From positions 1 through 64,000 of the forward strand of contig JAJZAI010000001.1 in NCBI GenBank assembly GCA_021799495.1: a DNA stretch of 64,000 nt. Direction: 5' to 3'. Shown here piece by piece: positions 1 to 64,000 of the stretch (positions are counted from its first letter, which is position 1; each line of letters starts with the position of its first letter). Under the pieces are notes generated by a model. The model searched no databases. It was not told the origin of the DNA and saw nothing but the letters and a program-made list of their open reading frames with translations. Origin of the DNA: Deltaproteobacteria bacterium (GTDB taxonomy: Bacteria > Desulfobacterota > Binatia > Binatales > Binataceae). The position numbers and the translations under genes are program-made.

Positions 1-648
1 CAGCTTTTCGGTGACGCTGGCGAGCCTGCGATCCACGCCGATTCCGATTTCGTCGGTAACGCCGCCCGGCTCGCGATAGACGAGGATGGTCTGATTGTCG
101 TTGTGCGGTCCCGGCAGGGTCATCGAGGCGGGCGGCAACGCGAGCATCGATCCGTCCGGAACGAGTCCCAGCAGCATCCTGACCGCCGCTTCTGGCGGGA
201 GCGGTATGCGTGCATAGCGTTCGAGCGTCGCGGCGGTCGCCGATCCGCGCATCAACGCGCCCTTCGATGGGTTGAAAACGGCGGCTTGGCCGCCGTCGGT
301 CGCGACCACCAGCGCGACCCCGGCCGCGGACATCACTTCGACCCGGATATTTGCCGGACGCTGAATCAGCAGATTTTCGCGCGCGCGGAAATGCTCGCCG
401 CCGCCGGAGTAATCCATTATCGCCGCCGTGCTGAGCGCCCGCTGCGCCGCCTCGCGATCGCCGAGTTCGGCGGCGTAGCCACGCGCCTGCGCCAGATAGA
501 GATCGGGATTCGGCTGGGTTGCGCAACCCGCGAGCGTCAACGTCAGCAGCGCGCCGGCCAGCGTGATTAACGCCGTCGGAAGCGGCCAGCGCGCGCCGGC
601 GCAACGATCAATGTTCCGCGTGCTGCTCGTATCCGCCCAGCGCGGCAA
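1..648 (-). CDS. Putative outer-membrane lipoprotein (LolB/DUF4292-like), 3' end cut by window edge
   Basis: Reverse complement reads continuously ...ITLAGALLTLTLAGCATQPNPDLYLAQARGYAAELGDREAAQRAL...RPANIRVEVMSAAGVALVVATDGGQAAVFNPSKGALMRG...LASVTEKL; lipobox LAGC. Absent from the ORF track, probably because of a non-ATG start (TTG at 648 or ATT near 614). Family name is a guess. Confidence 0.75.
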   Translation of the reverse strand, partial: MPRWADTSSTRNIDRCAGARWPLPTALITLAGALLTLTLAGCATQPNPDLYLAQARGYAAELGDREAAQRALSTAAIMDYSGGGEHFRARENLLIQRPANIRVEVMSAAGVALVVATDGGQAAVFNPSKGALMRGSATAATLERYARIPLPPEAAVRMLLGLVPDGSMLALPPASMTLPGPHNDNQTILVYREPGGVTDEIGIGVDRRLASVTEKL

Positions 649-2464
649 GCTTGTCGTGCAATCGATGGATCTGGTCCGCATCCTGGGCCTTCTTGAGCGC
701 GTCCTGATACTCATGGCGGGCGTCAAGGCGCTTGCCGATCCGGCGGTAGGCGTCGCCCAGATGCTCGGTGATCGTCGGGTCGCTGCCGGTCAGATTAACC
801 GCGCGTTCCAGTTGATCGACGGCGCGCTGATACTCGCCCTTCTGGTAGTAAACCCATCCCAGGCTGTCAACGTAATAACCGTCGTCTGGCTCGATCACGA
901 GCGCCCGCTTAATCAGCTTTTCCGCCTCGTTGAGATTCGTGCCGGCTTCGGCGTAGGTATAGCCGAGATAATTCAGCGCGGGCGCGTTGGAAGGATTCAG
1001 CTCGATCGCCTTGCGCATCTCGGCGACGCTCTTGTCTTTCTGCTTGTCCTCGTCGTAAAGCGCGCCGAGCGTGAAATGAAACTTGTCGTTGCGCGGTTCG
1101 AGCGCGACCATCCGTTGCGCCAGCGCGATCGCGTCCGGATAATCCTTCTTTTCCTGATAGACGCCGACCAGGTAGCTCATGATTTCGGTGTCGTTCGGCT
1201 TGACCGCCAGCGCCTGCTTGAGATTCGCGATCGCCGCGTCGTAGTCGTTGCGCTTGTCGTTCAAATAGGCGAGCTGCAAGCGCGCTTCGACATAATGGCC
1301 GCTGCTCTCGGGAATCGATTCGAATTCTCGCCGCGCCCGATCGTTCTCGCCCAGCTCCGAGTAAACCGTGCCGAGGTAATAATGCACCCGGTAATTCTTC
1401 GGCTCGGAGCCGAGCACGAGGTTGAATTCGGTCGCCGCGCGGTCGAAATCGCCGCGCTCGAAAAGCAACAATCCAATTTTGGTGCGGGTGTCGGCCGGTG
1501 TCGTCTCCAGCCGCTCCTGCCGGCTCAACTCGCGGCTCACCGCCGCGTCCACGCTCTTGTCGCCGCCATAAAGCTCGGCCAGCCGCTTGCGCACCTCGTC
1601 GTTTTTCGGGTCGAGCTGCAGGATTTTCTGGTAAAGCTCGATCGCCTCTTTCGGCCGGTTCTCCAATTCGCGGAGCACGGCCATATCCATGAGCACGAGC
1701 TGCGATTGCGGATTCAGGTCGAGCGCTTTTTTGTAGTAGGTCTCGGCCGCCGGATAATTTTGCGCTTCGGTCGTTACGCGGCCGGCGTAGTAATAGCCGA
1801 GGAACGATCCAGGATCGAGCGCGATCAACTGCTTGAAGGTGTCTTCCGCGTCCTTGTAATCGCCATTCTTGGCGTAGAGCGTGCCGAGGAACAGAAACGC
1901 CTCCTGGTTCGCCGGCTCCAGCTTCAATACCTGCTGATACTGCGCGATCGCGCTCTTGTCGTCGCCGCTCGCGGTGTCGATTCCGGCGGCGAGCAGGCGC
2001 GGACGCACGTAGGCCGGATCGAGCGCGATCGCTTCGTCGCATTGCTCGAGCGCGTCCGGCAGCCGCCCGTCGCGCACATAAAGCGTGGCCAGTTCGACAT
2101 GCAGGGCGGCGTTATGCGGATCGTATTTGACGGCGTTCTCGTACTCCTCCATGGCCCGCTTGCGATCGCCGTTTTCCGCGGCGACCTCGGCCTGCAAATA
2201 CGCCCCCATCGCACGCGCCGACGGCGGAATTTCGACCGGCTCGGCGCCGCCGAACGGATGGCCGCCATCGGCGCTCAACGCCTCGACCATGCCGCCGCTG
2301 CGCGATCCGAGCGCGCCGCATCCGGCCGCGCCGAACGCCAGCGCGGCGGCCGTCGCGATTACGATTCCCAGAATTGCCGGTGCGGCTTGCGACGATTTCA
2401 ACACGCTTCTAATTATAGCAGAGTCGATTCTCACCGTGACACTCTGATGCCGCGCCGCGCGCAC
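608..2464 (-). CDS. TPR-repeat lipoprotein
   Basis: Many TPR units (e.g. AIELYQKILQLDPKNDEVRKRLAELY, YPAAETYYKKALDLNPQSQLVLMDMA); lipobox LAFGAAGC near N-terminus. True start may be GTG at 2434. Confidence 0.9.
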   Translation of the reverse strand: MRAARHQSVTVRIDSAIIRSVLKSSQAAPAILGIVIATAAALAFGAAGCGALGSRSGGMVEALSADGGHPFGGAEPVEIPPSARAMGAYLQAEVAAENGDRKRAMEEYENAVKYDPHNAALHVELATLYVRDGRLPDALEQCDEAIALDPAYVRPRLLAAGIDTASGDDKSAIAQYQQVLKLEPANQEAFLFLGTLYAKNGDYKDAEDTFKQLIALDPGSFLGYYYAGRVTTEAQNYPAAETYYKKALDLNPQSQLVLMDMAVLRELENRPKEAIELYQKILQLDPKNDEVRKRLAELYGGDKSVDAAVSRELSRQERLETTPADTRTKIGLLLFERGDFDRAATEFNLVLGSEPKNYRVHYYLGTVYSELGENDRARREFESIPESSGHYVEARLQLAYLNDKRNDYDAAIANLKQALAVKPNDTEIMSYLVGVYQEKKDYPDAIALAQRMVALEPRNDKFHFTLGALYDEDKQKDKSVAEMRKAIELNPSNAPALNYLGYTYAEAGTNLNEAEKLIKRALVIEPDDGYYVDSLGWVYYQKGEYQRAVDQLERAVNLTGSDPTITEHLGDAYRRIGKRLDARHEYQDALKKAQDADQIHRLHDKLAALGGYEQHAEH

Positions 2465-2621
2465 AACCTTGGCCTGCTCTCGTGACTCATCGCTTTAGTG
2501 TTGCCCCGCGCCGCCGGGCCGCGCAATCCCCGCTCGCGCCGCGGGACGCCGCCCGCGCTTGGTCCATCGATAACATCCAGGAATTCGCATCCGCCGGCCC
2601 CGCCGGACGGCCCGCGCCAGC

Positions 2622-3986
2622 GTGAACGCGGCGCCGCCCACCGCTTCCGGCGCCGCGAACGGCGCGATCGCGCCGCCGCCCGCCCGCCGCCTCGGCGTGC
2701 TTGCGCTGGTCGCGTTGACCTATCTGGTCGTCAGCGGCGGCGCGTATGGAATCGAAGACGCCGTGCGGATCGCGGGGCCGCGCCTGACGCTTTTGCTCTG
2801 CGTCGTCGTGCCGCTCGCGGTCAGTCTGCCGACGGCGCTGATGGCGGCGGAGTTGACCGCGCTGATGCCGCTTGAGGGCGGATTTTATTTCTGGGTAAAA
2901 GCGGCGCTGGGACCATTCGGCGGCTTTGTCGAAGCGTGGCTCACGATTCTCTACACCGCCGTCGATATGGCGATTTATCCTGTACTGTTCAGCTCTTACC
3001 TTGGCTTCGTTATGCCGCTCACGCCGCCGGAGCGGATCGCCGCCGGCATGGCGCTCGTATGGCTGGCCGGAGCGCTCAACGCGATGGGCGTGAAGCCGGT
3101 TGGCGAAGCCTCGATCGCCCTGACGGCCGCGCTGCTCGCGCCCTTCGCCGTGCTGGTCGCCGTCGGCGCGCCCCGCTTGGTCCATTGGCATCCGCCGGCC
3201 AATGGCCATTTGAGCCATCCATGGGCGGCGCTGGGCGGCGGCCTCGCGATCGTAATCTGGAATTACAGCGGATGGGAAAATCTTAGCGTCGTCGCCGGCG
3301 AGATCGACCGGCCGCGGCGAACTTATCCGCGGGCGATGATGATTGCGCTGCCGCTGGTCGCTTTGGGTTATCTGCTGCCGCTGGCTGTATGCCTGTCCGG
3401 GTCGAGTTCGGCCGCCGCATGGCGAACCGGATTTTTCGCGGCCGAGGGCGGCCGTCTGGCCGGTCCGGCGCTTGAATTGGCGCTCGCGGCGGGCGGCGCG
3501 ATCTCCGCATTTTCGATTTTCGCGGCGGCGATGCTGTGGGTGTCGCGGATGCCGTACGTGCTGGCGCGCGAGGGCTATCTGCCGGCCGGATTGCGGCGCG
3601 TATGGGAGGCGCGGGCCACGCCCGTACGCTCGATCGTCGCGTGCTGCGTGGTCTTCTCCCTGCTGGTCCCGCTTGGCTTTGTCGCACTCGTCACGCTCGA
3701 TGTTTTCTTTTATATGGGCGCGTTGGCGCTTGAGATGATGGCGTTGCTCAAAATGCGACGGCTTCGCCCTGAACGCGACGGGCTATTCACGATCGCGGGC
3801 GGACGCCCTGGACTGCTCGCCGTCGCGATTACTCCAATCGTGCTATGGCTCGCCACCTTCGGCGTCGGTTTCTCGTCGGGCGAAGGCCACATCGAATTCC
3901 TGCTCGGCGTGGTTCTGACCGCAGCCGGCGGTCCGGCTTACCTGATACTGCGCCGGCGCTACGGCGGTCCGGCGAACGCCCGCTGA
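2622..3986 (+). CDS. APC-superfamily amino acid permease
   Basis: 12-TM-like hydrophobic pattern; VVSGGAYGIEDAVRIAGPRL N-terminal motif and NYSGWENLSVVAGEIDRPRRTYPRAM. Confidence 0.88.
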   Translation: MNAAPPTASGAANGAIAPPPARRLGVLALVALTYLVVSGGAYGIEDAVRIAGPRLTLLLCVVVPLAVSLPTALMAAELTALMPLEGGFYFWVKAALGPFGGFVEAWLTILYTAVDMAIYPVLFSSYLGFVMPLTPPERIAAGMALVWLAGALNAMGVKPVGEASIALTAALLAPFAVLVAVGAPRLVHWHPPANGHLSHPWAALGGGLAIVIWNYSGWENLSVVAGEIDRPRRTYPRAMMIALPLVALGYLLPLAVCLSGSSSAAAWRTGFFAAEGGRLAGPALELALAAGGAISAFSIFAAAMLWVSRMPYVLAREGYLPAGLRRVWEARATPVRSIVACCVVFSLLVPLGFVALVTLDVFFYMGALALEMMALLKMRRLRPERDGLFTIAGGRPGLLAVAITPIVLWLATFGVGFSSGEGHIEFLLGVVLTAAGGPAYLILRRRYGGPANAR

Positions 3987-4559
3987 TTACCGGCGGCGGC
4001 GCGGCTTGGCGGGCGGATTGTAAACGTCAAGAAACGAAAACGCCGCGATCACCAGCGCGTGGGTGATTTTACCGGACGCGATTAGGCTGCGGATGCTCTC
4101 GCGCGGCACAACGACCACTTCGGTCTCCTCGGAACTGTCGGGATTGCCGTGCGCGACGGCGATTTTGCGCACGTTCCGCGCCAGGAACGAATAGCAGAAA
4201 TTGGGCTGGATGGCGGGATTCGGATGGACCCGGCCAAGCGCCACGATATCCTCCGAATCGTAGCCGCATTCCTCGATCATCTCGCGCCGTCCGGCGGCGC
4301 CCGGCGACGGATCGTCCGGATCGATCATCCCGCCCGGAATCTCCAGCGTGAAGGCGCCGATACCGTGGCGAAACTGGCGCACCATGATCACTTCCTGCTT
4401 GGGCGTGAGCGGAATGATGTTGACCCAATCGGCCGGATCGATCACGAAAAAATCGCGTTCGCCGCGGCGCGGATGGGCCGCGCGGCGGCGATGAAGATCG
4501 AAGATCGGAGTCTCGAAAACCCGCTCGCTGTCCAGCGTCCGCCACCGTCGCGCTTTCAT
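3987..4559 (-). CDS. NUDIX hydrolase (ADP-ribose pyrophosphatase-like)
   Basis: Nudix-box-like GGMIDPDDPSPGAAGRREMIEECGY. Confidence 0.88.
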   Translation of the reverse strand: MKARRWRTLDSERVFETPIFDLHRRRAAHPRRGERDFFVIDPADWVNIIPLTPKQEVIMVRQFRHGIGAFTLEIPGGMIDPDDPSPGAAGRREMIEECGYDSEDIVALGRVHPNPAIQPNFCYSFLARNVRKIAVAHGNPDSSEETEVVVVPRESIRSLIASGKITHALVIAAFSFLDVYNPPAKPRRRR

Positions 4560-4635
4560 CGCGAGCGCTCCGCACGCCCACTGAAGGCGCGCATCCGCGT
4601 TTGCGGAAAAATCGCAATGTCACGGATTTGCGCGA

Positions 4636-5064
4636 TCAAAACAGCCGTCGGTATTCGATCGCCGGGCACCGGTCCATCACGACCGTCATCCCGGCTTCGC
4701 GCGCGTGCCGCGCTGCATCGAGATCGATCACGCCCAACTGGCACCACAGGACCTGCGCGCCCTTCGCGATCGCTTCGTGCGCGACCTCGGCGACGAACTC
4801 CGACCGCCGGAATACGTCCACAATTTCGACCGGCTCCGGTATCGCTTCCAAGCTGGGATAGCATCGTTCGCCCAGCGCGCCCATCAATGCGTCCGGCTTG
4901 AGCGCCGGATTCACCGGAATCACACGATAGCCCTTGTCCCGCCACAGCATCGCGATTCGCAAGCTGTCGCGCGCCGGATTGTCCGAGCATCCCACCACCG
5001 CGACGGTCGTCGGGCGGGAGAGAATCGAACGAATTTCGGCGTCGTGCGGATTGACGATTTCCAT
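4636..5064 (-). CDS. CoA-binding protein (YccU-like)
   Basis: TVAVVGCSDNPARDSLRIAMLWRDKGYRVIPVNP ... VIDLDAARHAREAGMTVVMDRCPAIEYRRL. Confidence 0.9.
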   Translation of the reverse strand: MEIVNPHDAEIRSILSRPTTVAVVGCSDNPARDSLRIAMLWRDKGYRVIPVNPALKPDALMGALGERCYPSLEAIPEPVEIVDVFRRSEFVAEVAHEAIAKGAQVLWCQLGVIDLDAARHAREAGMTVVMDRCPAIEYRRLF

Positions 5065-5086
5065 CTTGCGAACCTTTAGCGCGAAT

Positions 5087-5614
5087 TCAGTCGAGCGCGA
5101 ACAGTTTTTCGATTACCAGCGGCGTCAGGCGTTCGATCTCGCGCCGGCACTCGGCGAAGGCGCGCTCGCCCTGCTCGAAAGGATCGTCGATATCGCCCGT
5201 TTCGCCCGCGAATTCGCGCAGCGTATGCACGGCGTGCAATTCGGTAACCGCGAACCGCTCACGCAGTTCGCGCGCCTGCTGCGCGGTCATCGCGATCACG
5301 AGATCGGCCTCGGCGAGCAGTTCCGGATGGCGCTTGAGATCGGTCGAAGTCGCCTCCTCGCCCAAATCGATGCCGATGTCGCGCAGCGCCATCCGCGTGT
5401 CGAGCGAAATCAGCGCGCCATCGCGGGCGTAGGGCGCGATGCCGGCGGAGCGCAGGCGCACCTGATGCGTCCGGCCCCGGCGGCGCAGCTCGCGCGCCAT
5501 CAGATGTTCGGCCATCACGCTGCGCGCGGTGTTGGCCGCGCAGATCAACAGAATTGAACGAAAGCGCGGCCCGCCGAGGGCCGCGCTTTCGCGGTGATTC
5601 AAAACGGTCGTCAC
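5087..5614 (-). CDS. Low-molecular-weight protein-tyrosine-phosphatase / arsenate reductase-like
   Basis: CX5R loop ICAANTARSVMAEHLM and C-terminal DIDDPF. Confidence 0.87.
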   Translation of the reverse strand: MTTVLNHRESAALGGPRFRSILLICAANTARSVMAEHLMARELRRRGRTHQVRLRSAGIAPYARDGALISLDTRMALRDIGIDLGEEATSTDLKRHPELLAEADLVIAMTAQQARELRERFAVTELHAVHTLREFAGETGDIDDPFEQGERAFAECRREIERLTPLVIEKLFALD

Positions 5615-5620
5615 CGGCGA

Positions 5621-6562
5621 TCAGACTCCGCCGGCCAGCACTTCCGCAAGTCCCTCTTTCTTGGTGACGCCGCGGGCCAACTGCTCTTTGACCTTCGCGC
5701 CCAGTTCGGCCGGATCCCAGAATTTGAGCGGGCCGCTTTGAGAAACCTTGGCCGCGCTATGCCATCCCTTCATCAGCCATACGGAGCCCAAACCGACCCG
5801 AAAGACCTCGCCGTGGACATCCTTGGCGTCGTCGCTCCCCAGCCACGCGACCAGCGGCGCAACATGGGCCGGGCTGAATTTATCGACCTCGCCGGCCTTC
5901 GGCGTCGGCATCGTGGCGGCGGTCTGCGGCGTCGCATCGATCGTCAGGCGGGTGCGGGCCACTGGCGCGATCGCATTGGCGGTAACGCCGTAACGCGCCA
6001 TTTCGCGGTCCACGATTATCGCAAACGTCGCGACCGCGGCTTTCGCCGTTCCGTAATTGCTTTGACCGGCATTGCCGAGAAGGCCCGAGTCGGAACTCGT
6101 GTTGATCAAGCGCCCGTTCAGAAGGTTGCCGTTCTTGTGCTGTTCGCGCCAGTAGGACGCGGCGTGGCGGGCGAGGTTGAAAGTGCCCTTGAGATGGACC
6201 GCAAGGACCGCGTCGAAATCTTCCTCGCTCATGTTGAAGATCATGCGGTCGCGCAGGATTCCGGCGTTGTTGACGACGATGTTGAGCTTGCCGAAATTAT
6301 CGATCGCGCATTCGATAATCCGCTTGGCGGACTTGAAATCGGAAACGCTCTCGAAGTTGGCGACCGCTTCGCCGCCCGCGGCGCGGATTTCCTTGACGAC
6401 TTCTTCGGCCGGCGAACGTGACTGGCCGGTGCCGTCGAAATGACCGCCGAGGTCGTTGACGACCACCTTGGCGCCCTGCTTCGCCATCAGCAGCGCTTCT
6501 TCCTTGCCGATACCGCGGCCGGCGCCGGTGACCACCGCGACTTTTCCCTCAAGTAATGCCAT
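5621..6562 (-). CDS. SDR-family oxidoreductase (MFE-2 / 3-oxoacyl reductase-like)
   Basis: MALLEGKVAVVTGAGRGIGKEEALLMAKQGAKVVVNDLGG; NNAGILRD; YGTAKAAV. Confidence 0.92.
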   Translation of the reverse strand: MALLEGKVAVVTGAGRGIGKEEALLMAKQGAKVVVNDLGGHFDGTGQSRSPAEEVVKEIRAAGGEAVANFESVSDFKSAKRIIECAIDNFGKLNIVVNNAGILRDRMIFNMSEEDFDAVLAVHLKGTFNLARHAASYWREQHKNGNLLNGRLINTSSDSGLLGNAGQSNYGTAKAAVATFAIIVDREMARYGVTANAIAPVARTRLTIDATPQTAATMPTPKAGEVDKFSPAHVAPLVAWLGSDDAKDVHGEVFRVGLGSVWLMKGWHSAAKVSQSGPLKFWDPAELGAKVKEQLARGVTKKEGLAEVLAGGV

Positions 6563-6926
6563 CGTGAACGCTTCCTTCTTGGAGTTCTATTTTTTGCTTG
6601 CGCGCCGGCCGCTTCCGCAGGATGCGGCGCCGTCGCCGAGCCCGAAGTCCGGGCGCTTTCCGAGCTTCTCCGACCACTCAGACGGGCGGAGCATCGGCCG
6701 CGCCGCCAGACGACGCGCTTCGGCGCGCGCGCTTCGCGCAAACGTATCAAATCTGGATAAACCCGCCCACCCTCCAAAGTCAAGGAGGCCGCCGCAACAG
6801 CGCAATCGCGGGACCGCGCGCGGGCAAACCGATTCCGCCGCGCAGAAGCGAAATTACCTGCTTGAAGCTACGCTCGATCGCCCGTCTGATGGGAGGAATT
6901 GACGACCCGCGCCGCAAGGATTCCAC

Positions 6927-6953
6927 TTGACAGGAATTCCTCTACCATAGAAT
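6927..6953 (+). promoter_or_regulatory. Putative sigma70-type promoter for the TolQ/ExbB cluster
   Basis: TTGACA (6927-6932), 15-nt spacer, TAGAAT (6948-6953). Short spacer. Palindrome AGGAATTCCT at 6932-6941. Confidence 0.4.
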
Positions 6954-7024
6954 TTGAGCAAACTCGAAGGCGGGACGCACCGCGCCCGCCACGGCAATTT
7001 CTACGCTCCGGGGACGTTTGGGGA

Positions 7025-7666
7025 ATGCAAACGCAATTCAGCATCATCGCGATGATCATGCAGGGGTGGTACGCCACCTATCCGCTCCTGCTGATCTCGG
7101 TCGTATGCGTGACCGTGATTATCGAACGGGTCTGGTCGTTATGGGGCCTGAGCGCGCGCGCCTCGCACGTCGCCGACGGCCTGGTCGGGTTGTTGAATCA
7201 GGGCAAGTTCGACGAAGCGCTCGCACGGGTCAAAAGCCCCGGCAGCGCCGGCGAACGGGTCTTCCATGATCTGCTGGCCGAAGCGCCCTCGGCCGATCGC
7301 GCCCGCCTGGAAGCGGTGGACGAGGAGCGGCGCTTCGCCGAGTTGCTGCAATTGCGCGGATTGATCTGGGTGCTGGCCACTTCCGGCGCGTCGGCACCGT
7401 TTATCGGCCTGTTCGGCACCGTCGTCGGCATCCTGGCCGCGTTCCAATCGATGGCGATCATGGGCACGGGAGGATTTTCGGTCGTCGCCGCCGGCATCTC
7501 CGAGGCGCTGATCTCGACCGCGCTGGGCCTTGCGGTCGCGATTATCGCGGTCATTTTTTACAACTACCTTTCGCAGAAGATCGAACGGATCAACGCGACC
7601 ATCCATATCTGCGCCGCGCGCCTGATCGACGCGGCGCTGCGGGGACAGGGCGCCAATGCCAATTAG
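7025..7666 (+). CDS. MotA/TolQ/ExbB proton-channel family protein
   Basis: Internal start of ORF 6899-7666; LLQLRGLIWVLATSGASAPFIGLFGTVVGILAAFQSMA ... ISEALISTALGLAVAIIAVIFYNYL. Confidence 0.93.
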   Translation: MQTQFSIIAMIMQGWYATYPLLLISVVCVTVIIERVWSLWGLSARASHVADGLVGLLNQGKFDEALARVKSPGSAGERVFHDLLAEAPSADRARLEAVDEERRFAELLQLRGLIWVLATSGASAPFIGLFGTVVGILAAFQSMAIMGTGGFSVVAAGISEALISTALGLAVAIIAVIFYNYLSQKIERINATIHICAARLIDAALRGQGANAN

Positions 7667-8093
7667 CGCGCCGTCCGGCGGCGGCGGGATGTTCTGGGAA
7701 ATCAACATCACGCCGCTGACCGATATTTTCCTCGTCCTGCTGATAATTTTCATGGTGACGACCTCGGTCGCGGTGGAATCGGCGACGCACGTCAATTTGC
7801 CCGAAGCGACGAACACGTCTCCCGAGAACAAGGGCGTGATCGTCACTTACACGGCGAACCACGAATTGTTCGTCAATTCCAAGGACGTGCCGGAAAACGA
7901 CCTGCAGGATGCGCTCAGCGAAGCGCTCAACCGGGTTGACGTGAAGACCGTTATTTTCCAGGGCGATCAGACGGTGATACTGGGAGACGTGGCGCGCATT
8001 CTCGAAGCCGCGAAAGCGGCGGGCGCGACCCAAATCGCGATCGCGGCCAAGCGCGTGACCAATCTTCCGCCGCTGCCGCAAGCCGGGAGCTGA
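7656..8093 (+). CDS. ExbD/TolR biopolymer transport protein (copy 1)
   Basis: EINITPLTDIFLVLLIIFMVTTSVAVES. Confidence 0.93.
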   Translation: MPISAPSGGGGMFWEINITPLTDIFLVLLIIFMVTTSVAVESATHVNLPEATNTSPENKGVIVTYTANHELFVNSKDVPENDLQDALSEALNRVDVKTVIFQGDQTVILGDVARILEAAKAAGATQIAIAAKRVTNLPPLPQAGS

Positions 8094-8107
8094 CGCGACG
8101 GTCAGGC

Positions 8108-8632
8108 GTGCATAAAGCAATTTCGATGGCGATTCAGACGGGCAACGGACAGGGCGGAATCTTCGCGTCGATCAACATCACGCCGCTCACCGACATTTTC
8201 CTGGTGCTGCTGATCATCTTCATGGTCGCGACCGCGGTCACGATCGAATCGGCCGCGCACGTCGATTTGCCGCAGATGCAACAGCAGCCGGCCAATCAGC
8301 AAAACAAGACGGTGACCGTCACCTACACCGCCGATCATCACATCTTCGTCAACCAGCAGCCGGTCGTGGAGGGCGACCTTGGCGCGGCGATCAAAGAGGC
8401 GCTCGGCAAATCAACCAGCAAGGTCGTCGTCTTCGACGGCGACGCGCGGGTGATTTTGGGCGATATGGTGCGGATTCTCGATATCGCCAAGGGAGCGGGA
8501 GCGGAAAGCGTCGCGCTCGCCGTATCCGGCGAAACGGGCGGCGGCGCGAGCGAGCCGCAACCCACGCCGATGGCCGAACCCGAGGCGCCCGCTCCCGAAG
8601 CGGTCGCGCCGTCGGAAGGCGGAATTCCGTAA
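8108..8632 (+). CDS. ExbD/TolR biopolymer transport protein (copy 2)
   Basis: SINITPLTDIFLVLLIIFMVATAVTIES; paralogue of the preceding gene. Confidence 0.92.
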   Translation: MHKAISMAIQTGNGQGGIFASINITPLTDIFLVLLIIFMVATAVTIESAAHVDLPQMQQQPANQQNKTVTVTYTADHHIFVNQQPVVEGDLGAAIKEALGKSTSKVVVFDGDARVILGDMVRILDIAKGAGAESVALAVSGETGGGASEPQPTPMAEPEAPAPEAVAPSEGGIP

Positions 8633-8711
8633 ATGTGCACGCCCGCTGAATTTTTCGGCGCCGGAACAGGTCTAGTTCCAGTAGCAGCCGATCTGAACAA
8701 GGCGAATTCAG

Positions 8712-9938
8712 GTGATTAGCCTAACAGCGGCGGCGCTTTTAGCCGCATCGGTGGCGATCGTGGCGGGCGCGATCTACCTGCTGATGGCGCGCAATCGGCG
8801 CTCGCTCGCCGCCGCCGCGGGCGAGCCGGCGGAACGATGGGCGGGATTGCGCAACGCGCTCCGCTTCATGGAAGGCCCCCTGCCGATCTCGATCGCGATC
8901 CACGTTCTGGTGCTGCTCTTTCTTTTCTGGGGCGTGCATTTCGAGGCGGCGCGCAATCTGATTACGGTAAATTTCCAATCCGGCGGCGGAAACAGGGGCA
9001 GCGGCGACGAGCTGAAACAACTCAACCTGCCCGAAATGAAGATGCCGGAGATGGCGGCGCCGATGCCGATCGCGCGTCCGGTGGTGGCGCTTCACGGTTC
9101 GGAAGCGGTGGCGGAAGCGACGCATTACGTGCGCGAAATTTCCGGCTCCGGCGGAATCGGCATCGGCCGGGGCGGCGGAATCGGCTCGGGTTACGGCGCG
9201 GGCCTCGGTTCGGGTTTTGGCGGCTTTATCAGCGGCCTGCGCAAAAGCGGCCTCGACGTCGTCTTGATCATCGACGGCACAGGTTCGATGAAGCTGATTA
9301 TCGACGACGTCAAGAACCGGATGAAGCAACTGGTGCTCGCGATTCATCGCCTGGTGCCAACGGCGCGAATCGGCATCGTCGTTTTTGGCGGGCGCGGCGA
9401 GCCGATTGAATCGCAGCCGCTGACCATCTCGCCGGCGGTGCTGATCCAGTTCCTGAACAACATCACGGCGCATAACGGCGGCGAGTGGCAGGAAGACACG
9501 CTGGGCGCGATTCGCGCCGCCGTCGATCGGATGGACTGGCGGCCGCCGGCGCGCAAGGTAATCGTGCTGGTCGGCGACACGCCGCCGTTCGACGAAGATA
9601 TGGGACCGGTGATGGCGGAAATTACGAAGTTCCGGTTGGAGAACGGAACCTTCAACACGGTGGACGTGACCAAGGAAGAGCACGAGCGCTTCGTTGAAGA
9701 ATGGGCCAGAAGCGAGGGCATCTCGCCGGCGAAAATGCTCGCGCAACCGATGCCCGGTTTCTACATGCAGACGCAACATGCGTATCAAACGATGGCGAAC
9801 GCGGGCGGCGGCACCTGGCGCAGCCTGCTGCACGATCAGCAAATCAACCGGCAAGTGCTGATCTTCGCCTTCGGACAGCAATGGCAGCGCGAGGTCGCCG
9901 CCTTCACCACCGGCATCCCCGCCGACAGCGATCCGTAA
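8712..9938 (+). CDS. Membrane-anchored vWA-domain protein
   Basis: N-terminal hydrophobic segments, Gly-rich linker, then vWA: LDVVLIIDGTGSMKLIIDDVKNRMKQLVLAIHRLVPTARIGIVVFG. Confidence 0.85.
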   Translation: MISLTAAALLAASVAIVAGAIYLLMARNRRSLAAAAGEPAERWAGLRNALRFMEGPLPISIAIHVLVLLFLFWGVHFEAARNLITVNFQSGGGNRGSGDELKQLNLPEMKMPEMAAPMPIARPVVALHGSEAVAEATHYVREISGSGGIGIGRGGGIGSGYGAGLGSGFGGFISGLRKSGLDVVLIIDGTGSMKLIIDDVKNRMKQLVLAIHRLVPTARIGIVVFGGRGEPIESQPLTISPAVLIQFLNNITAHNGGEWQEDTLGAIRAAVDRMDWRPPARKVIVLVGDTPPFDEDMGPVMAEITKFRLENGTFNTVDVTKEEHERFVEEWARSEGISPAKMLAQPMPGFYMQTQHAYQTMANAGGGTWRSLLHDQQINRQVLIFAFGQQWQREVAAFTTGIPADSDP

Positions 9939-9976
9939 GCTCCGCGCGCCGGCGCTTGAATCGAAATCGAATCTGG

Positions 9977-10600
9977 CTAGAGTTCGCGTCGACCGCTGAT
10001 CGCGCTGGTGAGCGTGGCCGAGTCGCTGTATTCGAGGTCGCCGCCGGCGGGAAGTCCGCGCGCCAGGCGGCTGGCTTTGACGCCGAGCGGCTTCAGCGCG
10101 CGCGCCAGGTAAAGCGCGGTCGCCTCGCCTTCGACGGTGGCGTTGGTCGCGATAATAATTTCGCGGACGGCGGCGGCGCCCTGCACGCGCGCGGTCAGTT
10201 CCGCGATTTTGATGTCGTCGGGACCGATTCCGTCGAGCGGCGCGATTGCGCCGTGCAGGACGTGATAGACGCCCGCGAAAGTGCGCGCCCGTTCGATCGC
10301 CATCAGATCGGCCGGTCCCTCGACCACGCAAATCAGGTCGTGCTCGCGATCCGGATCGGCGCAAATCGGACATCGCGGCGCGTCCGAGAGACCGAAACAT
10401 TCGCCGCACAAGCCGATCCGCTCTTTCATCTCGAGCAGGGCCTCGGCCAGCGCGATTACTTCGTCGCGCGGACGGTTGAGGAGATTGAAGGCGAGCCGCG
10501 AAGCGGTTTTTTCGCCGATTCCGGGCAGCCGCGACAGCTCCTTGACCAGCCGGGTCATCGCCGGCGGCAGGCCGTCGTTGCGTTTGAAGTTTTCAGCCAT
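9977..10600 (-). CDS. recR: Recombination mediator RecR
   Basis: LVKELSRLPGIGEKTASRLAFNLL, C4 zinc motif CGECFGLSDAPRCPIC, Toprim VVEGPADLMAIE. Confidence 0.96.
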   Translation of the reverse strand: MAENFKRNDGLPPAMTRLVKELSRLPGIGEKTASRLAFNLLNRPRDEVIALAEALLEMKERIGLCGECFGLSDAPRCPICADPDREHDLICVVEGPADLMAIERARTFAGVYHVLHGAIAPLDGIGPDDIKIAELTARVQGAAAVREIIIATNATVEGEATALYLARALKPLGVKASRLARGLPAGGDLEYSDSATLTSAISGRREL

Positions 10601-10618
10601 CGCGCGGCGCGAAATCGG

Positions 10619-10981
10619 CTAGTCGCCACCGAACAGGCCGGGCAGCTTGAGGCCGGGAAACGGCGCGGCCTTGCCCAATTCCTCGGCCATCAGCGCCTGC
10701 GCGCGGCTGAGCGCCTCGTTGCCAGCCACAACGATTAAATCCTCGAGCATCTCCTTGTCGTTGGCGGCCAGTAGCGCGGGATCGATAGTTACCCGTCTGA
10801 GACGCATCGAACCGTCGGCGGTCACGCGCACCATCCCGCCGCCGGCGTCGGCGTCAACGGTTTTGGCGGCGGCCTCCTCTTGCAGTTTCTTGAGCTTTTC
10901 CTGCATCGCTTGCGCCTGCTGCATCAGCGCCGACAAATCGATTTCTGGCACGGGATTCTCTCCTTGCTCCGAGCATAGCAT
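10619..10981 (-). CDS. YbaB/EbfC nucleoid-associated protein
   Basis: LMQQAQAMQEKLKKLQEEAAAKTVDADAGGGMVRVTADGSMRLRRVTIDP; between dnaX and recR. True start probably GTG a few codons in. Confidence 0.93.
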   Translation of the reverse strand: MLCSEQGENPVPEIDLSALMQQAQAMQEKLKKLQEEAAAKTVDADAGGGMVRVTADGSMRLRRVTIDPALLAANDKEMLEDLIVVAGNEALSRAQALMAEELGKAAPFPGLKLPGLFGGD

Positions 10982-10992
10982 CGCATCGTACG

Positions 10993-12906
10993 CTATGGTT
11001 TGCGCGGCGCGCCCGCGGATGGCGCGGCGGCGGAGCCGTTGGCGCGCACCTCGACGAGGCGCGCCTGAAATTCATCGAAAATCCGGCGCACGACCGGATC
11101 GGAATAGACCGACTGGCGCAGTTCGGCGGCGGTCGGCGTAGCCGCAGCGGCGGTCGCACCGGCCTCGGCCGATCCGCCATTCGCCACGGCGGATGAGGAA
11201 TCGTCCGGCCCGGCTGGCGGCGTCGCGGTTTCCGCAACGATCGCCGGCGGCGAATCTTCGTTCGCCGGCGGCGGTTGCGCGCCGGACGCAGCGACCTCGG
11301 CGCGAATTTTCCGGCCGTAGTGCTCAGTCGCCAGGTCCGCGATTTCGTTGCGCTTGTCGGTCAGGTAGCGAACGTAGATATCGTTGCGCGGCGCGACCGT
11401 GAGCAGATCGCCGTCGAGGTGGAGCGTCGCGCCCTGCTCCATGAATCCGGCGAGCGCGGCCCGGCGACCGCGGATAAATTCGCGCAAATCCGGAAGATCC
11501 GGCGTAATCACGGCGGCGGGCGGCGCCGCTGCGGATGGATTTTGACGCGGCGGCGCGGGCGGCTCGCGGCGGCGCGGAGCGTCGGCCTTGACCTCGCCCT
11601 CGACGCGGATTTTGCGCGCCGGCGCCGGAGTGAATACCGCCTCGGCCGACGCGCTGGCGCCGCGCGGCCCAGACGATCCCGGCGCGGTCCCGCCGGACGC
11701 GAGCGAAGCGGCGCGCGGCGTCGATTGCGGAAGCGCACCGCCGGCGGAACCGGCGCCGCGAATCGCGCGCATCAGTTCGTCCGCGTCGAGCACGGGCGCC
11801 AGCGACGCCATCCGGACGATCGCCATTTCCAATATCAATTCCGGATACGGCGAACGGATAATGCGCTCCTGCGCGTCGGCCATCAGCCGGAACAGGCGCA
11901 TCAGGTCGCGGCCGCTCGGAGCGGACGCGAGCCGCTTCAATTCGTCGGCTTCCTGATCGGGCAAATCGGCGAGCGGGCTTTCGCCGCCGCTCCCTCCGGG
12001 AAGTTTCGCGACGGCAAGATTGCGCAACACCTCGAGCAGGTCGCGGCCGAGCGATTCCAGATTGGCGCCGCGCCGATGCAGCTCGCGGACCGCGCCGAGC
12101 GCGGCGGATGCGTCATGAGCCAGAATCGCCTCGACGGTCTGGAAAACCCGGCTGCGGCTGGCGACGCCGAGAATCGAAGCAACTTCGGTCTCCGAAACCT
12201 TGCCGTCGAGCGAAGCGATCGCCGTTTCGAGCATCCGTTCGGCGTCGCGCATGCTGCCGCCGGCCTCGCGCGCGAGCAGCCGCAAAGCGGCGGGTTCGGC
12301 CTCGACCGTTTCGCGCGACGCCAGTTCGGTCAAACGGTCAACGATCGCGGCGAATGAAATCCGGCGGAAGTCGTAGCGCTGAAGCCGCGAGAGGATGGTC
12401 TCGGGCATCTTTTGCGGCTCGGTGGTCGCAAGGATGAACTTGACGTGCGGCGGCGGTTCTTCGAGCGTTTTCAGCAGCGCGTTGAAGGCTTGATCGGTAA
12501 GCTGATGCGCTTCGTCAATGATGTAAACCTTGAAGCGATCGCGCGCGGGCCGATAGCTGAGGTTTTCGATAATCGCGCGGGCGTCGTCGATTTTGCGGTA
12601 AGTGGCGCCGTCGATCTCGACCACGTCGAGCGCGGCGCCGGCGCGAATCTCGATACAGGCCGGGCACTTGCCGCAAGGCTCGGGCGTCGGCCCCTCGGCG
12701 CAATTGAGGCATCGCGCGAGAATCCGCGCCGCGGTGGTCTTGCCGACGCCGCGGATGCCGGTGAAAAGAAATGCGTGCGCGATCCGGCCGCTCTTGAGCG
12801 CCTGCACCAGCGTGCGCGTGACGTGCTCCTGCCCGACCAGTTCGCTGAAGCGTTCCGGACGCCATTTGCGGGCGAGCACCAGATGAGAGGACGGATTCAC
12901 GGCCAT
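10993..12906 (-). CDS. dnaX: DNA polymerase III subunit gamma/tau
   Basis: LARKWRPERFSELVGQEHVTRTLVQALKSGRIAHAFLFTGIRGVGKTTAARILARCLNC. Confidence 0.96.
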   Translation of the reverse strand: MAVNPSSHLVLARKWRPERFSELVGQEHVTRTLVQALKSGRIAHAFLFTGIRGVGKTTAARILARCLNCAEGPTPEPCGKCPACIEIRAGAALDVVEIDGATYRKIDDARAIIENLSYRPARDRFKVYIIDEAHQLTDQAFNALLKTLEEPPPHVKFILATTEPQKMPETILSRLQRYDFRRISFAAIVDRLTELASRETVEAEPAALRLLAREAGGSMRDAERMLETAIASLDGKVSETEVASILGVASRSRVFQTVEAILAHDASAALGAVRELHRRGANLESLGRDLLEVLRNLAVAKLPGGSGGESPLADLPDQEADELKRLASAPSGRDLMRLFRLMADAQERIIRSPYPELILEMAIVRMASLAPVLDADELMRAIRGAGSAGGALPQSTPRAASLASGGTAPGSSGPRGASASAEAVFTPAPARKIRVEGEVKADAPRRREPPAPPRQNPSAAAPPAAVITPDLPDLREFIRGRRAALAGFMEQGATLHLDGDLLTVAPRNDIYVRYLTDKRNEIADLATEHYGRKIRAEVAASGAQPPPANEDSPPAIVAETATPPAGPDDSSSAVANGGSAEAGATAAAATPTAAELRQSVYSDPVVRRIFDEFQARLVEVRANGSAAAPSAGAPRKP

Positions 12907-12938
12907 CGGAGGCTATTCTTAAACGACTGCCCGTCGAA

Positions 12939-13042
12939 TGATAGCCAGGCGCCCCTGCGGCACAGGGTGACAGCCGGTACCGTTGCTTCCTTCCGGACCT
13001 GGCGGGGTTCGCGGCCTTCCCTTGCGCAGGACCCGGCTATCA
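12939..13042 (-). ncRNA. ffs: Bacterial small signal recognition particle RNA (4.5S type)
   Basis: Minus strand contains the conserved apical loop CCAGGTCCGGAAGGAAGCAAC; ends pair TGATAGCC/GGCTATCA (12939-12946 with 13035-13042). Lies just upstream of dnaX, as scr does in Bacillus. Confidence 0.92.
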
Positions 13043-13265
13043 GCGGCGGGCAGTCGCATCGGTCGATCGCCGGCCGGCTCGTCACGGAGCGCGGCGCTGC
13101 GGAAAATCGTCATTGCCCGGAACGCGCGCGGCGCGTCCAAAGCGTCGGTCCATTTAATTATCCCGCGCGAACGGTTGCAACCAGCCGCCGACTGCGGCGC
13201 AATAGACGGCGCGCGCTGCGCCCGGCATGATACGCGCGGAAATCGGATCGCAGGGAGCAATCACG

Positions 13266-14348
13266 ATGGAATTTGGCGTTTGCGTCGATACGCATATCGA
13301 TAAATGGGATCTCATCCGGTACGCCGAGGAACTCGGCTACGAACGCGCCTGGGTGCCCGACTCGCAGATGATCTGGTCGGACTGCTACGCCGTGATGGCG
13401 TTGGCGGCGCAGGCGACCAAACGAATCAAAATCGGTACGGGCGTGGCGATTCCGGGCACGCGAATCGCGCCCGTCACGGCGCATTCGATCGCGACGATCA
13501 ATCAAATCGCGCCCGGCCGCGTCTTTCTGGGCATCGGCACGGGGCATACCGCGATGCGCGTGATGGGGCAGGAGCCGATGCGGATCAAGGAGTTCCGCGA
13601 ATATCTGCGCGTCACGCGCGCGCTGCTGCATGGCGAAACGGTCGAATACTCTTACGCCGGACGCACCCGCGAAATTTCGTTTCTGCATCGCGACCGCCAT
13701 TACATCAACGTGGCCAATCCCGTGCCGATTTACGTCGCGGCGAACGGACCGCGCGCCTGCGACGCGGTCGGCGCATACGGCGACGGCTGGATCACGGCGG
13801 TGGGGACGCCGGCCGACGTGAAGGCGCAGTTCGCGCTGATCGAAGCCGGCGCAAAAAAGGCTGGCCGCAAACTGCCGCGGCCGTTTCTGACCACCGCGCT
13901 GATCAGCGCCTGCGTGTTGCGTCCGGGCGACAAGCTGACCGACGACCGGGTGATCGAGGAGACGGGATCGTGGGTCGCGGCGATTCTGCATTTCGCATAC
14001 GAAATCTGGGAGCAGTCGGGACGCAGGGACGAAATGATTCCGGCGTATTTCGCCAACGTATGGGATCAATACCTCGCACGGGTCGAGGATTTCAGCCTGC
14101 CCAGGGACGCGCGCTTCCGCCAGATTCACGACGGCCACTGCACATTTCTGCAACCGGGCGAGCGCAAGTTCATCACACCCGAGGCGATTCGAGCGAGTTG
14201 TCTCGTCGGCCGGCCCGAAGAGATCGTGGAGCAGATGCATGAGCTGGAGCGCGCGGGTATCCACGGCGTTAGCCTGCTTCCGCCCGCGGAGTATCAGCGC
14301 AAGGTGCTGCGCGACGTCGCCGAGCAGGTGATGCCGCTGATGCGCTAG
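13266..14348 (+). CDS. LLM-class flavin-dependent oxidoreductase (luciferase-like)
   Basis: MEFGVCVDTHIDKWDLIRYAEELGYERAWVPDSQMIW; KIGTGVAIPGTRIAPVTAHSIATINQIAPGRVFLGIGTG. Confidence 0.93.
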   Translation: MEFGVCVDTHIDKWDLIRYAEELGYERAWVPDSQMIWSDCYAVMALAAQATKRIKIGTGVAIPGTRIAPVTAHSIATINQIAPGRVFLGIGTGHTAMRVMGQEPMRIKEFREYLRVTRALLHGETVEYSYAGRTREISFLHRDRHYINVANPVPIYVAANGPRACDAVGAYGDGWITAVGTPADVKAQFALIEAGAKKAGRKLPRPFLTTALISACVLRPGDKLTDDRVIEETGSWVAAILHFAYEIWEQSGRRDEMIPAYFANVWDQYLARVEDFSLPRDARFRQIHDGHCTFLQPGERKFITPEAIRASCLVGRPEEIVEQMHELERAGIHGVSLLPPAEYQRKVLRDVAEQVMPLMR

Positions 14349-14377
14349 ACGAGAATATTCCCGCTCCTCTCTCCGTC

Positions 14378-14470
14378 ATTGCCGGGCTTGACCCGGCAAT
14401 CCAGACCGATGGATGCCCGGATCATGTCCGGGCACGACGGGAAAGTGGACCCTCGGGTCAAGCCCGAGGG
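14378..14470. repeat. Array of three perfect hairpins, each with a 5-nt loop (interspersed repeat-like)
   Basis: ATTGCCGGG-cttga-CCCGGCAAT (14378-14400); TGCCCGGA-tcatg-TCCGGGCA (14414-14434); CCCTCGGG-tcaag-CCCGAGGG (14450-14470). Confidence 0.85.
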
Positions 14471-14609
14471 TGACAGCAAAGAGGCTCCAGCGACTGACTG
14501 CGAAAAGATTTTCGCGATTGACTGTACAAAGGTTCTCGAGGCTGCCTGCAAAAAGGTTCTTATGGCTGGCTGCAAGGAGGCTTCGGACGATAACTGCGAA
14601 ATGCTCCGG
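14466..14609 (+). repeat. Degenerate 24-bp tandem repeat, six units
   Basis: In-register 24-mers: GAGGGTGACAGCAAAGAGGCTCCA / GCGACTGACTGCGAAAAGATTTTC / GCGATTGACTGTACAAAGGTTCTC / GAGGCTGCCTGCAAAAAGGTTCTT / ATGGCTGGCTGCAAGGAGGCTTCG / GACGATAACTGCGAAATGCTCCGG. Confidence 0.75.
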
Positions 14610-14683
14610 AGGGCGACAGCCGGCGTCAGCGCGAGCGGCGGGATGGTGGCGCGGGCGGCGAGCGGCTGTTATTTCGTTAAAGG

Positions 14684-15553
14684 ATGGAAGCGGAGCATCT
14701 TCGGATCGGTCTGGTGCAGATGGCGTGCGCGGCCGATCCGGCGCGCAACGTCGAACGCGCGATCGAGCGAATCGAAGACGCCGCGGCGCGCGGCGCCGAG
14801 GTCGTATGCCTGCAGGAGTTGTTCCGTTCGCGCTACTTTTGCCAGATGGAAGACGCCGCGATGTTCGACCTTGCGGAGCCGGTTCCGGGCCCGACCAGCG
14901 CGGCGCTGGGCCGCGTCGCGGCGGCGCGAAAAGTGATCGTGATCGCGCCGATATTCGAGCGGCGCGCGGCCGGCGTCTATCATAATTCCGCGCTGGTGCT
15001 CGACGAGCGCGGCGCAATCGCCGGCGTTTACCGGAAAATGCATATCCCCGACGATCCGGGGTACTACGAAAAATTCTATTTCGCTCCGGGCGACCTCGAC
15101 TTCGCGGCGCATCCGACGGCGCGCGGCCGGCTGGGCGTGCTGATCTGCTGGGATCAATGGTTCCCCGAAGCGGCGCGGCTGACCGCGATGGCGGGCGCGC
15201 AGGCGCTGTTCTATCCCACCGCGATCGGATGGAGTCCCGAGATGACGCCGCAGACGCGCGAGCGAATTCGCGGCGCGTGGGAGACGGTTCAACGCGGCCA
15301 CGCGATCGCCAACGGCGTTTTCGTCGCGGCGGTGAATCGCGTCGGCGTCGAGAACGACCTTGAATTCTTCGGCAATTCGTTTGTCGCCGATCCGTTCGGC
15401 GAAGTGATCGCGCGCGCGTCGGCCAGCGCGGAAGAGACGCTGGTGGTCGATTGCGACCTGGGCCTGATCGAAAAGACGCGGCGCGACTGGCCGTTCCTGC
15501 GCGATCGCCGGATCGACGCGTACGGCGATCTGACGCGGCGTTATCGCGGTTGA
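14684..15553 (+). CDS. aguB: N-carbamoylputrescine amidase (carbon-nitrogen hydrolase)
   Basis: LRIGLVQMACAADPARNVERAIERI; YRKMHIPDDPGYYEKFYFAPGD; LGVLICWDQWFPEAARL; adjacent to aguA. Confidence 0.94.
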   Translation: MEAEHLRIGLVQMACAADPARNVERAIERIEDAAARGAEVVCLQELFRSRYFCQMEDAAMFDLAEPVPGPTSAALGRVAAARKVIVIAPIFERRAAGVYHNSALVLDERGAIAGVYRKMHIPDDPGYYEKFYFAPGDLDFAAHPTARGRLGVLICWDQWFPEAARLTAMAGAQALFYPTAIGWSPEMTPQTRERIRGAWETVQRGHAIANGVFVAAVNRVGVENDLEFFGNSFVADPFGEVIARASASAEETLVVDCDLGLIEKTRRDWPFLRDRRIDAYGDLTRRYRG

Positions 15554-15554
15554 G

Positions 15555-16649
15555 ATGGCCGGTCCGCCACTCGAGCATACGCGCCGGTTGCGCGGCTATC
15601 GGATGCCGGCCGAATGGGAGCCGCATCTGGCGACCTACCTGGTATGGCCGCACAACCTCGATACGTGGCCCGGAAAATTCGAGCCGATCCCGGAGATATT
15701 CGCCCGGATGGCGGCCGCGATCGCGGCCTTCGAGCCGGTGCGAATTCTGGTCAACGACGAAACCGCGGCCGCCGCAGCGCGCCGCTTGATAGCGTCGGCG
15801 CCGGTTGAAACCGCATCCGTGCGGCTGGATCGAATCGAGTTCGCGACAATTCCGACGAACGATTCGTGGATCCGCGATCACGGACCGATTTTCGTCAATC
15901 GCGGACCCGACGCGGCGGACGCCGGCCCCGCGCAGATCGCGCTCGACTGGCGCTTCAATTCATGGGGCGAAAAATACGGCCGCTTCGACCTCGACGACGT
16001 TGTGCCGCAACGGCTCGCCGAACGCTACGGCTTCGCGGTAATCGAGCCGGGAATCGTGCTCGAGGGCGGATCGATCGACGTCAACGGCGCCGGCGCGTTG
16101 CTGACTACCGAATCGTGCCTGCTCAATCCGAATCGCAATCCGAATCTTGAGCGCGCCGAAATTGAGGATTATCTGCGTGCGTACCTGGGCATCGATACCG
16201 TGCTCTGGCTGGGCGAGGGAATCGCCGGCGACGACACCGATGGCCATATCGACGACCTCGCGCGATTCGTCGCGGCCGACACGATCGTAACCGTAATCGA
16301 GCGCGATCCGGCGGACGCGAATTTCCGCGCGCTCGATGATAACCTGCGCCGGCTGAAGGCTTTGCGCGATCGCGCGGGACGGCCATTCCGGATTGAGACG
16401 CTGCCGATGCCGCCGGCGCTATATCACGACGGCGTGCGCCTGCCGGCGTCGTACGCGAATTTCCACATCGTCAACGGCGGCGTGATCGCGCCGACTTTCG
16501 ATTGCGCCGCCGATACGGAAGCGATCGCGACGCTGCGCCGCCTGTTTCCGGGCCGCCGCGTGACGGGCGTTCCGGCGACGGACCTCGTCTGGGGCCTCGG
16601 CGCGGTGCACTGTCTCACGCAGCAGCATCCGGCGCCATCCGGCGCCTAG
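15555..16649 (+). CDS. aguA: Agmatine deiminase (PPAD-type)
   Basis: RMPAEWEPHLATYLVWPHNLDTWPGKFEPIPEIFARM; NDSWIRDHGPIFV; GGSIDVNGAGALLTTESCLLNPNRNP; DTDGHIDDLARF. Confidence 0.95.
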   Translation: MAGPPLEHTRRLRGYRMPAEWEPHLATYLVWPHNLDTWPGKFEPIPEIFARMAAAIAAFEPVRILVNDETAAAAARRLIASAPVETASVRLDRIEFATIPTNDSWIRDHGPIFVNRGPDAADAGPAQIALDWRFNSWGEKYGRFDLDDVVPQRLAERYGFAVIEPGIVLEGGSIDVNGAGALLTTESCLLNPNRNPNLERAEIEDYLRAYLGIDTVLWLGEGIAGDDTDGHIDDLARFVAADTIVTVIERDPADANFRALDDNLRRLKALRDRAGRPFRIETLPMPPALYHDGVRLPASYANFHIVNGGVIAPTFDCAADTEAIATLRRLFPGRRVTGVPATDLVWGLGAVHCLTQQHPAPSGA

Positions 16650-17875
16650 CCTTCGACGATCAATCCGGCCTGCCTGAGCGAATCGATCCGGTCGGCGCCA
16701 TAGCCGCACACCGCGCCCAGAATTTCGCGCGTATGCTCGCCCAGGCGCGCGCCGTGGCCGGGTTCCGAGGGGGGAGTTTTGGAGAATTTGTGCGGCGACT
16801 TGAGCAGCATCAGGTCGCGCCCTTCGCGCGTCTTGACCTGCGCGATCATCCTGCGGCTGAGCACGGGATCGTTGGCGAATTGCCCGACCGACAGCACCCG
16901 CGCGGCGGGCAGGCGCAACTCGTCGGCCAGCACCCGCACCGCGTCGTCGTCGTTGGCGAAAGCCGCCAGCCACTCTTCGATAATTTGCTTGAGCGCTTCC
17001 TGATTCTGAAACCGGCCGCCGGCGCTTTGGAATTCGGGCACGTCGAGCAGGTCGGCGCGATCCATCCGGCGCGCCAGGACCTCCCATTGCAGCTCGGTAA
17101 AAACGCCGATTCCGATATAGCCCTCTTTCGATTTGAAAACTCCGTACGGAAAAGCGCCGGTGCGCTGCGTGCCGCCGCGCTGCGGATCGATTTCGCCTTT
17201 GGTGGCGCCCAGGACGGCGAGCTGCCAATCGTGCGAATTGAAAGTGCAATCGACCAGCGCCAGATCGATATGCTGCCCCTCGCCGCTGCGCGCGCGATGG
17301 AACAACGCGGCGGAAATCGCGCCGAAGGCGTTAACCGCCGTCAGGTGATCCGCGATGGCGGAAGCCGGGTACACGGGATGGCCGCCGGGCTCGCCGATCA
17401 TGTGCAGAAACCCGCCGGCGGCGAGCGCGACCAAGTCGTTGCCGATCCGTTCGGCGTAAGGGCTGTCCTGACCGTAGGTCGAAATCGAGCACATCACGAC
17501 GCCGGGATTGATCGCGCTGATCTCTTGGTAGCTGAGGCCGTAGCGCTTGAGCACGCCGGGAGTGTAGTTCTCGATCATCACGTCGGCGTGGCGGGCGAGG
17601 TCGCGCACGATCGCGGCGCCCTCCGGCCGTTTGAAATCGACGCACACGCACTTCTTGCCGCGGTTGTGCATCGAAAAATATGCGGGCGCGGCGCCTTTCG
17701 CGCCGTCTTCCGGGTTGAACCGGATACGCCGCGAACCCTCGCCCGCTGGCGGAAGTTCGACTTTGATCACCTCGGCGCCAAGATCGACGAACAGCCGCGT
17801 CGCGACCGGCCCGGCGAGATATTGCGTCACGTCCAAAATCCGCACGCCCTCGAAAATCTTTTTGCAGGAAGCCAT
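16646..17875 (-). CDS. CaiB/BaiF family CoA-transferase
   Basis: FEGVRILDVTQYLAGPVATRLFVDLGAEVIKVELPPAGEGSRR; FSMHNRGKKCVCVDFKRPEG; start chosen at MASCKKIFEG (AAGGGGAG upstream). Confidence 0.94.
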   Translation of the reverse strand: MASCKKIFEGVRILDVTQYLAGPVATRLFVDLGAEVIKVELPPAGEGSRRIRFNPEDGAKGAAPAYFSMHNRGKKCVCVDFKRPEGAAIVRDLARHADVMIENYTPGVLKRYGLSYQEISAINPGVVMCSISTYGQDSPYAERIGNDLVALAAGGFLHMIGEPGGHPVYPASAIADHLTAVNAFGAISAALFHRARSGEGQHIDLALVDCTFNSHDWQLAVLGATKGEIDPQRGGTQRTGAFPYGVFKSKEGYIGIGVFTELQWEVLARRMDRADLLDVPEFQSAGGRFQNQEALKQIIEEWLAAFANDDDAVRVLADELRLPAARVLSVGQFANDPVLSRRMIAQVKTREGRDLMLLKSPHKFSKTPPSEPGHGARLGEHTREILGAVCGYGADRIDSLRQAGLIVEG

Positions 17876-18059
17876 CCCAAAACTCCCCTTCGACGTTGAG
17901 ATCGGCGCGCCCCGCATCCGGCAAGCGCGCATCGACGGTTAACACAAATCCGTGCGCATCGGTTAACCGATGCTGACGGCGCGCATCTCCGCTTTTCCGA
18001 ACGCCGTCCGGTAGTGCTATTCATTAGCCCGGCTCAGGAATTCGCTCAGGAGGCCTCAC

Positions 18060-18956
18060 GTGCGCCGCGCCAAACCGATTCGTTCAGCCCTTTTCGTCCC
18101 CGGAAACCGCGAGGACCGGATCCAAAAAGCGCCGCGCTTCGGCGCCGACGCCCTGATTCTGGATCTCGAAGACGCCGTCGCCCTGCCCGACAAGCCGCGC
18201 GCGCGCGCCACCGTGCGCAAGATGGTCGAAGAGCTGGGGCGCGCCGGACAAAACGTCTTCGTGCGCGTCAACGATTTCGAAACCGGCCTGACGTGGGCCG
18301 ATCTCGACGCGGTCGTCTGCCCCGAGCTTTATTGCGTGATGCTGCCGAAGGTGACGGGACCCGAAGACGTCAAACGCTGCGACACGATTATCGAGTTTCT
18401 CGAACGCCAGCGCGGATTCGAGGTCGGAACCGTTTTGATCGATCCGGTGCTCGAAACCGCGCAGGGGATGCGTCAGGCGTACGAGGTCGCGATCGCCTCT
18501 CCGCGGGTCACGCATCTTGGCGGTCTCACCGGCAAGGACGGCGATATCGCGCGGGCGATCGGCTTTCAATGGACGCCCGAGGGGCACGAGGCGTTTTTCT
18601 ATATCTCGAAGGTCCTCCTCGACGCGCGCGCGGCCAACATCTCGTATCCGATGGGCGGCCGCGGTTGGTGGGACATTCAGGATCTCGACGGGCTGCGCGC
18701 CGAAGCGATTCGCACACGCGCCTTCGGCTATTCCGGGATGCTTTTGATCCATCCGTCGCACGTCGCGATCGTGAATGAGGTTTTCACGCCGTCGAAAGAG
18801 GAGATCGCGCACTGGAAGGAGCTGATCGCGGCGGTCGAAAAGTGCGAGGCCGAAGGCAGCTCGGTCGTGGTCGTGAACGGGATGATGGTCGATACGGCGC
18901 ACGTCAAGGTCGCGCGCGATCTGCTGAATTGGGCGCGGGAACTGGGCGTCGCCTGA
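18060..18956 (+). CDS. HpcH/HpaI aldolase / CoA-ester lyase (CitE-like)
   Basis: RSALFVPGNREDRIQKAPRFGADALILDLEDAVALPDKPRAR; GTG start after AGGAGG. Confidence 0.92.
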   Translation: MRRAKPIRSALFVPGNREDRIQKAPRFGADALILDLEDAVALPDKPRARATVRKMVEELGRAGQNVFVRVNDFETGLTWADLDAVVCPELYCVMLPKVTGPEDVKRCDTIIEFLERQRGFEVGTVLIDPVLETAQGMRQAYEVAIASPRVTHLGGLTGKDGDIARAIGFQWTPEGHEAFFYISKVLLDARAANISYPMGGRGWWDIQDLDGLRAEAIRTRAFGYSGMLLIHPSHVAIVNEVFTPSKEEIAHWKELIAAVEKCEAEGSSVVVVNGMMVDTAHVKVARDLLNWARELGVA

Positions 18957-19025
18957 GCGGAAGGCGATTGGCGGCCAAACCGGGCCGACCCGCGAGATCG
19001 CGGATCGGCCGCCAAGCGTCCCCGA

Positions 19026-19478
19026 TCAGGCCGGCTTGCGCCGCATCATGCCGGCGCGGCGCGCCTTGACCACGACTTCGCCGCGTTGATTGACGCCGCG
19101 ATGCTCGAACATGACCACGCCCCACTGCGGACGCGATTTCGATTCGCGCACTTCGACAATTTCGGTCTCGGCGGTAATCGTGTCGCCGATAAACACCGGC
19201 TTCGGAAATTCGGTTTTCTCGAAGCCGAGGTTGCCGACCGTCGTGCCCAGCGTCAGCTCGCCGACCGACAATCCCACCACCAGGCCGAGAGTGAAAATCG
19301 AATTGACCAGCCGCTGGCCGAATTCAGCCTTTTTGGAAAATTCGGCGTCAAGATGAAGCGGCTGCGGATTCATGGTGAGCGTCGAAAACAGCAGGTTGTC
19401 GGTTTCGGTCACGGTGCGGCTCGGCTGATGCTTGAACACGTCGCCGACACGGAACTCTTCGAAATATTTGCCAGCCAT
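19026..19478 (-). CDS. MaoC-family dehydratase (mesaconyl-CoA hydratase-like)
   Basis: [50 protein letters not shown]. Confidence 0.93.
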
Positions 19479-19557
19479 AAAAGCCTCGCGGATCTTTGAA
19501 GTCGCGTAAGTGATAGCAGAATCGCCGCGGCGCCCGCGAGTCCGCGCGCAAAGCGCG

Positions 19558-20925
19558 CTACGCGTGCCGCCGCCCGGCTTCGTCGATTTCCAGATTGGCG
19601 ATCGCGGCGGTTTCCGGAGAAAGCTGCTCCAGCGTTTTGCCCCGCGTCTCGGGCACGAAAAACAGAACCAGCACGACGCCGATCAACGGTCCCGCCGCGA
19701 ACATCGACGCGGCCTTGCCCAATCCGCCCATCGGTCCCGCAAGCAGGCCCGCCGCCAACGGCGCAAGCGTCCATCCGAGCTGTCCGAAAACCTGCACCGT
19801 CAGGCTGTAACCGGTGGCGCGCGCCCCGGTGGGAAACAGCTCCGACGAGAGCGCCGAAATCGCCGTGCGCGCGGCCTGGTAGGCGAACATCGTCGCCATC
19901 ATCGCCGCCAGAATCGCGCGGTCGTTCGCGGCGCGAAACAGCGCGTACATCGCCGCCGACGACGCCAGGAAAAAAACTGTGGTCGTGGCGCGCCGTCCTA
20001 TCCGGTCGAGCAGGCTGCCGCAAATCAGCGTGCCGAACGTGCCCATCAGGTAAGCGAGCACAATCGCGCCCCCGATCGCGCTGGAACTCCAGTGATGGTC
20101 GCGCTTGGCGTACAGGCTGAAGAACGAAATCGTCGGGCCTCCGACCAGCCCGATCGAATTGCAGAGCGCCGCCACGATCAGCAGGCGCGTCCGGTACGGC
20201 CCGGCGTCGCAACTGAAACAGCGGCGCATCGGCGCAAACATCCCCGCCCGCGCCGCGGCCTCCGGGCCGTTGCGGGCCGCCTGAAATCGCGCGGTTTCGC
20301 GCAAACCCCTCCTCAGCCACGCGACGGCCATCAGCGGCGCAATCCCGATCAGGTACATCCCCCGCCAGCCCCATCGCGTTTCCGCAACCCAGCCATACAG
20401 CAGTCCCGCGGCGGCCACCCCGATAAAAGCGACCATGTGCAGGATCGAGATTGCGCGTCCGCGCGCCTCGTCGGGAAATTCTTCCGAAATTATCGTCACC
20501 GCCAGGCAGAACTCGGCCGCCAGAAATACCTGCGATCCGCTTTGAAACAGCGTGAACGTGACCATGCCGGACGAAATCGCCGTGAGCAGAGTGAAAAACG
20601 CATAAATCAAAACCGTCGTGGAAATGACGGGCTTGCGCCCATAGCGATCGGCCAGCGTGACGACGAAAAACGACATGATGCCGCCGACCCGCACGATCGT
20701 GGCGATCGCGCCGATCGCCGCGTTGCCCAGATGGAAGGTGCGGGCGATATCCGGCGTGCACAAATGGAAGATCGTGATGTCGTAACCTTCGAAGACCGTC
20801 GCCGACATGAGCATCGCCAGCAGCGACCACAGGTACCGGCGCGACGGCGCGGCCGGCGTCCGGAACGGGCTATCTTTCATTTCTCCGCTTAAGCTCGCAG
20901 CATCCATTTTGGAGTGGCGGCGCAC
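19558..20925 (-). CDS. MFS transporter
   Basis: 12-TM-like pattern; [51 protein letters not shown]. Confidence 0.92.
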
Positions 20926-21236
20926 GGATCGCGGCGGCCGCGGATTTCAGCCCGCCTAACCTTTCAAATCGAAATCGGAGCCGCAAGCGCTCCCCATCCG
21001 GGCGCGCATCGCCGCTTGCGCGCCAACCACGCGCGCGACCCGGCCCGCCGCGCTCTCATGAAGATCAGCCTTTGATTCGCCGCGCGCAATCCGGAAGGTC
21101 GGTCCGCCGCCGCGCGAAAATGGCGCCCGATCGGCCCGCGCAAGCTGGCTGGAAAAGCGATCTGGACGGGATTATACTTATGTTCGGTATATCCTGAAAT
21201 TAGCGCGACTTCTGTTTTGAAAGGCCTCGGACAATC

Positions 21237-21632
21237 ATGATCAAACACTCGATGCTAACCCTGGCCGCCGCTGGCGCGGCGCTCTCTCTGGCATTTTGCG
21301 CGCCCCGGGCGCGCGCCGCGGACAAAACTGTGGTGGTGACGATGACTGACAAGCCGCCGATGTATCATCCCGACAACCTAAAGATTCCCGTAGGCACGAC
21401 CGTCGAATGGCAAAACACGGCGAAGACGCTGCACGACGTCACCACCGATGCGGATTCGGCGCAGAATCCGGCCGACGTGAAGCTGCCGCCGGGAGCGAAG
21501 TCCTTCGATTCCGGGTTCATGCAGCCCGGCGCTTCGTACAAGTACACCTTCACCGTGCCCGGCGAGTACACCTACGTCTGCATACCGCATGAAAAAGACC
21601 ACATGGTCGGCCACATCACGGTGACGAAGTAA
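21237..21632 (+). CDS. Secreted plastocyanin/azurin-family cupredoxin
   Basis: Signal peptide; IPVGTTVEWQNTAKTLHDVTTD; GEYTYVCIPHEKDHMVGHITV type-1 copper motif. Confidence 0.92.
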   Translation: MIKHSMLTLAAAGAALSLAFCAPRARAADKTVVVTMTDKPPMYHPDNLKIPVGTTVEWQNTAKTLHDVTTDADSAQNPADVKLPPGAKSFDSGFMQPGASYKYTFTVPGEYTYVCIPHEKDHMVGHITVTK

Positions 21633-21833
21633 TTCACTCCGGGCCGCTTTCCGCGCGGCCCGATGCGTCTTCTTTCCCGCAATTGGCGCGCCGATCGTAT
21701 TTTTCGATCGGCCGGCTTGCCATTCCGTCATGCCATTTTCGCCGCGGCGAGAGTCCTCCACGCGGCTTGCTTTGTTTGCCGAATCGCGTGAATGATCCGT
21801 TGTTTCCCTGCGGCTTCGCGGGATTGAGGGAGC

Positions 21834-24800
21834 GTGTTCAATATGATTCCCAGGCGCCTGTTGATCGCCAACCGCGGCGAAATCGCGATCCGCGTGATTC
21901 GCGCCGCCGCCGAGATGGAAATTCACACAATCGCCGTCTTTTCCGAAGATGACGCCCGTTCCCTGCACGTCCGCAAAGCCGACGAAGCGCGGCCGCTGCG
22001 CGGCGCCGGCGTCGCTCCCTATCTCGATATCGAACAGATTGTCGCGATCGCGAAGGACGCCGACGCCGACGCGATTCATCCCGGCTACGGCTTTCTCAGC
22101 GAGAACGCGAACTTCGCCCGCCGCGCCGCCGAGGCCGGAATCGTGTTTGTCGGCCCGCGTCCCGAAGTGCTCGATCTCTTCGGCGACAAGGTGCGCGCGC
22201 GTTCGCTCGCCGAACGCGCCGGCGTTCCCGTATTGCCCGGCACGGGCGGTCCCGCGAGCCTCGCCGGCGCGCGCGAGTTTCTCGCGTCGCTCGGCGCCGG
22301 CGCCGCGATCATGATCAAGGCGGTCGCGGGCGGCGGCGGCCGCGGGATGCGCGCGGTGTACCGCCCGGAGGATCTCGAGGAGGCGTACGCGCGTTGCCAG
22401 TCCGAGGCGCGCGCCGCTTTCGGCAATCCCGAAGTTTACGCCGAGCGCCTGATCCCGCGCGCCCGCCATATCGAAGTGCAGGTGCTCGGCGACGGTAGCG
22501 GCAGCGTGAGCCATCTCTGGGAGCGCGAATGCACGATTCAGCGGCGCAATCAGAAAATCGTTGAAATCGCGCCCAGCCCCGGTCTTCATCCCGGCCTGCG
22601 CGATCGCCTCGCCGCGGCGGCGATCCGGCTGGCCGAAGAGGTCGGCTACGACAACCTCGGCACCTTCGAGTTTCTCATCGACGCCGACGACGGCCGCGCC
22701 GACGCGTCCTTTTTCTTCATCGAGGCGAATCCGCGCCTGCAGGTCGAACATACCGTGACCGAAGAGGTCACCGGCGTCGATCTGGTCAAGACGCAACTCG
22801 AACTCGCCGGCGGCCGCACCCTCGCCGATCTGGGCTTGCTGCAGGCGGACATCGCCAAACCGCGCGGCTTTGCGATCCAGCTCCGCATCAACATGGAATC
22901 GATGCAGCCGGACGGATCGGCGAAGCCCGCCGGGGGAACGATCGCCGCGTTCGAGCCGCCGTCCGGCCCCGGCTTGCGCGTCGATTCGTTCGCCTACGCC
23001 GGCTATGCGACCAGTCCGCGCTTCGATTCGCTGCTCGCCAAGCTGATCGCGCATTCGCCCGCGCCGCATTTCGCCGAGGCCGTGCGCAAGGCGCGCCGCG
23101 CGCTCGCCGAGTTCCGCATCGAGGGCGTCGCTGTCAATCTGGGCTTTCTGCGCGCGCTGGTCGAACATCCGGAATTCGCGGCGAACCATTTGTATACGCG
23201 CTTTATCGAGGACCACATCGCCGAACTTGTCGCCGCCGCCAGCGCGAGCCATCGCCCGCTTTATTTTGAATCTCCCGCCGCGCCGGGCCCCGCGCAGTCG
23301 CGCCCGCCGATCCGCGCCGGCGCGAAAATCGATTCCAGCGATCCGCTCGCCGTGCTCCATCACGGCAAGTCCGGCGATCCTGCGTCCGCCGTCGCCGCCG
23401 CCGAGCCAGCGCCGCCGATGCTCGCCAACGGCCACGATCTCGAAGCGCCGGACGGCACGATCGCCGTCGCCGCGCCGATTCAGGGCACGATCGTTTCGAT
23501 CGACGCCGCCGAGGGCGACGCGATCCATCGCGGCGGCCAGTTGCTCGTGATGGAAGCGATGAAGATGGAGCACGTGATCAAGGCGCCGGCGAGCGGCATC
23601 GTGCGCCGCCTGGCCGTCGCCGCCGGCGACGCCGTGTTCGAAGGCGCCGCGCTCGCTTTCATCGAGCCGTCGGAAGTCGGCGCGCTCGCAGCGGCCGAGC
23701 AGGAGGTCGTCGATCTCGATTATATCCGGCCCGACCTTGCGGAAGTTTACGAGCGCCACGAAATCGGCCTCGACGCCAACCGGCCCGACGCGGTCGCGCG
23801 CCGCCGCAAGACCGGCCAGCGCACCGCGCGCGAAAATATCAACGACCTGTGCGATCCGGGCAGTTTCGTCGAATACGGCCCGCTCGTGATCGCCGCGCAG
23901 CGCCGCCGCCGTTCGATCGACGATTTGATCCAGCGCACTCCCGCCGACGGCATGGTCGTCGGCATCGGCCGCGTCAACGGCGACCTTTTCGGCGGCCGCG
24001 CCGCGCAATGCATCGCGATGTCCTACGACTACACCGTGCTGGCCGGCACGCAGGGCACACAAAACCATCGCAAGAAAGATCGGATGTTCGAGCTGGCGGC
24101 GAAGATGCGCCTGCCGATCGTCATCTTCGCCGAAGGCGGCGGCGGCCGGCCCGGCGACACCGATGGCGTCAGCCCCACCGGCCTCGATTGTCCCGCGTTT
24201 CATCTGTTCGGACGCCTGAGCGGCCTGGTGCCGCTGGTCGGCATCACGTCGGGCCGATGCTTCGCGGGCAACGCCGCACTGCTCGGATGCTGCGACCTGG
24301 TCATCGCGACGCGCGGATCGAATATCGGGATGGGCGGGCCGGCGATGATCGAGGGCGGCGGCCTCGGCATTTTCAGGCCCGAAGAGGTCGGCCCGATGGA
24401 GGTGCAGGCGCCGAACGGCGTCGTCGATATCGCCGTCGCCGACGAAGCCGAGGCGGTCGCGGTCGCGCGCCGCTACCTGTCTTATTTCCAGGGTCCGCTC
24501 GAACGATGGGAAGCCGCCGACCAGCGCCTGCTGCGCGGCCTGATCCCGGAAAACCGGCTGCGCATCTACGAAGTCCGCTCGGTGGTCGAAACCCTCGCCG
24601 ACGCCGGCTCGGTGCTCGAAATCCGGCGCAGCTTCGGCCTCGGGATGATCACGGCGCTGGCGCGCATCGAAGGCCGCCCGGTCGGCATCGTCGCCAACAA
24701 CCCCGCCCATCTGGCGGGCGCGATCGATTCCGCCGCGGCGGACAAGGCCTCGCGCTTCATGCAACTTTGCGACGCGCATGACATCCCGCTGATCTTCCTG

Positions 24801-25280
24801 TGCGACACGCCCGGCATCATGGTCGGCCCCGAGGTCGAAAAGACCGCGCTGGTGCGCCACGCCTCGCGGATGTTCGTCACGGGCGCCAACCTGACCGTGC
24901 CAAACTGCACGATAATCCTGCGCAAAGGCTACGGTCTGGGCGCGCAGGCGATGGCCGCGGGCAGCTTCAAGGCGCCGGCGTTCACGGTCGCATGGCCGAC
25001 CGGAGAATTCGGCGGGATGGGCCTCGAAGGCGCGGTGAAGCTCGGCTATCGCAACGAGCTCGCGGCGGAAACCGATCCGGACAAGCGCAAGAAGTTATTT
25101 GATGAGATGGTCGCGCGGATGTATCAGCACGGCAAGGCCGTCAATATCTCATCCGCGTTCGAAATCGACGACGTGATCGATCCGGCCGATTCGCGCAAAT
25201 GGATCATGGCGATGCTCAAGTCGGCGCCGGCCCCGCTGCCGCGCGAGGGCAAAAAACGCCCCAACATCGACACCTGGTAG
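21834..25280 (+). CDS. Single-chain biotin-dependent acyl-CoA carboxylase (BC-BCCP-CT fusion)
   Basis: BC: RRLLIANRGEIAIRVIRAAAEM, EANPRLQVEHTVTEEVTGVDLV; BCCP: VMEAMKMEHVIKAPASGIV; CT: NDLCDPGSFVEYGPL, QCIAMSYDYTVLAGTQGTQNHRKKDRM. Confidence 0.95.
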   Translation: MFNMIPRRLLIANRGEIAIRVIRAAAEMEIHTIAVFSEDDARSLHVRKADEARPLRGAGVAPYLDIEQIVAIAKDADADAIHPGYGFLSENANFARRAAEAGIVFVGPRPEVLDLFGDKVRARSLAERAGVPVLPGTGGPASLAGAREFLASLGAGAAIMIKAVAGGGGRGMRAVYRPEDLEEAYARCQSEARAAFGNPEVYAERLIPRARHIEVQVLGDGSGSVSHLWERECTIQRRNQKIVEIAPSPGLHPGLRDRLAAAAIRLAEEVGYDNLGTFEFLIDADDGRADASFFFIEANPRLQVEHTVTEEVTGVDLVKTQLELAGGRTLADLGLLQADIAKPRGFAIQLRINMESMQPDGSAKPAGGTIAAFEPPSGPGLRVDSFAYAGYATSPRFDSLLAKLIAHSPAPHFAEAVRKARRALAEFRIEGVAVNLGFLRALVEHPEFAANHLYTRFIEDHIAELVAAASASHRPLYFESPAAPGPAQSRPPIRAGAKIDSSDPLAVLHHGKSGDPASAVAAAEPAPPMLANGHDLEAPDGTIAVAAPIQGTIVSIDAAEGDAIHRGGQLLVMEAMKMEHVIKAPASGIVRRLAVAAGDAVFEGAALAFIEPSEVGALAAAEQEVVDLDYIRPDLAEVYERHEIGLDANRPDAVARRRKTGQRTARENINDLCDPGSFVEYGPLVIAAQRRRRSIDDLIQRTPADGMVVGIGRVNGDLFGGRAAQCIAMSYDYTVLAGTQGTQNHRKKDRMFELAAKMRLPIVIFAEGGGGRPGDTDGVSPTGLDCPAFHLFGRLSGLVPLVGITSGRCFAGNAALLGCCDLVIATRGSNIGMGGPAMIEGGGLGIFRPEEVGPMEVQAPNGVVDIAVADEAEAVAVARRYLSYFQGPLERWEAADQRLLRGLIPENRLRIYEVRSVVETLADAGSVLEIRRSFGLGMITALARIEGRPVGIVANNPAHLAGAIDSAAADKASRFMQLCDAHDIPLIFLCDTPGIMVGPEVEKTALVRHASRMFVTGANLTVPNCTIILRKGYGLGAQAMAAGSFKAPAFTVAWPTGEFGGMGLEGAVKLGYRNELAAETDPDKRKKLFDEMVARMYQHGKAVNISSAFEIDDVIDPADSRKWIMAMLKSAPAPLPREGKKRPNIDTW

Positions 25281-25323
25281 GACTTGAATGCGAACCGGCC
25301 GTGGTTCGCCAGATTTTAGAGAG

Positions 25324-25842
25324 TTACTTCGCCTGTTCGGGGGCGACTTCGATCTCGCCAGTGACGAACAGGAACATCGTCCACAGGCTGCGCGACCACG
25401 GCATGATCGCGATTCCGCCGAACGCCGCGATCGCCCCCGTGATCGCGAGCTGAGCCGCCACCGAATAGCTGAAATAGACCAGCACCGCCCACGTGTAGAG
25501 CGACGCCGCCAGCGCGAAGATGAAATCGATCAGCATCGGCCCGGTCCATTCGCCCTCGTTCTTCCAGAACACCGCGCCGCATCCCGAACAATTCTGATTC
25601 ATGTGGAAATAGCCGTGCAGAACGTCGCCGCGGCCGCAAATCGGACACTTGCGGCGCATCGCGCGCCAGAACAACACGCCCGCGGCCGGCCGCGCGACCG
25701 GCTGCGCCTTCGGCTGTTCATGCCGATTGCCGTAGTCCTGCGCCGCCATCCCGATCATCAGATAAACCGAAATCAGCGTCAGCAGTCCCACCACCGTGAT
25801 GGTCAGAAAAATCGTTATGCCAAGCGTTTGGTCCGTCGTCAT
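25324..25842 (-). CDS. DUF983-family membrane protein with CXXC zinc motifs
   Basis: CPICGRGDVLHGYFHMNQNCSGCGAVFWKNEGEWTGPMLIDFIFALAASLY. Confidence 0.85.
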   Translation of the reverse strand: MTTDQTLGITIFLTITVVGLLTLISVYLMIGMAAQDYGNRHEQPKAQPVARPAAGVLFWRAMRRKCPICGRGDVLHGYFHMNQNCSGCGAVFWKNEGEWTGPMLIDFIFALAASLYTWAVLVYFSYSVAAQLAITGAIAAFGGIAIMPWSRSLWTMFLFVTGEIEVAPEQAK

Positions 25843-25865
25843 GATATTTGTAAAATTAATATCAT
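25841..25865. promoter_or_regulatory. Perfect inverted repeat over the DUF983 gene start (candidate operator)
   Basis: ATGATATT-tgtaaaatt-AATATCAT in an AT-rich patch. Confidence 0.45.
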
Positions 25866-25913
25866 AAATTCTTGAATTAAGCTACTACTAATACGCCGTT
25901 CGGCCTTTTGCGC

Positions 25914-26645
25914 TCACGCCAGATGGCGCCCGCCGTCAACCCGGATGCATTCGCCCGTAATGAATTCGGTTTCGATCAAAAACAGCGCCGTCCTCGCGAT
26001 CTCTTCCGCCCCGCCCCAGCGCCTGAGCGGCGTCGCGCCCAGCACCTCGGCGTTTTCTTGGGCGGTCAGATCGGGCGGCGACAGAATCGGCCCCGGCGCG
26101 ATCGCGTTGACCAGAATTTCCGGCGCGAACTCCAGCGCCATGCTTTCAGTCAGTCCAATCACGGCGGCTTTGGAGCTGTAGTAGGGAATATAGCCCTTGT
26201 AGAGCGGCCGGCCGCTGGCGGGCAGCCAGTCGGCGACGTTGATAATCCTGCCCGCGCCGGCGGCTTTCATATGCGGCGCGGCGTGGCGCGCGAAAAGAAA
26301 GATGCTGCGCGCGTTGGCGTCGAACGCCGCGGTCCAATCCGGAGCGCCCGGATTCGGCGTCTGCATGTACGTCGAGGCCATGTTGATCAGGATGTCGAGC
26401 CGGCCGAGCCGCTCGGCGATTTGCGCGACCGCCGCGCGCACCTGTTCCTCGTCGGTCGCGTCCGCCCGCACCGCAGCCGCGGCGACGCCGGAGGCGCGCG
26501 CCGATGCGGCCGTCGCCTCGGCTTCCGCGCGTGACGCGCGCCAGGTGACGCCGATCGCGCATCCGCGCGCGGCCAGCGCCTGCGCGACCACGCGACCAAT
26601 CCGCGCGCCGCCCGTGATCAACGCCGCCTTGCCTTTTGGGTCCAA
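25914..26645 (-). CDS. SDR-family oxidoreductase (pteridine reductase-like)
   Basis: GKAALITGGARIGRVVAQALAARG; YYSSKAAVIGLTESMALEFAP; ECIRVDGGRHLA. Confidence 0.9.
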   Translation of the reverse strand: MDPKGKAALITGGARIGRVVAQALAARGCAIGVTWRASRAEAEATAASARASGVAAAAVRADATDEEQVRAAVAQIAERLGRLDILINMASTYMQTPNPGAPDWTAAFDANARSIFLFARHAAPHMKAAGAGRIINVADWLPASGRPLYKGYIPYYSSKAAVIGLTESMALEFAPEILVNAIAPGPILSPPDLTAQENAEVLGATPLRRWGGAEEIARTALFLIETEFITGECIRVDGGRHLA

Positions 26646-26688
26646 CTGTTTTCGCGCCTCTCGTTCGTGATTATGCTCGCGTTAGCCG

Positions 26689-27384
26689 ATGCGATCGACG
26701 CACGCCCATTCTTTCATTTCGCCCACCGCGCCGCGGCCTGAAAATTCCGGGGGCGCGCAGGCGAATCCGGAATCTCGGAGCGCGTCCGGAGCGAAATTGC
26801 CGCGCTCGTTCTACGCGCGTCCGGTCCTGACCGTCGCCCGCGATTGTATCGGCAAAATTCTCGTCCATCGCACCGCCGAAGGCGAAACCGCCGGACGCAT
26901 CGTGGAGGCCGAAGCTTATCGCGGACCGCTCGATCGCGCCGCGCACAGCTCACGCGGCCTGACCCGGCGCACGGCGGCGATGTTCGGTCCTCCGGGACAC
27001 GCCTACGTCTATTTTCTCTACGGCGTCTGCTGGGCGTTCAATATCGTCGCCGCCAGCGAAGGCGAACCGCACGCGGTGCTGATTCGCGCGCTCGAACCGG
27101 TTCGCGGCGCCGATCTCATGGCGGTGCGGCGGCGGAAAACCGCGCACGATCGCGAACTCACGAACGGTCCCGGCAAGCTAACACAGGCAATGGCGATTAC
27201 CGGCGCCGACTACGGCCGCGACCTTTGCGGCGATTCGCTCTATCTCGAAACGGCGGCGATTCCATGCGGACGGATCGGCCGCTCCGCGCGAATCAATGTC
27301 GCTTACGCCGGCCGATGGGCCGGACGGCCGTGGCGATTTTACGAGCGCGGCAATCGCTACGTATCCGTCGCGCCGCGCGCCTGA
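26689..27384 (+). CDS. 3-methyladenine DNA glycosylase (AAG/MPG family)
   Basis: LPRSFYARPVLTVARDCIGKILVHR; GRIVEAEAYRGPLDRAAHSSRGLTRRTAAMFGPPGHAYVYFLYGVCWAFNIV. Confidence 0.95.
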   Translation: MRSTHAHSFISPTAPRPENSGGAQANPESRSASGAKLPRSFYARPVLTVARDCIGKILVHRTAEGETAGRIVEAEAYRGPLDRAAHSSRGLTRRTAAMFGPPGHAYVYFLYGVCWAFNIVAASEGEPHAVLIRALEPVRGADLMAVRRRKTAHDRELTNGPGKLTQAMAITGADYGRDLCGDSLYLETAAIPCGRIGRSARINVAYAGRWAGRPWRFYERGNRYVSVAPRA

Positions 27385-27416
27385 ACGGAACGAACCGTCT
27401 GGGCACGCCCGTCCGT

Positions 27417-27455
27417 GCAGTGCCCTAATTTGGGCATTAACATACTTGACGAACC
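27417..27455 (+). repeat. Left terminal inverted repeat
   Basis: gcagtgccctaatttgggcattaacatacttgacgaacc. Confidence 0.88.
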
Positions 27456-27474
27456 ATGCTTCATTTACTAGATT
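27446..27474 (+). promoter_or_regulatory. Putative transposase promoter embedded in the left TIR
   Basis: TTGACG (27446-27451), 17-nt spacer, TAGATT (27469-27474). Confidence 0.5.
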
Positions 27475-27484
27475 TGAAGCATGG
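27454..27484. promoter_or_regulatory. Inverted repeat spanning the transposase start codon
   Basis: CCATGCTTCA (27454-27463) / TGAAGCATGG (27475-27484), 11-nt loop; includes the ATG at 27481. Confidence 0.65.
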
Positions 27485-28452
27485 ACACGCGATACCCCCG
27501 TTCGCTGACGGATGCGATTGTCTACTTCAGCGACTACGAACACTGCCGCCGGTTCATGGTCGAGATGCGTTGGCCGGACGGAATAATCCGTTGCCCAACT
27601 TGCAACTCCGAGAAGGTCACATATCTGGCCAATCAGCGTCGCTGGAAATGCTATTCCAAGCATCTCCGACCGCAGTTTACTTTGAAGATTGGAACGATCT
27701 TCGAGGATTCGCCGATTGGATTGGAGAAGTGGCTTCCCGCCATGTGGCTGCTCGCGAACTGCAAGATCGGAATCAGTAGCTATGAACTGGCGGATGCTCT
27801 TGAAGTTACGCAGAAAACTGCTTGGTTCATGCTGCAAAGGCTCCGGCTCGCAATGCAGGATGATACGCCAGACAAAATGAGCGGCGAGATTGAGGCTGAT
27901 GAAACCTTCATTGGCGGCCTCGCTCGCTTCATGCACAAAGCCAAGAAAGCCAAGATTACCGGCACTGACGGGATGGGAAAGGTCGCTGTGATGGGGCTCC
28001 TTGAGCGTCACGCTGGCGACGAGATGAGCCGCGTTCGGGCGACGGTTCTCCGTAACGTCAGGCGCGCATCGCTCCATGCCAACATTCGAGAGAACGTCGA
28101 GTCCGGTTCCGAGATGTTCACCGACGCGCTGCTGAGCTATGCAGGTCTCGATCCAGAGTACGCACATAACGTGATCGACCACGCGGAGAAATACGCAGAA
28201 GGTCGCGTCCACGTGAACGGAATTGAGAATTTCTGGTCGCTCTTGAAGCGCCGCCTCAAAGGAACCTATATCGCCATCGAGCCCTATCATCTGTTCCGTT
28301 ATATCGATGAGCGGGTCTACCGCTTCAACAATCGCAAAGTATCCAGCGCTCTACGTTTCATCGGCGTTGCCAAATCCGTTACTGGTCGTCGCCTCACCTA
28401 TAAAGACCTAATCGATCAAGGCCCGCATTCGCCTCAGCCCTTACCGGCCTAG
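27481..28452 (+). CDS. IS1595-family transposase
   Basis: N-terminal zinc-ribbon-like CPTCNSEKVTYLANQRRWKCYSK; SGEIEADETFIGG; VNGIENFWSLLKRRLKGTYIAIEPYHLFRYIDERVYRFNNR. Confidence 0.94.
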   Translation: MDTRYPRSLTDAIVYFSDYEHCRRFMVEMRWPDGIIRCPTCNSEKVTYLANQRRWKCYSKHLRPQFTLKIGTIFEDSPIGLEKWLPAMWLLANCKIGISSYELADALEVTQKTAWFMLQRLRLAMQDDTPDKMSGEIEADETFIGGLARFMHKAKKAKITGTDGMGKVAVMGLLERHAGDEMSRVRATVLRNVRRASLHANIRENVESGSEMFTDALLSYAGLDPEYAHNVIDHAEKYAEGRVHVNGIENFWSLLKRRLKGTYIAIEPYHLFRYIDERVYRFNNRKVSSALRFIGVAKSVTGRRLTYKDLIDQGPHSPQPLPA

Positions 28453-28491
28453 ACAGTGGAGAGGTCCGCATCGGCGTGGTAGGCTGATACC

Positions 28492-28632
28492 ATGAAACCA
28501 ACAAACAAGTTAGCCAAACTGCGGTTTGAGCCTCAGCAAGCATTGGACAACTTACGAGCGTTGACGCATAAAGTCCTGACTCATACCAAGGAAGTGGCAA
28601 CTTCCAAAAAGAGCACCAAGCGTCGTGCCTAA
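28492..28632 (+). CDS. 46-aa basic hypothetical protein inside the transposon
   Basis: MKPTNKLAKLRFEPQQALDNLRALTHKVLTHTKEVATSKKSTKRRA; below the ORF-track cutoff; stop overlaps the stop of the convergent DUF262 gene. Confidence 0.5.
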   Translation: MKPTNKLAKLRFEPQQALDNLRALTHKVLTHTKEVATSKKSTKRRA

Positions 28633-30311
28633 AATGCCCACGCCTTCACTGCAAGATCTGCAAGCTTCTCTTGCCGCTTCGCGATCGTGGCCGGTCCCCA
28701 CGGTTCATTACACTGGGCTGCTTCTTGTGTTAGAGAAAATTTCGATGCCGTAAGCGTTGGTTTCTTCAAGTCGTAAGAAACGTTTCCTAGCTTCGAATTC
28801 GGAGTGGATTGTAATAGCGCGAGATTGCCTAACCTCGCATAGAAAGCTTTTCGATCCGCTTCCGAAATATAGTTCCAGCTCGCATCAGGATTCTCTGGGA
28901 GAATGTGTTCCAGCGTGACGTCCGGCGCGTCGTTCGGAACATATTGTGCCTCTTTTTCTCCGTCTGCCGTTCGCTGAAGGACGTTTAAGTAATATCGGGC
29001 TAGAGGTTCCCAAGTAATGCGGGCAGTGGCTACGCCATTCCGAAATCTTTCATCGTCGGGGATTATCGTCGACATCGCCTTCGCTGCTTCCGCCGTAGTC
29101 TTGATTTCTCCGTCAGTTATCCCTTTGGCTGCTCGGTTATAATGTATTTCCAAAGAGCCGCCGAACACGCCGCACATTGCACAGCGTACCGTCCATACTA
29201 CGGCAGCGTCCAACAATCGAACGAATTCGTTAGCGGAAAATTTATTTAATGCGGCTAGAAGCATCGGTCTTAATTGCTTAACGCCATACGTCGCGAGCAG
29301 TGACAATTGTTGTCTAGCGGCGGGCGTGTGCGATCTCCACATTTCGCTTGCGGGGTTGAGAAGCGCCTGATATTTGACTGCGTTTTGCGCTAATTTCGCA
29401 CTAAAGGTAACGGCCTCTTGCACGTTGGTTATTTTTTCTTTGATTCGGTCGTACAGGAAACGTCCCCTGATATGCCCATTTTCGGAGATCCACACGTGGC
29501 GCACGTAATCGAGCTGAGCATCTTCAGGCTTAGGTAGCGTCTCAATAACTCCCGTCATTGTTTGCCAGTTAGCCATTATTTCTTGTAGGCGGCCATTTGC
29601 AGTTGCATATAGTCGATTTTTAAGGAGGTCTACCGAGGTAAGTTGAAGCCCGCGATCGTTCATAGTCTCAAAGATAATGTAAGCTGTGCGCTCATCTGCG
29701 ACTATGACCTTGATGATTCGAGCCTTCCCTTCTATGTAGTCAACCCAATTATGCAGTTGCTGGAGCGCGTCGGGTTTTGAATAAGGGGCGACGATCGCTG
29801 CTACGTGCTCTGCGGCTAGTTGGGCGGCGCGACTAATTCTCCTGTGCGAACCAGGGGCTGCTGGCGTCTTCGCCTCTGACTGAAGGACTCTTTTGATGAA
29901 AAACTCGTTATCGTTTAGATTAAGAGTTAATTTCGGCGTCGGAACATGAGTCCTACGATCAACCGCAGACAGAAATTGCGAATCAATGATTTCGGCTGTG
30001 GTATCCCCAACCTGCTTGAAATGGTCCCGTATTGCCGCGAGCAGAATTGCGGTTGTAGCTAAGCGTTGCTGGCCATCGTTAACTTCAAGCTGTCCGTCTG
30101 GTCGCTTAACCACCACGATTGAACCGAGAAAATATTCCGGACTTGATTTGTCAGCGATCGCGCCTGCGAGATCGGTAAACAAATCCGTTATCTGCTCGGG
30201 CTCCCATCTATAGTTGCGTTGATGGACTGGAACGCAGAGACGATTGTCCTTGAGAACTTTGCCCAAGGTGTCGCGCTCGATCTCGATTTGCTCCATCACT
30301 GCCGTTGGCAT
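28629..30311 (-). CDS. DUF262/DUF1524 (GmrSD-like) domain protein, candidate defense nuclease
   Basis: DUF262: LCVPVHQRNYRWEPEQITDLFTDL, FLGSIVVVKRPDGQLEVNDGQQRLATTAILLAAI; DUF1524 HNH-like: VTLEHILPENPDASWNYI...LGNLALLQSTPNSKLGN. Start at MPTAVMEQ with GAGGG upstream; a GTG start at 30362 is possible. Confidence 0.9.
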   Translation of the reverse strand: MPTAVMEQIEIERDTLGKVLKDNRLCVPVHQRNYRWEPEQITDLFTDLAGAIADKSSPEYFLGSIVVVKRPDGQLEVNDGQQRLATTAILLAAIRDHFKQVGDTTAEIIDSQFLSAVDRRTHVPTPKLTLNLNDNEFFIKRVLQSEAKTPAAPGSHRRISRAAQLAAEHVAAIVAPYSKPDALQQLHNWVDYIEGKARIIKVIVADERTAYIIFETMNDRGLQLTSVDLLKNRLYATANGRLQEIMANWQTMTGVIETLPKPEDAQLDYVRHVWISENGHIRGRFLYDRIKEKITNVQEAVTFSAKLAQNAVKYQALLNPASEMWRSHTPAARQQLSLLATYGVKQLRPMLLAALNKFSANEFVRLLDAAVVWTVRCAMCGVFGGSLEIHYNRAAKGITDGEIKTTAEAAKAMSTIIPDDERFRNGVATARITWEPLARYYLNVLQRTADGEKEAQYVPNDAPDVTLEHILPENPDASWNYISEADRKAFYARLGNLALLQSTPNSKLGNVSYDLKKPTLTASKFSLTQEAAQCNEPWGPATIAKRQEKLADLAVKAWAF

Positions 30312-30342
30312 CTTTGTCCCTCGTTGATGAAAATCGCATTCA

Positions 30343-30372
30343 AGCATAGGCGACCCCTTCACGGTTCGTCAA
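30343..30372 (-). promoter_or_regulatory. Putative inward promoter from the right TIR driving the DUF262 gene
   Basis: On minus strand TTGACG (30372-30367), 18-nt spacer, TATGCT (30348-30343). Confidence 0.4.
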
Positions 30373-30401
30373 GTATATTAATGCTCTAATTTGAGCACTG
30401 C
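30363..30401 (-). repeat. Right terminal inverted repeat
   Basis: Reverse complement gcagtgctcaaattagagcattaatatacttgacgaacc. Confidence 0.88.
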
Positions 30402-30525
30402 CCATGGCCGGACGATATCGACGCGCGCCGCACCGCTGGATAGAATTTTGTTCCGAAGATCCGCTTGCGATGCGACTGGCGCTGAATGCGAATGCCGTCG
30501 CTTGCCGGATGAAAGGAAGCCGGGA

Positions 30526-31425
30526 TTGGCCGCCGCAGTCAACGACACTCTGCTGGTAATCGGTTACGGTTCGCTCCTGAGCGGCTATGGAATCCTGGCC
30601 GAGCGCCGCGGCGGCAAGAGCCGCCTGATCGCGCGCGACGCGTTTCCGGTCCGGCTCGACAACGCCCGGCGCGGCTTGGCGAAACCGTCCAGCCACGGAC
30701 ATTACCTCGCGATGGACCTTGAGCCGATCGATCCCGCCGCGCCGATCGCCGCGCGCGCCGCCAATGGCCATCGCGGGACGGGCATTGGCGCCCTCGGGCT
30801 GGTCTTTGACCGGCAGTGGGCGCCGCTGATCGCGCGCCGCGAAGAGTACGACGAAACCCAATTCCTGCGCCTGCTCGAAATCGCCGATCGCGCCGGTCAA
30901 CCGCTCGGAGAATTTCTGCTCGACATGGCCCGTCAGACCAAATGGAGCCTGCTGGAATATCGCCGCGCGCTTTACGATCTGCTGGGTTACACCTCGGAGG
31001 GCTATATCTTCCATCCGGCGCCATTTAACGACGGCCGGGTCGCGATCGCCGCGATCGGCTCGGGCTTTGAGGGCAGCGGCGACTCCTCCGTGCGCTCGAA
31101 GCGCAACGAATACGGGATGGATCGGCTGTTGACGCTCGCCGAAGCGATGCGCGTGGACAGCTTCGACCTCGACCATGACGGCCAAGTCGGCTATTTCGTG
31201 GAATGCCTGCTCGGCGGATGGCACGGGCTGGATATCCACGACCTGACCGCCGGTCTCGAGCCTAACCTGCGCGACGCGCTGAAGACCCGGATGGCCACGA
31301 TCGCGCCCGGCGAAAACGAACGGTTTCTGCGCGCAACGTCGCTCGATAACGCGCGTTATCGAGCGAATTTCACCGTGCAGCCGCATCCCGCGCTCGCGCC
31401 GGTCCTGCCCGCCGCCGCGCGTTGA
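30526..31425 (+). CDS. Gamma-glutamylcyclotransferase-like fold protein, function unknown
   Basis: LLVIGYGSLLSGYGILAERRG (YGSL motif); TTG start at 30526 preceded by AAAGGAAG; ORF-track start at 30391 lies inside the transposon TIR. Confidence 0.65.
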   Translation: MAAAVNDTLLVIGYGSLLSGYGILAERRGGKSRLIARDAFPVRLDNARRGLAKPSSHGHYLAMDLEPIDPAAPIAARAANGHRGTGIGALGLVFDRQWAPLIARREEYDETQFLRLLEIADRAGQPLGEFLLDMARQTKWSLLEYRRALYDLLGYTSEGYIFHPAPFNDGRVAIAAIGSGFEGSGDSSVRSKRNEYGMDRLLTLAEAMRVDSFDLDHDGQVGYFVECLLGGWHGLDIHDLTAGLEPNLRDALKTRMATIAPGENERFLRATSLDNARYRANFTVQPHPALAPVLPAAAR

Positions 31426-31435
31426 AGATCTTCCG

Positions 31436-31933
31436 ATGAAACCGCAATTTTCGATTCATGTGGCGAAGGAAAACCTGAAATTCTCCGCCGCGCACTTTAT
31501 CGCCTATCCCGGCTTTCGCGAGCCTTTGCACGGCCATAATTATCAGGTTGGCGTGCGCGTCGAAGGACGGCTTGCGGCGACCGGTTATGTCCTCGATTTC
31601 GGACTGATCAAACGCCTGACCAAAGAAATCGCCGACCGCCTCGACGAACGTATGATCGTTCCGGCGCTGAGCGATTGCCTGAAAATCGAACGCGACGGCC
31701 GCCAGGTCCATCTCCGTTACGAAGACGACGCCTTCTCAATCCCCGCAAGCGACGCCGCGATTTTGCCGATTGTGCATAGTTCGGCCGAGGAGCTGGCCCG
31801 CTATATCTGGAACGAACTGTACAAAGCGTTAGAAGATCGTCACGCGCTCGCCAACGTAATCGCGCTTGAAGTTTCGGTGGCAGAAGGGCCCGGTCAAGCG
31901 GCGGTTTATCGAAGCGATATCGAAACCAGATAA
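31436..31933 (+). CDS. 6-pyruvoyl-tetrahydropterin synthase / QueD family
   Basis: FSAAHFIAYPGFREPLHGHNYQVGVRVEG...GYVLDFGLIKRLTKEIADRLDERMIVP. Confidence 0.93.
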   Translation: MKPQFSIHVAKENLKFSAAHFIAYPGFREPLHGHNYQVGVRVEGRLAATGYVLDFGLIKRLTKEIADRLDERMIVPALSDCLKIERDGRQVHLRYEDDAFSIPASDAAILPIVHSSAEELARYIWNELYKALEDRHALANVIALEVSVAEGPGQAAVYRSDIETR

Positions 31934-31998
31934 CGCTGTTTCGTTTTGTTCGATCTCTGGTGGTCCATATCGCGGCCAATCTGGATTGACCGGGGTTT

Positions 31999-32064
31999 AA
32001 GCGGAAATTTTCATCTTTTCTTGCGGATTTTGGATACGTTCGCGACCAGCTAAAATTTCCGCTT
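31999..32064. promoter_or_regulatory. 13-bp perfect inverted repeat upstream of the sigma54 activator
   Basis: AAGCGGAAATTTT (31999-32011) / AAAATTTCCGCTT (32052-32064), 40-nt spacer. Confidence 0.7.
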
Positions 32065-32166
32065 GTTTCCTACAGTAGGAATATGTCAATATCCTGACGT
32101 GTCCAGAAGCGCAGATACTGCCCTTCCGCCACCGAGCCTTATCCACTCCAAAGGAGACGTCTGACC

Positions 32167-33204
32167 ATGGCTTCGGGACCGAAACTGTCGGACGCCGCCT
32201 TTCGGTCGGCGGCGGAAAGAGCGCTGGTCGGCGAACATCAGACGATTGCCAAACTGCGCGCCCTGGTCGAGCGCGTCGCCGCGACCGACGCCACCGTGCT
32301 CATCACCGGCGAAAGCGGCAGCGGCAAAGAGGTCATCGCCCGCGCGATCCATACCTTGTCGGCGCGCGCGAACCGATCGTTCGTTCCGGTCAATTGCGCC
32401 GCGATTCCGCAGGATCTGCTCGAATCCGAGATGTTCGGCCACGAGCGCGGCGCTTTCACCGGCGCCGCCGGCTCACGCCATGGCCTGTTCAGCGCGGCGG
32501 ACGGCGGCACGATCTTCCTCGACGAAATCGGCGAGATGCCGCTCAAGCTGCAGGCCAAGTTGCTGCGCGTGCTCGAAGACGGCGTGGTCCGGCCGGTCGG
32601 CTCCGACCGCGCCACCCGCGTCGATGCGCGGATTATCGCGGCCAGCAACGCCGACCTGATGACGGCGGTGCGCAAAGGCGGCTTCCGCGAGGATCTTTTC
32701 TATCGGCTCCAAGTCGTGCCGATTCATATTCCGCCGCTGCGCGAACGCCGCTCCGACATCCCGTTGCTGGTCGAGTATTTTCTCGACCGGATGCGCCAGC
32801 GGCTGCCCGGCCGCGACTGGACGGTTTCGCGCGAGGCGATGGTGCATCTGTGGTCCTACGATTGGCCCGGCAACGTCCGTGAACTCGAGAACATGGTCGA
32901 GCGGCTCGTGATCATGTGCGAGGATTCAGTGATCGACACGCCGCTGCTGCCGTCCAATCTGGTCACGGCGGGGCGGATAGCCGACACCCGGATTGCGCCC
33001 GCGCTGGGCGAAAAAGGAATTAACCTTGCGGCGATGGTCCGCGAACTGGAAGGCCGCATGATCAACGAAGCGCTCAAGCAGAGCGGCGGGAACAAACAGG
33101 CCGCCGCCCGCCTGCTCGGGCTCAAGCGCACGACCTTCTCGGCCAAGCTGAGGCGCTGCGGCGTGATCGCGCCGGGTTCGGCCGACGAGCGCGACGATGC
33201 GTGA
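32167..33204 (+). CDS. Sigma54-dependent transcriptional activator without receiver domain
   Basis: Walker [22 protein letters not shown] loop, [15 protein letters not shown], Fis-type [24 protein letters not shown]. Confidence 0.95.
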
Positions 33205-33211
33205 GGCGATT

Positions 33212-33655
33212 ATGGACGAAATGAACAGAACGCCGCATATCATGGTGGTCGACGACGATCTGGACACCGTCTCGATCCTCGCCCGCCATCTGCAGCGCGA
33301 AGGCTTCGTGGCGATCGAGGCGGTATCGGGCCCGGAATGCCTGAGACTCGCCCGCGAACATCCCGTGGACGTGATATTGCTCGACCTGATGATGCCCGAA
33401 ATGGACGGCTTCGAGGTTTGCCGGGCGCTCAAACAGGACCCCGACACCGCCGCCATCCCGGTGATCATGATCACCGCGCGCGACGATCTGGACGCGCGCG
33501 CGGAAGGCATGCGGCTGGGCGTGAGCGACTTTCTGGCCAAGCCGGTTTTCCGCCGCCAACTCGCCAACCGGATTCGCGCGCAATTGGATATCCTCGCCAC
33601 CGGCCGCGCCGCCGACGCCACGCTCGGCTCGCTCAATCACGACGCGAAAAAATAA
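33212..33655 (+). CDS. Stand-alone response regulator receiver protein
   Basis: HIMVVDDDLDTVSILARHLQREGF; VDVILLDLMMPEMDGFEVCRALK; VIMITARDDLDARAEGMRLGVSDFLAKPV. Confidence 0.93.
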   Translation: MDEMNRTPHIMVVDDDLDTVSILARHLQREGFVAIEAVSGPECLRLAREHPVDVILLDLMMPEMDGFEVCRALKQDPDTAAIPVIMITARDDLDARAEGMRLGVSDFLAKPVFRRQLANRIRAQLDILATGRAADATLGSLNHDAKK

Positions 33656-33767
33656 TCCGGCGCGCTTTCCGCCGCGCCGCCGGATCGCACCGCGCCGCCA
33701 CGCACATTCAAGGCGCGCCGCGAAGGCGGCTTGCCACCCCGGCGCATCGCGCGGGATTATCCGCATC

Positions 33768-34268
33768 ATGGATTTCTTCATCCGCCCCGCGGACAAAAGC
33801 GACGAAGCTTATCTCTGGCGGATGCTCTATTACGCCGCGCACATGGACGAAGACGGCGTCGCGCCGGAGACGGCGATGAACAATCCCGATCTGGCGCCGT
33901 ATGTCGAGAACTGGCGCAACCGCGCCGGCGATTTGGGATTTATCGCCGTAAGCGAGGATGGCGAGCCGGCGGGCGCGGCGTGGATTCGGGTGATGCAGGC
34001 GGAAAGTCCGTTGTATCGATGGGTGGCGGCGCGAACTCCGGAACTCGCGATCGCGGTCGCTCCGGCGTTCGCCGGGATGGGCGCGGGAACCAAGCTGCTG
34101 CGCTATTTGATCCCGGCGGCGCGCGCGATCTGCCCGGCGATCGTGCTCAGCGTGCGCGCAAACAATCCGGCCAAGCGGCTCTATGAGCGTTTCGGCTTCG
34201 CGACGGTCGCACGCATCGTCAACCGCGTCGGCAGTGAATCATTCGTGATGCTGCGCCAGTTTCCGTAG
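33768..34268 (+). CDS. GNAT-family N-acetyltransferase
   Basis: IAVAPAFAGMGAGTKLLRYLIPAAR; LSVRANNPAKRLYERFGFATV. Confidence 0.9.
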   Translation: MDFFIRPADKSDEAYLWRMLYYAAHMDEDGVAPETAMNNPDLAPYVENWRNRAGDLGFIAVSEDGEPAGAAWIRVMQAESPLYRWVAARTPELAIAVAPAFAGMGAGTKLLRYLIPAARAICPAIVLSVRANNPAKRLYERFGFATVARIVNRVGSESFVMLRQFP

Positions 34269-34313
34269 CCGGCGACGATCGATCGAACAGCCGCGCGGCA
34301 AACGCGGCCGGGC

Positions 34314-34499
34314 TTAATCGGAAATCTTCAGCGCGTGCGAAGGGCAGGCGGCGACGACCGCGCGGACCTTTTCGTCCGCTGCGGCGGAAGGCTCGATCAC
34401 GAATTTTCCGTTCTCGACCTTGAACGCCTGCGGCAGCGATTTAACGCAGTTGCCGGAATGGATGCAGGCGTCTTTGTCCCACGTCACCTTGAGCGCCAT
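34314..34499 (-). CDS. Divergent mono-cluster ferredoxin
   Basis: VTWDKDACIHSGNCVKSLPQAFKVENGKFVI...VVAACPSHALKI. Confidence 0.87.
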   Translation of the reverse strand: MALKVTWDKDACIHSGNCVKSLPQAFKVENGKFVIEPSAAADEKVRAVVAACPSHALKISD

Positions 34500-34737
34500 C
34501 GCGGATTCTCCCCACTCGGGATCGACGGCCGCCGCAGCGGCCTGATCGTCATGCCTAACTTGCGACTTTCCCGCCTCCCGCGCAACCCCGCGCGGCGCGC
34601 CGGAGCCGGCGGACCGGGATTAAACCGCAGGCCGATCGAGCCAGCGACCGGTTAGAAATCGAGGCGACGTGGTGCTATTGCTCGAACCGGTACGTTCCGA
34701 TTTCGCGTGAATCCGCACGGCGCCGGAGGAGGATGCG

Positions 34738-36222
34738 ATGCGCGTTCTGTTGGTCCATCCCAGCCCCCTGATGTACAGCGAAATCTATCTGCGGCTGGAA
34801 CCGCTTGGGATGGAGCGGGTGGCGGCGGCGCTGCGCGCCGGCGGGCATCAGGTTCGGATGCTCGATCTCCAGATTTTTTCCCATCGCGATCTATTCGCGG
34901 AAATCGCGGATTTTACGCCCGAAGCGGTGGGCTTTTCGCTCAACTATCTGGCCAACGCGCCCGAAGTTATCGACCTGGCGAAGATGATCAAGGGATGGCG
35001 GCCGGAAACGTTCGTCTTCGCCGGCGGCCATAGCGCGTCTTTCATCGCCGGCGAATTGCTGGAACACGCCGCGGGCGCAATCGATTGCGTGGCCCGCGGC
35101 GAGGGCGAAACAAGCGCGCCGGAAATGCTCTCCGCGGCCCAGGACGGCGGGCTTGCGCGAGTCCCGGGCGTCGTCGCGCTCGACGGCGCCGGTCCGCCGC
35201 CGCGCCTGCTCAAGGATATCGACGGCTTCACGCCGGCGCGCGATCTCACGCGCCAGCGCCATAAATACTTCATCAGCGTTTTCGATCCGTGCGCATCGAT
35301 CGAATTCACGCGCGGCTGTCCCTGGGATTGTTCGTTTTGCAGCGCGTGGACGTTTTACGGGCACAGTTACCGTCAGGCGCCGCCGGAAGCCGCCGCGCGC
35401 GAGCTTGAATCGATCCGGGAACCGAACGTCTTTATCGTGGACGACGTCGCCTTCATCCACGCGGATCACGGGATGGCGATCGGGCGCGAAATCGAACGGC
35501 GCGGAATCAAAAAGCGCTATTACCTCGAAACGCGCGCCGACGTTCTGTGCCGCAATCGCGAAGTCTTCGAGTACTGGCGCCGGCTCGGGCTTGAACTGAT
35601 GTTCATCGGGCTTGAGGCGATCGACGAAGCGGGCCTCAAGCTCCATCGCAAGCGCTCCTCGCCGGGCGTGAATTTCAAGGCGCTCGAAATCGCGCGCGCG
35701 ATGGGCCTGACGGTGGCGGTCAATCTGATCGCCGATCCGGATTGGGACGAGCGGCGATTTGAAGTCGTGCGCGACTGGGCGATGAGTATCGGCGAGGTCG
35801 TCCATTTGACGGTGGCGACGCCCTATCCGGGCACGGAAACCTGGTTCACCGAATCGCGGCGCCTGACCACGCTGGACTATCGCCTGTTCGACATTCAGCA
35901 CGCGGTGCTGCCGACGAAACTGCCGCTGCGGAAATTTTACGAAGAGCTGGTCAAGACCCAGGCCGTGCTGAACCGCAAGCATCTGGGGCTGCGCGGCCTG
36001 TTCCAGGTGAGTTCGGAAGCCGCGCGGCTGGCGGCGCATGGACGGACGAATTTCCTCAAAATGCTCTGGAAGTTCAACCGCGTGTACAGCCGCGAGCGCC
36101 AATACAACGATCATATGCGCCCGGTTGAGTACGCGATGCGGCCGCCGCGAAGCCATGCTTCGCAACGGCCGCCGGCGGCCCAGCTATACGTGCATAATCC
36201 GCGCGCGGCGGTCCAGGGGTAG
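34738..36222 (+). CDS. hpnR: Hopanoid C-3 methylase (B12-binding radical SAM)
   Basis: MRVLLVHPSPLMYSEIYLRLEPLGMERVAAALRAGGHQVRMLDLQIFSH; GGHSASFIAGELLEH; SIEFTRGCPWDCSFCSAWTFYGHSYR; LFDIQHAVLPTKLPLRKFYEELVKTQAVLNRKHLG; closely resembles HpnR as remembered. Confidence 0.9.
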   Translation: MRVLLVHPSPLMYSEIYLRLEPLGMERVAAALRAGGHQVRMLDLQIFSHRDLFAEIADFTPEAVGFSLNYLANAPEVIDLAKMIKGWRPETFVFAGGHSASFIAGELLEHAAGAIDCVARGEGETSAPEMLSAAQDGGLARVPGVVALDGAGPPPRLLKDIDGFTPARDLTRQRHKYFISVFDPCASIEFTRGCPWDCSFCSAWTFYGHSYRQAPPEAAARELESIREPNVFIVDDVAFIHADHGMAIGREIERRGIKKRYYLETRADVLCRNREVFEYWRRLGLELMFIGLEAIDEAGLKLHRKRSSPGVNFKALEIARAMGLTVAVNLIADPDWDERRFEVVRDWAMSIGEVVHLTVATPYPGTETWFTESRRLTTLDYRLFDIQHAVLPTKLPLRKFYEELVKTQAVLNRKHLGLRGLFQVSSEAARLAAHGRTNFLKMLWKFNRVYSRERQYNDHMRPVEYAMRPPRSHASQRPPAAQLYVHNPRAAVQG

Positions 36223-36396
36223 GCGATCGCGCGGGCGCGTGCGGCCGATCCGCCGGCGCCGGCTGAAACCCGCGAATCCGCGCAAACGATTGCCGTGGCG
36301 CCGCGCGTCTGGTTGACTTACCTTTTATCCGCAAGACGCCGGCGTCCGGACCTCCCGGCGCGCCGGCGCCGCCGAAACCTGAAGGAGGATTAAATC

Positions 36397-36753
36397 ATGG
36401 ACGGAGAGGCGCCCAAGCCGCAAAGCCGGCCCATCGCGGCTCTGACCTATTTGCTGGGCTTCGTTACCGGGGTGATCTTCCTGTATCTGGAGCCTTACGA
36501 CAAAGACGAATTCGTGCGCTTTCACGCGCGTCAGTCGATCGTCTATTCCGTCTTTATTTTCGTGGTGAATATCGTCTTCAGTGTGTTCGTGGCGGTGCTG
36601 CCGGGACCGCTCGGCGGAATTATCCGGTTCATCCAGAGCCTGATAAACCTTGGGTTCGCGATTTTGTGGGTCTATCTGATGTATCAGGCCTACAAGGGCG
36701 AGAAGTATCGCATCCCCGAGCTGGCCGATTGGGCCGAGAGCATGGGTTTCTAG
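36397..36753 (+). CDS. DUF4870-family membrane protein
   Basis: AALTYLLGFVTGVIFLYLEPYDKDEFVRFHARQSIVYSVFIF; RBS AAGGAGG. Confidence 0.85.
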   Translation: MDGEAPKPQSRPIAALTYLLGFVTGVIFLYLEPYDKDEFVRFHARQSIVYSVFIFVVNIVFSVFVAVLPGPLGGIIRFIQSLINLGFAILWVYLMYQAYKGEKYRIPELADWAESMGF

Positions 36754-37235
36754 CCGATTTCAAGATTTTCGATCCGCACGCCCGCGGGTTCGAAGCGGAT
36801 TGTCGCCTGCACGCCCCCGGCGCGAATCGTGAGCGCGTAAGCGCCCGGGCCGCGCGCGACGGCAGCGACCGCTTCGAGCGTGCGGCCGGCGAACGGCGCG
36901 AGCGCGGCGTTGAGCGCGCCGATCGACGCCGCAATCTCGCGACCGCGCGGCGTCTTCTGAAACAGCGACCACAGCGCGAGTTCCGCGCCCGGCCCATGCG
37001 CGGCGCGGGCGCGTCCACTGGTCAAAGTCAGTTCGAGGATTGCGCCGAGCCGCTCCGCGAGCTCTGCCGGAACCTCGCGATCGGCCACCGCCGCGCGCAG
37101 CGCCGCATAGGGAGCGCGCGCCGCCGGGTCGGCGACCGCGCCGAGAAAAGCGTCAAGCTGCGGCAGCAGCGCGTCGCGCTGCGTCCCATCCAGCGCGAGC
37201 GCCGCGGCGGCCGTGAAATTCACATCAGCGGACAT
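36750..37235 (-). CDS. Hypothetical protein
   Basis: MSADVNFTAAAALALDGTQRDALLPQLDAFLGAV...; part of the longer track ORF 36750-37955 whose upstream portion is antisense/out-of-frame to cysH. Confidence 0.65.
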   Translation of the reverse strand: MSADVNFTAAAALALDGTQRDALLPQLDAFLGAVADPAARAPYAALRAAVADREVPAELAERLGAILELTLTSGRARAAHGPGAELALWSLFQKTPRGREIAASIGALNAALAPFAGRTLEAVAAVARGPGAYALTIRAGGVQATIRFEPAGVRIENLEIG

Positions 37236-37240
37236 CGCGG

Positions 37241-38050
37241 TCAGTCGGCGCGATGGGCGTCGTTGTGGCGAGGGCCAAGCAGCGCGGCGAGTTCGTGCTC
37301 GAAGCCGCCGGTTTCGATCGAGCAGTGCATTCCGCACTCTTTGGGCGCGCCCGTCTCCCACCACCATCGGCCCGAGCGCGGATCGGCGCCGGGCGCCACC
37401 GGCCGCGTGCATGGCGCGCACCCGATCGACGGAAAGCCCTTGTCGTAAAGCTCGTTGTACGGAATATCGTTGGCGCGGATATAGTCCCAGACCTCGCCCT
37501 CGGTCCAATCGGCGAGCGGCGCGATTTTCACGACGCCGCCGTGGTCGTGATCGATCTCGATTTTGCGAATGTTCGAGCGGGTCGCCCACTGCTCGCGGCG
37601 CAGTCCCGCCACCCATCCGTCGAAATGCATCAGCGCGCGGCGCAGCGGCAGCACCTTGCGCACCTGGCAGCAGAGCAGGCGCAGGTTGACGTCGCGATAA
37701 AACAGGTTCGCGCCGTGCTTCGAGACCATCTGTTCGACCATCCGCGTCTCCGGCATGAAGACTTCGGTGCGGATGCCGTATTTTTCGCGGAAGCGTTCGA
37801 TCAGCCGCTGCGTCTCTTCCGGCTGGCGGCCGGTGTCGATGGTGAAAACGCGCACGCCCGGATCGATCCGCCACGCCATCTCGATCAGCGCGCATCCTTC
37901 GGCCTGAAAGCTGGAACAGATACCGAGCCGGCGGCCGAATTTTTCGATCGCCCATGCCAGCACTTCCTGCGGCTCCTTGTCGTCGAGTTCGACCGCGGCC
38001 TCGCCGGCCTCCAGTTCATCCATCAGCAGGCGTTCGCTGTGCGCTTCCAT
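37241..38050 (-). CDS. cysH: Adenylyl-sulfate (APS) reductase, 4Fe-4S type
   Basis: GICSSFQAEGCALIEMAWRIDPGVRVFTIDTGRQPEET; CCQVRKVLPL...GCAPCTRPV cluster cysteines; KECGMHC. Confidence 0.94.
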   Translation of the reverse strand: MEAHSERLLMDELEAGEAAVELDDKEPQEVLAWAIEKFGRRLGICSSFQAEGCALIEMAWRIDPGVRVFTIDTGRQPEETQRLIERFREKYGIRTEVFMPETRMVEQMVSKHGANLFYRDVNLRLLCCQVRKVLPLRRALMHFDGWVAGLRREQWATRSNIRKIEIDHDHGGVVKIAPLADWTEGEVWDYIRANDIPYNELYDKGFPSIGCAPCTRPVAPGADPRSGRWWWETGAPKECGMHCSIETGGFEHELAALLGPRHNDAHRAD

Positions 38051-38090
38051 GTTTCGGTTACCTCTCGATGCGCTGGCGTCAACTGAATGG

Positions 38091-39722
38091 TCAGGCTCCC
38101 GCCGCGGCGGCGGCCGGAGTTTCGGCGGCGGCCGCGAGCAGTTCCGCGTCGGGAGTGCGTACGCAGAATTTGGCGAAGGTTTCGTCCGGCGCGCGGCGTT
38201 CGAGCCATGCCGCGACCAGCCGTGCGACGGTGTCTTCGATTTGCGCGGAGGGCACCCGGCGGAGCAGCGGCTTGCCGATCGCCGCGTCGCGGCCGAGGCC
38301 GCCGCGCAGGATTACGTCGAAGGCCTCGAGCGGCTCGCCGTTGGGACCGCGCCCGGTCGTGCCCTGCAAGCCGATATCGCCGGTCCAATGCTGCGCGCAG
38401 GCGTGCGGGCATCCGTCGAGATTGACCTTCAGCCCGCCCACCGCGTCGCCGAATTGCGCCGCCAGCCGATCGATTACCGTGGACAATTTTTCCTTGGTCG
38501 GCGTGACGGCGTAGTTGCAGTGCGGATCGCCGATACATCCGATCGACGACGCGTGGAGTCCGTTGACGCCCAGCGGAAAGCCGAGTTCGCCGACGCGCGC
38601 GACAACCTCGTCGAGGCGCTCCCGCGGGATTCCGCTGACAATGAAATTCTGGCGGCGCGTGAGCCGGATATCGCCCCCGATTTCGGCCGCGACCGCCGCG
38701 ATCGCGCGCATTGCCGCGCCGCTCATGAGCCCCAGCCGCACCGGAAAGCCGACATAGAAGAGTCCCGCCTGCTTCTGCTCGTGCACGCCCATGTGATCGC
38801 TCTCCGCGTCGGGCTGCGGCGGTTCTTCGAGGCGTTCCAGCGTACGGCCAAGCCGCGCTTCGACGAGCTCACGAAAGGCGTCAACGCCGTAGTCGTCGAT
38901 CATGAACTTGAGCCGCGCCTTGACGCGGGAGATGCGGTATTCGGTGGTCGAACGCCACACGTCCAGAATCGCGCGCAGGGTCGCGAGCGTATCTTCGCGC
39001 GGGATGAAAACGCCGAGATGGCGCGAGAGGCGCGGCGTCGAGGATTGGCCGCCGCCAACCCGCACCGCGAAGCCCTCGCGGCCGTCGCGAATCGCGCCGA
39101 CCATCGCGATGCAATTGATCTCCGGAGCGTTGCACTGGTGGCGGCACGCGGCGATCGAGATTTTGTGCTTGCGCGGCAAATCGGAATATTCGCGATTGCC
39201 GTAGAAAAAATTCGCCGCGTCGCCGATCAGGCCGGTGGCGTCGAACAACTCGTCATGATCGATTCCGGCCACCGGGCATCCAGTGATATTGCGCACGCAA
39301 TCGCCGCATCCGCCCATCGTCGAAAGCCCGACCGCCCGGAACCGCTCGAAAATCCCGGGCGCCTTGTCGAGCGTGAGGTAATGAAGCTGGATATTCTGGC
39401 GCGTCGTGAGCTCGCCCTGGCCGCGCCCGTGTTCCTCGCAAACCCGCCCGATCGCATCGAGCCCGGCCGGCGTCAGGATGCCGCTCGGAATCTTCACCCG
39501 CATCATGAAGGTCCCGATTTTCGGCTTGTCGTGGTACATCCCGAACCACTGCAAGCGCACGATGTCCTCTTCGGGCAGTTTTTCGTACGGCGTATCGGTC
39601 AGCCGCGACCATTGGTTGGCCAACTCGGTGGGAAACAGCTCGCGCTTGAGGCGCTCGACCGAATTGCGCTTGAGAACGGTTTCCCAGGATGGCGCTTCAC
39701 GCTTCGGCACAGGCTTAAGCAA
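38091..39722 (-). CDS. Ferredoxin-dependent sulfite (or nitrite) reductase
   Basis: HGRGQGELTTRQNIQLHYLTL; TMGGCGDCVRNITGCPVAGI; RLTRRQNFIVSGIP; VNLDGCPHACAQHWTGDIGLQG; adjacency to cysH favours sulfite. Confidence 0.92.
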   Translation of the reverse strand: MLKPVPKREAPSWETVLKRNSVERLKRELFPTELANQWSRLTDTPYEKLPEEDIVRLQWFGMYHDKPKIGTFMMRVKIPSGILTPAGLDAIGRVCEEHGRGQGELTTRQNIQLHYLTLDKAPGIFERFRAVGLSTMGGCGDCVRNITGCPVAGIDHDELFDATGLIGDAANFFYGNREYSDLPRKHKISIAACRHQCNAPEINCIAMVGAIRDGREGFAVRVGGGQSSTPRLSRHLGVFIPREDTLATLRAILDVWRSTTEYRISRVKARLKFMIDDYGVDAFRELVEARLGRTLERLEEPPQPDAESDHMGVHEQKQAGLFYVGFPVRLGLMSGAAMRAIAAVAAEIGGDIRLTRRQNFIVSGIPRERLDEVVARVGELGFPLGVNGLHASSIGCIGDPHCNYAVTPTKEKLSTVIDRLAAQFGDAVGGLKVNLDGCPHACAQHWTGDIGLQGTTGRGPNGEPLEAFDVILRGGLGRDAAIGKPLLRRVPSAQIEDTVARLVAAWLERRAPDETFAKFCVRTPDAELLAAAAETPAAAAAGA

Positions 39723-39756
39723 ATCTCCTGAATAACGTCGCAGATCGAAAGATAAC

Positions 39757-39806
39757 TAACACGACCATTTTAGTCAACTAAATAAATGAGTAAATTAGTC
39801 AGCTAT
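39757..39806. promoter_or_regulatory. Two abutting 25-bp IscR/Rrf2-type operator-like sites
   Basis: 39782-39806 ATAAATGAGTAAATTAGTCAGCTAT matches the E. coli IscR type-1 consensus ATASYYGACTRWWWYAGTCRRSTAT with 3 mismatches; 39757-39781 TAACACGACCATTTTAGTCAACTAA is a weaker copy. Confidence 0.6.
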
Positions 39807-39850
39807 TCTCTTATATCCGGATTACTGCTATCCTTGGTGCGGGGAAGACC

Positions 39851-40288
39851 ATGAAATTCGGTGTCGGAGTCGACTACTGTCTGAAAGCTCTGATCATGCT
39901 GGCCGAGCGCTATCCAGGCGCGGCGCCGCAGCGGGTCGAGGAGATCGCCGCGGCGCAGGCGATTCCGGAGAATTATCTGCGGCGGCTGTTGATCGAGCTG
40001 AAACGCGGCGGATTGGTCGCCAGCCAGAAGGGGCCGAGCGGCGGCTACCTGCTGGCGCGCCATCCGGCGAAAATCACGATGCTTGATGTCGTGCAGATTA
40101 TCGAAGGCGACTACGCCCCGGTCGAATGCCTTGAGGAGACCGGCAATTCGCCCTGCAGCCGGGGCGAAACCTGCGCGATGCGCGGGGTGTGGTGCGAGGT
40201 GCGCGACAGCGTCACCGCGATTCTGCAGCGCACGACGCTGCAGGCGCTGGCCGAGCGCCGGCGCAGCGCGCTGCATTTTCAAATTTAA
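39851..40288 (+). CDS. Rrf2-family transcriptional regulator
   Basis: YCLKALIMLAERYPGAAPQRVEEIAAAQAIPENYLRRLLIELKRGGLVASQKGPSGGYLLARHP; cysteines CLEETGNSPCSRGETC. Confidence 0.93.
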   Translation: MKFGVGVDYCLKALIMLAERYPGAAPQRVEEIAAAQAIPENYLRRLLIELKRGGLVASQKGPSGGYLLARHPAKITMLDVVQIIEGDYAPVECLEETGNSPCSRGETCAMRGVWCEVRDSVTAILQRTTLQALAERRRSALHFQI

Positions 40289-40509
40289 TCCGGGTTGCGC
40301 CCGGCGCGCGCGGACGCAGATGCGCCGCCAATCAGGCGCGGCTTAACTGAAACAGCCGACGCCCGTTAACGTCTAAGAACTATGGATGGGATGGCGGCGC
40401 GCGCGCGGGCTTCTGGATGTCGCGCGCGCGGCGATCGCTTGCCGCCACGCCATTCAAATAGGAAGATCGAGAAGGTTGGCCGCCATCGCGCGGCCGAGGC
40501 CATCAATCC

Positions 40510-41730
40510 ATGACGTTATCGAAACACCGCTCGCGCTGGTTCAGACTGCCGCTGCTTGGCGCGATCGCGGGATTTATTTTAATCGCCGGCGCGGCCGTAT
40601 CGGCGCATGCCCAACAGGGCCAGGTCTTTCCGCCGCCAGGCGCCTCGATTCCGCGAAGCCAGAACCAGGGCGGCGCCTCGGTGCTCGAACTGCCGGCGAT
40701 GCCGGGCGGACAGGGCGGCGGCGGCGCGACCGCGACCCTGCCGCGCATCGCTCCGCAACCCGGAGCCGACACGGCCACGCTGCCGCGACTGGCGCCCCAG
40801 CCGGGCGGCGCGGCGCTCAGCCTGCCGGCGCGCGATTTGCGCTCCCAGCAAGGCTACAAGCAGGTGACGGTCACGGTCACGGATCAGAATGGCCGCTACG
40901 TCACCGACCTGCGCGAAAATGATTTCAAGCTGCTGGTCGACGGCCAGCCGCGGCAGATCGCGTTCTTCCGCCAGGACCTGAACACTCCCGTCTCGGTCGG
41001 GATCATCGTCGACACTTCCGGCAGCATGCAGCCCAAGCTGGCGCAGGCGCGCGCCGCGATTACGGAATTCGTGCGCAATCTGAATCCGCAGGACGACGTC
41101 TTCATGTTCGCGTTTTCGAGCCGGCCGTTCCTGCTGCAGCCCTTCACCACCAATCACTACCTGATTCTCAGCCGGCTGGAACTGCTCCACGCTTACGGCC
41201 AGACCGCGCTTTTCGACACGATCCTGGACGGCCTGCTGATGGTTCAGCACGGGCGCTACGACAAAAAGGCGCTGCTGGTGATTACCGACGGCATGGACAA
41301 CACCAGCGAGGCGACGCTGGGCCAGGTGGTCGCGCAGGCGCGCCGGATGGGCGTGCTGATTTATTCGATCGGCATCGGCGATCCCAATGTGGGCGGCGGT
41401 TCGGGCGGACCGCTCTCGTCGTTGTTCGGAGGAGGGGATGTCGACGAAGTGGATGCGAGCACGCTCGATCTGCTTTCGAGCGAAACCGGCGCCAAGACCT
41501 ACATCATCCGCGAGGTCGGCGACGGCGCCGCGCTGCGCAACGCGTGCGCCTCGATCAGCCGCGAATTGCGTGAACAGTACACAATCGGCTTCGTCGCGCC
41601 CGATGCGTCCCGCGGCGGCTATCGCACCATCCACGTCGACCTGCCGTCACGCCCCGGAGATCGCGTCCGCGTGCGCAAGGGCGTCGAAGTCGGATCCGGC
41701 GCGGAATCAGCCTCGTCCACGTATCCGTGA
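40510..41730 (+). CDS. Secreted vWFA-domain protein (VWFA-related acidobacterial type)
   Basis: VTVTDQNGRYVTDLRENDFKLLVDGQPRQIAFFRQDLNTPVSVGIIVDTSGSMQPKLAQARAAITEFV. Confidence 0.9.
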   Translation: MTLSKHRSRWFRLPLLGAIAGFILIAGAAVSAHAQQGQVFPPPGASIPRSQNQGGASVLELPAMPGGQGGGGATATLPRIAPQPGADTATLPRLAPQPGGAALSLPARDLRSQQGYKQVTVTVTDQNGRYVTDLRENDFKLLVDGQPRQIAFFRQDLNTPVSVGIIVDTSGSMQPKLAQARAAITEFVRNLNPQDDVFMFAFSSRPFLLQPFTTNHYLILSRLELLHAYGQTALFDTILDGLLMVQHGRYDKKALLVITDGMDNTSEATLGQVVAQARRMGVLIYSIGIGDPNVGGGSGGPLSSLFGGGDVDEVDASTLDLLSSETGAKTYIIREVGDGAALRNACASISRELREQYTIGFVAPDASRGGYRTIHVDLPSRPGDRVRVRKGVEVGSGAESASSTYP

Positions 41731-41775
41731 ACGCGCGGCGCCGCGCTTTGAAGCGCCTGTAAAGCCGCGCGCCGA

Positions 41776-42489
41776 TCAGCGCGAATTCGCGTCCTGCGGC
41801 GGTTTTCTGACCGGAAACGGCGCGATAAAGGCGCGGCCCGGATCGGGCAGCAGATTGAGAAATTTAACTTCGGCGAAATCGCCGGCGACCTGAATCGCCG
41901 AGAGCGTCGCGTTATCGACGCGAATCCGATGGAAGTACGCCAAATCCAGCCCCATGAAATGGCACAGCACGGTCCGCACGATATCGCCGTGGGAGATGAA
42001 CAGCACGCGCTTGCCGGGATAAGACGTTAGCGAGCGCATCACCGCGGCCACGCCGCGCGCCTGCACCTGCCGGATCGTTTCGCCGCCGGGAGTGGGATTT
42101 TCCACCGGCGATTTGCGGTAAGTCTTGTAGTGCGGATCCTCGATCAGCTCGTGATAGCTCATCCCCTCCCAGCGGCCGTACAGCACTTCGGCGATGTCCG
42201 GCTCCTCGACGATTTCGAGGCCGCCGAGACCCTCGGCCATGATTTCCGCCGATTGCCGCGCGCGCACCAGCGGGCTGGTGACGATCAATTCCGGACCGAC
42301 CGTGTGGGCGAAGCGGGCCGTCGCCGCGACCTGCGCCCGGCCGTTTTCATTCAGCTCCACCGGATGGCGCCCCATCACGCGCCCTTCGCGGTTCCATCCA
42401 GTCTCGCCATGCCGCATCAGGATGGCGACGCCGCGCGCGCCGTTGGTTTCGAGCAGTTTTTGCGCCACGTAAAAAGGCCCCAGCGCCAT
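41776..42489 (-). CDS. Histidine phosphatase family protein
   Basis: VAILMRHGETGWNREGRVMGRHPVELNENGRAQ; LFISHGDIVRTVLCHF. Confidence 0.93.
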   Translation of the reverse strand: MALGPFYVAQKLLETNGARGVAILMRHGETGWNREGRVMGRHPVELNENGRAQVAATARFAHTVGPELIVTSPLVRARQSAEIMAEGLGGLEIVEEPDIAEVLYGRWEGMSYHELIEDPHYKTYRKSPVENPTPGGETIRQVQARGVAAVMRSLTSYPGKRVLFISHGDIVRTVLCHFMGLDLAYFHRIRVDNATLSAIQVAGDFAEVKFLNLLPDPGRAFIAPFPVRKPPQDANSR

Positions 42490-42598
42490 TGTGATCTTCG
42501 CCCGTTGGAATTTTCAATGAAAAGGCGGCGGCCGCCTTGAATGCGTCCGCCGCCCGTCGCCGCCCGGATTCTCGATCTCTCCGCGCCGCCGCCGATGC

Positions 42599-43810
42599 TC
42601 AGCGTCCCGCCGCCGCGGCCGCGTGTTCAGCGCCATTCGCGGCCGGCGCCAGTCCGCAAAACGCCTCGTAATCGATAAGGCCGGTCTGCGTCGGATGGTC
42701 GCTGCAGACGGGGCAATCCGGGTTGCGCCGGATTTTGAGCACCCGCACGTAATCCGACGAAAGCGTGTCGAAATAGACCATCTTGCCAATCAGCGGCTTG
42801 CCCGCCCCGAGAAGCAGCTTGATCGCTTCAAGCGCTTCGATCGAACCGATCAGTCCCGGCAGCGCGCCCAGCACGCCCGCTTCGGCGCACGAGGGCGCCA
42901 TGTCGGGCGGCGCCGGCTCCGGATAGAGGCATCGGTAGCACGGTCCGCCGGCGGCCGGATAAAAAACCGTGGCGTTGCCCTCGAAGCGGAAAATCGCGCC
43001 GTCCACGAGCGGCTTCCCGGCCAGCACGCAGGCGTCGTTGATCAAATAGCGGGTCGGAAAATTATCGCCGCAATTCACCACGACGTCGTAGCCCGCGATT
43101 ATCCCCATCACGTTTTCCGAGCTCAGACGCACGTCGTGCCGGTTCACCTTGACGCCGGGATTGAGCGCGTTGATCTGCTTCTGCGCGGATTCGGTTTTGG
43201 GAATCCCGACCCGGTCGGTCGTATGGATAATCTGGCGTTGCAGGTTCGAGAGATCGACCACGTCGAAATCCACCAGGCCGATCGTGCCGACGCCCGCCGC
43301 CGCGAGATAGAGCGAAGTCGGCGAACCGAGCGCGCCCGCGCCCAGAATCAGCACTTTGGAATCGAGCAGCTTCGCCTGCCCTTTCTCGCCCACTTCGGGA
43401 ATGACGAAATGGCGCGAATAGCGCGTGATCTCGTCCTGCGTGAACGCGCGATCGGCGACCCACGGCAGGCCGCGATCCTTCCATGCGTTGAAACCGCCGG
43501 TCAGGTTGTAAAGGTTCTCGTAACCGAGTTCCTTGAGAGCGCGCGCCGCCAGCAGCGAGCGCGTGCCCGACGCGCACTGCAGGATGATCGGCGCTTTGTG
43601 GTCGGAAACTTTTTCCTCAATCCGCAGTTCCAGGAAGCCGCGCGGAATCCCGACCGCCTGCGGAATATGCCCCTGGCGCCATTCGTCGCTCTCGCGCACG
43701 TCGATCAGCACCGTGCCCGGCTGGTCGAGCATCCGCCGCGCCTCATCAATATCGATCGCCTTAATCGAGGCCCGCGCCTCGTCGATGATGTTCTTCGAGC
43801 TTTTAGCCAT
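42599..43810 (-). CDS. MoeB/ThiF-type adenylyltransferase with N-terminal rhodanese domain
   Basis: Rhodanese TVLIDVRESDEWRQGHIPQAVGIPRG...ILQCASGTRSLLAARAL; then YSRHFVIPEVGEKGQAKLLDSKVLILGAGALGSPTSLYLAAAGVGTIGLVDFDVVDLSNLQRQ. Confidence 0.94.
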   Translation of the reverse strand: MAKSSKNIIDEARASIKAIDIDEARRMLDQPGTVLIDVRESDEWRQGHIPQAVGIPRGFLELRIEEKVSDHKAPIILQCASGTRSLLAARALKELGYENLYNLTGGFNAWKDRGLPWVADRAFTQDEITRYSRHFVIPEVGEKGQAKLLDSKVLILGAGALGSPTSLYLAAAGVGTIGLVDFDVVDLSNLQRQIIHTTDRVGIPKTESAQKQINALNPGVKVNRHDVRLSSENVMGIIAGYDVVVNCGDNFPTRYLINDACVLAGKPLVDGAIFRFEGNATVFYPAAGGPCYRCLYPEPAPPDMAPSCAEAGVLGALPGLIGSIEALEAIKLLLGAGKPLIGKMVYFDTLSSDYVRVLKIRRNPDCPVCSDHPTQTGLIDYEAFCGLAPAANGAEHAAAAAGR

Positions 43811-43922
43811 TTGCCTGTTCCTTCGAGTTCGCGTTCCGCGGGCGGCGCGAACTCCGGCCGCCTGAAATCGGTCTTATGATGCAACCATTATAATTACGCG
43901 CGCGCCGCCGCGCATCCCGGCT

Positions 43923-44411
43923 TCAGCCGCCGATCATCCGATGCGATTCGACCAGGGCCTGCACGAAATTAAGCACGCGGCGGGCGTGGCCGCGCGGCGT
44001 AACGTCGTGAAATGCGCGCGCGATCCGGCCGTCGCGGCCGATGACGAAGGTCGCGCGCAGCGGCCGGCCGTCGCGCAGCACGCCGAAGGCCTCGGCCAGT
44101 TCGCCGCTTTCGTCGGCCAGCAGCGTGAACGGAAAGCCGTGCTTGTCGGCGAACGCGCGATGCGACGCGGCGCTATTGGCGCTCACGCCCACGACCGCGC
44201 ATCCGAGCGCGCGGAATTGCTCGTGCAGATCGCGGAACTCGCGTCCTTCGACCGTGCATCCGGGCGTATCGTCCTGCGGATAGAAATAGAGCGCCACGAT
44301 TTCGCCGGCGTAGTCGGCCAGCCGCCGGGTGCGGCCAAACTGGTCGAGCAGCGCGATGCCGCGAAACGCCGGAGCGCCCGCCGCGCGAATCTCATCGACC
44401 CGCGGCGGCAT
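43923..44411 (-). CDS. Peroxiredoxin (BCP/AhpC-TSA family)
   Basis: IVALYFYPQDDTPGCTVEGREFRDLHEQFRALGCAVVGVSANSAASHRAFADKHGFPFTLLAD; start set at MPPRVDEIRAAG, slightly overlapping thiC. Confidence 0.88.
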   Translation of the reverse strand: MPPRVDEIRAAGAPAFRGIALLDQFGRTRRLADYAGEIVALYFYPQDDTPGCTVEGREFRDLHEQFRALGCAVVGVSANSAASHRAFADKHGFPFTLLADESGELAEAFGVLRDGRPLRATFVIGRDGRIARAFHDVTPRGHARRVLNFVQALVESHRMIGG

Positions 44412-45708
44412 GGGTTTCCACCTGTTCCAGCGCCCGCTTGCGCGTGAATTTGATCGCGGCGTTGTCGATATTGATCGAGCAGAGCGAGCCGCACATGCTG
44501 CAGACGTTGGACCCCGCCGCCTCGCTCTCTTCCTTGTAGCGGCGCGCCTTGTCCGGGTCCATCGCCATCGCGTACATCCCCTCCCAATTGAGCGCCTTGC
44601 GATAGCGCGACATCTGGTCGTTCCAGATTTTCGCGGCGCGCACGCCTTTGACGAGATCGCCCGAATGCGCCGCGATCCGCGTGGCGATAACGCCTTCGCG
44701 CACGTCCTCGATATCGGGAAGTCGCAGATGCTCAGCGGGCGTGACATAGCACAGGAAATCGGTGCCGGCGGCGGAAGCGATCGCGCCGCCGATCGCGCCC
44801 GTGATGTGGTCATAGCCGGGCGCGACGTCGCAGGTCAGCGGCCCCAGCACATAAAACGGCGCGCCGCCGCAAACCCGCTTTTCGAGCTTGACGTTGGCTT
44901 CGATCTGGTCGAGCGGCACATGGCCCGGCCCTTCGATCATCACCTGCACGCCGAGCGCGCGCGCCCGCTCCGTCAGTTCTCCGAGCACCAGCAATTCGGC
45001 AAGCTGGCCGCGGTCGGTGGCGTCGCCGGTGGCGCCCGGACGCAATCCGTCGCCCAGCGAAATCGTGACGTCGTGCTCGCGCAGAAGCGCGCAAACTTCG
45101 TCGAAATGCTCGTAAAGCGGATTTTCGTTCCCGGTGCGCTCGATCCACGCCGCCAGCAGCGCGCCGCCGCGGGAGACGATTCCCTCGATCCGGCCGTGGC
45201 CGCGCAGCTTGCGCACGGTCTCGCGCGTGACGCCGCAATGCAGCGTCATGTAATCCACGCCCTGGCGCGCCTGCCGCTCGATCACGTCGAGAAAATTGGG
45301 CGCCTCCAGGTCCATGATCGAACGCTCGGACGCGACCTGGTATATCGGCACCGTGCCCAGCATCACGGGGCTCCGCGACAGCACTTCCATCCGAATCTGG
45401 TCGAGGTCGGTTCCGGTTGACAGGTCCATTACGGAGTCCGCGCCGAACCGCACCGCCGTGTAAAGCTTTTCGATCTCCTCTTCAATCAACTGATGGAAGT
45501 TCGAGGCGCCGATATTGGCGTTGACCTTGGTCCGGAGCTGTTTGCCGATGCCGATCGCGCGGAATTCATGATGATGGTTGTGCGGAATCACCACCTCGCC
45601 ACTGGCGACGAGAGCGCGGATTTCCTCGGGCCGCAGTCCTTCGTCCTCGGCGACTTCCGTCATCTGCTGGGTGATCAAGCCTTTGCGGGCCGCTTCAAGT
45701 TGCGTCAT
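44392..45708 (-). CDS. thiC: Phosphomethylpyrimidine synthase
   Basis: VIPHNHHHEFRAIGIGKQLRTKVNANIGAS; MDLSTGTDLDQIR; VMIEGPGHVPLDQIEANV; C-terminal SNVCSMCGSLCSI cluster motif. Confidence 0.96.
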   Translation of the reverse strand: MTQLEAARKGLITQQMTEVAEDEGLRPEEIRALVASGEVVIPHNHHHEFRAIGIGKQLRTKVNANIGASNFHQLIEEEIEKLYTAVRFGADSVMDLSTGTDLDQIRMEVLSRSPVMLGTVPIYQVASERSIMDLEAPNFLDVIERQARQGVDYMTLHCGVTRETVRKLRGHGRIEGIVSRGGALLAAWIERTGNENPLYEHFDEVCALLREHDVTISLGDGLRPGATGDATDRGQLAELLVLGELTERARALGVQVMIEGPGHVPLDQIEANVKLEKRVCGGAPFYVLGPLTCDVAPGYDHITGAIGGAIASAAGTDFLCYVTPAEHLRLPDIEDVREGVIATRIAAHSGDLVKGVRAAKIWNDQMSRYRKALNWEGMYAMAMDPDKARRYKEESEAAGSNVCSMCGSLCSINIDNAAIKFTRKRALEQVETHAAAGR

Positions 45709-46089
45709 CTCGATACCTCTAATACCTGCCGTCGAATCGTGCCGCCCGTTACGCCGCGGGACTTTCTATATACACCCGCCGGCCGCGCGCGTCACGGTTT
45801 ACGCCAATCCTTTCCCCAAGCCTGATTTGGATCGGCGACTTCCGGCGCATCGCCGGTGCCATGCGGTCTTCACGCAGATACGACAGCCGTGATTTTCCGG
45901 TCGGAACCCCACTTAAATCCCGACCTGCCAAGGCAACTATTTCGCCATGCGCGAATGCGGTCAAGGCTGAACACTTTGGCCGTGTTTATCGAACCAACCA
46001 TCCGGGCTGACTTACGCATCGCAGAGTGTTTCAATTCGACGCAATATGCGTTAATTAAAGTTCAACTTATTGGCGTCGCAATGTTAATT

Positions 46090-46154
46090 GCCGATTTCGC
46101 GTGATACAGCCGAATTTACACGATTGTCGCTCGTACTTAGCTGATTTTGCGTGA
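46090..46154. repeat. Pair of 15-nt direct repeats 50 bp apart upstream of / overlapping the GT4 start
   Basis: GCCGATTTCGCGTGA (46090-46104) and GCTGATTTTGCGTGA (46140-46154). Confidence 0.5.
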
Positions 46155-47347
46155 GAGTACTCTACGTCACGCCATTCTTTTCACCGGCCGCCTATTATGG
46201 CGAAGCGGTTGAAAACGCCTACCGCCTGAGCCTTGGATGCGCGCGTTTGGGATGCGGTGTGCGGGTGCTCACCACCGACGCCGACGGTCCGCGCCGAACG
46301 GCGCCGGTCGAGACCGGCAAGCCAATTCTGATCGACGCCGGCTTCGAAGCGATTTATGCGCATCGAATTTTATTTGGCGCGTTCGCGCCGAGCCTGCCGT
46401 TACGCTTGCTGATGGAAGTGCGCCGGGCCGAGGTGGTGCACCTTATTGGACTGAACGTAGCGACGGCCCTGCCGGCGCTTATCGCCTGCAGAATCTTCGA
46501 TCGGCCGCTCGTGTGGTCGCCCGCCGGAGCGCTGAATCTCTGGCGTGGCGACCGCAGCGGATTGGGCGGTCCGACCCGGCTGGAACGGATGCTGGCGCCA
46601 CGGCGCGTCGTGATGCACGCCGCGTCGGCAGGCGAAAGGGACATGTGTGCGGCGCGAATTCCCGCCGTCGCGATCGCGACCGTGCCATACGGCGTGCGCA
46701 TTCCATCGGAATCCAACCGGGAGCCTCGCGAGGGCCGGCTCAGAATTGGCTACGCGGGCCGAATCGAACCGCGCAAGGCGCTGGAGAATCTGATTGGCGC
46801 GGCGGCGCTGCTGCGCGACTCGGGAACCAGCGTCGCGGTGACGATCGCGGGCGAGGGCGGACGCCGCTATCTGCGCCTGCTGCGCAAGCGGATCGAACGC
46901 CTCGGCCTCGGCGGCGAAGTCAGCCTGGTCGAAACGTCGCTGCGCGGCTCCGCGCGCCGCCGTTTCTTCGACCGCATCGATCTTTTCGTCCTGCCCTCGC
47001 ATCAGGAACATTCGGCGACGAGCGTCGCCGAGGCGCTCGCGCGCGGCGTGCCGGTAATCGCCAGCGAGGGAACGCCGTGGAGCGCGCTCAGCGAGCATGG
47101 ATGCGGCCTGTGGGTGAAAAATGCCCCCGAGTCGCTGGCCGGCGCGGTTCAGCGGCTCGCGGCGATGCCGCTGGACGAGATGGGTGCGCGTGGACGCGAC
47201 TGGATTAAGCGGGATTTCGACTGGAAATCGTCCGCGCGCAAAATGTGCGACCTCTACGCCGCGTTAATCTCCCAGCGACCGCTTCCGGATTTCGCCACGG
47301 CCGCCGCCGAAGTCCAATCTCCCCATACGTTAGCGCCGGCTCGCTGA
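46151..47347 (+). CDS. Glycosyltransferase family 4
   Basis: MRVLYVTPFFSPAAYYGEAVENAYRLSLGCARLGCGVRVLTTDADG; LRIGYAGRIEPRKALENLIGAAALL; FVLPSHQEHSATSVAEALARGVPVIASEGTPW; GTG start. Confidence 0.9.
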   Translation: MRVLYVTPFFSPAAYYGEAVENAYRLSLGCARLGCGVRVLTTDADGPRRTAPVETGKPILIDAGFEAIYAHRILFGAFAPSLPLRLLMEVRRAEVVHLIGLNVATALPALIACRIFDRPLVWSPAGALNLWRGDRSGLGGPTRLERMLAPRRVVMHAASAGERDMCAARIPAVAIATVPYGVRIPSESNREPREGRLRIGYAGRIEPRKALENLIGAAALLRDSGTSVAVTIAGEGGRRYLRLLRKRIERLGLGGEVSLVETSLRGSARRRFFDRIDLFVLPSHQEHSATSVAEALARGVPVIASEGTPWSALSEHGCGLWVKNAPESLAGAVQRLAAMPLDEMGARGRDWIKRDFDWKSSARKMCDLYAALISQRPLPDFATAAAEVQSPHTLAPAR

Positions 47348-47433
47348 CGGCGCCGAAGCCGATCGCGCGCCATCCGCGCCTGAATTCGCCAGATTGACGT
47401 TAACCGTCGGTAAATTGATAATTAAAGCAAAAT

Positions 47434-47456
47434 AAAATCTAATTACGCTAGATTTT
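47434..47456. promoter_or_regulatory. Perfect 8-bp inverted repeat in AT-rich intergenic DNA
   Basis: AAAATCTA-attacgc-TAGATTTT. Confidence 0.45.
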
Positions 47457-47565
47457 CGTAAATGAAATCCAAATTGGCCCTTGCTTCATTCGAGATGCAA
47501 GCGCAAAGTAAACGCCGGTCAACCTGCGGTGGTGAGGGGACGCCGGTTGCCGAACCGCTGGCGCC

Positions 47566-49425
47566 ATGTTCATCGTCATAAATCCATCGCTGCGTCCATT
47601 GGTGGCGACGATTATCGCCATGCTGTTGACGATTGTGACGACTCCGCCGCTCAGGCGGATGGCGCTGCGGTTCGGGGTGACGGCGCCGCCGAGCGACGAT
47701 GGACGCCATCCCGAAGCGACGCCGCTGCTGGGCGGCGTGGCGATCATCATCTCGATTCTTTTCGCGCTGGCGGCGGTGCATTCGCTGAACGTGGGGATGC
47801 TGGCGGGCTCGCTTGGCCTGCTGGCGGTCGGCGTGATCGACGACGTCGTGGCCTTTCGCGCGCTGCCGAAACTGCTTTCGCAGATCGCGATCGTCGCGAT
47901 CACGCTCAGGTTCGTAGGGCCATTCCATCTGGCGCCGTGGGGCGGGCTTAACGCTCTCTTAACCGGATTTTTTCTGCTTGCGACAATCAACGCCTTCAAT
48001 TTGATCGACGGTCTCGACGGTTTGGCGACCGGCATCGGAATCGCCGTCGCGGTCGCCAGCGGCGTTATCGCGCTCGTGCACAATCAGGCGCCGCTGGGCT
48101 GCCGCGCGCTCGCCGTCGCGGGCGCCTTGTGCGGTTTTTTGCTGTACAACGCGAGCCCCGCATCGATCTTCATGGGCGACAGCGGCGCCTTGCCGCTCGG
48201 CCTGATTCTGGGCCTGCTCGCCTTGCACTCCGGCGACCTTTCGGGAAATTCGCGGTTGTCGCGCTACGTCGTGCCGATGCTGCTGATGCTGGCGCCGCTG
48301 CTCGACACAGCGATCGTCAGCGTCAGCCGGATGGCCACGGGCAAGCCGATTTCGCGCCGCGGTCTCGACCATTCGCATCACAAGCTGCTCGCGCTCGGCC
48401 TCGCGGAGCCGGCCGCCGTCGGATTGTTCTGGATAGTCACGGCGGCGACTTCGGCGCTCGCGGTCACGGTCGTGATGATTCCGCATGCGCTGCTGTTGGC
48501 GACGCTGCCGATGGTCGCGGGGTTGTTCGGCGTAATCGCCCTCTTCATGGTCGACCTGACTTTCGATCGGACCTCGCCGGGCGTGGCGATCGCCGAGCTG
48601 CGCGGGTTGGCGCGCGTGATTCTGACGTTCAGCTACAAGCGGCGGCTGGCCGAAGCGATGCTCGACCTCGCTTTGATTCCCGCGGCCTATTTCGGCGCGT
48701 TTTTGATTCGGCTCGATTTCCGGGTCAACGACGCCCTGATGGCCAGCCTGCTCGCATGCGTGCCGTGGGTTTTGGCCGTTACCTACGCCGCCTTCATGGT
48801 CTCCGGCGTTTACCGGGGAATCTGGCGCTATGCGAGCGTCTCGGACCTGCTGCGGCTTGCGATTGGCGCGATGCTGGCGGGCGCTTTTCTGGTTTTGCTC
48901 TCGATGATTGTCCGCATCGAGCTGTCCGGATCGATCGCGGTGCTGTACGTGATTTTGCTCGCGAATTTTCTCGTCGCCAGCCGTTTTTCGTTTCGCGCCC
49001 TGCGCCGCGGAATCGCGTTGCTCGCGGTCGCCGACGAGCGGGTGCTGATCGTCGGTGCCGACGAGCTGGCCGAGGCCGCCGCGCGTTATCTGGCGGTCGC
49101 CCGCGGCCGCCGCGCCAAGATCGTCGGCTTCGTCGACGACGACGCGATGAAACTCGGCAAGCTCGTGCATGGGCGGCAGGTGATGGGCTCGCTCGCGGAT
49201 CTTGAGCGGATTTTGCTCGCGACGAATTTCAACGAGCTATTGGTCGCGATGGATTCCCTGCCGCGCGAAATGACTCTATCGCTCTGGGAATTCGCCAATC
49301 GTCATCATCTTTCGGTCAGGCGGTTTTCTATTCGGCTGAATGATATTGGCCCGCCCGGCGAGAGCGGCGCGCTGCCGGCCGCGGGCGCGAATCGCGGCGC
49401 CGCCGGCGGACAAGTTGTCGCTTGA
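47566..49425 (+). CDS. Fused WecA/MraY-type glycosyl-1-phosphate transferase plus CapD-like N-terminal (TM and Rossmann) domain
   Basis: WecA-like: ATPLLGGVAII, GVIDDVVAF, NAFNLIDGLDGLATGI, FMGDSGALPLG, GLDHSHHKL; then RRLAEAMLDLALIPAAYFGAFLIRLDF...VSGVYRGIWRYASVSDLLRLA...VLIVGADELAEAAARYLAV...IVGFVDDDAMKLGKLVHGRQVMGSLADLERIL. Confidence 0.9.
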   Translation: MFIVINPSLRPLVATIIAMLLTIVTTPPLRRMALRFGVTAPPSDDGRHPEATPLLGGVAIIISILFALAAVHSLNVGMLAGSLGLLAVGVIDDVVAFRALPKLLSQIAIVAITLRFVGPFHLAPWGGLNALLTGFFLLATINAFNLIDGLDGLATGIGIAVAVASGVIALVHNQAPLGCRALAVAGALCGFLLYNASPASIFMGDSGALPLGLILGLLALHSGDLSGNSRLSRYVVPMLLMLAPLLDTAIVSVSRMATGKPISRRGLDHSHHKLLALGLAEPAAVGLFWIVTAATSALAVTVVMIPHALLLATLPMVAGLFGVIALFMVDLTFDRTSPGVAIAELRGLARVILTFSYKRRLAEAMLDLALIPAAYFGAFLIRLDFRVNDALMASLLACVPWVLAVTYAAFMVSGVYRGIWRYASVSDLLRLAIGAMLAGAFLVLLSMIVRIELSGSIAVLYVILLANFLVASRFSFRALRRGIALLAVADERVLIVGADELAEAAARYLAVARGRRAKIVGFVDDDAMKLGKLVHGRQVMGSLADLERILLATNFNELLVAMDSLPREMTLSLWEFANRHHLSVRRFSIRLNDIGPPGESGALPAAGANRGAAGGQVVA

Positions 49426-49504
49426 TCCCGGCCAACTGGCTACATTTCCGGTAATCCGACCGCGCTCCTGCGATCCGATAGTCTATCCGGAAAGAGGAAA
49501 AGTT

Positions 49505-49867
49505 ATGTCTCGATCACGCGAACCAGTAAAAATCGTTCCGAAAGGCTGGGGCCGCGAAGTATGGATTGCGAACAACGATCTCTATTGCGGAAAAATTCTT
49601 GAAATCCGCAAGGGAAAGATGTGCTCGCTCCACTTTCACAAAATCAAAACCGAATCCTTTTTCCTGCGCTCCGGAAAATTGAAAGTGCGGGTGAAAGATT
49701 CGGCCGAGGCGCCGGCGATCGAAGAGTTCGTGCTCGAAGCCGGCCAATGCATGGATATACCGATCGGGCTCGTCCATCAGATGGAGGCGATCGAAGACGC
49801 CGAACTCTACGAATTCTCGACCCAGCACTTCGAGAGCGATTCGTTCCGGCTGGTCAAAGGCGATTGA
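49505..49867 (+). CDS. Cupin-domain protein
   Basis: VPKGWGREVWIANNDLYCGKILEIRKGKMCSLHFHKIKTESFFLRSGKLKVRV; start ATG 49505 within the longer track ORF. Confidence 0.88.
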   Translation: MSRSREPVKIVPKGWGREVWIANNDLYCGKILEIRKGKMCSLHFHKIKTESFFLRSGKLKVRVKDSAEAPAIEEFVLEAGQCMDIPIGLVHQMEAIEDAELYEFSTQHFESDSFRLVKGD

Positions 49868-49962
49868 CGAACCCTCGCCCGCGCGCGCCGCTTGCGGCAT
49901 GATATGACGAATCGCGCGGCGCGCCGGCTCGGCCGAAATATCCGCGCCGAAAAGATTATTTG

Positions 49963-50976
49963 ATGCCGAAAGTCGCGTTGATAACCGGGGTCACCGGCCA
50001 GGACGGTTCGTATCTGGCCGAATTCCTGCTCAACAAAGGTTACGAAGTCCACGGCGTGGTGCGGCGCAGTTCCAGCTTCGCCACCGGCCGCATCGACCAT
50101 CTTCATCACGGCGCCGCCGCCGGCAAATCGCCGCTGCAACTCCATTACGGCGACCTCGGCGACGGCACGGGCCTGCGCCGCATCATCGAGCAGGTACTAC
50201 CTGACGAAGTTTACAATCTGGCGGCGCAATCGCACGTGCGCATCTCCTTCGACCAGCCGGAATATACAGCCGACGTGGTCGGGCTCGGCACGCTGCGCCT
50301 GCTCGAAGCGGTGCGCGACCACAATCAGCGTCACGGCCGCAAGATTCGCTTCTATCAGGCCGGGTCGTCGGAGATGTTCGGCGAGGTCGCGGAGATTCCG
50401 CAGCGCGAGACCACGCCGTTCCATCCGCGCAGCCCGTATGCCTGCGCCAAGTGCTACGCGCACTGGCAGACGGTGAATTACCGCGAGGCTTACGGCCTGT
50501 TCGCCTGCAACGGCATCCTCTTCAATCACGAATCGCCGCGCCGCGGCGAGAATTTCGTCACGCGCAAAATCACGCGCAGCGCCACGCGGATCAAGCTCGG
50601 GCTGCAGGACAAACTTACGCTCGGCAACCTCGACGCGCGGCGCGACTGGGGCTTCGCGGGCGATTACGTCGAGGCGATGTGGCTGATGCTCCAGCAGGAC
50701 GGGCCCGGCGATTTCGTCGTCTCAACCGGCGAAACCCATTCGGTGCGCGAATTCCTGGATTTGACCTTCGCCCGCCTCGGCCTCGATCCGGCGCGGCATG
50801 TCGAGTTCGATCCGCGCTTCATGCGGCCCGCCGAAGTGGACATCCTGATCGGCGACAGCGGCAAGGCGAAACGCATCCTCGGATGGGAGCCGAAGATCCG
50901 CTTCCGCCAGTTGGTCGAGATGATGGTTGACGCTGATCTTGAACTGGCCGAACGCGAAAAACGCAGCCTCGGCTGA
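49963..50976 (+). CDS. gmd: GDP-mannose 4,6-dehydratase
   Basis: [106 protein letters not shown]. Confidence 0.96.
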
Positions 50977-50982
50977 CGATAG

Positions 50983-51597
50983 TCAGCGGCGCAGGCCCAT
51001 CGCGTCGAGCTTGCGCACCAGCCACTCCATCCGGTCGTAACCCCAGAACAATTCGCCGTCGATTACGAAGGTCGGCACGCCGAAGACGTGATCGCGATCG
51101 GCCTCGGCGAAACAGGCTTTAAGGCGCGGCTTGGCTTCCAACTCCTCGTTGCCGACGTATCGTTCAAAAGGCCCGGAATCCGCGCCGGCCTCGCGCAGAA
51201 TCGCCGCCAGCGCCGCCGGATCTTCGACTTCCAGCTCGCGCTTCCAGAAACGCTCGAACACGCGCCCGGAATAGGGATGAAACAGCCCCTGATCCTCCGC
51301 GACCATCCCGCCGTAAAAGGCGAAACGCGCGCTGTATATTTTTTTCGGCGGCAGAATAGTCAATCCGCGTTCGGCCGCGAAACGCCGCACGTCGAGATAG
51401 AGATAGCGGACTTTCAATTGATCGCGCCGGGTGCGCTCGGCCGTATCGCCATAGACGCGCCGGATATTCACGCCGTGGGGAATAAAGCGCACGCGTACAC
51501 GATGACTGTTTTCGAGCGCGCGCGCCGGTTCGTACGCCAGATAGGTGAACGGACTGGTGTAGGCGAAATAAAATTTCAGTTCGACCGGATTATCCAT
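50983..51597 (-). CDS. DsbA-family / 2-hydroxychromene-2-carboxylate isomerase-like protein
   Basis: VELKFYFAYTSPFTYLAYEPARAL; HVFGVPTFVIDGELFWGYDRMEWL. Confidence 0.9.
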   Translation of the reverse strand: MDNPVELKFYFAYTSPFTYLAYEPARALENSHRVRVRFIPHGVNIRRVYGDTAERTRRDQLKVRYLYLDVRRFAAERGLTILPPKKIYSARFAFYGGMVAEDQGLFHPYSGRVFERFWKRELEVEDPAALAAILREAGADSGPFERYVGNEELEAKPRLKACFAEADRDHVFGVPTFVIDGELFWGYDRMEWLVRKLDAMGLRR

Positions 51598-51613
51598 TAC
51601 AAAAATACGGCGC

Positions 51614-52459
51614 CTAGCCGGTATATTTCTTCGCCAGCGCCTCGTAGGCGGGCACGCCCAGCAATTCGATCAGCTCGCCGAACAGATGGCCGGTGATTGG
51701 CAGGTCGAGCGAGCCGGTTCGCTTCAACTCGCGCATCGCCTCGCGAAAACGGACGAACGCGGCCATCAGGGTGCCCGTATGAATCGTCACCTTGAAGCCG
51801 AATTTCGCCAGATCGGGAACCGGCAACAGGCCGCCGTTGTAGAGCAGCGGCAGATCGCCGAGTTCGGCGGCGTAGCGCTTGATATCTTCGACCGTGCGGA
51901 TGCCGTCAACGAAAACCAGATCGGCGCCGGCCTCCCGATAAGCGCGGGCGCGGCGCGCCACGTCTTCCCATCCGTTGACGGCCAGCGCGTCGGTGCGGGC
52001 GATAATGACGAAATTGGGATCGCGGCGCGCGTCGCAGGCGGCGCGCACCTTCGGAACCATCTGGTCCATCGGGATGACCTGCTTGCCCGCCAGGAAACCG
52101 CATCGCTTGGGCCAGACCTGATCCTCGATATGCAGCGCCGCGGCGCCCGCCTCCTCGTACTCGCGCACCGTCCGCCAGACGTTAACGGGATTGCCGTAGC
52201 CGGTGTCGGCGTCGCAGATCAGCGGCGCGTTGACGGCATGGGCGATGGCGCGGACGTTCTGGACCATCTCGGACATCGTAAGCAGTCCGAGGTCGGGCAG
52301 ACCGCGCGCGGCGGCCGTGCCGAATCCGGTCATGTAAACCGCCTCGAAGCCCGCCTGTTCGGCGATTTTCGCCTGCAGGCCGTCATAAACGAACGGCGCC
52401 ACGAGCATCTCGGGGCCGGACAAAAGCTGGCGCAAACGCGCGGTCGTTTCGGTGCTCAT
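51614..52459 (-). CDS. Isocitrate lyase / PEP mutase family protein
   Basis: VAPFVYDGLQAKIAEQAGFEAVYMTGFGTAAARGLPDLGLLTMSEM; DADTGYGNPVNVWRTVREYEEAGAAALHIEDQVWPKRCGFLAGKQV. Confidence 0.93.
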   Translation of the reverse strand: MSTETTARLRQLLSGPEMLVAPFVYDGLQAKIAEQAGFEAVYMTGFGTAAARGLPDLGLLTMSEMVQNVRAIAHAVNAPLICDADTGYGNPVNVWRTVREYEEAGAAALHIEDQVWPKRCGFLAGKQVIPMDQMVPKVRAACDARRDPNFVIIARTDALAVNGWEDVARRARAYREAGADLVFVDGIRTVEDIKRYAAELGDLPLLYNGGLLPVPDLAKFGFKVTIHTGTLMAAFVRFREAMRELKRTGSLDLPITGHLFGELIELLGVPAYEALAKKYTG

Positions 52460-52596
52460 CGCTGCGGCCTTCCCATCCGAATTGCGCAAGCGGCGCGCAG
52501 GCGCGAGCCGCCGATCACGCAAGCACGGTAGGTCGCCCGCGCCGGAACTGTCAAATATCATTTCGGCGGCGCGAATCGCCGCCGCGCCGGATTGGG

Positions 52597-53067
52597 TTAT
52601 TTGGTTTGGGCGGGAACGCCGCCGGACGGCTTGACCGTATTGGCCGGCTTAACTGTATTGGCCGACGCCTTCGCCGGTGCGGCGCCATTGGCGCCCGGAA
52701 CACGCACGGCCAGGAACTCGAGCGCCTGTCCGAGGTCGAGCTCCGCGTATTTGGGATTCGCATAGAGCGAGTCGAGCTGCTTGACGGCGGCGTCGGACGT
52801 GAGTCCGCCGTCGGAAAGCTCGCGATCGATCTGACCCAGGATTTTGTTGGCGCCGCGCCAGTGAAAAATGTCCGCGGCGATTTTCAGATCGTCGAGCTTG
52901 CCGACGCTGACGTTCATCGCGTCACGATAGCCCGCCACATAACTGACCTTGGCCGGAGCGCTGAGTTGCCGCCAAAAAGCTCCGTTGTGTTCCGCCGCGG
53001 TCGCCGCCAGCCCAGCCCCGCCGATCGCGAGCGCTCCCGCGACCACCCCCGCTATGAATTGCTTCAT
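52597..53067 (-). CDS. Exported hypothetical protein
   Basis: MKQFIAGVVAGALAIGGAGLAATAAEHNGAFWRQLSAPAKVSYVAGYRDAM...; signal peptide, C-terminal NTVKPANTVKP. Confidence 0.7.
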   Translation of the reverse strand: MKQFIAGVVAGALAIGGAGLAATAAEHNGAFWRQLSAPAKVSYVAGYRDAMNVSVGKLDDLKIAADIFHWRGANKILGQIDRELSDGGLTSDAAVKQLDSLYANPKYAELDLGQALEFLAVRVPGANGAAPAKASANTVKPANTVKPSGGVPAQTK

Positions 53068-53238
53068 CTGATGCGCCCCTCCGAGGCGTCGTCGTCGCCA
53101 ACCAGCTTGTTTATCAGAACTGAAGATACCGCGAAATATGCCCCGGCAAACGATGCCAAGACGCGGCATGGCGCAGCCAGCCCCGATGGCGCAACCCGAG
53201 CGCAAACGCGATAACATGGACGAACGCAGCGGCCGGTC

Positions 53239-54354
53239 ATGTCGATTTACGAGCAAGTTCTGGGATTTATCGAAGCGCCTGAGGCCGAATCGTTCGAGTC
53301 GCTTGCTCTGGACGTTTTTCGCTTTCAATTCGCCAACGTCGCCGTTTATCGCGCCTATTGCCAAAGCCGCGGCGCCAGTCCGGAAAATGTGCGCACGCTC
53401 GCCGCCATCCCGTATGCGAGCACGCTCGCCTTCAAATATGCGGAGGTCGCGAACGCAACGCATGACGCCGCCGCCGGCCTGACCTTCCTGACGAGCGGAA
53501 CGACCAAAGGTTTCGCCGAACGGGGCCGTCATCGCGTGCCCAAACCCGGAATCTACCGCGCGGCCGCGATCGCGCATCTGCGGCGGATGCTCTTTCCTGA
53601 CGGCGCCCGCCTCGCGATGCTGGCGATGCATCCGACCGCCGAGCGGATGCCGGAATCGTCGCTTTCGCGCATGATCAGCTGGTGCATCGAGGAATTCGGC
53701 GTTGGCGCGGTCGCATGCGTCGCGACGCGGCAAGGGGTAGATGCCGCGGGCGCCGCGGCTTTTCTGGCCGAAACGGCCGCGCGCCGCGAACCAGTATGCG
53801 TCCTCGGCACGACGGCGTCATTCGCGGCGCTGTTCGAGCATCTGCGCGCGAGCGGGTCGCCGATGCGGCTGGCGGCGGGATCGCGAATCATGGACACGGG
53901 CGGCGCCAAGGGACAGGCGGCGCCGCTCAGCGCCGCGGCCGTCGTCCACGCGGCGGGCGCACTGCTCGGCGTGGCGCCCGCGCTCGCGATCAACGAATAC
54001 GGGATGACTGAATTGTGCTCGCAGCTTTACGATGCGACGCCGTTCAATTGCCCCGGCGCGGCGGGAACGCCCGGCGCGCGGATGAAACTCGCGCCGCCGT
54101 GGCTCAAGCCGGTCGCGCTCGATCCGGTAACGATGCGCCCGATGGCGGCGGGCGCGGTGGGAATGCTCGCGTTTTTCGATCTGGCCAATGCCGGTTCGAT
54201 TTCGGCGCTGATGACCGAAGATTTCGGCGTCGTGCGCGGCGATGCGGTCGCGATTCTGGGCCGCGCGGCGGCCGGCGAAGCGCGCGGCTGCGCGCTCGCG
54301 ATCGATGAATTCGCGGAACGGGAACTCGCGCGCGTAACGGCGAATCGGCAATGA
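53239..54354 (+). CDS. LuxE/PaaK-family acyl-protein synthetase
   Basis: LDVFRFQFANVAVYRAYCQSRGASPENVRTLAAIPYASTLAFKYAEV; AAGLTFLTSGTTKG; INEYGMTELCSQLYD; start of a three-gene overlapping operon. Confidence 0.88.
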   Translation: MSIYEQVLGFIEAPEAESFESLALDVFRFQFANVAVYRAYCQSRGASPENVRTLAAIPYASTLAFKYAEVANATHDAAAGLTFLTSGTTKGFAERGRHRVPKPGIYRAAAIAHLRRMLFPDGARLAMLAMHPTAERMPESSLSRMISWCIEEFGVGAVACVATRQGVDAAGAAAFLAETAARREPVCVLGTTASFAALFEHLRASGSPMRLAAGSRIMDTGGAKGQAAPLSAAAVVHAAGALLGVAPALAINEYGMTELCSQLYDATPFNCPGAAGTPGARMKLAPPWLKPVALDPVTMRPMAAGAVGMLAFFDLANAGSISALMTEDFGVVRGDAVAILGRAAAGEARGCALAIDEFAERELARVTANRQ

Positions 54355-55640
54355 ACGGCGCTGAAGAAACTGCGTCAGCCGCGCGGCGCGGCGCGACTCT
54401 CGACGGACGAGATATCGAAGCGCGGGCCGCGGAAGTGCGCGGCGCGCTGAGATCGCCGCTTGCGCCGGCGCGAATCGCCAGTGCGCTCGCGGCGGCGCTC
54501 GACGCATGGCGCGAGCGCGACTTCGCGCCGCGCCGCCGCGCCATCGCCGCGATCGCCCAGGCGCGGGGATGGAGCGAGGCGCTGCTCGACGAATCATTCG
54601 ACGCGCTGTTAGCGCCTTTTGATGCAGAGTCAATCCGCGACTTCGCGCGGACGGCGCCCGCGGCCAACGAATTGGTCGGCGTCGTGATGCCGGGCAATGT
54701 TCCCGGCGCCGGAATGCATGAGGTCGTCGCGGCGCTGCTCTGCGGACGCGGCTTGATCCTCAAGACGGCGAGCGCCGAACCGTTGGCGTTCGCGGCGTTC
54801 GCGGAGACTTTGCGCGAGGCGGACGCGGCCGTTGGCGAACGAATCGCCGTGATGAACTGGAGCCGCGAAAATCATGCGGCGAGCGCGGCGCTCGGACGCG
54901 CATGCGATTGGATCGCCGCTTTCGGCGATGATTTTACGCTTGCCGATCTGAGCCGAATCATATCCGCCGTCAAAACCTCCCGGACTCTGGCCGGCTTTGG
55001 CGCCCGCTACAGCGGCGTGGTCGTCGCCGGGCCGGATTGGACGACCGGCGGCGACGAATTGGCCGGCGCCATCGCGCGCGACGTCGTATTGTTTGAACAG
55101 CAAGGATGCCTTTCGCCTCATCAGGTGATGATTGAAGCGAATGACGCCGCCGCGGCGCGGGATTTTGCGCGGCGGCTCGCCGCGGCGTTGGAACGTCAGG
55201 CGGCGCGGACGCCTCCGCCCTCGCGGTTGGATTTGGAAGCCGCCGCCGCGGTGCGGCGGATGCGTGAGAGCGCGCGCTGGCGGATGCTGGGCGGCGACGC
55301 GGGCGTCGAATTGTTCGAGGGCGGCGGATGGGGCGAGCCGCATCGATGGACCGTCGTTCTTGACGATCGCGCCGAATTCACGCCATCGCCGGGCTTTCGC
55401 GCGCTGACGGTCGCACGCTACGCGAACGATAACGAATTGCACGACCGCTTAAGCCGCTTCTCCGGCCGTTTCGAGGCATTCGCGCTCGCGGCGCCGCCCG
55501 CGCGTTGGAACGGCCCGCACTATATCCTGAAGCGGCTCGGCGCCACTTACATTTGCAAGCCGGGCGCGATGCAATCGCCGCCGCTGGATTGGCGGCATGG
55601 CGGCGGCGTCTTTCTCGAGCGGCTGAGAACTTCGCCATGA
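54351..55640 (+). CDS. LuxC-family acyl-CoA reductase
   Basis: NELVGVVMPGNVPGAGMHEVVAALLCGRGLILKTASAEPLAF; VVLFEQQGCLSPHQVMIE; ATGA overlap with luxE-like gene. Confidence 0.88.
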   Translation: MNGAEETASAARRGATLDGRDIEARAAEVRGALRSPLAPARIASALAAALDAWRERDFAPRRRAIAAIAQARGWSEALLDESFDALLAPFDAESIRDFARTAPAANELVGVVMPGNVPGAGMHEVVAALLCGRGLILKTASAEPLAFAAFAETLREADAAVGERIAVMNWSRENHAASAALGRACDWIAAFGDDFTLADLSRIISAVKTSRTLAGFGARYSGVVVAGPDWTTGGDELAGAIARDVVLFEQQGCLSPHQVMIEANDAAAARDFARRLAAALERQAARTPPPSRLDLEAAAAVRRMRESARWRMLGGDAGVELFEGGGWGEPHRWTVVLDDRAEFTPSPGFRALTVARYANDNELHDRLSRFSGRFEAFALAAPPARWNGPHYILKRLGATYICKPGAMQSPPLDWRHGGGVFLERLRTSP

Positions 55641-56842
55641 GCCGCGCGCGCGACGCCTTCCTGCGCCATCTGGCGCAAACCTCCGACGCGCCGATCGGTC
55701 TGGAAATCGAACGGGCCGAGGGATGCTGGCTGTATTGCGCCGATGGCCGGCGTTATCTCGACCTGATCGCGGGAATCGGCGTGAGCGCGCTGGGGCATGG
55801 AAATCCCGCCGTGCTCGCGGCGATCGAGCGGCAATCGCGCCGCCATCTGCATGCGATGGTTTACGGCGAGTACGTAATCGAGGCGCAGGCGGCATATGCG
55901 GCGCGGCTCGCGGAAGCGCTGCCGCGGGAGTTTTCGCGCGTTTATTTCACCAACAGCGGCGCGGAAGCGATCGAGGGCGCGCTCAAGGCCGCGCGTAAAT
56001 TCACCGGCCGCGCGACCTTCGTTTCGTTCGACGGCGCCTATCACGGCGACACGATGGCGGCGTTGGCGTTGATGGGCAACGAGACCTTTCGCGCGCCGTT
56101 TGAACCGCTGCCTGGTCCGGTGCGGCGTCTGCCATTCAACAACGGCGCCGCGCTCGAATCGATCGACGAGCGCGTCGCGGCCGTGGTGATCGAACCAATC
56201 CAGGCGGAGGGCGGCGTCAGAATTCCATCGCGCGATTTCATGCTGGCGTTGCGCGAACGATGCTCACGCGCTGGAACGCTGCTGATTTTCGACGAGGTGC
56301 TGACCGGTTTGGGACGCACCGGGCGGCTGTTCGCGATGGAGCATTTCGGCGTCAAGCCCGACCTGATCGTGCTGGCCAAAGCGCTGGGCGGCGGGATGCC
56401 GCTCGGGGCGTTTTGTGGCAGCGACGAGATTCTGGGACGGCTGGCTCACGACCCGCCGCTTGGCCATATCACCACCTTCGGCGGCCATCCGGTCTCCTGC
56501 GCCGCCGGCCTCGCCGCCTTCGATCAAATTTTGTCCAATCAATTGTGGGAAACCGCCGCACGGTCCGGAGCGGCATTCCGCGCGCGTCTTGAGAAGCTGA
56601 TCGGCCGTCAAATCCTGGCGGTGCGCGGGCTGGGGTTATTAATTGGCGTCGAGTTCGCGCAGGCGGCCCTAGCGCATCGTTTTGTCGCCGAAACGATCGC
56701 CCGGGGCGTTGTGATCAATTGGACGCTTAATTCTGACCGTGTGGTCAGGCTCGCTCCACCTCTGACGATATCCGCGGCGGAGCTGGATTTTGCCTTCGTC
56801 GCGATGAACCACGCACTTGAAGCAATAGCGGCGGGCGGGTAG
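55637..56842 (+). CDS. Class III PLP-dependent aminotransferase
   Basis: YLDLIAGIGVSALGHGNPAVLAAIERQ; RVYFTNSGAEAIEGALKAARKFTGRATFVSFDGAYHGDTMAAL; LIFDEVLTGLGRTGRLFAMEHFGVKPDLIVLAKALGGGMPLGAF; ATGA overlap with luxC-like gene. Confidence 0.94.
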   Translation: MSRARDAFLRHLAQTSDAPIGLEIERAEGCWLYCADGRRYLDLIAGIGVSALGHGNPAVLAAIERQSRRHLHAMVYGEYVIEAQAAYAARLAEALPREFSRVYFTNSGAEAIEGALKAARKFTGRATFVSFDGAYHGDTMAALALMGNETFRAPFEPLPGPVRRLPFNNGAALESIDERVAAVVIEPIQAEGGVRIPSRDFMLALRERCSRAGTLLIFDEVLTGLGRTGRLFAMEHFGVKPDLIVLAKALGGGMPLGAFCGSDEILGRLAHDPPLGHITTFGGHPVSCAAGLAAFDQILSNQLWETAARSGAAFRARLEKLIGRQILAVRGLGLLIGVEFAQAALAHRFVAETIARGVVINWTLNSDRVVRLAPPLTISAAELDFAFVAMNHALEAIAAGG

Positions 56843-56853
56843 GGATAGACATC

Positions 56854-58185
56854 GTGGGGGCTGCCGCATCGGCACGAAGGGCGTTTCATCGTCCGCGCAA
56901 GGTTGCTAGCAAACCGGCCGCGCCGGTGCGCCCCAAACAGGTCTCGCCGCAACAACTCGAAGCTGAATTCGACGACAATCTTGAAGCCGTAGACATCCTC
57001 AAGAAGTCCGGCCCGGTCGGAATCTTCTTCGTCATCGCCTACATCGCGGTCGACGCTCGTGCACATCTGGCCGGAAAATCGGTCTTGGCGTTCGAGTACC
57101 ACTGGATCGCGCTGGCCGTCGTATTGTTGTTCTTCGGCCTGACCTGGCTGCCGGGATTCCGCGCGCACTGGCGGTTCTGGTCGTTGATGACCTGTCTCGT
57201 GATGATCTCGCTGATTATCAGGATCAGCGGAATCACTCACGAAGGCGCCACGCGCTATATCACGATTGTTCTTTGTCCGTTCGCGACGGCCGCATTCGTG
57301 ATTTGGGGCTGGCGATGGCAATTACTGCTGATAATTTCCTGCTTTTTGCTCTACTTGATCGGCGAGCTCCTGATTCCGATCGGGCCGCGTTTCGATATCC
57401 ACCGGCTGCTGGGATTGCTCGCGGCGCTTACGCTTTCGCAATTTACGGCCGTCTTTCTTGATCGTTATCGGCGCAGATTGCGCCGGCAGTTGATCCAGCT
57501 GGCCGAGGCCGCCGCCTTCCGCGAGACCCAGATCGCGACCATGACCCACGATATCCGTAATCCGCTGGCCACGCTGGTCGGGCTGGTCACTTTGCTGGTG
57601 GAGGACGACCTGGAGGAAAAGGATCGCAGCAATCTGCTCGCCCGAGTCTGGTCGACAACCACCTCAATGGATTTGCTGGTCAAAAACGTGCTCGACCTCT
57701 ATCTCCTGGAGGAGCAGCGGCTGCGGCCGAACTGGCGGCCGATCGACGCCAACGGCGTGGTCGCGGAAACCGCCGAACATTGCGCTATCGAAGCACGGCT
57801 CAAGGGCTTGCGCCTGCGGGTCGATTTGGGCGGATTGCCGAAGGCGAGCCTCGATCCGCTTCATCTTGAACGGATCGTCGCCAACCTCGTGACGAGCGCC
57901 GTGCGGCGCACGCCGGCCGGCGAAGTGCGGCTGCAAACCTCGCAGTTTGGCGATTGGGTAGTGGTCGAAGTCAGCGACACGGGGCCGGAGGCGACGCCAC
58001 ACGAGATCGAGCATATTTTCGACCGGCCGAATCTGGCGGTCGATGGCGCGCGCTCATCCGCGCTCGGGCGCTATATCGCGCACGCGCTGGTCGAGGCCGA
58101 CGGCGGCAAAATTCAGGCCCGCGTCGAAGAGGGATGGGGACTCAATCTGATCGTGCAGTTGCCGATCGAGCCGCCGGTCCGCTGA
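56854..58185 (+). CDS. Membrane histidine-kinase-like protein with degraded HATPase motifs
   Basis: TM region then H-box IATMTHDIRNPLATLVGL; HATPase: ERIVANLVTSAVRRTP, VVEVSDTGPEATPHEIEHIFDRP, SSALGRYIAHALVEADGGKI. Confidence 0.88.
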   Translation: MGAAASARRAFHRPRKVASKPAAPVRPKQVSPQQLEAEFDDNLEAVDILKKSGPVGIFFVIAYIAVDARAHLAGKSVLAFEYHWIALAVVLLFFGLTWLPGFRAHWRFWSLMTCLVMISLIIRISGITHEGATRYITIVLCPFATAAFVIWGWRWQLLLIISCFLLYLIGELLIPIGPRFDIHRLLGLLAALTLSQFTAVFLDRYRRRLRRQLIQLAEAAAFRETQIATMTHDIRNPLATLVGLVTLLVEDDLEEKDRSNLLARVWSTTTSMDLLVKNVLDLYLLEEQRLRPNWRPIDANGVVAETAEHCAIEARLKGLRLRVDLGGLPKASLDPLHLERIVANLVTSAVRRTPAGEVRLQTSQFGDWVVVEVSDTGPEATPHEIEHIFDRPNLAVDGARSSALGRYIAHALVEADGGKIQARVEEGWGLNLIVQLPIEPPVR

Positions 58186-58321
58186 TTAAGATCCCGAATT
58201 CTCCAGAAAGATCGATACAGGATCCGAACGCGGTCAAATTTCACGTTGCGCCCACCTCATTGCGCTATAGTGCATCCACCCGCGGCGCGCGCTCGTCCGG
58301 GCGGAGCCGAGGAGAAACGCC

Positions 58322-59803
58322 ATGGATTCGCCGAAAAAGTCAAAATCAGCCGCGCTTCGCGCACGGCTGAACCATCCGATAATCGACTCCGACGGCCATC
58401 ACATGGAGTTGCCGACGGTCTTTCAGGATTATCTGCGCGAAGTTGGCGGCGCGGAGCTTATCGATCGTTTCAGATCGGTCTTTTTCGACACTTTCTTCGA
58501 TCCTCGATGGCGCAATTTCTCGCCCGCCGAGCGCCATCAGCGGCGCACGATTCGGCCCACCTGGTGGGCGTGCCCGGCGCGCAACACCCGCGACCTGGCG
58601 ACGGCTCTCATGCCGCGCCTGTTCCATGAGCGGATGGACGAGATGGGACTTGACGTTTCGATCGTCTATCCGACCCTCGGGCTGCTGGCGGTGCAGATGG
58701 AAGACGACGAAGTGCGGCGCGCGGCGGCGCGCGCGCTGAATCGGATGAAGGCCGATACCTTCGCGGGACTTACCGACCGGCTGATTCCGGTCGCGACCAT
58801 ACCGATGCATACGCCGGCGGAAGCGATCGCCGAGCTTGAATACGCGGTGGGCGAGCTGGGCCTGCGCGCGGTCATGATGGCGAGCTACGTGCGGCGGCCG
58901 ATCGAATTCGCGAAAAAAATCTCGCCAGAAGCCGCCCGCCACGCAATCTGGATGGACACATACGGGCTGGACAGCGAATACGACTACGATCCGGTCTGGG
59001 CGAAATGCGTCGAACTCGGCGTATCGCCGACGTTTCATTCCGTGGGTTACGGATGGGGAAGCCGGGCCACGCCGTCGAATTACGTGCACAACCATCTTGG
59101 AAATTTCGCCGCCAGCGCCGACGCGATTTGCCGCGGTCTGGTCATGGGCGGCGTGCCGATGCGTTTTCCGGCGTTGCGTTTCGCCTTCATGGAGGGCGGC
59201 GCGGCGTGGGCGCGCAACTTGTATTGCGATTTGATCTCGCACTGGCGCAAGCGCAATCGCGCCGCGATGGAAAACTACAATCCGGCGAATATCAACGACG
59301 CGGTGTTTGTCGAACTGGCGCGCCAATACGGCAGCGGCGGAATCGGGGAGCGCGCGGAGGAGATGCTGACGGCCTTTCGCGGCTTCATGCAACGCGGCGA
59401 AGATCCGGCGCTGCTCGACGAGTGGGAGCAGAGCGGCATCCGGCGGCCCGAAGATATACGCGACATCTTCACCGAACGTTTTTATTTCGGCTGCGAGGGC
59501 GACGATCCGATGAACCTGCTCGCCTATGATGCGAAGGGATCGCCGTTTGGCGCGCGCCTGCGCGCGCTCTACGGCTCCGACCTCGGCCACTGGGACGTGC
59601 CCGAGATGGCCGAAGCGGCGGAGGAGGCTTACGAGCTGGTCGCGGACGGATTGCTGCGCGAAGAGGATTTCCGCGCTATGGTTTTCGGCGACGCCGTGAA
59701 ATTCTGGACCGCGGCGAATCCGGATTTCTTCGCTGGAACAATCGTTGAGAACGCCGCGTCCGCGGCCATTCCCGCGCCGCCGCGGCGCGCCACCGGGAGA
59801 TGA
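58322..59803 (+). CDS. Amidohydrolase-family (amidohydrolase 2) protein
   Basis: LNHPIIDSDGHHMELPTVFQDYL; MDEMGLDVSIVYPTLGLLAVQMED; FMEGGAAWARNLYCDL; GSDLGHWDVPEMAEAAEEAYELV. Confidence 0.9.
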   Translation: MDSPKKSKSAALRARLNHPIIDSDGHHMELPTVFQDYLREVGGAELIDRFRSVFFDTFFDPRWRNFSPAERHQRRTIRPTWWACPARNTRDLATALMPRLFHERMDEMGLDVSIVYPTLGLLAVQMEDDEVRRAAARALNRMKADTFAGLTDRLIPVATIPMHTPAEAIAELEYAVGELGLRAVMMASYVRRPIEFAKKISPEAARHAIWMDTYGLDSEYDYDPVWAKCVELGVSPTFHSVGYGWGSRATPSNYVHNHLGNFAASADAICRGLVMGGVPMRFPALRFAFMEGGAAWARNLYCDLISHWRKRNRAAMENYNPANINDAVFVELARQYGSGGIGERAEEMLTAFRGFMQRGEDPALLDEWEQSGIRRPEDIRDIFTERFYFGCEGDDPMNLLAYDAKGSPFGARLRALYGSDLGHWDVPEMAEAAEEAYELVADGLLREEDFRAMVFGDAVKFWTAANPDFFAGTIVENAASAAIPAPPRRATGR

Positions 59804-59806
59804 ATC

Positions 59807-61387
59807 TTGCGCTACGGCTTCGTCATCGATCACAACCGATGCATCGGATGCCACGCCTGCACGGTTGCGTGCAAGGAAGAAAACGACGTCCCCGTCGGCG
59901 TCTTCCGCACCTGGGTCAAATACATCGAGAAGGGAAGTTTTCCCAACTCAAGCCGTCATTTTGGCGTGATGCGCTGCAATCACTGCGAGGCCGCTCCATG
60001 CGTGGAGATTTGTCCGACGCAGGCGCTCTTCCATCGTCCGGACGGCATCGTCGATTTCGACAACAGCCGCTGCATCGGATGCAAATCGTGCATGCAGGCC
60101 TGTCCATACGACGCGCTCTACCTCGATCCGCGCACGCATACGGCCGCCAAATGCAATTTCTGCGCGCATCGCATCGAACGCAACCTTGAGCCCGCGTGCG
60201 TGATCGTATGTCCGACGCAGGCGATCATCGCCGGCGATATCGACAACCCCGACTCGCAAGCGGGCCGGATGGTCGCGAGCGGAAAGCTCGGCGTCCGCAA
60301 ACCGCATAAAGCCACTCAGCCAAAACTGTTCTACTCGGGAATCGAGGGCGACTTCCTTGATCCCTCGATGATGACGCCGCAGCCGAGTTATCTCTGGTCC
60401 GAGCGTCCCCCTGACGGAAATCCCTACGCCGTGACGCCGCCATCCGCGGACTCCAGGCCGGCGCCGGGCGCCGCGCGCGTGGTTTACGACGTGGCGCATC
60501 GGCGGCCCTGGGGGTTGATTCCGGTCTTTTATTTGTGGACCAAGGCGATCGCCGCGGGACTGATCATCATCGCCGCGTTCGTAATGGGAATTGATCCCGA
60601 ACTCGCCGCCTCGCGCGGACCGCTGCTTAATGAATTCGCGCCGCTCGCCGCGATCGTTTTTCTGGCGATAACGACAGCGCTCCTGATCGCCGACCTCGAC
60701 CGCCCCGAACGTTTCTATTTCATCCTGATCAAACCCAACCCGCGATCATGGCTGGTGCGGGGCACCTGGATACTGATGCTGTTCGGCGCGCTCGTTTCAG
60801 CCTGGTTTGGATGGGCGCTGGTATTTCACACGACTCCACCCGCGGCGATACGATGGGCGGCGGCGGCGGCCGGCGCCGGATCCGCGTGTTACTCGGCGTT
60901 CCTGTTCGCGCAGGGACGCGGGCGTGATCTTTGGCAGAATTCCTCTTTTCTGTGGATTCTGCTGGCGCAAGCGGTGGTCGCGGGCGCCGCCGCGATGATC
61001 CTGCTCGCGATCTTCGCGAGTTCGTCCGCGGCGCGGCATGCGGGGGCGATGCCGATTCCGGGTTTCGTGCGGAAAATGGACGTGGTGATGCTGATCGGCG
61101 TGTCGTTCAACGCCGCGATCGCGATCGGAATCGTGATGCTGCCGCAATATACGGCCGACGCGCGCAAAGCGATCGAACTGATTCGCGGCGGTCGGCTGAG
61201 TTCGAGTTTCTGGTACGGCGTGATCGGCGCTGGCAGCCTGATGCCCGCGCTGCTTGCGGCGTTTCTTATCTGGCATGGCGTGTCCGACCGCGGGTTGGAT
61301 CGGCTGACGGCGATTCTGGCGCTGCTCGGCGTGCTGGTGTTCGACGAAATCTGGATTCTGGCCGGCCAGGCCGCGCCGCTGAGCTGA
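59807..61387 (+). CDS. Fused 4Fe-4S ferredoxin / NrfD-like membrane subunit of a CISM oxidoreductase
   Basis: N-terminal FVIDHNRCIGCHACTVACKEENDVPVGVFRTWVKYIE, CNHCEAAPCVEICPT, CIGCKSCMQACPYDALYLDP; C-terminal multi-TM region with LLIADLDRPERFYFILIKPNPRSWLVRGTWIL. Confidence 0.93.
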   Translation: MRYGFVIDHNRCIGCHACTVACKEENDVPVGVFRTWVKYIEKGSFPNSSRHFGVMRCNHCEAAPCVEICPTQALFHRPDGIVDFDNSRCIGCKSCMQACPYDALYLDPRTHTAAKCNFCAHRIERNLEPACVIVCPTQAIIAGDIDNPDSQAGRMVASGKLGVRKPHKATQPKLFYSGIEGDFLDPSMMTPQPSYLWSERPPDGNPYAVTPPSADSRPAPGAARVVYDVAHRRPWGLIPVFYLWTKAIAAGLIIIAAFVMGIDPELAASRGPLLNEFAPLAAIVFLAITTALLIADLDRPERFYFILIKPNPRSWLVRGTWILMLFGALVSAWFGWALVFHTTPPAAIRWAAAAAGAGSACYSAFLFAQGRGRDLWQNSSFLWILLAQAVVAGAAAMILLAIFASSSAARHAGAMPIPGFVRKMDVVMLIGVSFNAAIAIGIVMLPQYTADARKAIELIRGGRLSSSFWYGVIGAGSLMPALLAAFLIWHGVSDRGLDRLTAILALLGVLVFDEIWILAGQAAPLS

Positions 61388-61398
61388 GGAGCAGCATC

Positions 61399-64000
61399 TT
61401 GAGCGAGGAATCGAAACCGCTTAATCCGGCGGCGTTTGGATTGGAGGCGCCAGCGGGCGGACTCGAGAGTTTTCCGCCGGCGGCGCAATGGGACGACTGG
61501 CGCGAATACGATCCCGCCCAATGGCCGCGCAAAGTCGAACGGCAATACCGGCTGATCCCGACCGTCTGCTTCAACTGCGAAGCTGGATGCGGCTTGCTGG
61601 CCTATGTCGACAAGGCGAGCGGCCAAATCCGCAAGTTCGAGGGCAACCCTGTCCATCCGGGAAGCCGCGGCCGCAACTGCGCGAAGGGCCCGGCCACGCT
61701 GAGCCAGGTTTACGACACGGAACGCATCCGCCACCCGATGCGGCGCGCGGGCAAGCGCGGCGAAGGCAAATGGGAGCGCGTATCGTGGGATGAAGCTCTC
61801 GACGATCTCGCCGCGCGGATTCGCAAAGCGCTGCTTGAGGGCCGGCGCGACCAGGTGCTCTATCACGTCGGCCGTCCCGGACATGAATTGGTTTACAACC
61901 AGCGCGTGCTGCACGCGTGGGGAATCGACGGCCACAACAGCCACACCAATATCTGCTCGGCGGGCGCGCGCACCGGCTACGCGTTCTGGCACGGGATCGA
62001 TCGGCCGGCGCCCGACCACGCCAATGCGCGCTTCATCCTGCTGCTCAGCGCGCATCTTGAGGCCGGTCATTATTTCAATCCGCATGCGCAGCGGATTATC
62101 GACGGCAAAGCGCGCGGCGCGAAAATCTGCGTAATCGATCCGCGGCTTTCCAACACCGCGGCGCGCGCCGATTACTGGCTGCCGACCTGGCCGGGAAGCG
62201 AAGCCGCGGTGTTGCTGGCGATGTGCAAGGTGCTGCTGGACGAGGGCCTGTACGACCGCGAATTCGTGCGGCGCTGGGTGAATTGGGAGGAATATCTCCG
62301 CGCGGCGCATCCGGATCTGGAGCAGACCTTTGACAATTTCATCGCGGCGCTGAAACAGGCCTACGCGCAATTCACGCCCGATTTCGCCGAGCGCGAATCC
62401 GGCGCGCCGGCGGCGACGATCGTCGAGGTCGCGCGCGAAATCGGCCGCGCCGGCCACGCGGTCGCGACGCAGGTCTGGCGCGGCGCGGCGGCCGGCAATC
62501 TCGGCGGATGGCAGGTGGCGCGCGCGCTCGAATTTCTTGCCGTGCTGGTTGGCGCGGTCGCAACGCCGGGCGGAACCGCGCCGGCGGCCTACAACAAATT
62601 CATTCCGGCGCCGCCGATGATGCCGCCGCCGCCGGCGGTGTGGAACGAACTGACCTGGCCGCGCGAATATCCGCTCGCCTTCTTCGAGATGAGTTTTCTG
62701 ATGCCGCACTTCCTCAAAGAAGGACGCGGCAAACTCGCGGCCTACTTCACTCGCGTTTACAATCCGGTCTGGACGAATCCGGACGGGATGACCTGGATCG
62801 AAACGCTGCGCGACGAATCCCTCGTCGAACGGCACGCCTGCCTGACGCCGGTATGGAGCGAGACGGCGTGGTTCGCCGATTACGTGCTGCCGATGGGCCA
62901 TGCGTCGGAACGGCACGACCTGATGAGCCAGGAGACGCACGCCGCGCGCTGGATCGGATTTCGCCAGCCGGTGCTCCGGGTCGCGCTCGAACGCGCGGGC
63001 AAACGCTTCGCCACGACCTGGGAGGCGCATCGCGAAGCCGGTCTCGGCGAAATTTGGGAGGAAGACGAATTCTGGATCGAACTGTCATGGCGGATCGATC
63101 CCGACGGCGCGATGGGTATCCGGAAATACTTCGAGTCGCCGTACCGTCCGGGCGAAAAACTGGATATCGACGAATTTTACCGGTGGATTTTCGAGCATAG
63201 CGTGCCCGGACTTCCCGCCGCGGCGGCGCGCGAGAACCTTTCGCCGCTCGAATACATGCGCAAGTACGGCGCCTTTCTGATCGAAGAAAGCCCCTACGGC
63301 CTGCATGAAAAAACGCTTGCGCCCGAGCAGCTCGAAAACGCCAGCATCGACGGCGCGTCGCGCGTGATCAAACGCGGCGGCGCGGCGATCGGCGTCGAAA
63401 TCGACGGCGTCGCGCGGACCGGCTTTCCAACTCCGTCGCGCAAGCTGGAATTTTTTTCGCCCACGCTCGCGCAATGGAAGTGGCCGGAAATGTCGATTCC
63501 ATTCTACGTCCGCAGCCACGTTCATCCCGATTCGATCGATCGCGAAAAGGGCGAGATGCTGCTGCTGCCGACTTTCCGCCTGCCGACGCTGGTCCATACC
63601 CGTTCCGGAAACGCGAAGTGGCTCTACGAAATTTCGCATCGCAACCCGCTCTGGCTGCATCCGGAGGACGCGGCAAGGTTTGAAGTTGGAACCGGCGACC
63701 TGCTCAAAGTCGTCACCGAAATCGGCTACTTTATCGACCGCGTATGGGTGACGGACGGAATCCGGCCGGGCGTCGTCGCCTGCTCGCATCATCTTGGAAG
63801 ATGGCGGCTCAACGATGAGCAGGGCGGCGAGCGATGGTCCACCGCGCTGGTCGATCTGCGCGAGACCGAGCCGGGGAAATGGTTCATGCGGCAGGTTCAT
63901 GGCGTGCGCCCGTTTCCGAGCGCGGACGCCGACTCAAGCCGGGTCTGGTGGGAAGACGCCGGCGTGCATCAGAACCTGACCTTTCCGGTGCAGCCCGATC
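61399..64000 (+). CDS. Molybdopterin-dependent oxidoreductase catalytic subunit (partial, runs off window)
   Basis: TTG start after GAGGAG; 4Fe-4S motif IPTVCFNCEAGCGLLAYVDKASGQIRKFEGNPVHPGSRGRNCAKGPA; NICSAGARTGYAFW; ICVIDPRLSNTAARADYWLPTWPGSEAAVLLAM. Frame open to window end; absent from ORF track. Confidence 0.92.
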   Translation, partial: MSEESKPLNPAAFGLEAPAGGLESFPPAAQWDDWREYDPAQWPRKVERQYRLIPTVCFNCEAGCGLLAYVDKASGQIRKFEGNPVHPGSRGRNCAKGPATLSQVYDTERIRHPMRRAGKRGEGKWERVSWDEALDDLAARIRKALLEGRRDQVLYHVGRPGHELVYNQRVLHAWGIDGHNSHTNICSAGARTGYAFWHGIDRPAPDHANARFILLLSAHLEAGHYFNPHAQRIIDGKARGAKICVIDPRLSNTAARADYWLPTWPGSEAAVLLAMCKVLLDEGLYDREFVRRWVNWEEYLRAAHPDLEQTFDNFIAALKQAYAQFTPDFAERESGAPAATIVEVAREIGRAGHAVATQVWRGAAAGNLGGWQVARALEFLAVLVGAVATPGGTAPAAYNKFIPAPPMMPPPPAVWNELTWPREYPLAFFEMSFLMPHFLKEGRGKLAAYFTRVYNPVWTNPDGMTWIETLRDESLVERHACLTPVWSETAWFADYVLPMGHASERHDLMSQETHAARWIGFRQPVLRVALERAGKRFATTWEAHREAGLGEIWEEDEFWIELSWRIDPDGAMGIRKYFESPYRPGEKLDIDEFYRWIFEHSVPGLPAAAARENLSPLEYMRKYGAFLIEESPYGLHEKTLAPEQLENASIDGASRVIKRGGAAIGVEIDGVARTGFPTPSRKLEFFSPTLAQWKWPEMSIPFYVRSHVHPDSIDREKGEMLLLPTFRLPTLVHTRSGNAKWLYEISHRNPLWLHPEDAARFEVGTGDLLKVVTEIGYFIDRVWVTDGIRPGVVACSHHLGRWRLNDEQGGERWSTALVDLRETEPGKWFMRQVHGVRPFPSADADSSRVWWEDAGVHQNLTFPVQPD

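What the first reader, a model, noticed from the sequence alone, without database searches (positions are those of the whole stretch)
27417..30401. IS1595-family transposon carrying a DUF262/DUF1524 nuclease as cargo
Seen: two 39-bp imperfect TIRs about 3 kb apart enclose an IS1595-type transposase, a 46-aa ORF and a minus-strand DUF262+DUF1524 gene, with AT-richer interior than flanks. Established: IS1595 elements can carry passenger genes; DUF262/DUF1524 architectures occur in GmrSD, BrxU and SspE, which restrict modified or phage DNA. Inference: this is a compact mobile defense transposon in which a single-protein restriction factor moves by a simple DDE transposase. No 8-bp target duplication was found, so the insertion may be old or an end is misplaced.
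Basis: partly seen in the sequence, partly recalled or inferred. Interest (0 to 1): 0.75.

Follow-up and report, generated by a model that had tools for sequence, protein, structure and literature searches.

The report
IS1595 transposon carrying a defence-type nuclease
A small jumping gene has carried a predicted virus-fighting DNA-cutting enzyme into this bacterial chromosome, and its relatives carry many other swappable nuclease or toxin-antitoxin-like cargos, so very simple transposons appear to shuttle defence-type genes between bacteria.

Summary
The finding is real, but its ends were placed 16 bp too far out. The element is 27433-30385 (2,953 bp). It has 23-bp terminal repeats (21/23 identical) and a perfect 8-bp target duplication, CTAATTTG, at 27425-27432 and 30386-30393. 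Two congeners have the same flanking genes with no element between them. The transposase is IS1595 family. The passenger is a GmrSD-type DUF262+DUF1524 protein. Its best profile is HEC-06, its nearest fold is DndI, and its NTPase and His-Me nuclease motifs are intact. Its phosphorothioate-sensing tyrosine is replaced by His, and no dndC gene was found in 41 family genomes. About 30 relatives in the same bacterial family share the backbone: transposase, GG-tipped repeats holding a TTGAC -35-like box, convergent cargo, and often a conserved small basic protein (the 46-aa ORF). Their cargos differ: DUF3800, HNH, VRR-NUC, PIN+DUF433, Panacea and others. DUF262 cargo recurs in IS1595 elements of other phyla and in IS1-like elements. 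The IS1595-borne DUF262 genes are not one clade (p-AU 0.0024). Antiphage activity is inferred, not shown. Verdict: a new variant of passenger-carrying IS1595 elements.

The parts
27433..30385 (.). Complete IS1595-family transposon (2,953 bp), corrected ends
   Evidence: 8-bp TSD and GG/AG-tipped TIRs; absent from the same locus in G011 and G013
27425..27432 (+). Left copy of target-site duplication CTAATTTG
   Evidence: 8/8 identical to right copy; same geometry in related elements
30386..30393 (+). Right copy of target-site duplication CTAATTTG
27433..27455 (+). Left terminal inverted repeat GGCATTAACATACTTGACGAACC
   Evidence: 21/23 to right end; GG tip and TTGAC conserved in most relatives
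30363..30385 (-). Right terminal inverted repeat AGCATTAATATACTTGACGAACC
27417..27424 (+). Left arm of the palindromic target (GCAGTGCC), wrongly read as TIR
   Evidence: 6 of 7 arm pairs complementary with the right arm; 8 of 29 target sites reach 6 of 7 or more, 0.27% of random positions do
30394..30401 (+). Right arm of the palindromic target (AGCACTGC)
27446..27474 (+). Putative TIR-borne promoter for the transposase: -35 TTGACG (27446-27451), 17-bp spacer, -10 TAGATT (27469-27474)
   Evidence: -10-like hexamer 16-18 bp after TTGAC in 16 of 23 transposase ends, control 9%
30343..30372 (-). Putative TIR-borne promoter for the cargo: -35 TTGACG (30367-30372), 18-bp spacer, -10 TATGCT (30343-30348)
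   Evidence: 8 of 18 cargo ends, control 9%
27481..28452 (+). IS1595-family DDE transposase, 323 aa, zinc ribbon and DDE motifs intact
   Evidence: PF12762 3e-34, PF12760 8e-9, NF033547 4e-48; motif columns conserved
28492..28632 (+). Conserved small basic protein (46 aa) next to the transposase; backbone gene, function unknown
   Evidence: homologues at the same place in about ten elements with different cargo; codon-position differences 0.49/0.38/0.67
28629..30311 (-). Passenger: GmrSD-like DUF262+DUF1524 protein (HEC-06 profile), likely start at Met18 of the longest ORF (which begins at 30362)
   Evidence: PF03235 2e-30, PF07510 2e-19; HEC-06 4e-163; residues 1-17 unstructured in the model; start choice is inference
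26689..27384 (+). Left flanking gene, 3-methyladenine DNA glycosylase (not part of the element)
   Evidence: PF02245; adjacent to the right flank without the element in L018/L019

Best explanation
This is an intact-looking IS1595-family transposon that inserted between a DNA-glycosylase gene and its neighbour, most likely after this lineage split from its sequenced congeners. The backbone is a DDE transposase, a small basic protein and two 23-bp ends. Each end carries an inward TTGAC -35-like box, so the transposase reads in from one end and the passenger from the other, tail to tail. The transposase inserts the unit at AT-rich, pseudo-palindromic 8-bp sites, often in the middle of longer palindromes, duplicating 8 bp. 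The passenger is a single-protein GmrSD-like restriction factor: DUF262 binds and hydrolyses NTP and senses a feature of invading DNA, and the DUF1524 His-Me finger then nicks or cuts it. It protects the host and thereby the transposon. The anatomy, target duplication, empty sites and recurrence are shown; the promoter role, the NTPase/nuclease chemistry and phage restriction are inferred.
For: Domains. Exact 8-bp TSD with GG-tipped TIRs here and in relatives. Empty sites in two congeners. The same transposase+DUF262 architecture in L020 (2,979 bp, TSD 7/8) and in L047 from Acidobacteriota (2,988 bp, TSD 8/8), and DUF262 with further genes in L078 and L108 from Bacteroidota. DUF262 also in IS1-like elements. 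TIR promoter signal. DGQQR and H486/N513/N522 invariant in 22 aligned relatives. AlphaFold model, mean pLDDT 86, matches DndI (9jfl, E 7e-19), SspE and BrxU. Papers report HEC-06 as an active, independently working GmrSD-like antiviral protein (PMC12988326; PMC11411939).
Against: No experiment. Only a single copy in this genome, so there is no sign of recent activity beyond the clean target duplication. Other cargos in the clade did not hit PADLOC profiles, so not every cargo is a recognised defence gene. The modification sensed, if any, is unknown. The right TIR tip is AG rather than GG. The -10 signal is weaker at the cargo end (8 of 18) and absent at several cargo ends.
Confidence: 0.62

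Rival explanations
1. The passenger acts mainly as an addiction or competitor-exclusion gene of the transposon (against plasmids or other mobile DNA, or as a toxin-like stabiliser), not as an antiphage gene.
For: Other cargos of the clade include toxin-antitoxin-like pairs (PIN+DUF433, Panacea). DndI is toxic to cells lacking its DNA modification (PMC11662687).
Against: It is a single gene with no antitoxin partner in the element. HEC-06 relatives are reported as antiviral on their own.
Confidence: 0.2
2. The DUF262/DUF1524 protein is an accessory transposition factor that cuts or nicks target DNA for the transposase.
For: It is a nuclease-type protein inside a transposon; several other cargos are nuclease-like too.
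Against: Near relatives of the same transposase carry unrelated cargo. The same DUF262 family occurs in IS1-like elements and at loci where no such IS was found.
Confidence: 0.05
3. The passenger is a neutral hitchhiker, captured by chance and without selected function.
For: IS1595-type elements are known to pick up passengers; single copy here.
Against: Full-length ORF with all catalytic motifs intact. IS1595-borne DUF262 genes are not one clade (AU test p 0.0024) and IS1-like elements carry DUF262 too, which argues for selection.
Confidence: 0.1
4. The 39-42-bp repeats are the true TIRs and the insertion is old without a target duplication.
For: Inverted repeat of 42 nt.
Against: CTAATTTG reads 8/8 as a direct repeat but only 6/8 as an inverted one. 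In relatives the sequence outside the GG tip varies while the 8-bp direct repeat persists.
Confidence: 0.02

Closest known systems
[quoted passage not shown] cited in PMC12561309)
   Same: Transposase family, GG-tipped TIRs, 8-bp AT-rich target duplications (as in ISApl4, PMC12561309), passenger genes
   Different: DUF262/DUF1524 passenger, conserved small basic backbone ORF, mirrored TIR promoter motif and palindrome-centred targets. The 2009 paper could not be read here, so overlap with its passengers is untested.
HEC-06 (PADLOC candidate; GmrSD-like stand-alone antiviral protein)
   Same: Best profile, E 4e-163 over the whole protein; single gene
   Different: Sits in an IS element rather than inside an Hma defence cluster
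DndI and SspE (phosphorothioate-sensing DUF262+DUF1524 proteins)
   Same: Fold (DndI 9jfl E 7e-19, TM 0.67), DGQQR and HNH-type motifs
   Different: The position of DndI Y25 is His47; no dndC in 41 family genomes at E 1e-20
BrxU / GmrSD type IV restriction enzymes
   Same: Domain order and motifs; weaker fold match to BrxU 7p9k (E 3e-6, TM 0.35)
   Different: Low similarity; substrate preference not testable here
IS1-like transposons carrying DUF262 (L066, L082, L087, L090, L103, L060, L059)
   Same: Same passenger family, 8-bp target duplication (six of the seven; L059 only a 6-bp one), 3-4.2 kb size; L059 passenger is sister to the window's
   Different: IS1-like transposase (best NCBIfam hit IS1, below cut-off) and GGTAGTG-type ends

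Membership tests
IS1595 family | IS1595 DDE transposase domain | tested here: met
   NF033547 164 bits (cut-off 75), PF12762 119 bits (cut-off 27)
IS1595 family | Zinc ribbon and intact DDE residues | tested here: met
   PF12760; D of EADETFIGG, D of FTDALLSY and E of GIENFW conserved
IS1595 family | TIRs with GG tip | tested here: met
   Left GG; right AG, one mismatch
IS1595 family | 8-bp target-site duplication | tested here: met
   CTAATTTG twice, 8/8
IS1595 family | Transposition activity | not testable with these tools
   Needs a transposition assay
GmrSD-type (DUF262+DUF1524) restriction enzymes | GmrSD_N and GmrSD_C domains in one chain | tested here: met
   PF03235 and PF07510 above cut-off
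GmrSD-type (DUF262+DUF1524) restriction enzymes | QR, DGQQR and His-Me H...N...N motifs | tested here: met
   Q48 R49, D96-R100, H486, N513, N522 invariant in 22 rows
GmrSD-type (DUF262+DUF1524) restriction enzymes | Cleaves modified-cytosine DNA | not testable with these tools
   Biochemical assay needed
HEC-06 | PADLOC HEC-06 profile over the full length | tested here: met
   PDLC04157, residues 23-576, E 4e-163
HEC-06 | Stand-alone antiviral activity | not testable with these tools
   Reported for HEC-06 in PMC12988326 and PMC11411939, not for this protein
SspE / DndI phosphorothioate-dependent systems | PT-sensing tyrosine in P-x-Y-Q-R | tested here: not met
   His47 here; Y, N, F and H all occur among relatives
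SspE / DndI phosphorothioate-dependent systems | Partner DNA-phosphorothioation genes in the genome | tested here: not met
   No DndC (TIGR03183) at E 1e-20 in this genome or 40 relatives; SspA-D not searched

The most novel reading that the evidence does not exclude
A compact transposon backbone (transposase, small basic protein, promoter-bearing ends) works as a general plug-in shuttle for one- to three-gene nuclease or toxin-antitoxin cargos. Cargo is exchanged between IS1595 elements and even with IS1-like elements, and the unit is delivered into the centres of DNA palindromes.
Probability: 0.45. Interest if true: 0.72.

Novelty: new variant of a known kind. Interest (0 to 1): 0.57.

Why it matters
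Defence genes are usually tracked in islands, prophages, plasmids and large transposons. Here a 3-kb, one-transposase element with a clean target duplication carries a GmrSD-like gene. The same gene family sits in IS1595 and IS1-like elements in several phyla, and sister transposases carry other nuclease or toxin-antitoxin-like cargos. If general, minimal IS-type transposons are a route by which single-gene defences spread, and cargo lists of passenger-carrying IS elements become a place to look for new defence genes. Target palindromes and TIR promoters give testable rules for where such units land and how any captured gene is switched on.

Tried and rejected
Equating the 42-nt inverted repeat with the TIR: rejected by the TSD geometry. 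The target palindrome as a multicopy repeat: a pattern search found no other full copy in the genome, only one IS-like end on C84 and single hits in two relatives. A phosphorothioate-sensing role by analogy with the best fold match: not supported. SspE profile in the genome at E 1e-10: none. Plasmid relatives of the passenger: 9 records, all under 40% identity, not followed further. Phylum-wide search for the transposase clade outside the family: one more genome, G231. A full 87-row AU test did not finish; a 31-row LG+G4 version did. Rfam and tRNA scans around the element: nothing.

Full report
OBSERVATION. Between the arms lie an IS1595-type transposase (27481-28452, +), a 46-aa ORF (28492-28632, +) and a minus-strand ORF of 577 aa (28629-30362). 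GC falls from 0.63-0.70 in the flanks to about 0.49-0.56 inside. The transposase matches PF12762, PF12760 and NF033547; the minus-strand gene matches GmrSD_N (PF03235) and GmrSD_C (PF07510), i.e. DUF262 and DUF1524.

TRUE ENDS. When related elements were collected and their ends compared, a constant geometry appeared: an end like GGCAATAATATACTTGACTNACC with an 8-bp direct repeat immediately outside. In the window this gives GGCATTAACATACTTGACGAACC (27433-27455), AGCATTAATATACTTGACGAACC (30363-30385, reverse strand) and CTAATTTG at 27425-27432 and 30386-30393. The element is therefore 27433-30385, 2,953 bp. Of 29 elements examined, 27 have an 8/8 duplication and two (L020, L029) 7/8. CTAATTTG is 8/8 as a direct repeat and only 6/8 as an inverted one, so it is not part of the TIR.

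EMPTY SITES. In two genomes of the same genus (G011, G013) the left and right flanking genes are contiguous and alignable at about 90% and 85% identity without the element. The window's pre-insertion site also contains about 30 bp, including the target palindrome, that the congeners lack; where those bases came from is unexplained.

TARGETS. The duplicated octamers have consensus C-(T/A)-A-A-T-T-(A/T)-G. Outside the octamer, 8 of 29 sites continue as palindromes with at least 6 of 7 complementary pairs, against 0.27% of random positions in the same loci. The window site is GCAGTGCC-CTAATTTG-AGCACTGC.

PROMOTERS. TTGAC lies at the same place in most TIRs, reading inwards. At transposase ends a TATAAT-like hexamer peaks sharply at a 17-bp spacing (16 of 23 ends with at least 4 of 6 matches at spacings 16-18, control 9%); at cargo ends 8 of 18 do. 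In the window both ends qualify (TAGATT at 17 bp; TATGCT at 18 bp). The cargo -10 lies downstream of the annotated GTG, and residues 1-17 are unstructured in the model, so the likely start is Met18 at 30311 (inference).

SMALL ORF. Peptides similar to the 46-aa product lie just downstream of the transposase in about ten other elements carrying different cargo. Differences by codon position in six of them are 0.49, 0.38 and 0.67, as expected for a translated gene. It had no Pfam match and three homologues had no NCBIfam match. It belongs to the backbone, not to the cargo.

CARGO OF RELATIVES. In the same bacterial family 17 of 41 genomes have related transposases. Their elements carry, mostly convergent to the transposase: DUF3800 (L021, L028, L035, L131; weaker in L032, L133), HNH (L021, L028), VRR-NUC (L021), PIN-like or DUF5615 with DUF433 (L023, L029; a similar pair in L033 judged by sequence only), Panacea (L034, L139), DUF29 (L134), DUF7689 (L036), a HARE-HTH protein (L022), a proteasome-like protein (L031) and several unknown proteins. 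Nine such cargos had no PADLOC match at 1e-5, so 'defence-like' is a domain-level reading for them. In the transposase tree the L020 element (DUF262) groups with L025 and L023, which carry other genes: cargo changes between close relatives.

DUF262 AS RECURRENT CARGO. The window protein matches HEC-06 best (E 4e-163). A scan of one genome per species plus a phylum search gave 87 loci. IS1595 transposases with DUF262 between TIRs occur in L020 (another genus of the family), L047 (Bryobacterales), L078 and L108 (Bacteroidota). Eight-base duplications with matching ends enclose DUF262 in 11 of about 86 loci against 0.67 per round in a mispairing control. Most of the others are IS1-like: transposases whose best NCBIfam hit is IS1 at 56-64 bits, below the cut-off of 100, with GGTAGTG-type ends. 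On a 31-row tree the window passenger is sister to the one in the IS1-like element L059 (95/89), with L047 next (99/95), and a single clade of IS1595-borne DUF262 genes is rejected (p-AU 0.0024, LG+G4). The simplest reading is that the cargo has been acquired more than once.

PASSENGER FUNCTION. QR, DGQQR and the His-Me residues H486, N513 and N522 are intact and invariant in 22 aligned proteins. The AlphaFold model (mean pLDDT 86.3, pTM 0.66) matches DndI (9jfl, E 7e-19, TM 0.67), then SspE and BrxU. DndI senses phosphorothioate through Y25 (PMC11662687); the aligned residue here is His47, and relatives have Y, N, F or H. No dndC was found in this genome or 40 relatives. A DndI/SspE-type partnership is thus not supported, while a stand-alone GmrSD-like mode is. 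Papers state that HEC-06 has antiviral activity (PMC12988326) and that HEC-05 and HEC-06 work independently (PMC11411939); the source is a preprint not available here. Sensing of a DNA feature, NTP use and cutting are inferred from these families.

NOVELTY. IS1595 elements at the border between IS and transposon, and their relation to IS1, are known (title of Siguier et al. 2009, cited in PMC12561309; the paper itself could not be read, and that its elements carry passengers is my own knowledge). ISApl4 in PMC12561309 shows the same 8-bp AT-rich duplications. Literature searches found no description of DUF262/HEC-06 as IS cargo, of the small ORF, or of palindrome-centred IS1595 targets, but the library holds only open papers. 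I rate it a new variant of a known kind.

LIMITS. Many genomes are metagenome-assembled. Element ends were chosen by looking for duplications, though the TIR tip coincided each time and chance 8-mers are rare. No activity was measured.

Noticed in passing
L040:100-4335, L103:3822-8057, L060:1492-5468, L066:3745-6906, L082:3153-7014, L087:3838-7404, L090:3865-6853: DUF262/DUF1524 genes inside IS1-like elements with GGTAGTG-type ends and perfect 8-bp target duplications, in several phyla; L040 and L103 are the same contig.
   Followed up: partly
window 28492-28632: The 46-aa ORF belongs to a conserved small basic protein family found next to transposases of this IS1595 clade; function unknown, no Pfam match.
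   Followed up: partly
L103:6993-7866: The IS1-like DUF262 element of a Desulfobacteraceae MAG also holds a Panacea-like ORF (by sequence, not scanned) and a 140-aa ORF.
   Followed up: no
L024, L027, L034, L036 target sites: Four IS1595 elements sit in the centre of similar palindromes, (C)GAAACCTC..GAGGTTTC(G), and L036 has further copies of such a palindrome at 2680-2709 and 8521-8550: possible REP-like repeats used as landing sites.
   Followed up: no
G000:C84:34747-34784 (L037:5052) and G000:C44:120-830 (L002): An IS1595-like end with a weak C-terminal transposase match on C84, and a truncated related transposase with a GTAGTGTCCTAATTTGGG end on C44, in the same genome.
   Followed up: partly
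window 27417-27432: Several IS1595 target sites (window, L026, L035) resemble the tip of the IS1-like ends, GGTAGTGTCCTAATTTG: possible nested insertion into other IS ends.
   Followed up: no
window 27469-27483: The transposase ATG lies about 7 nt after the -10-like hexamer, so its mRNA may be leaderless.
   Followed up: no
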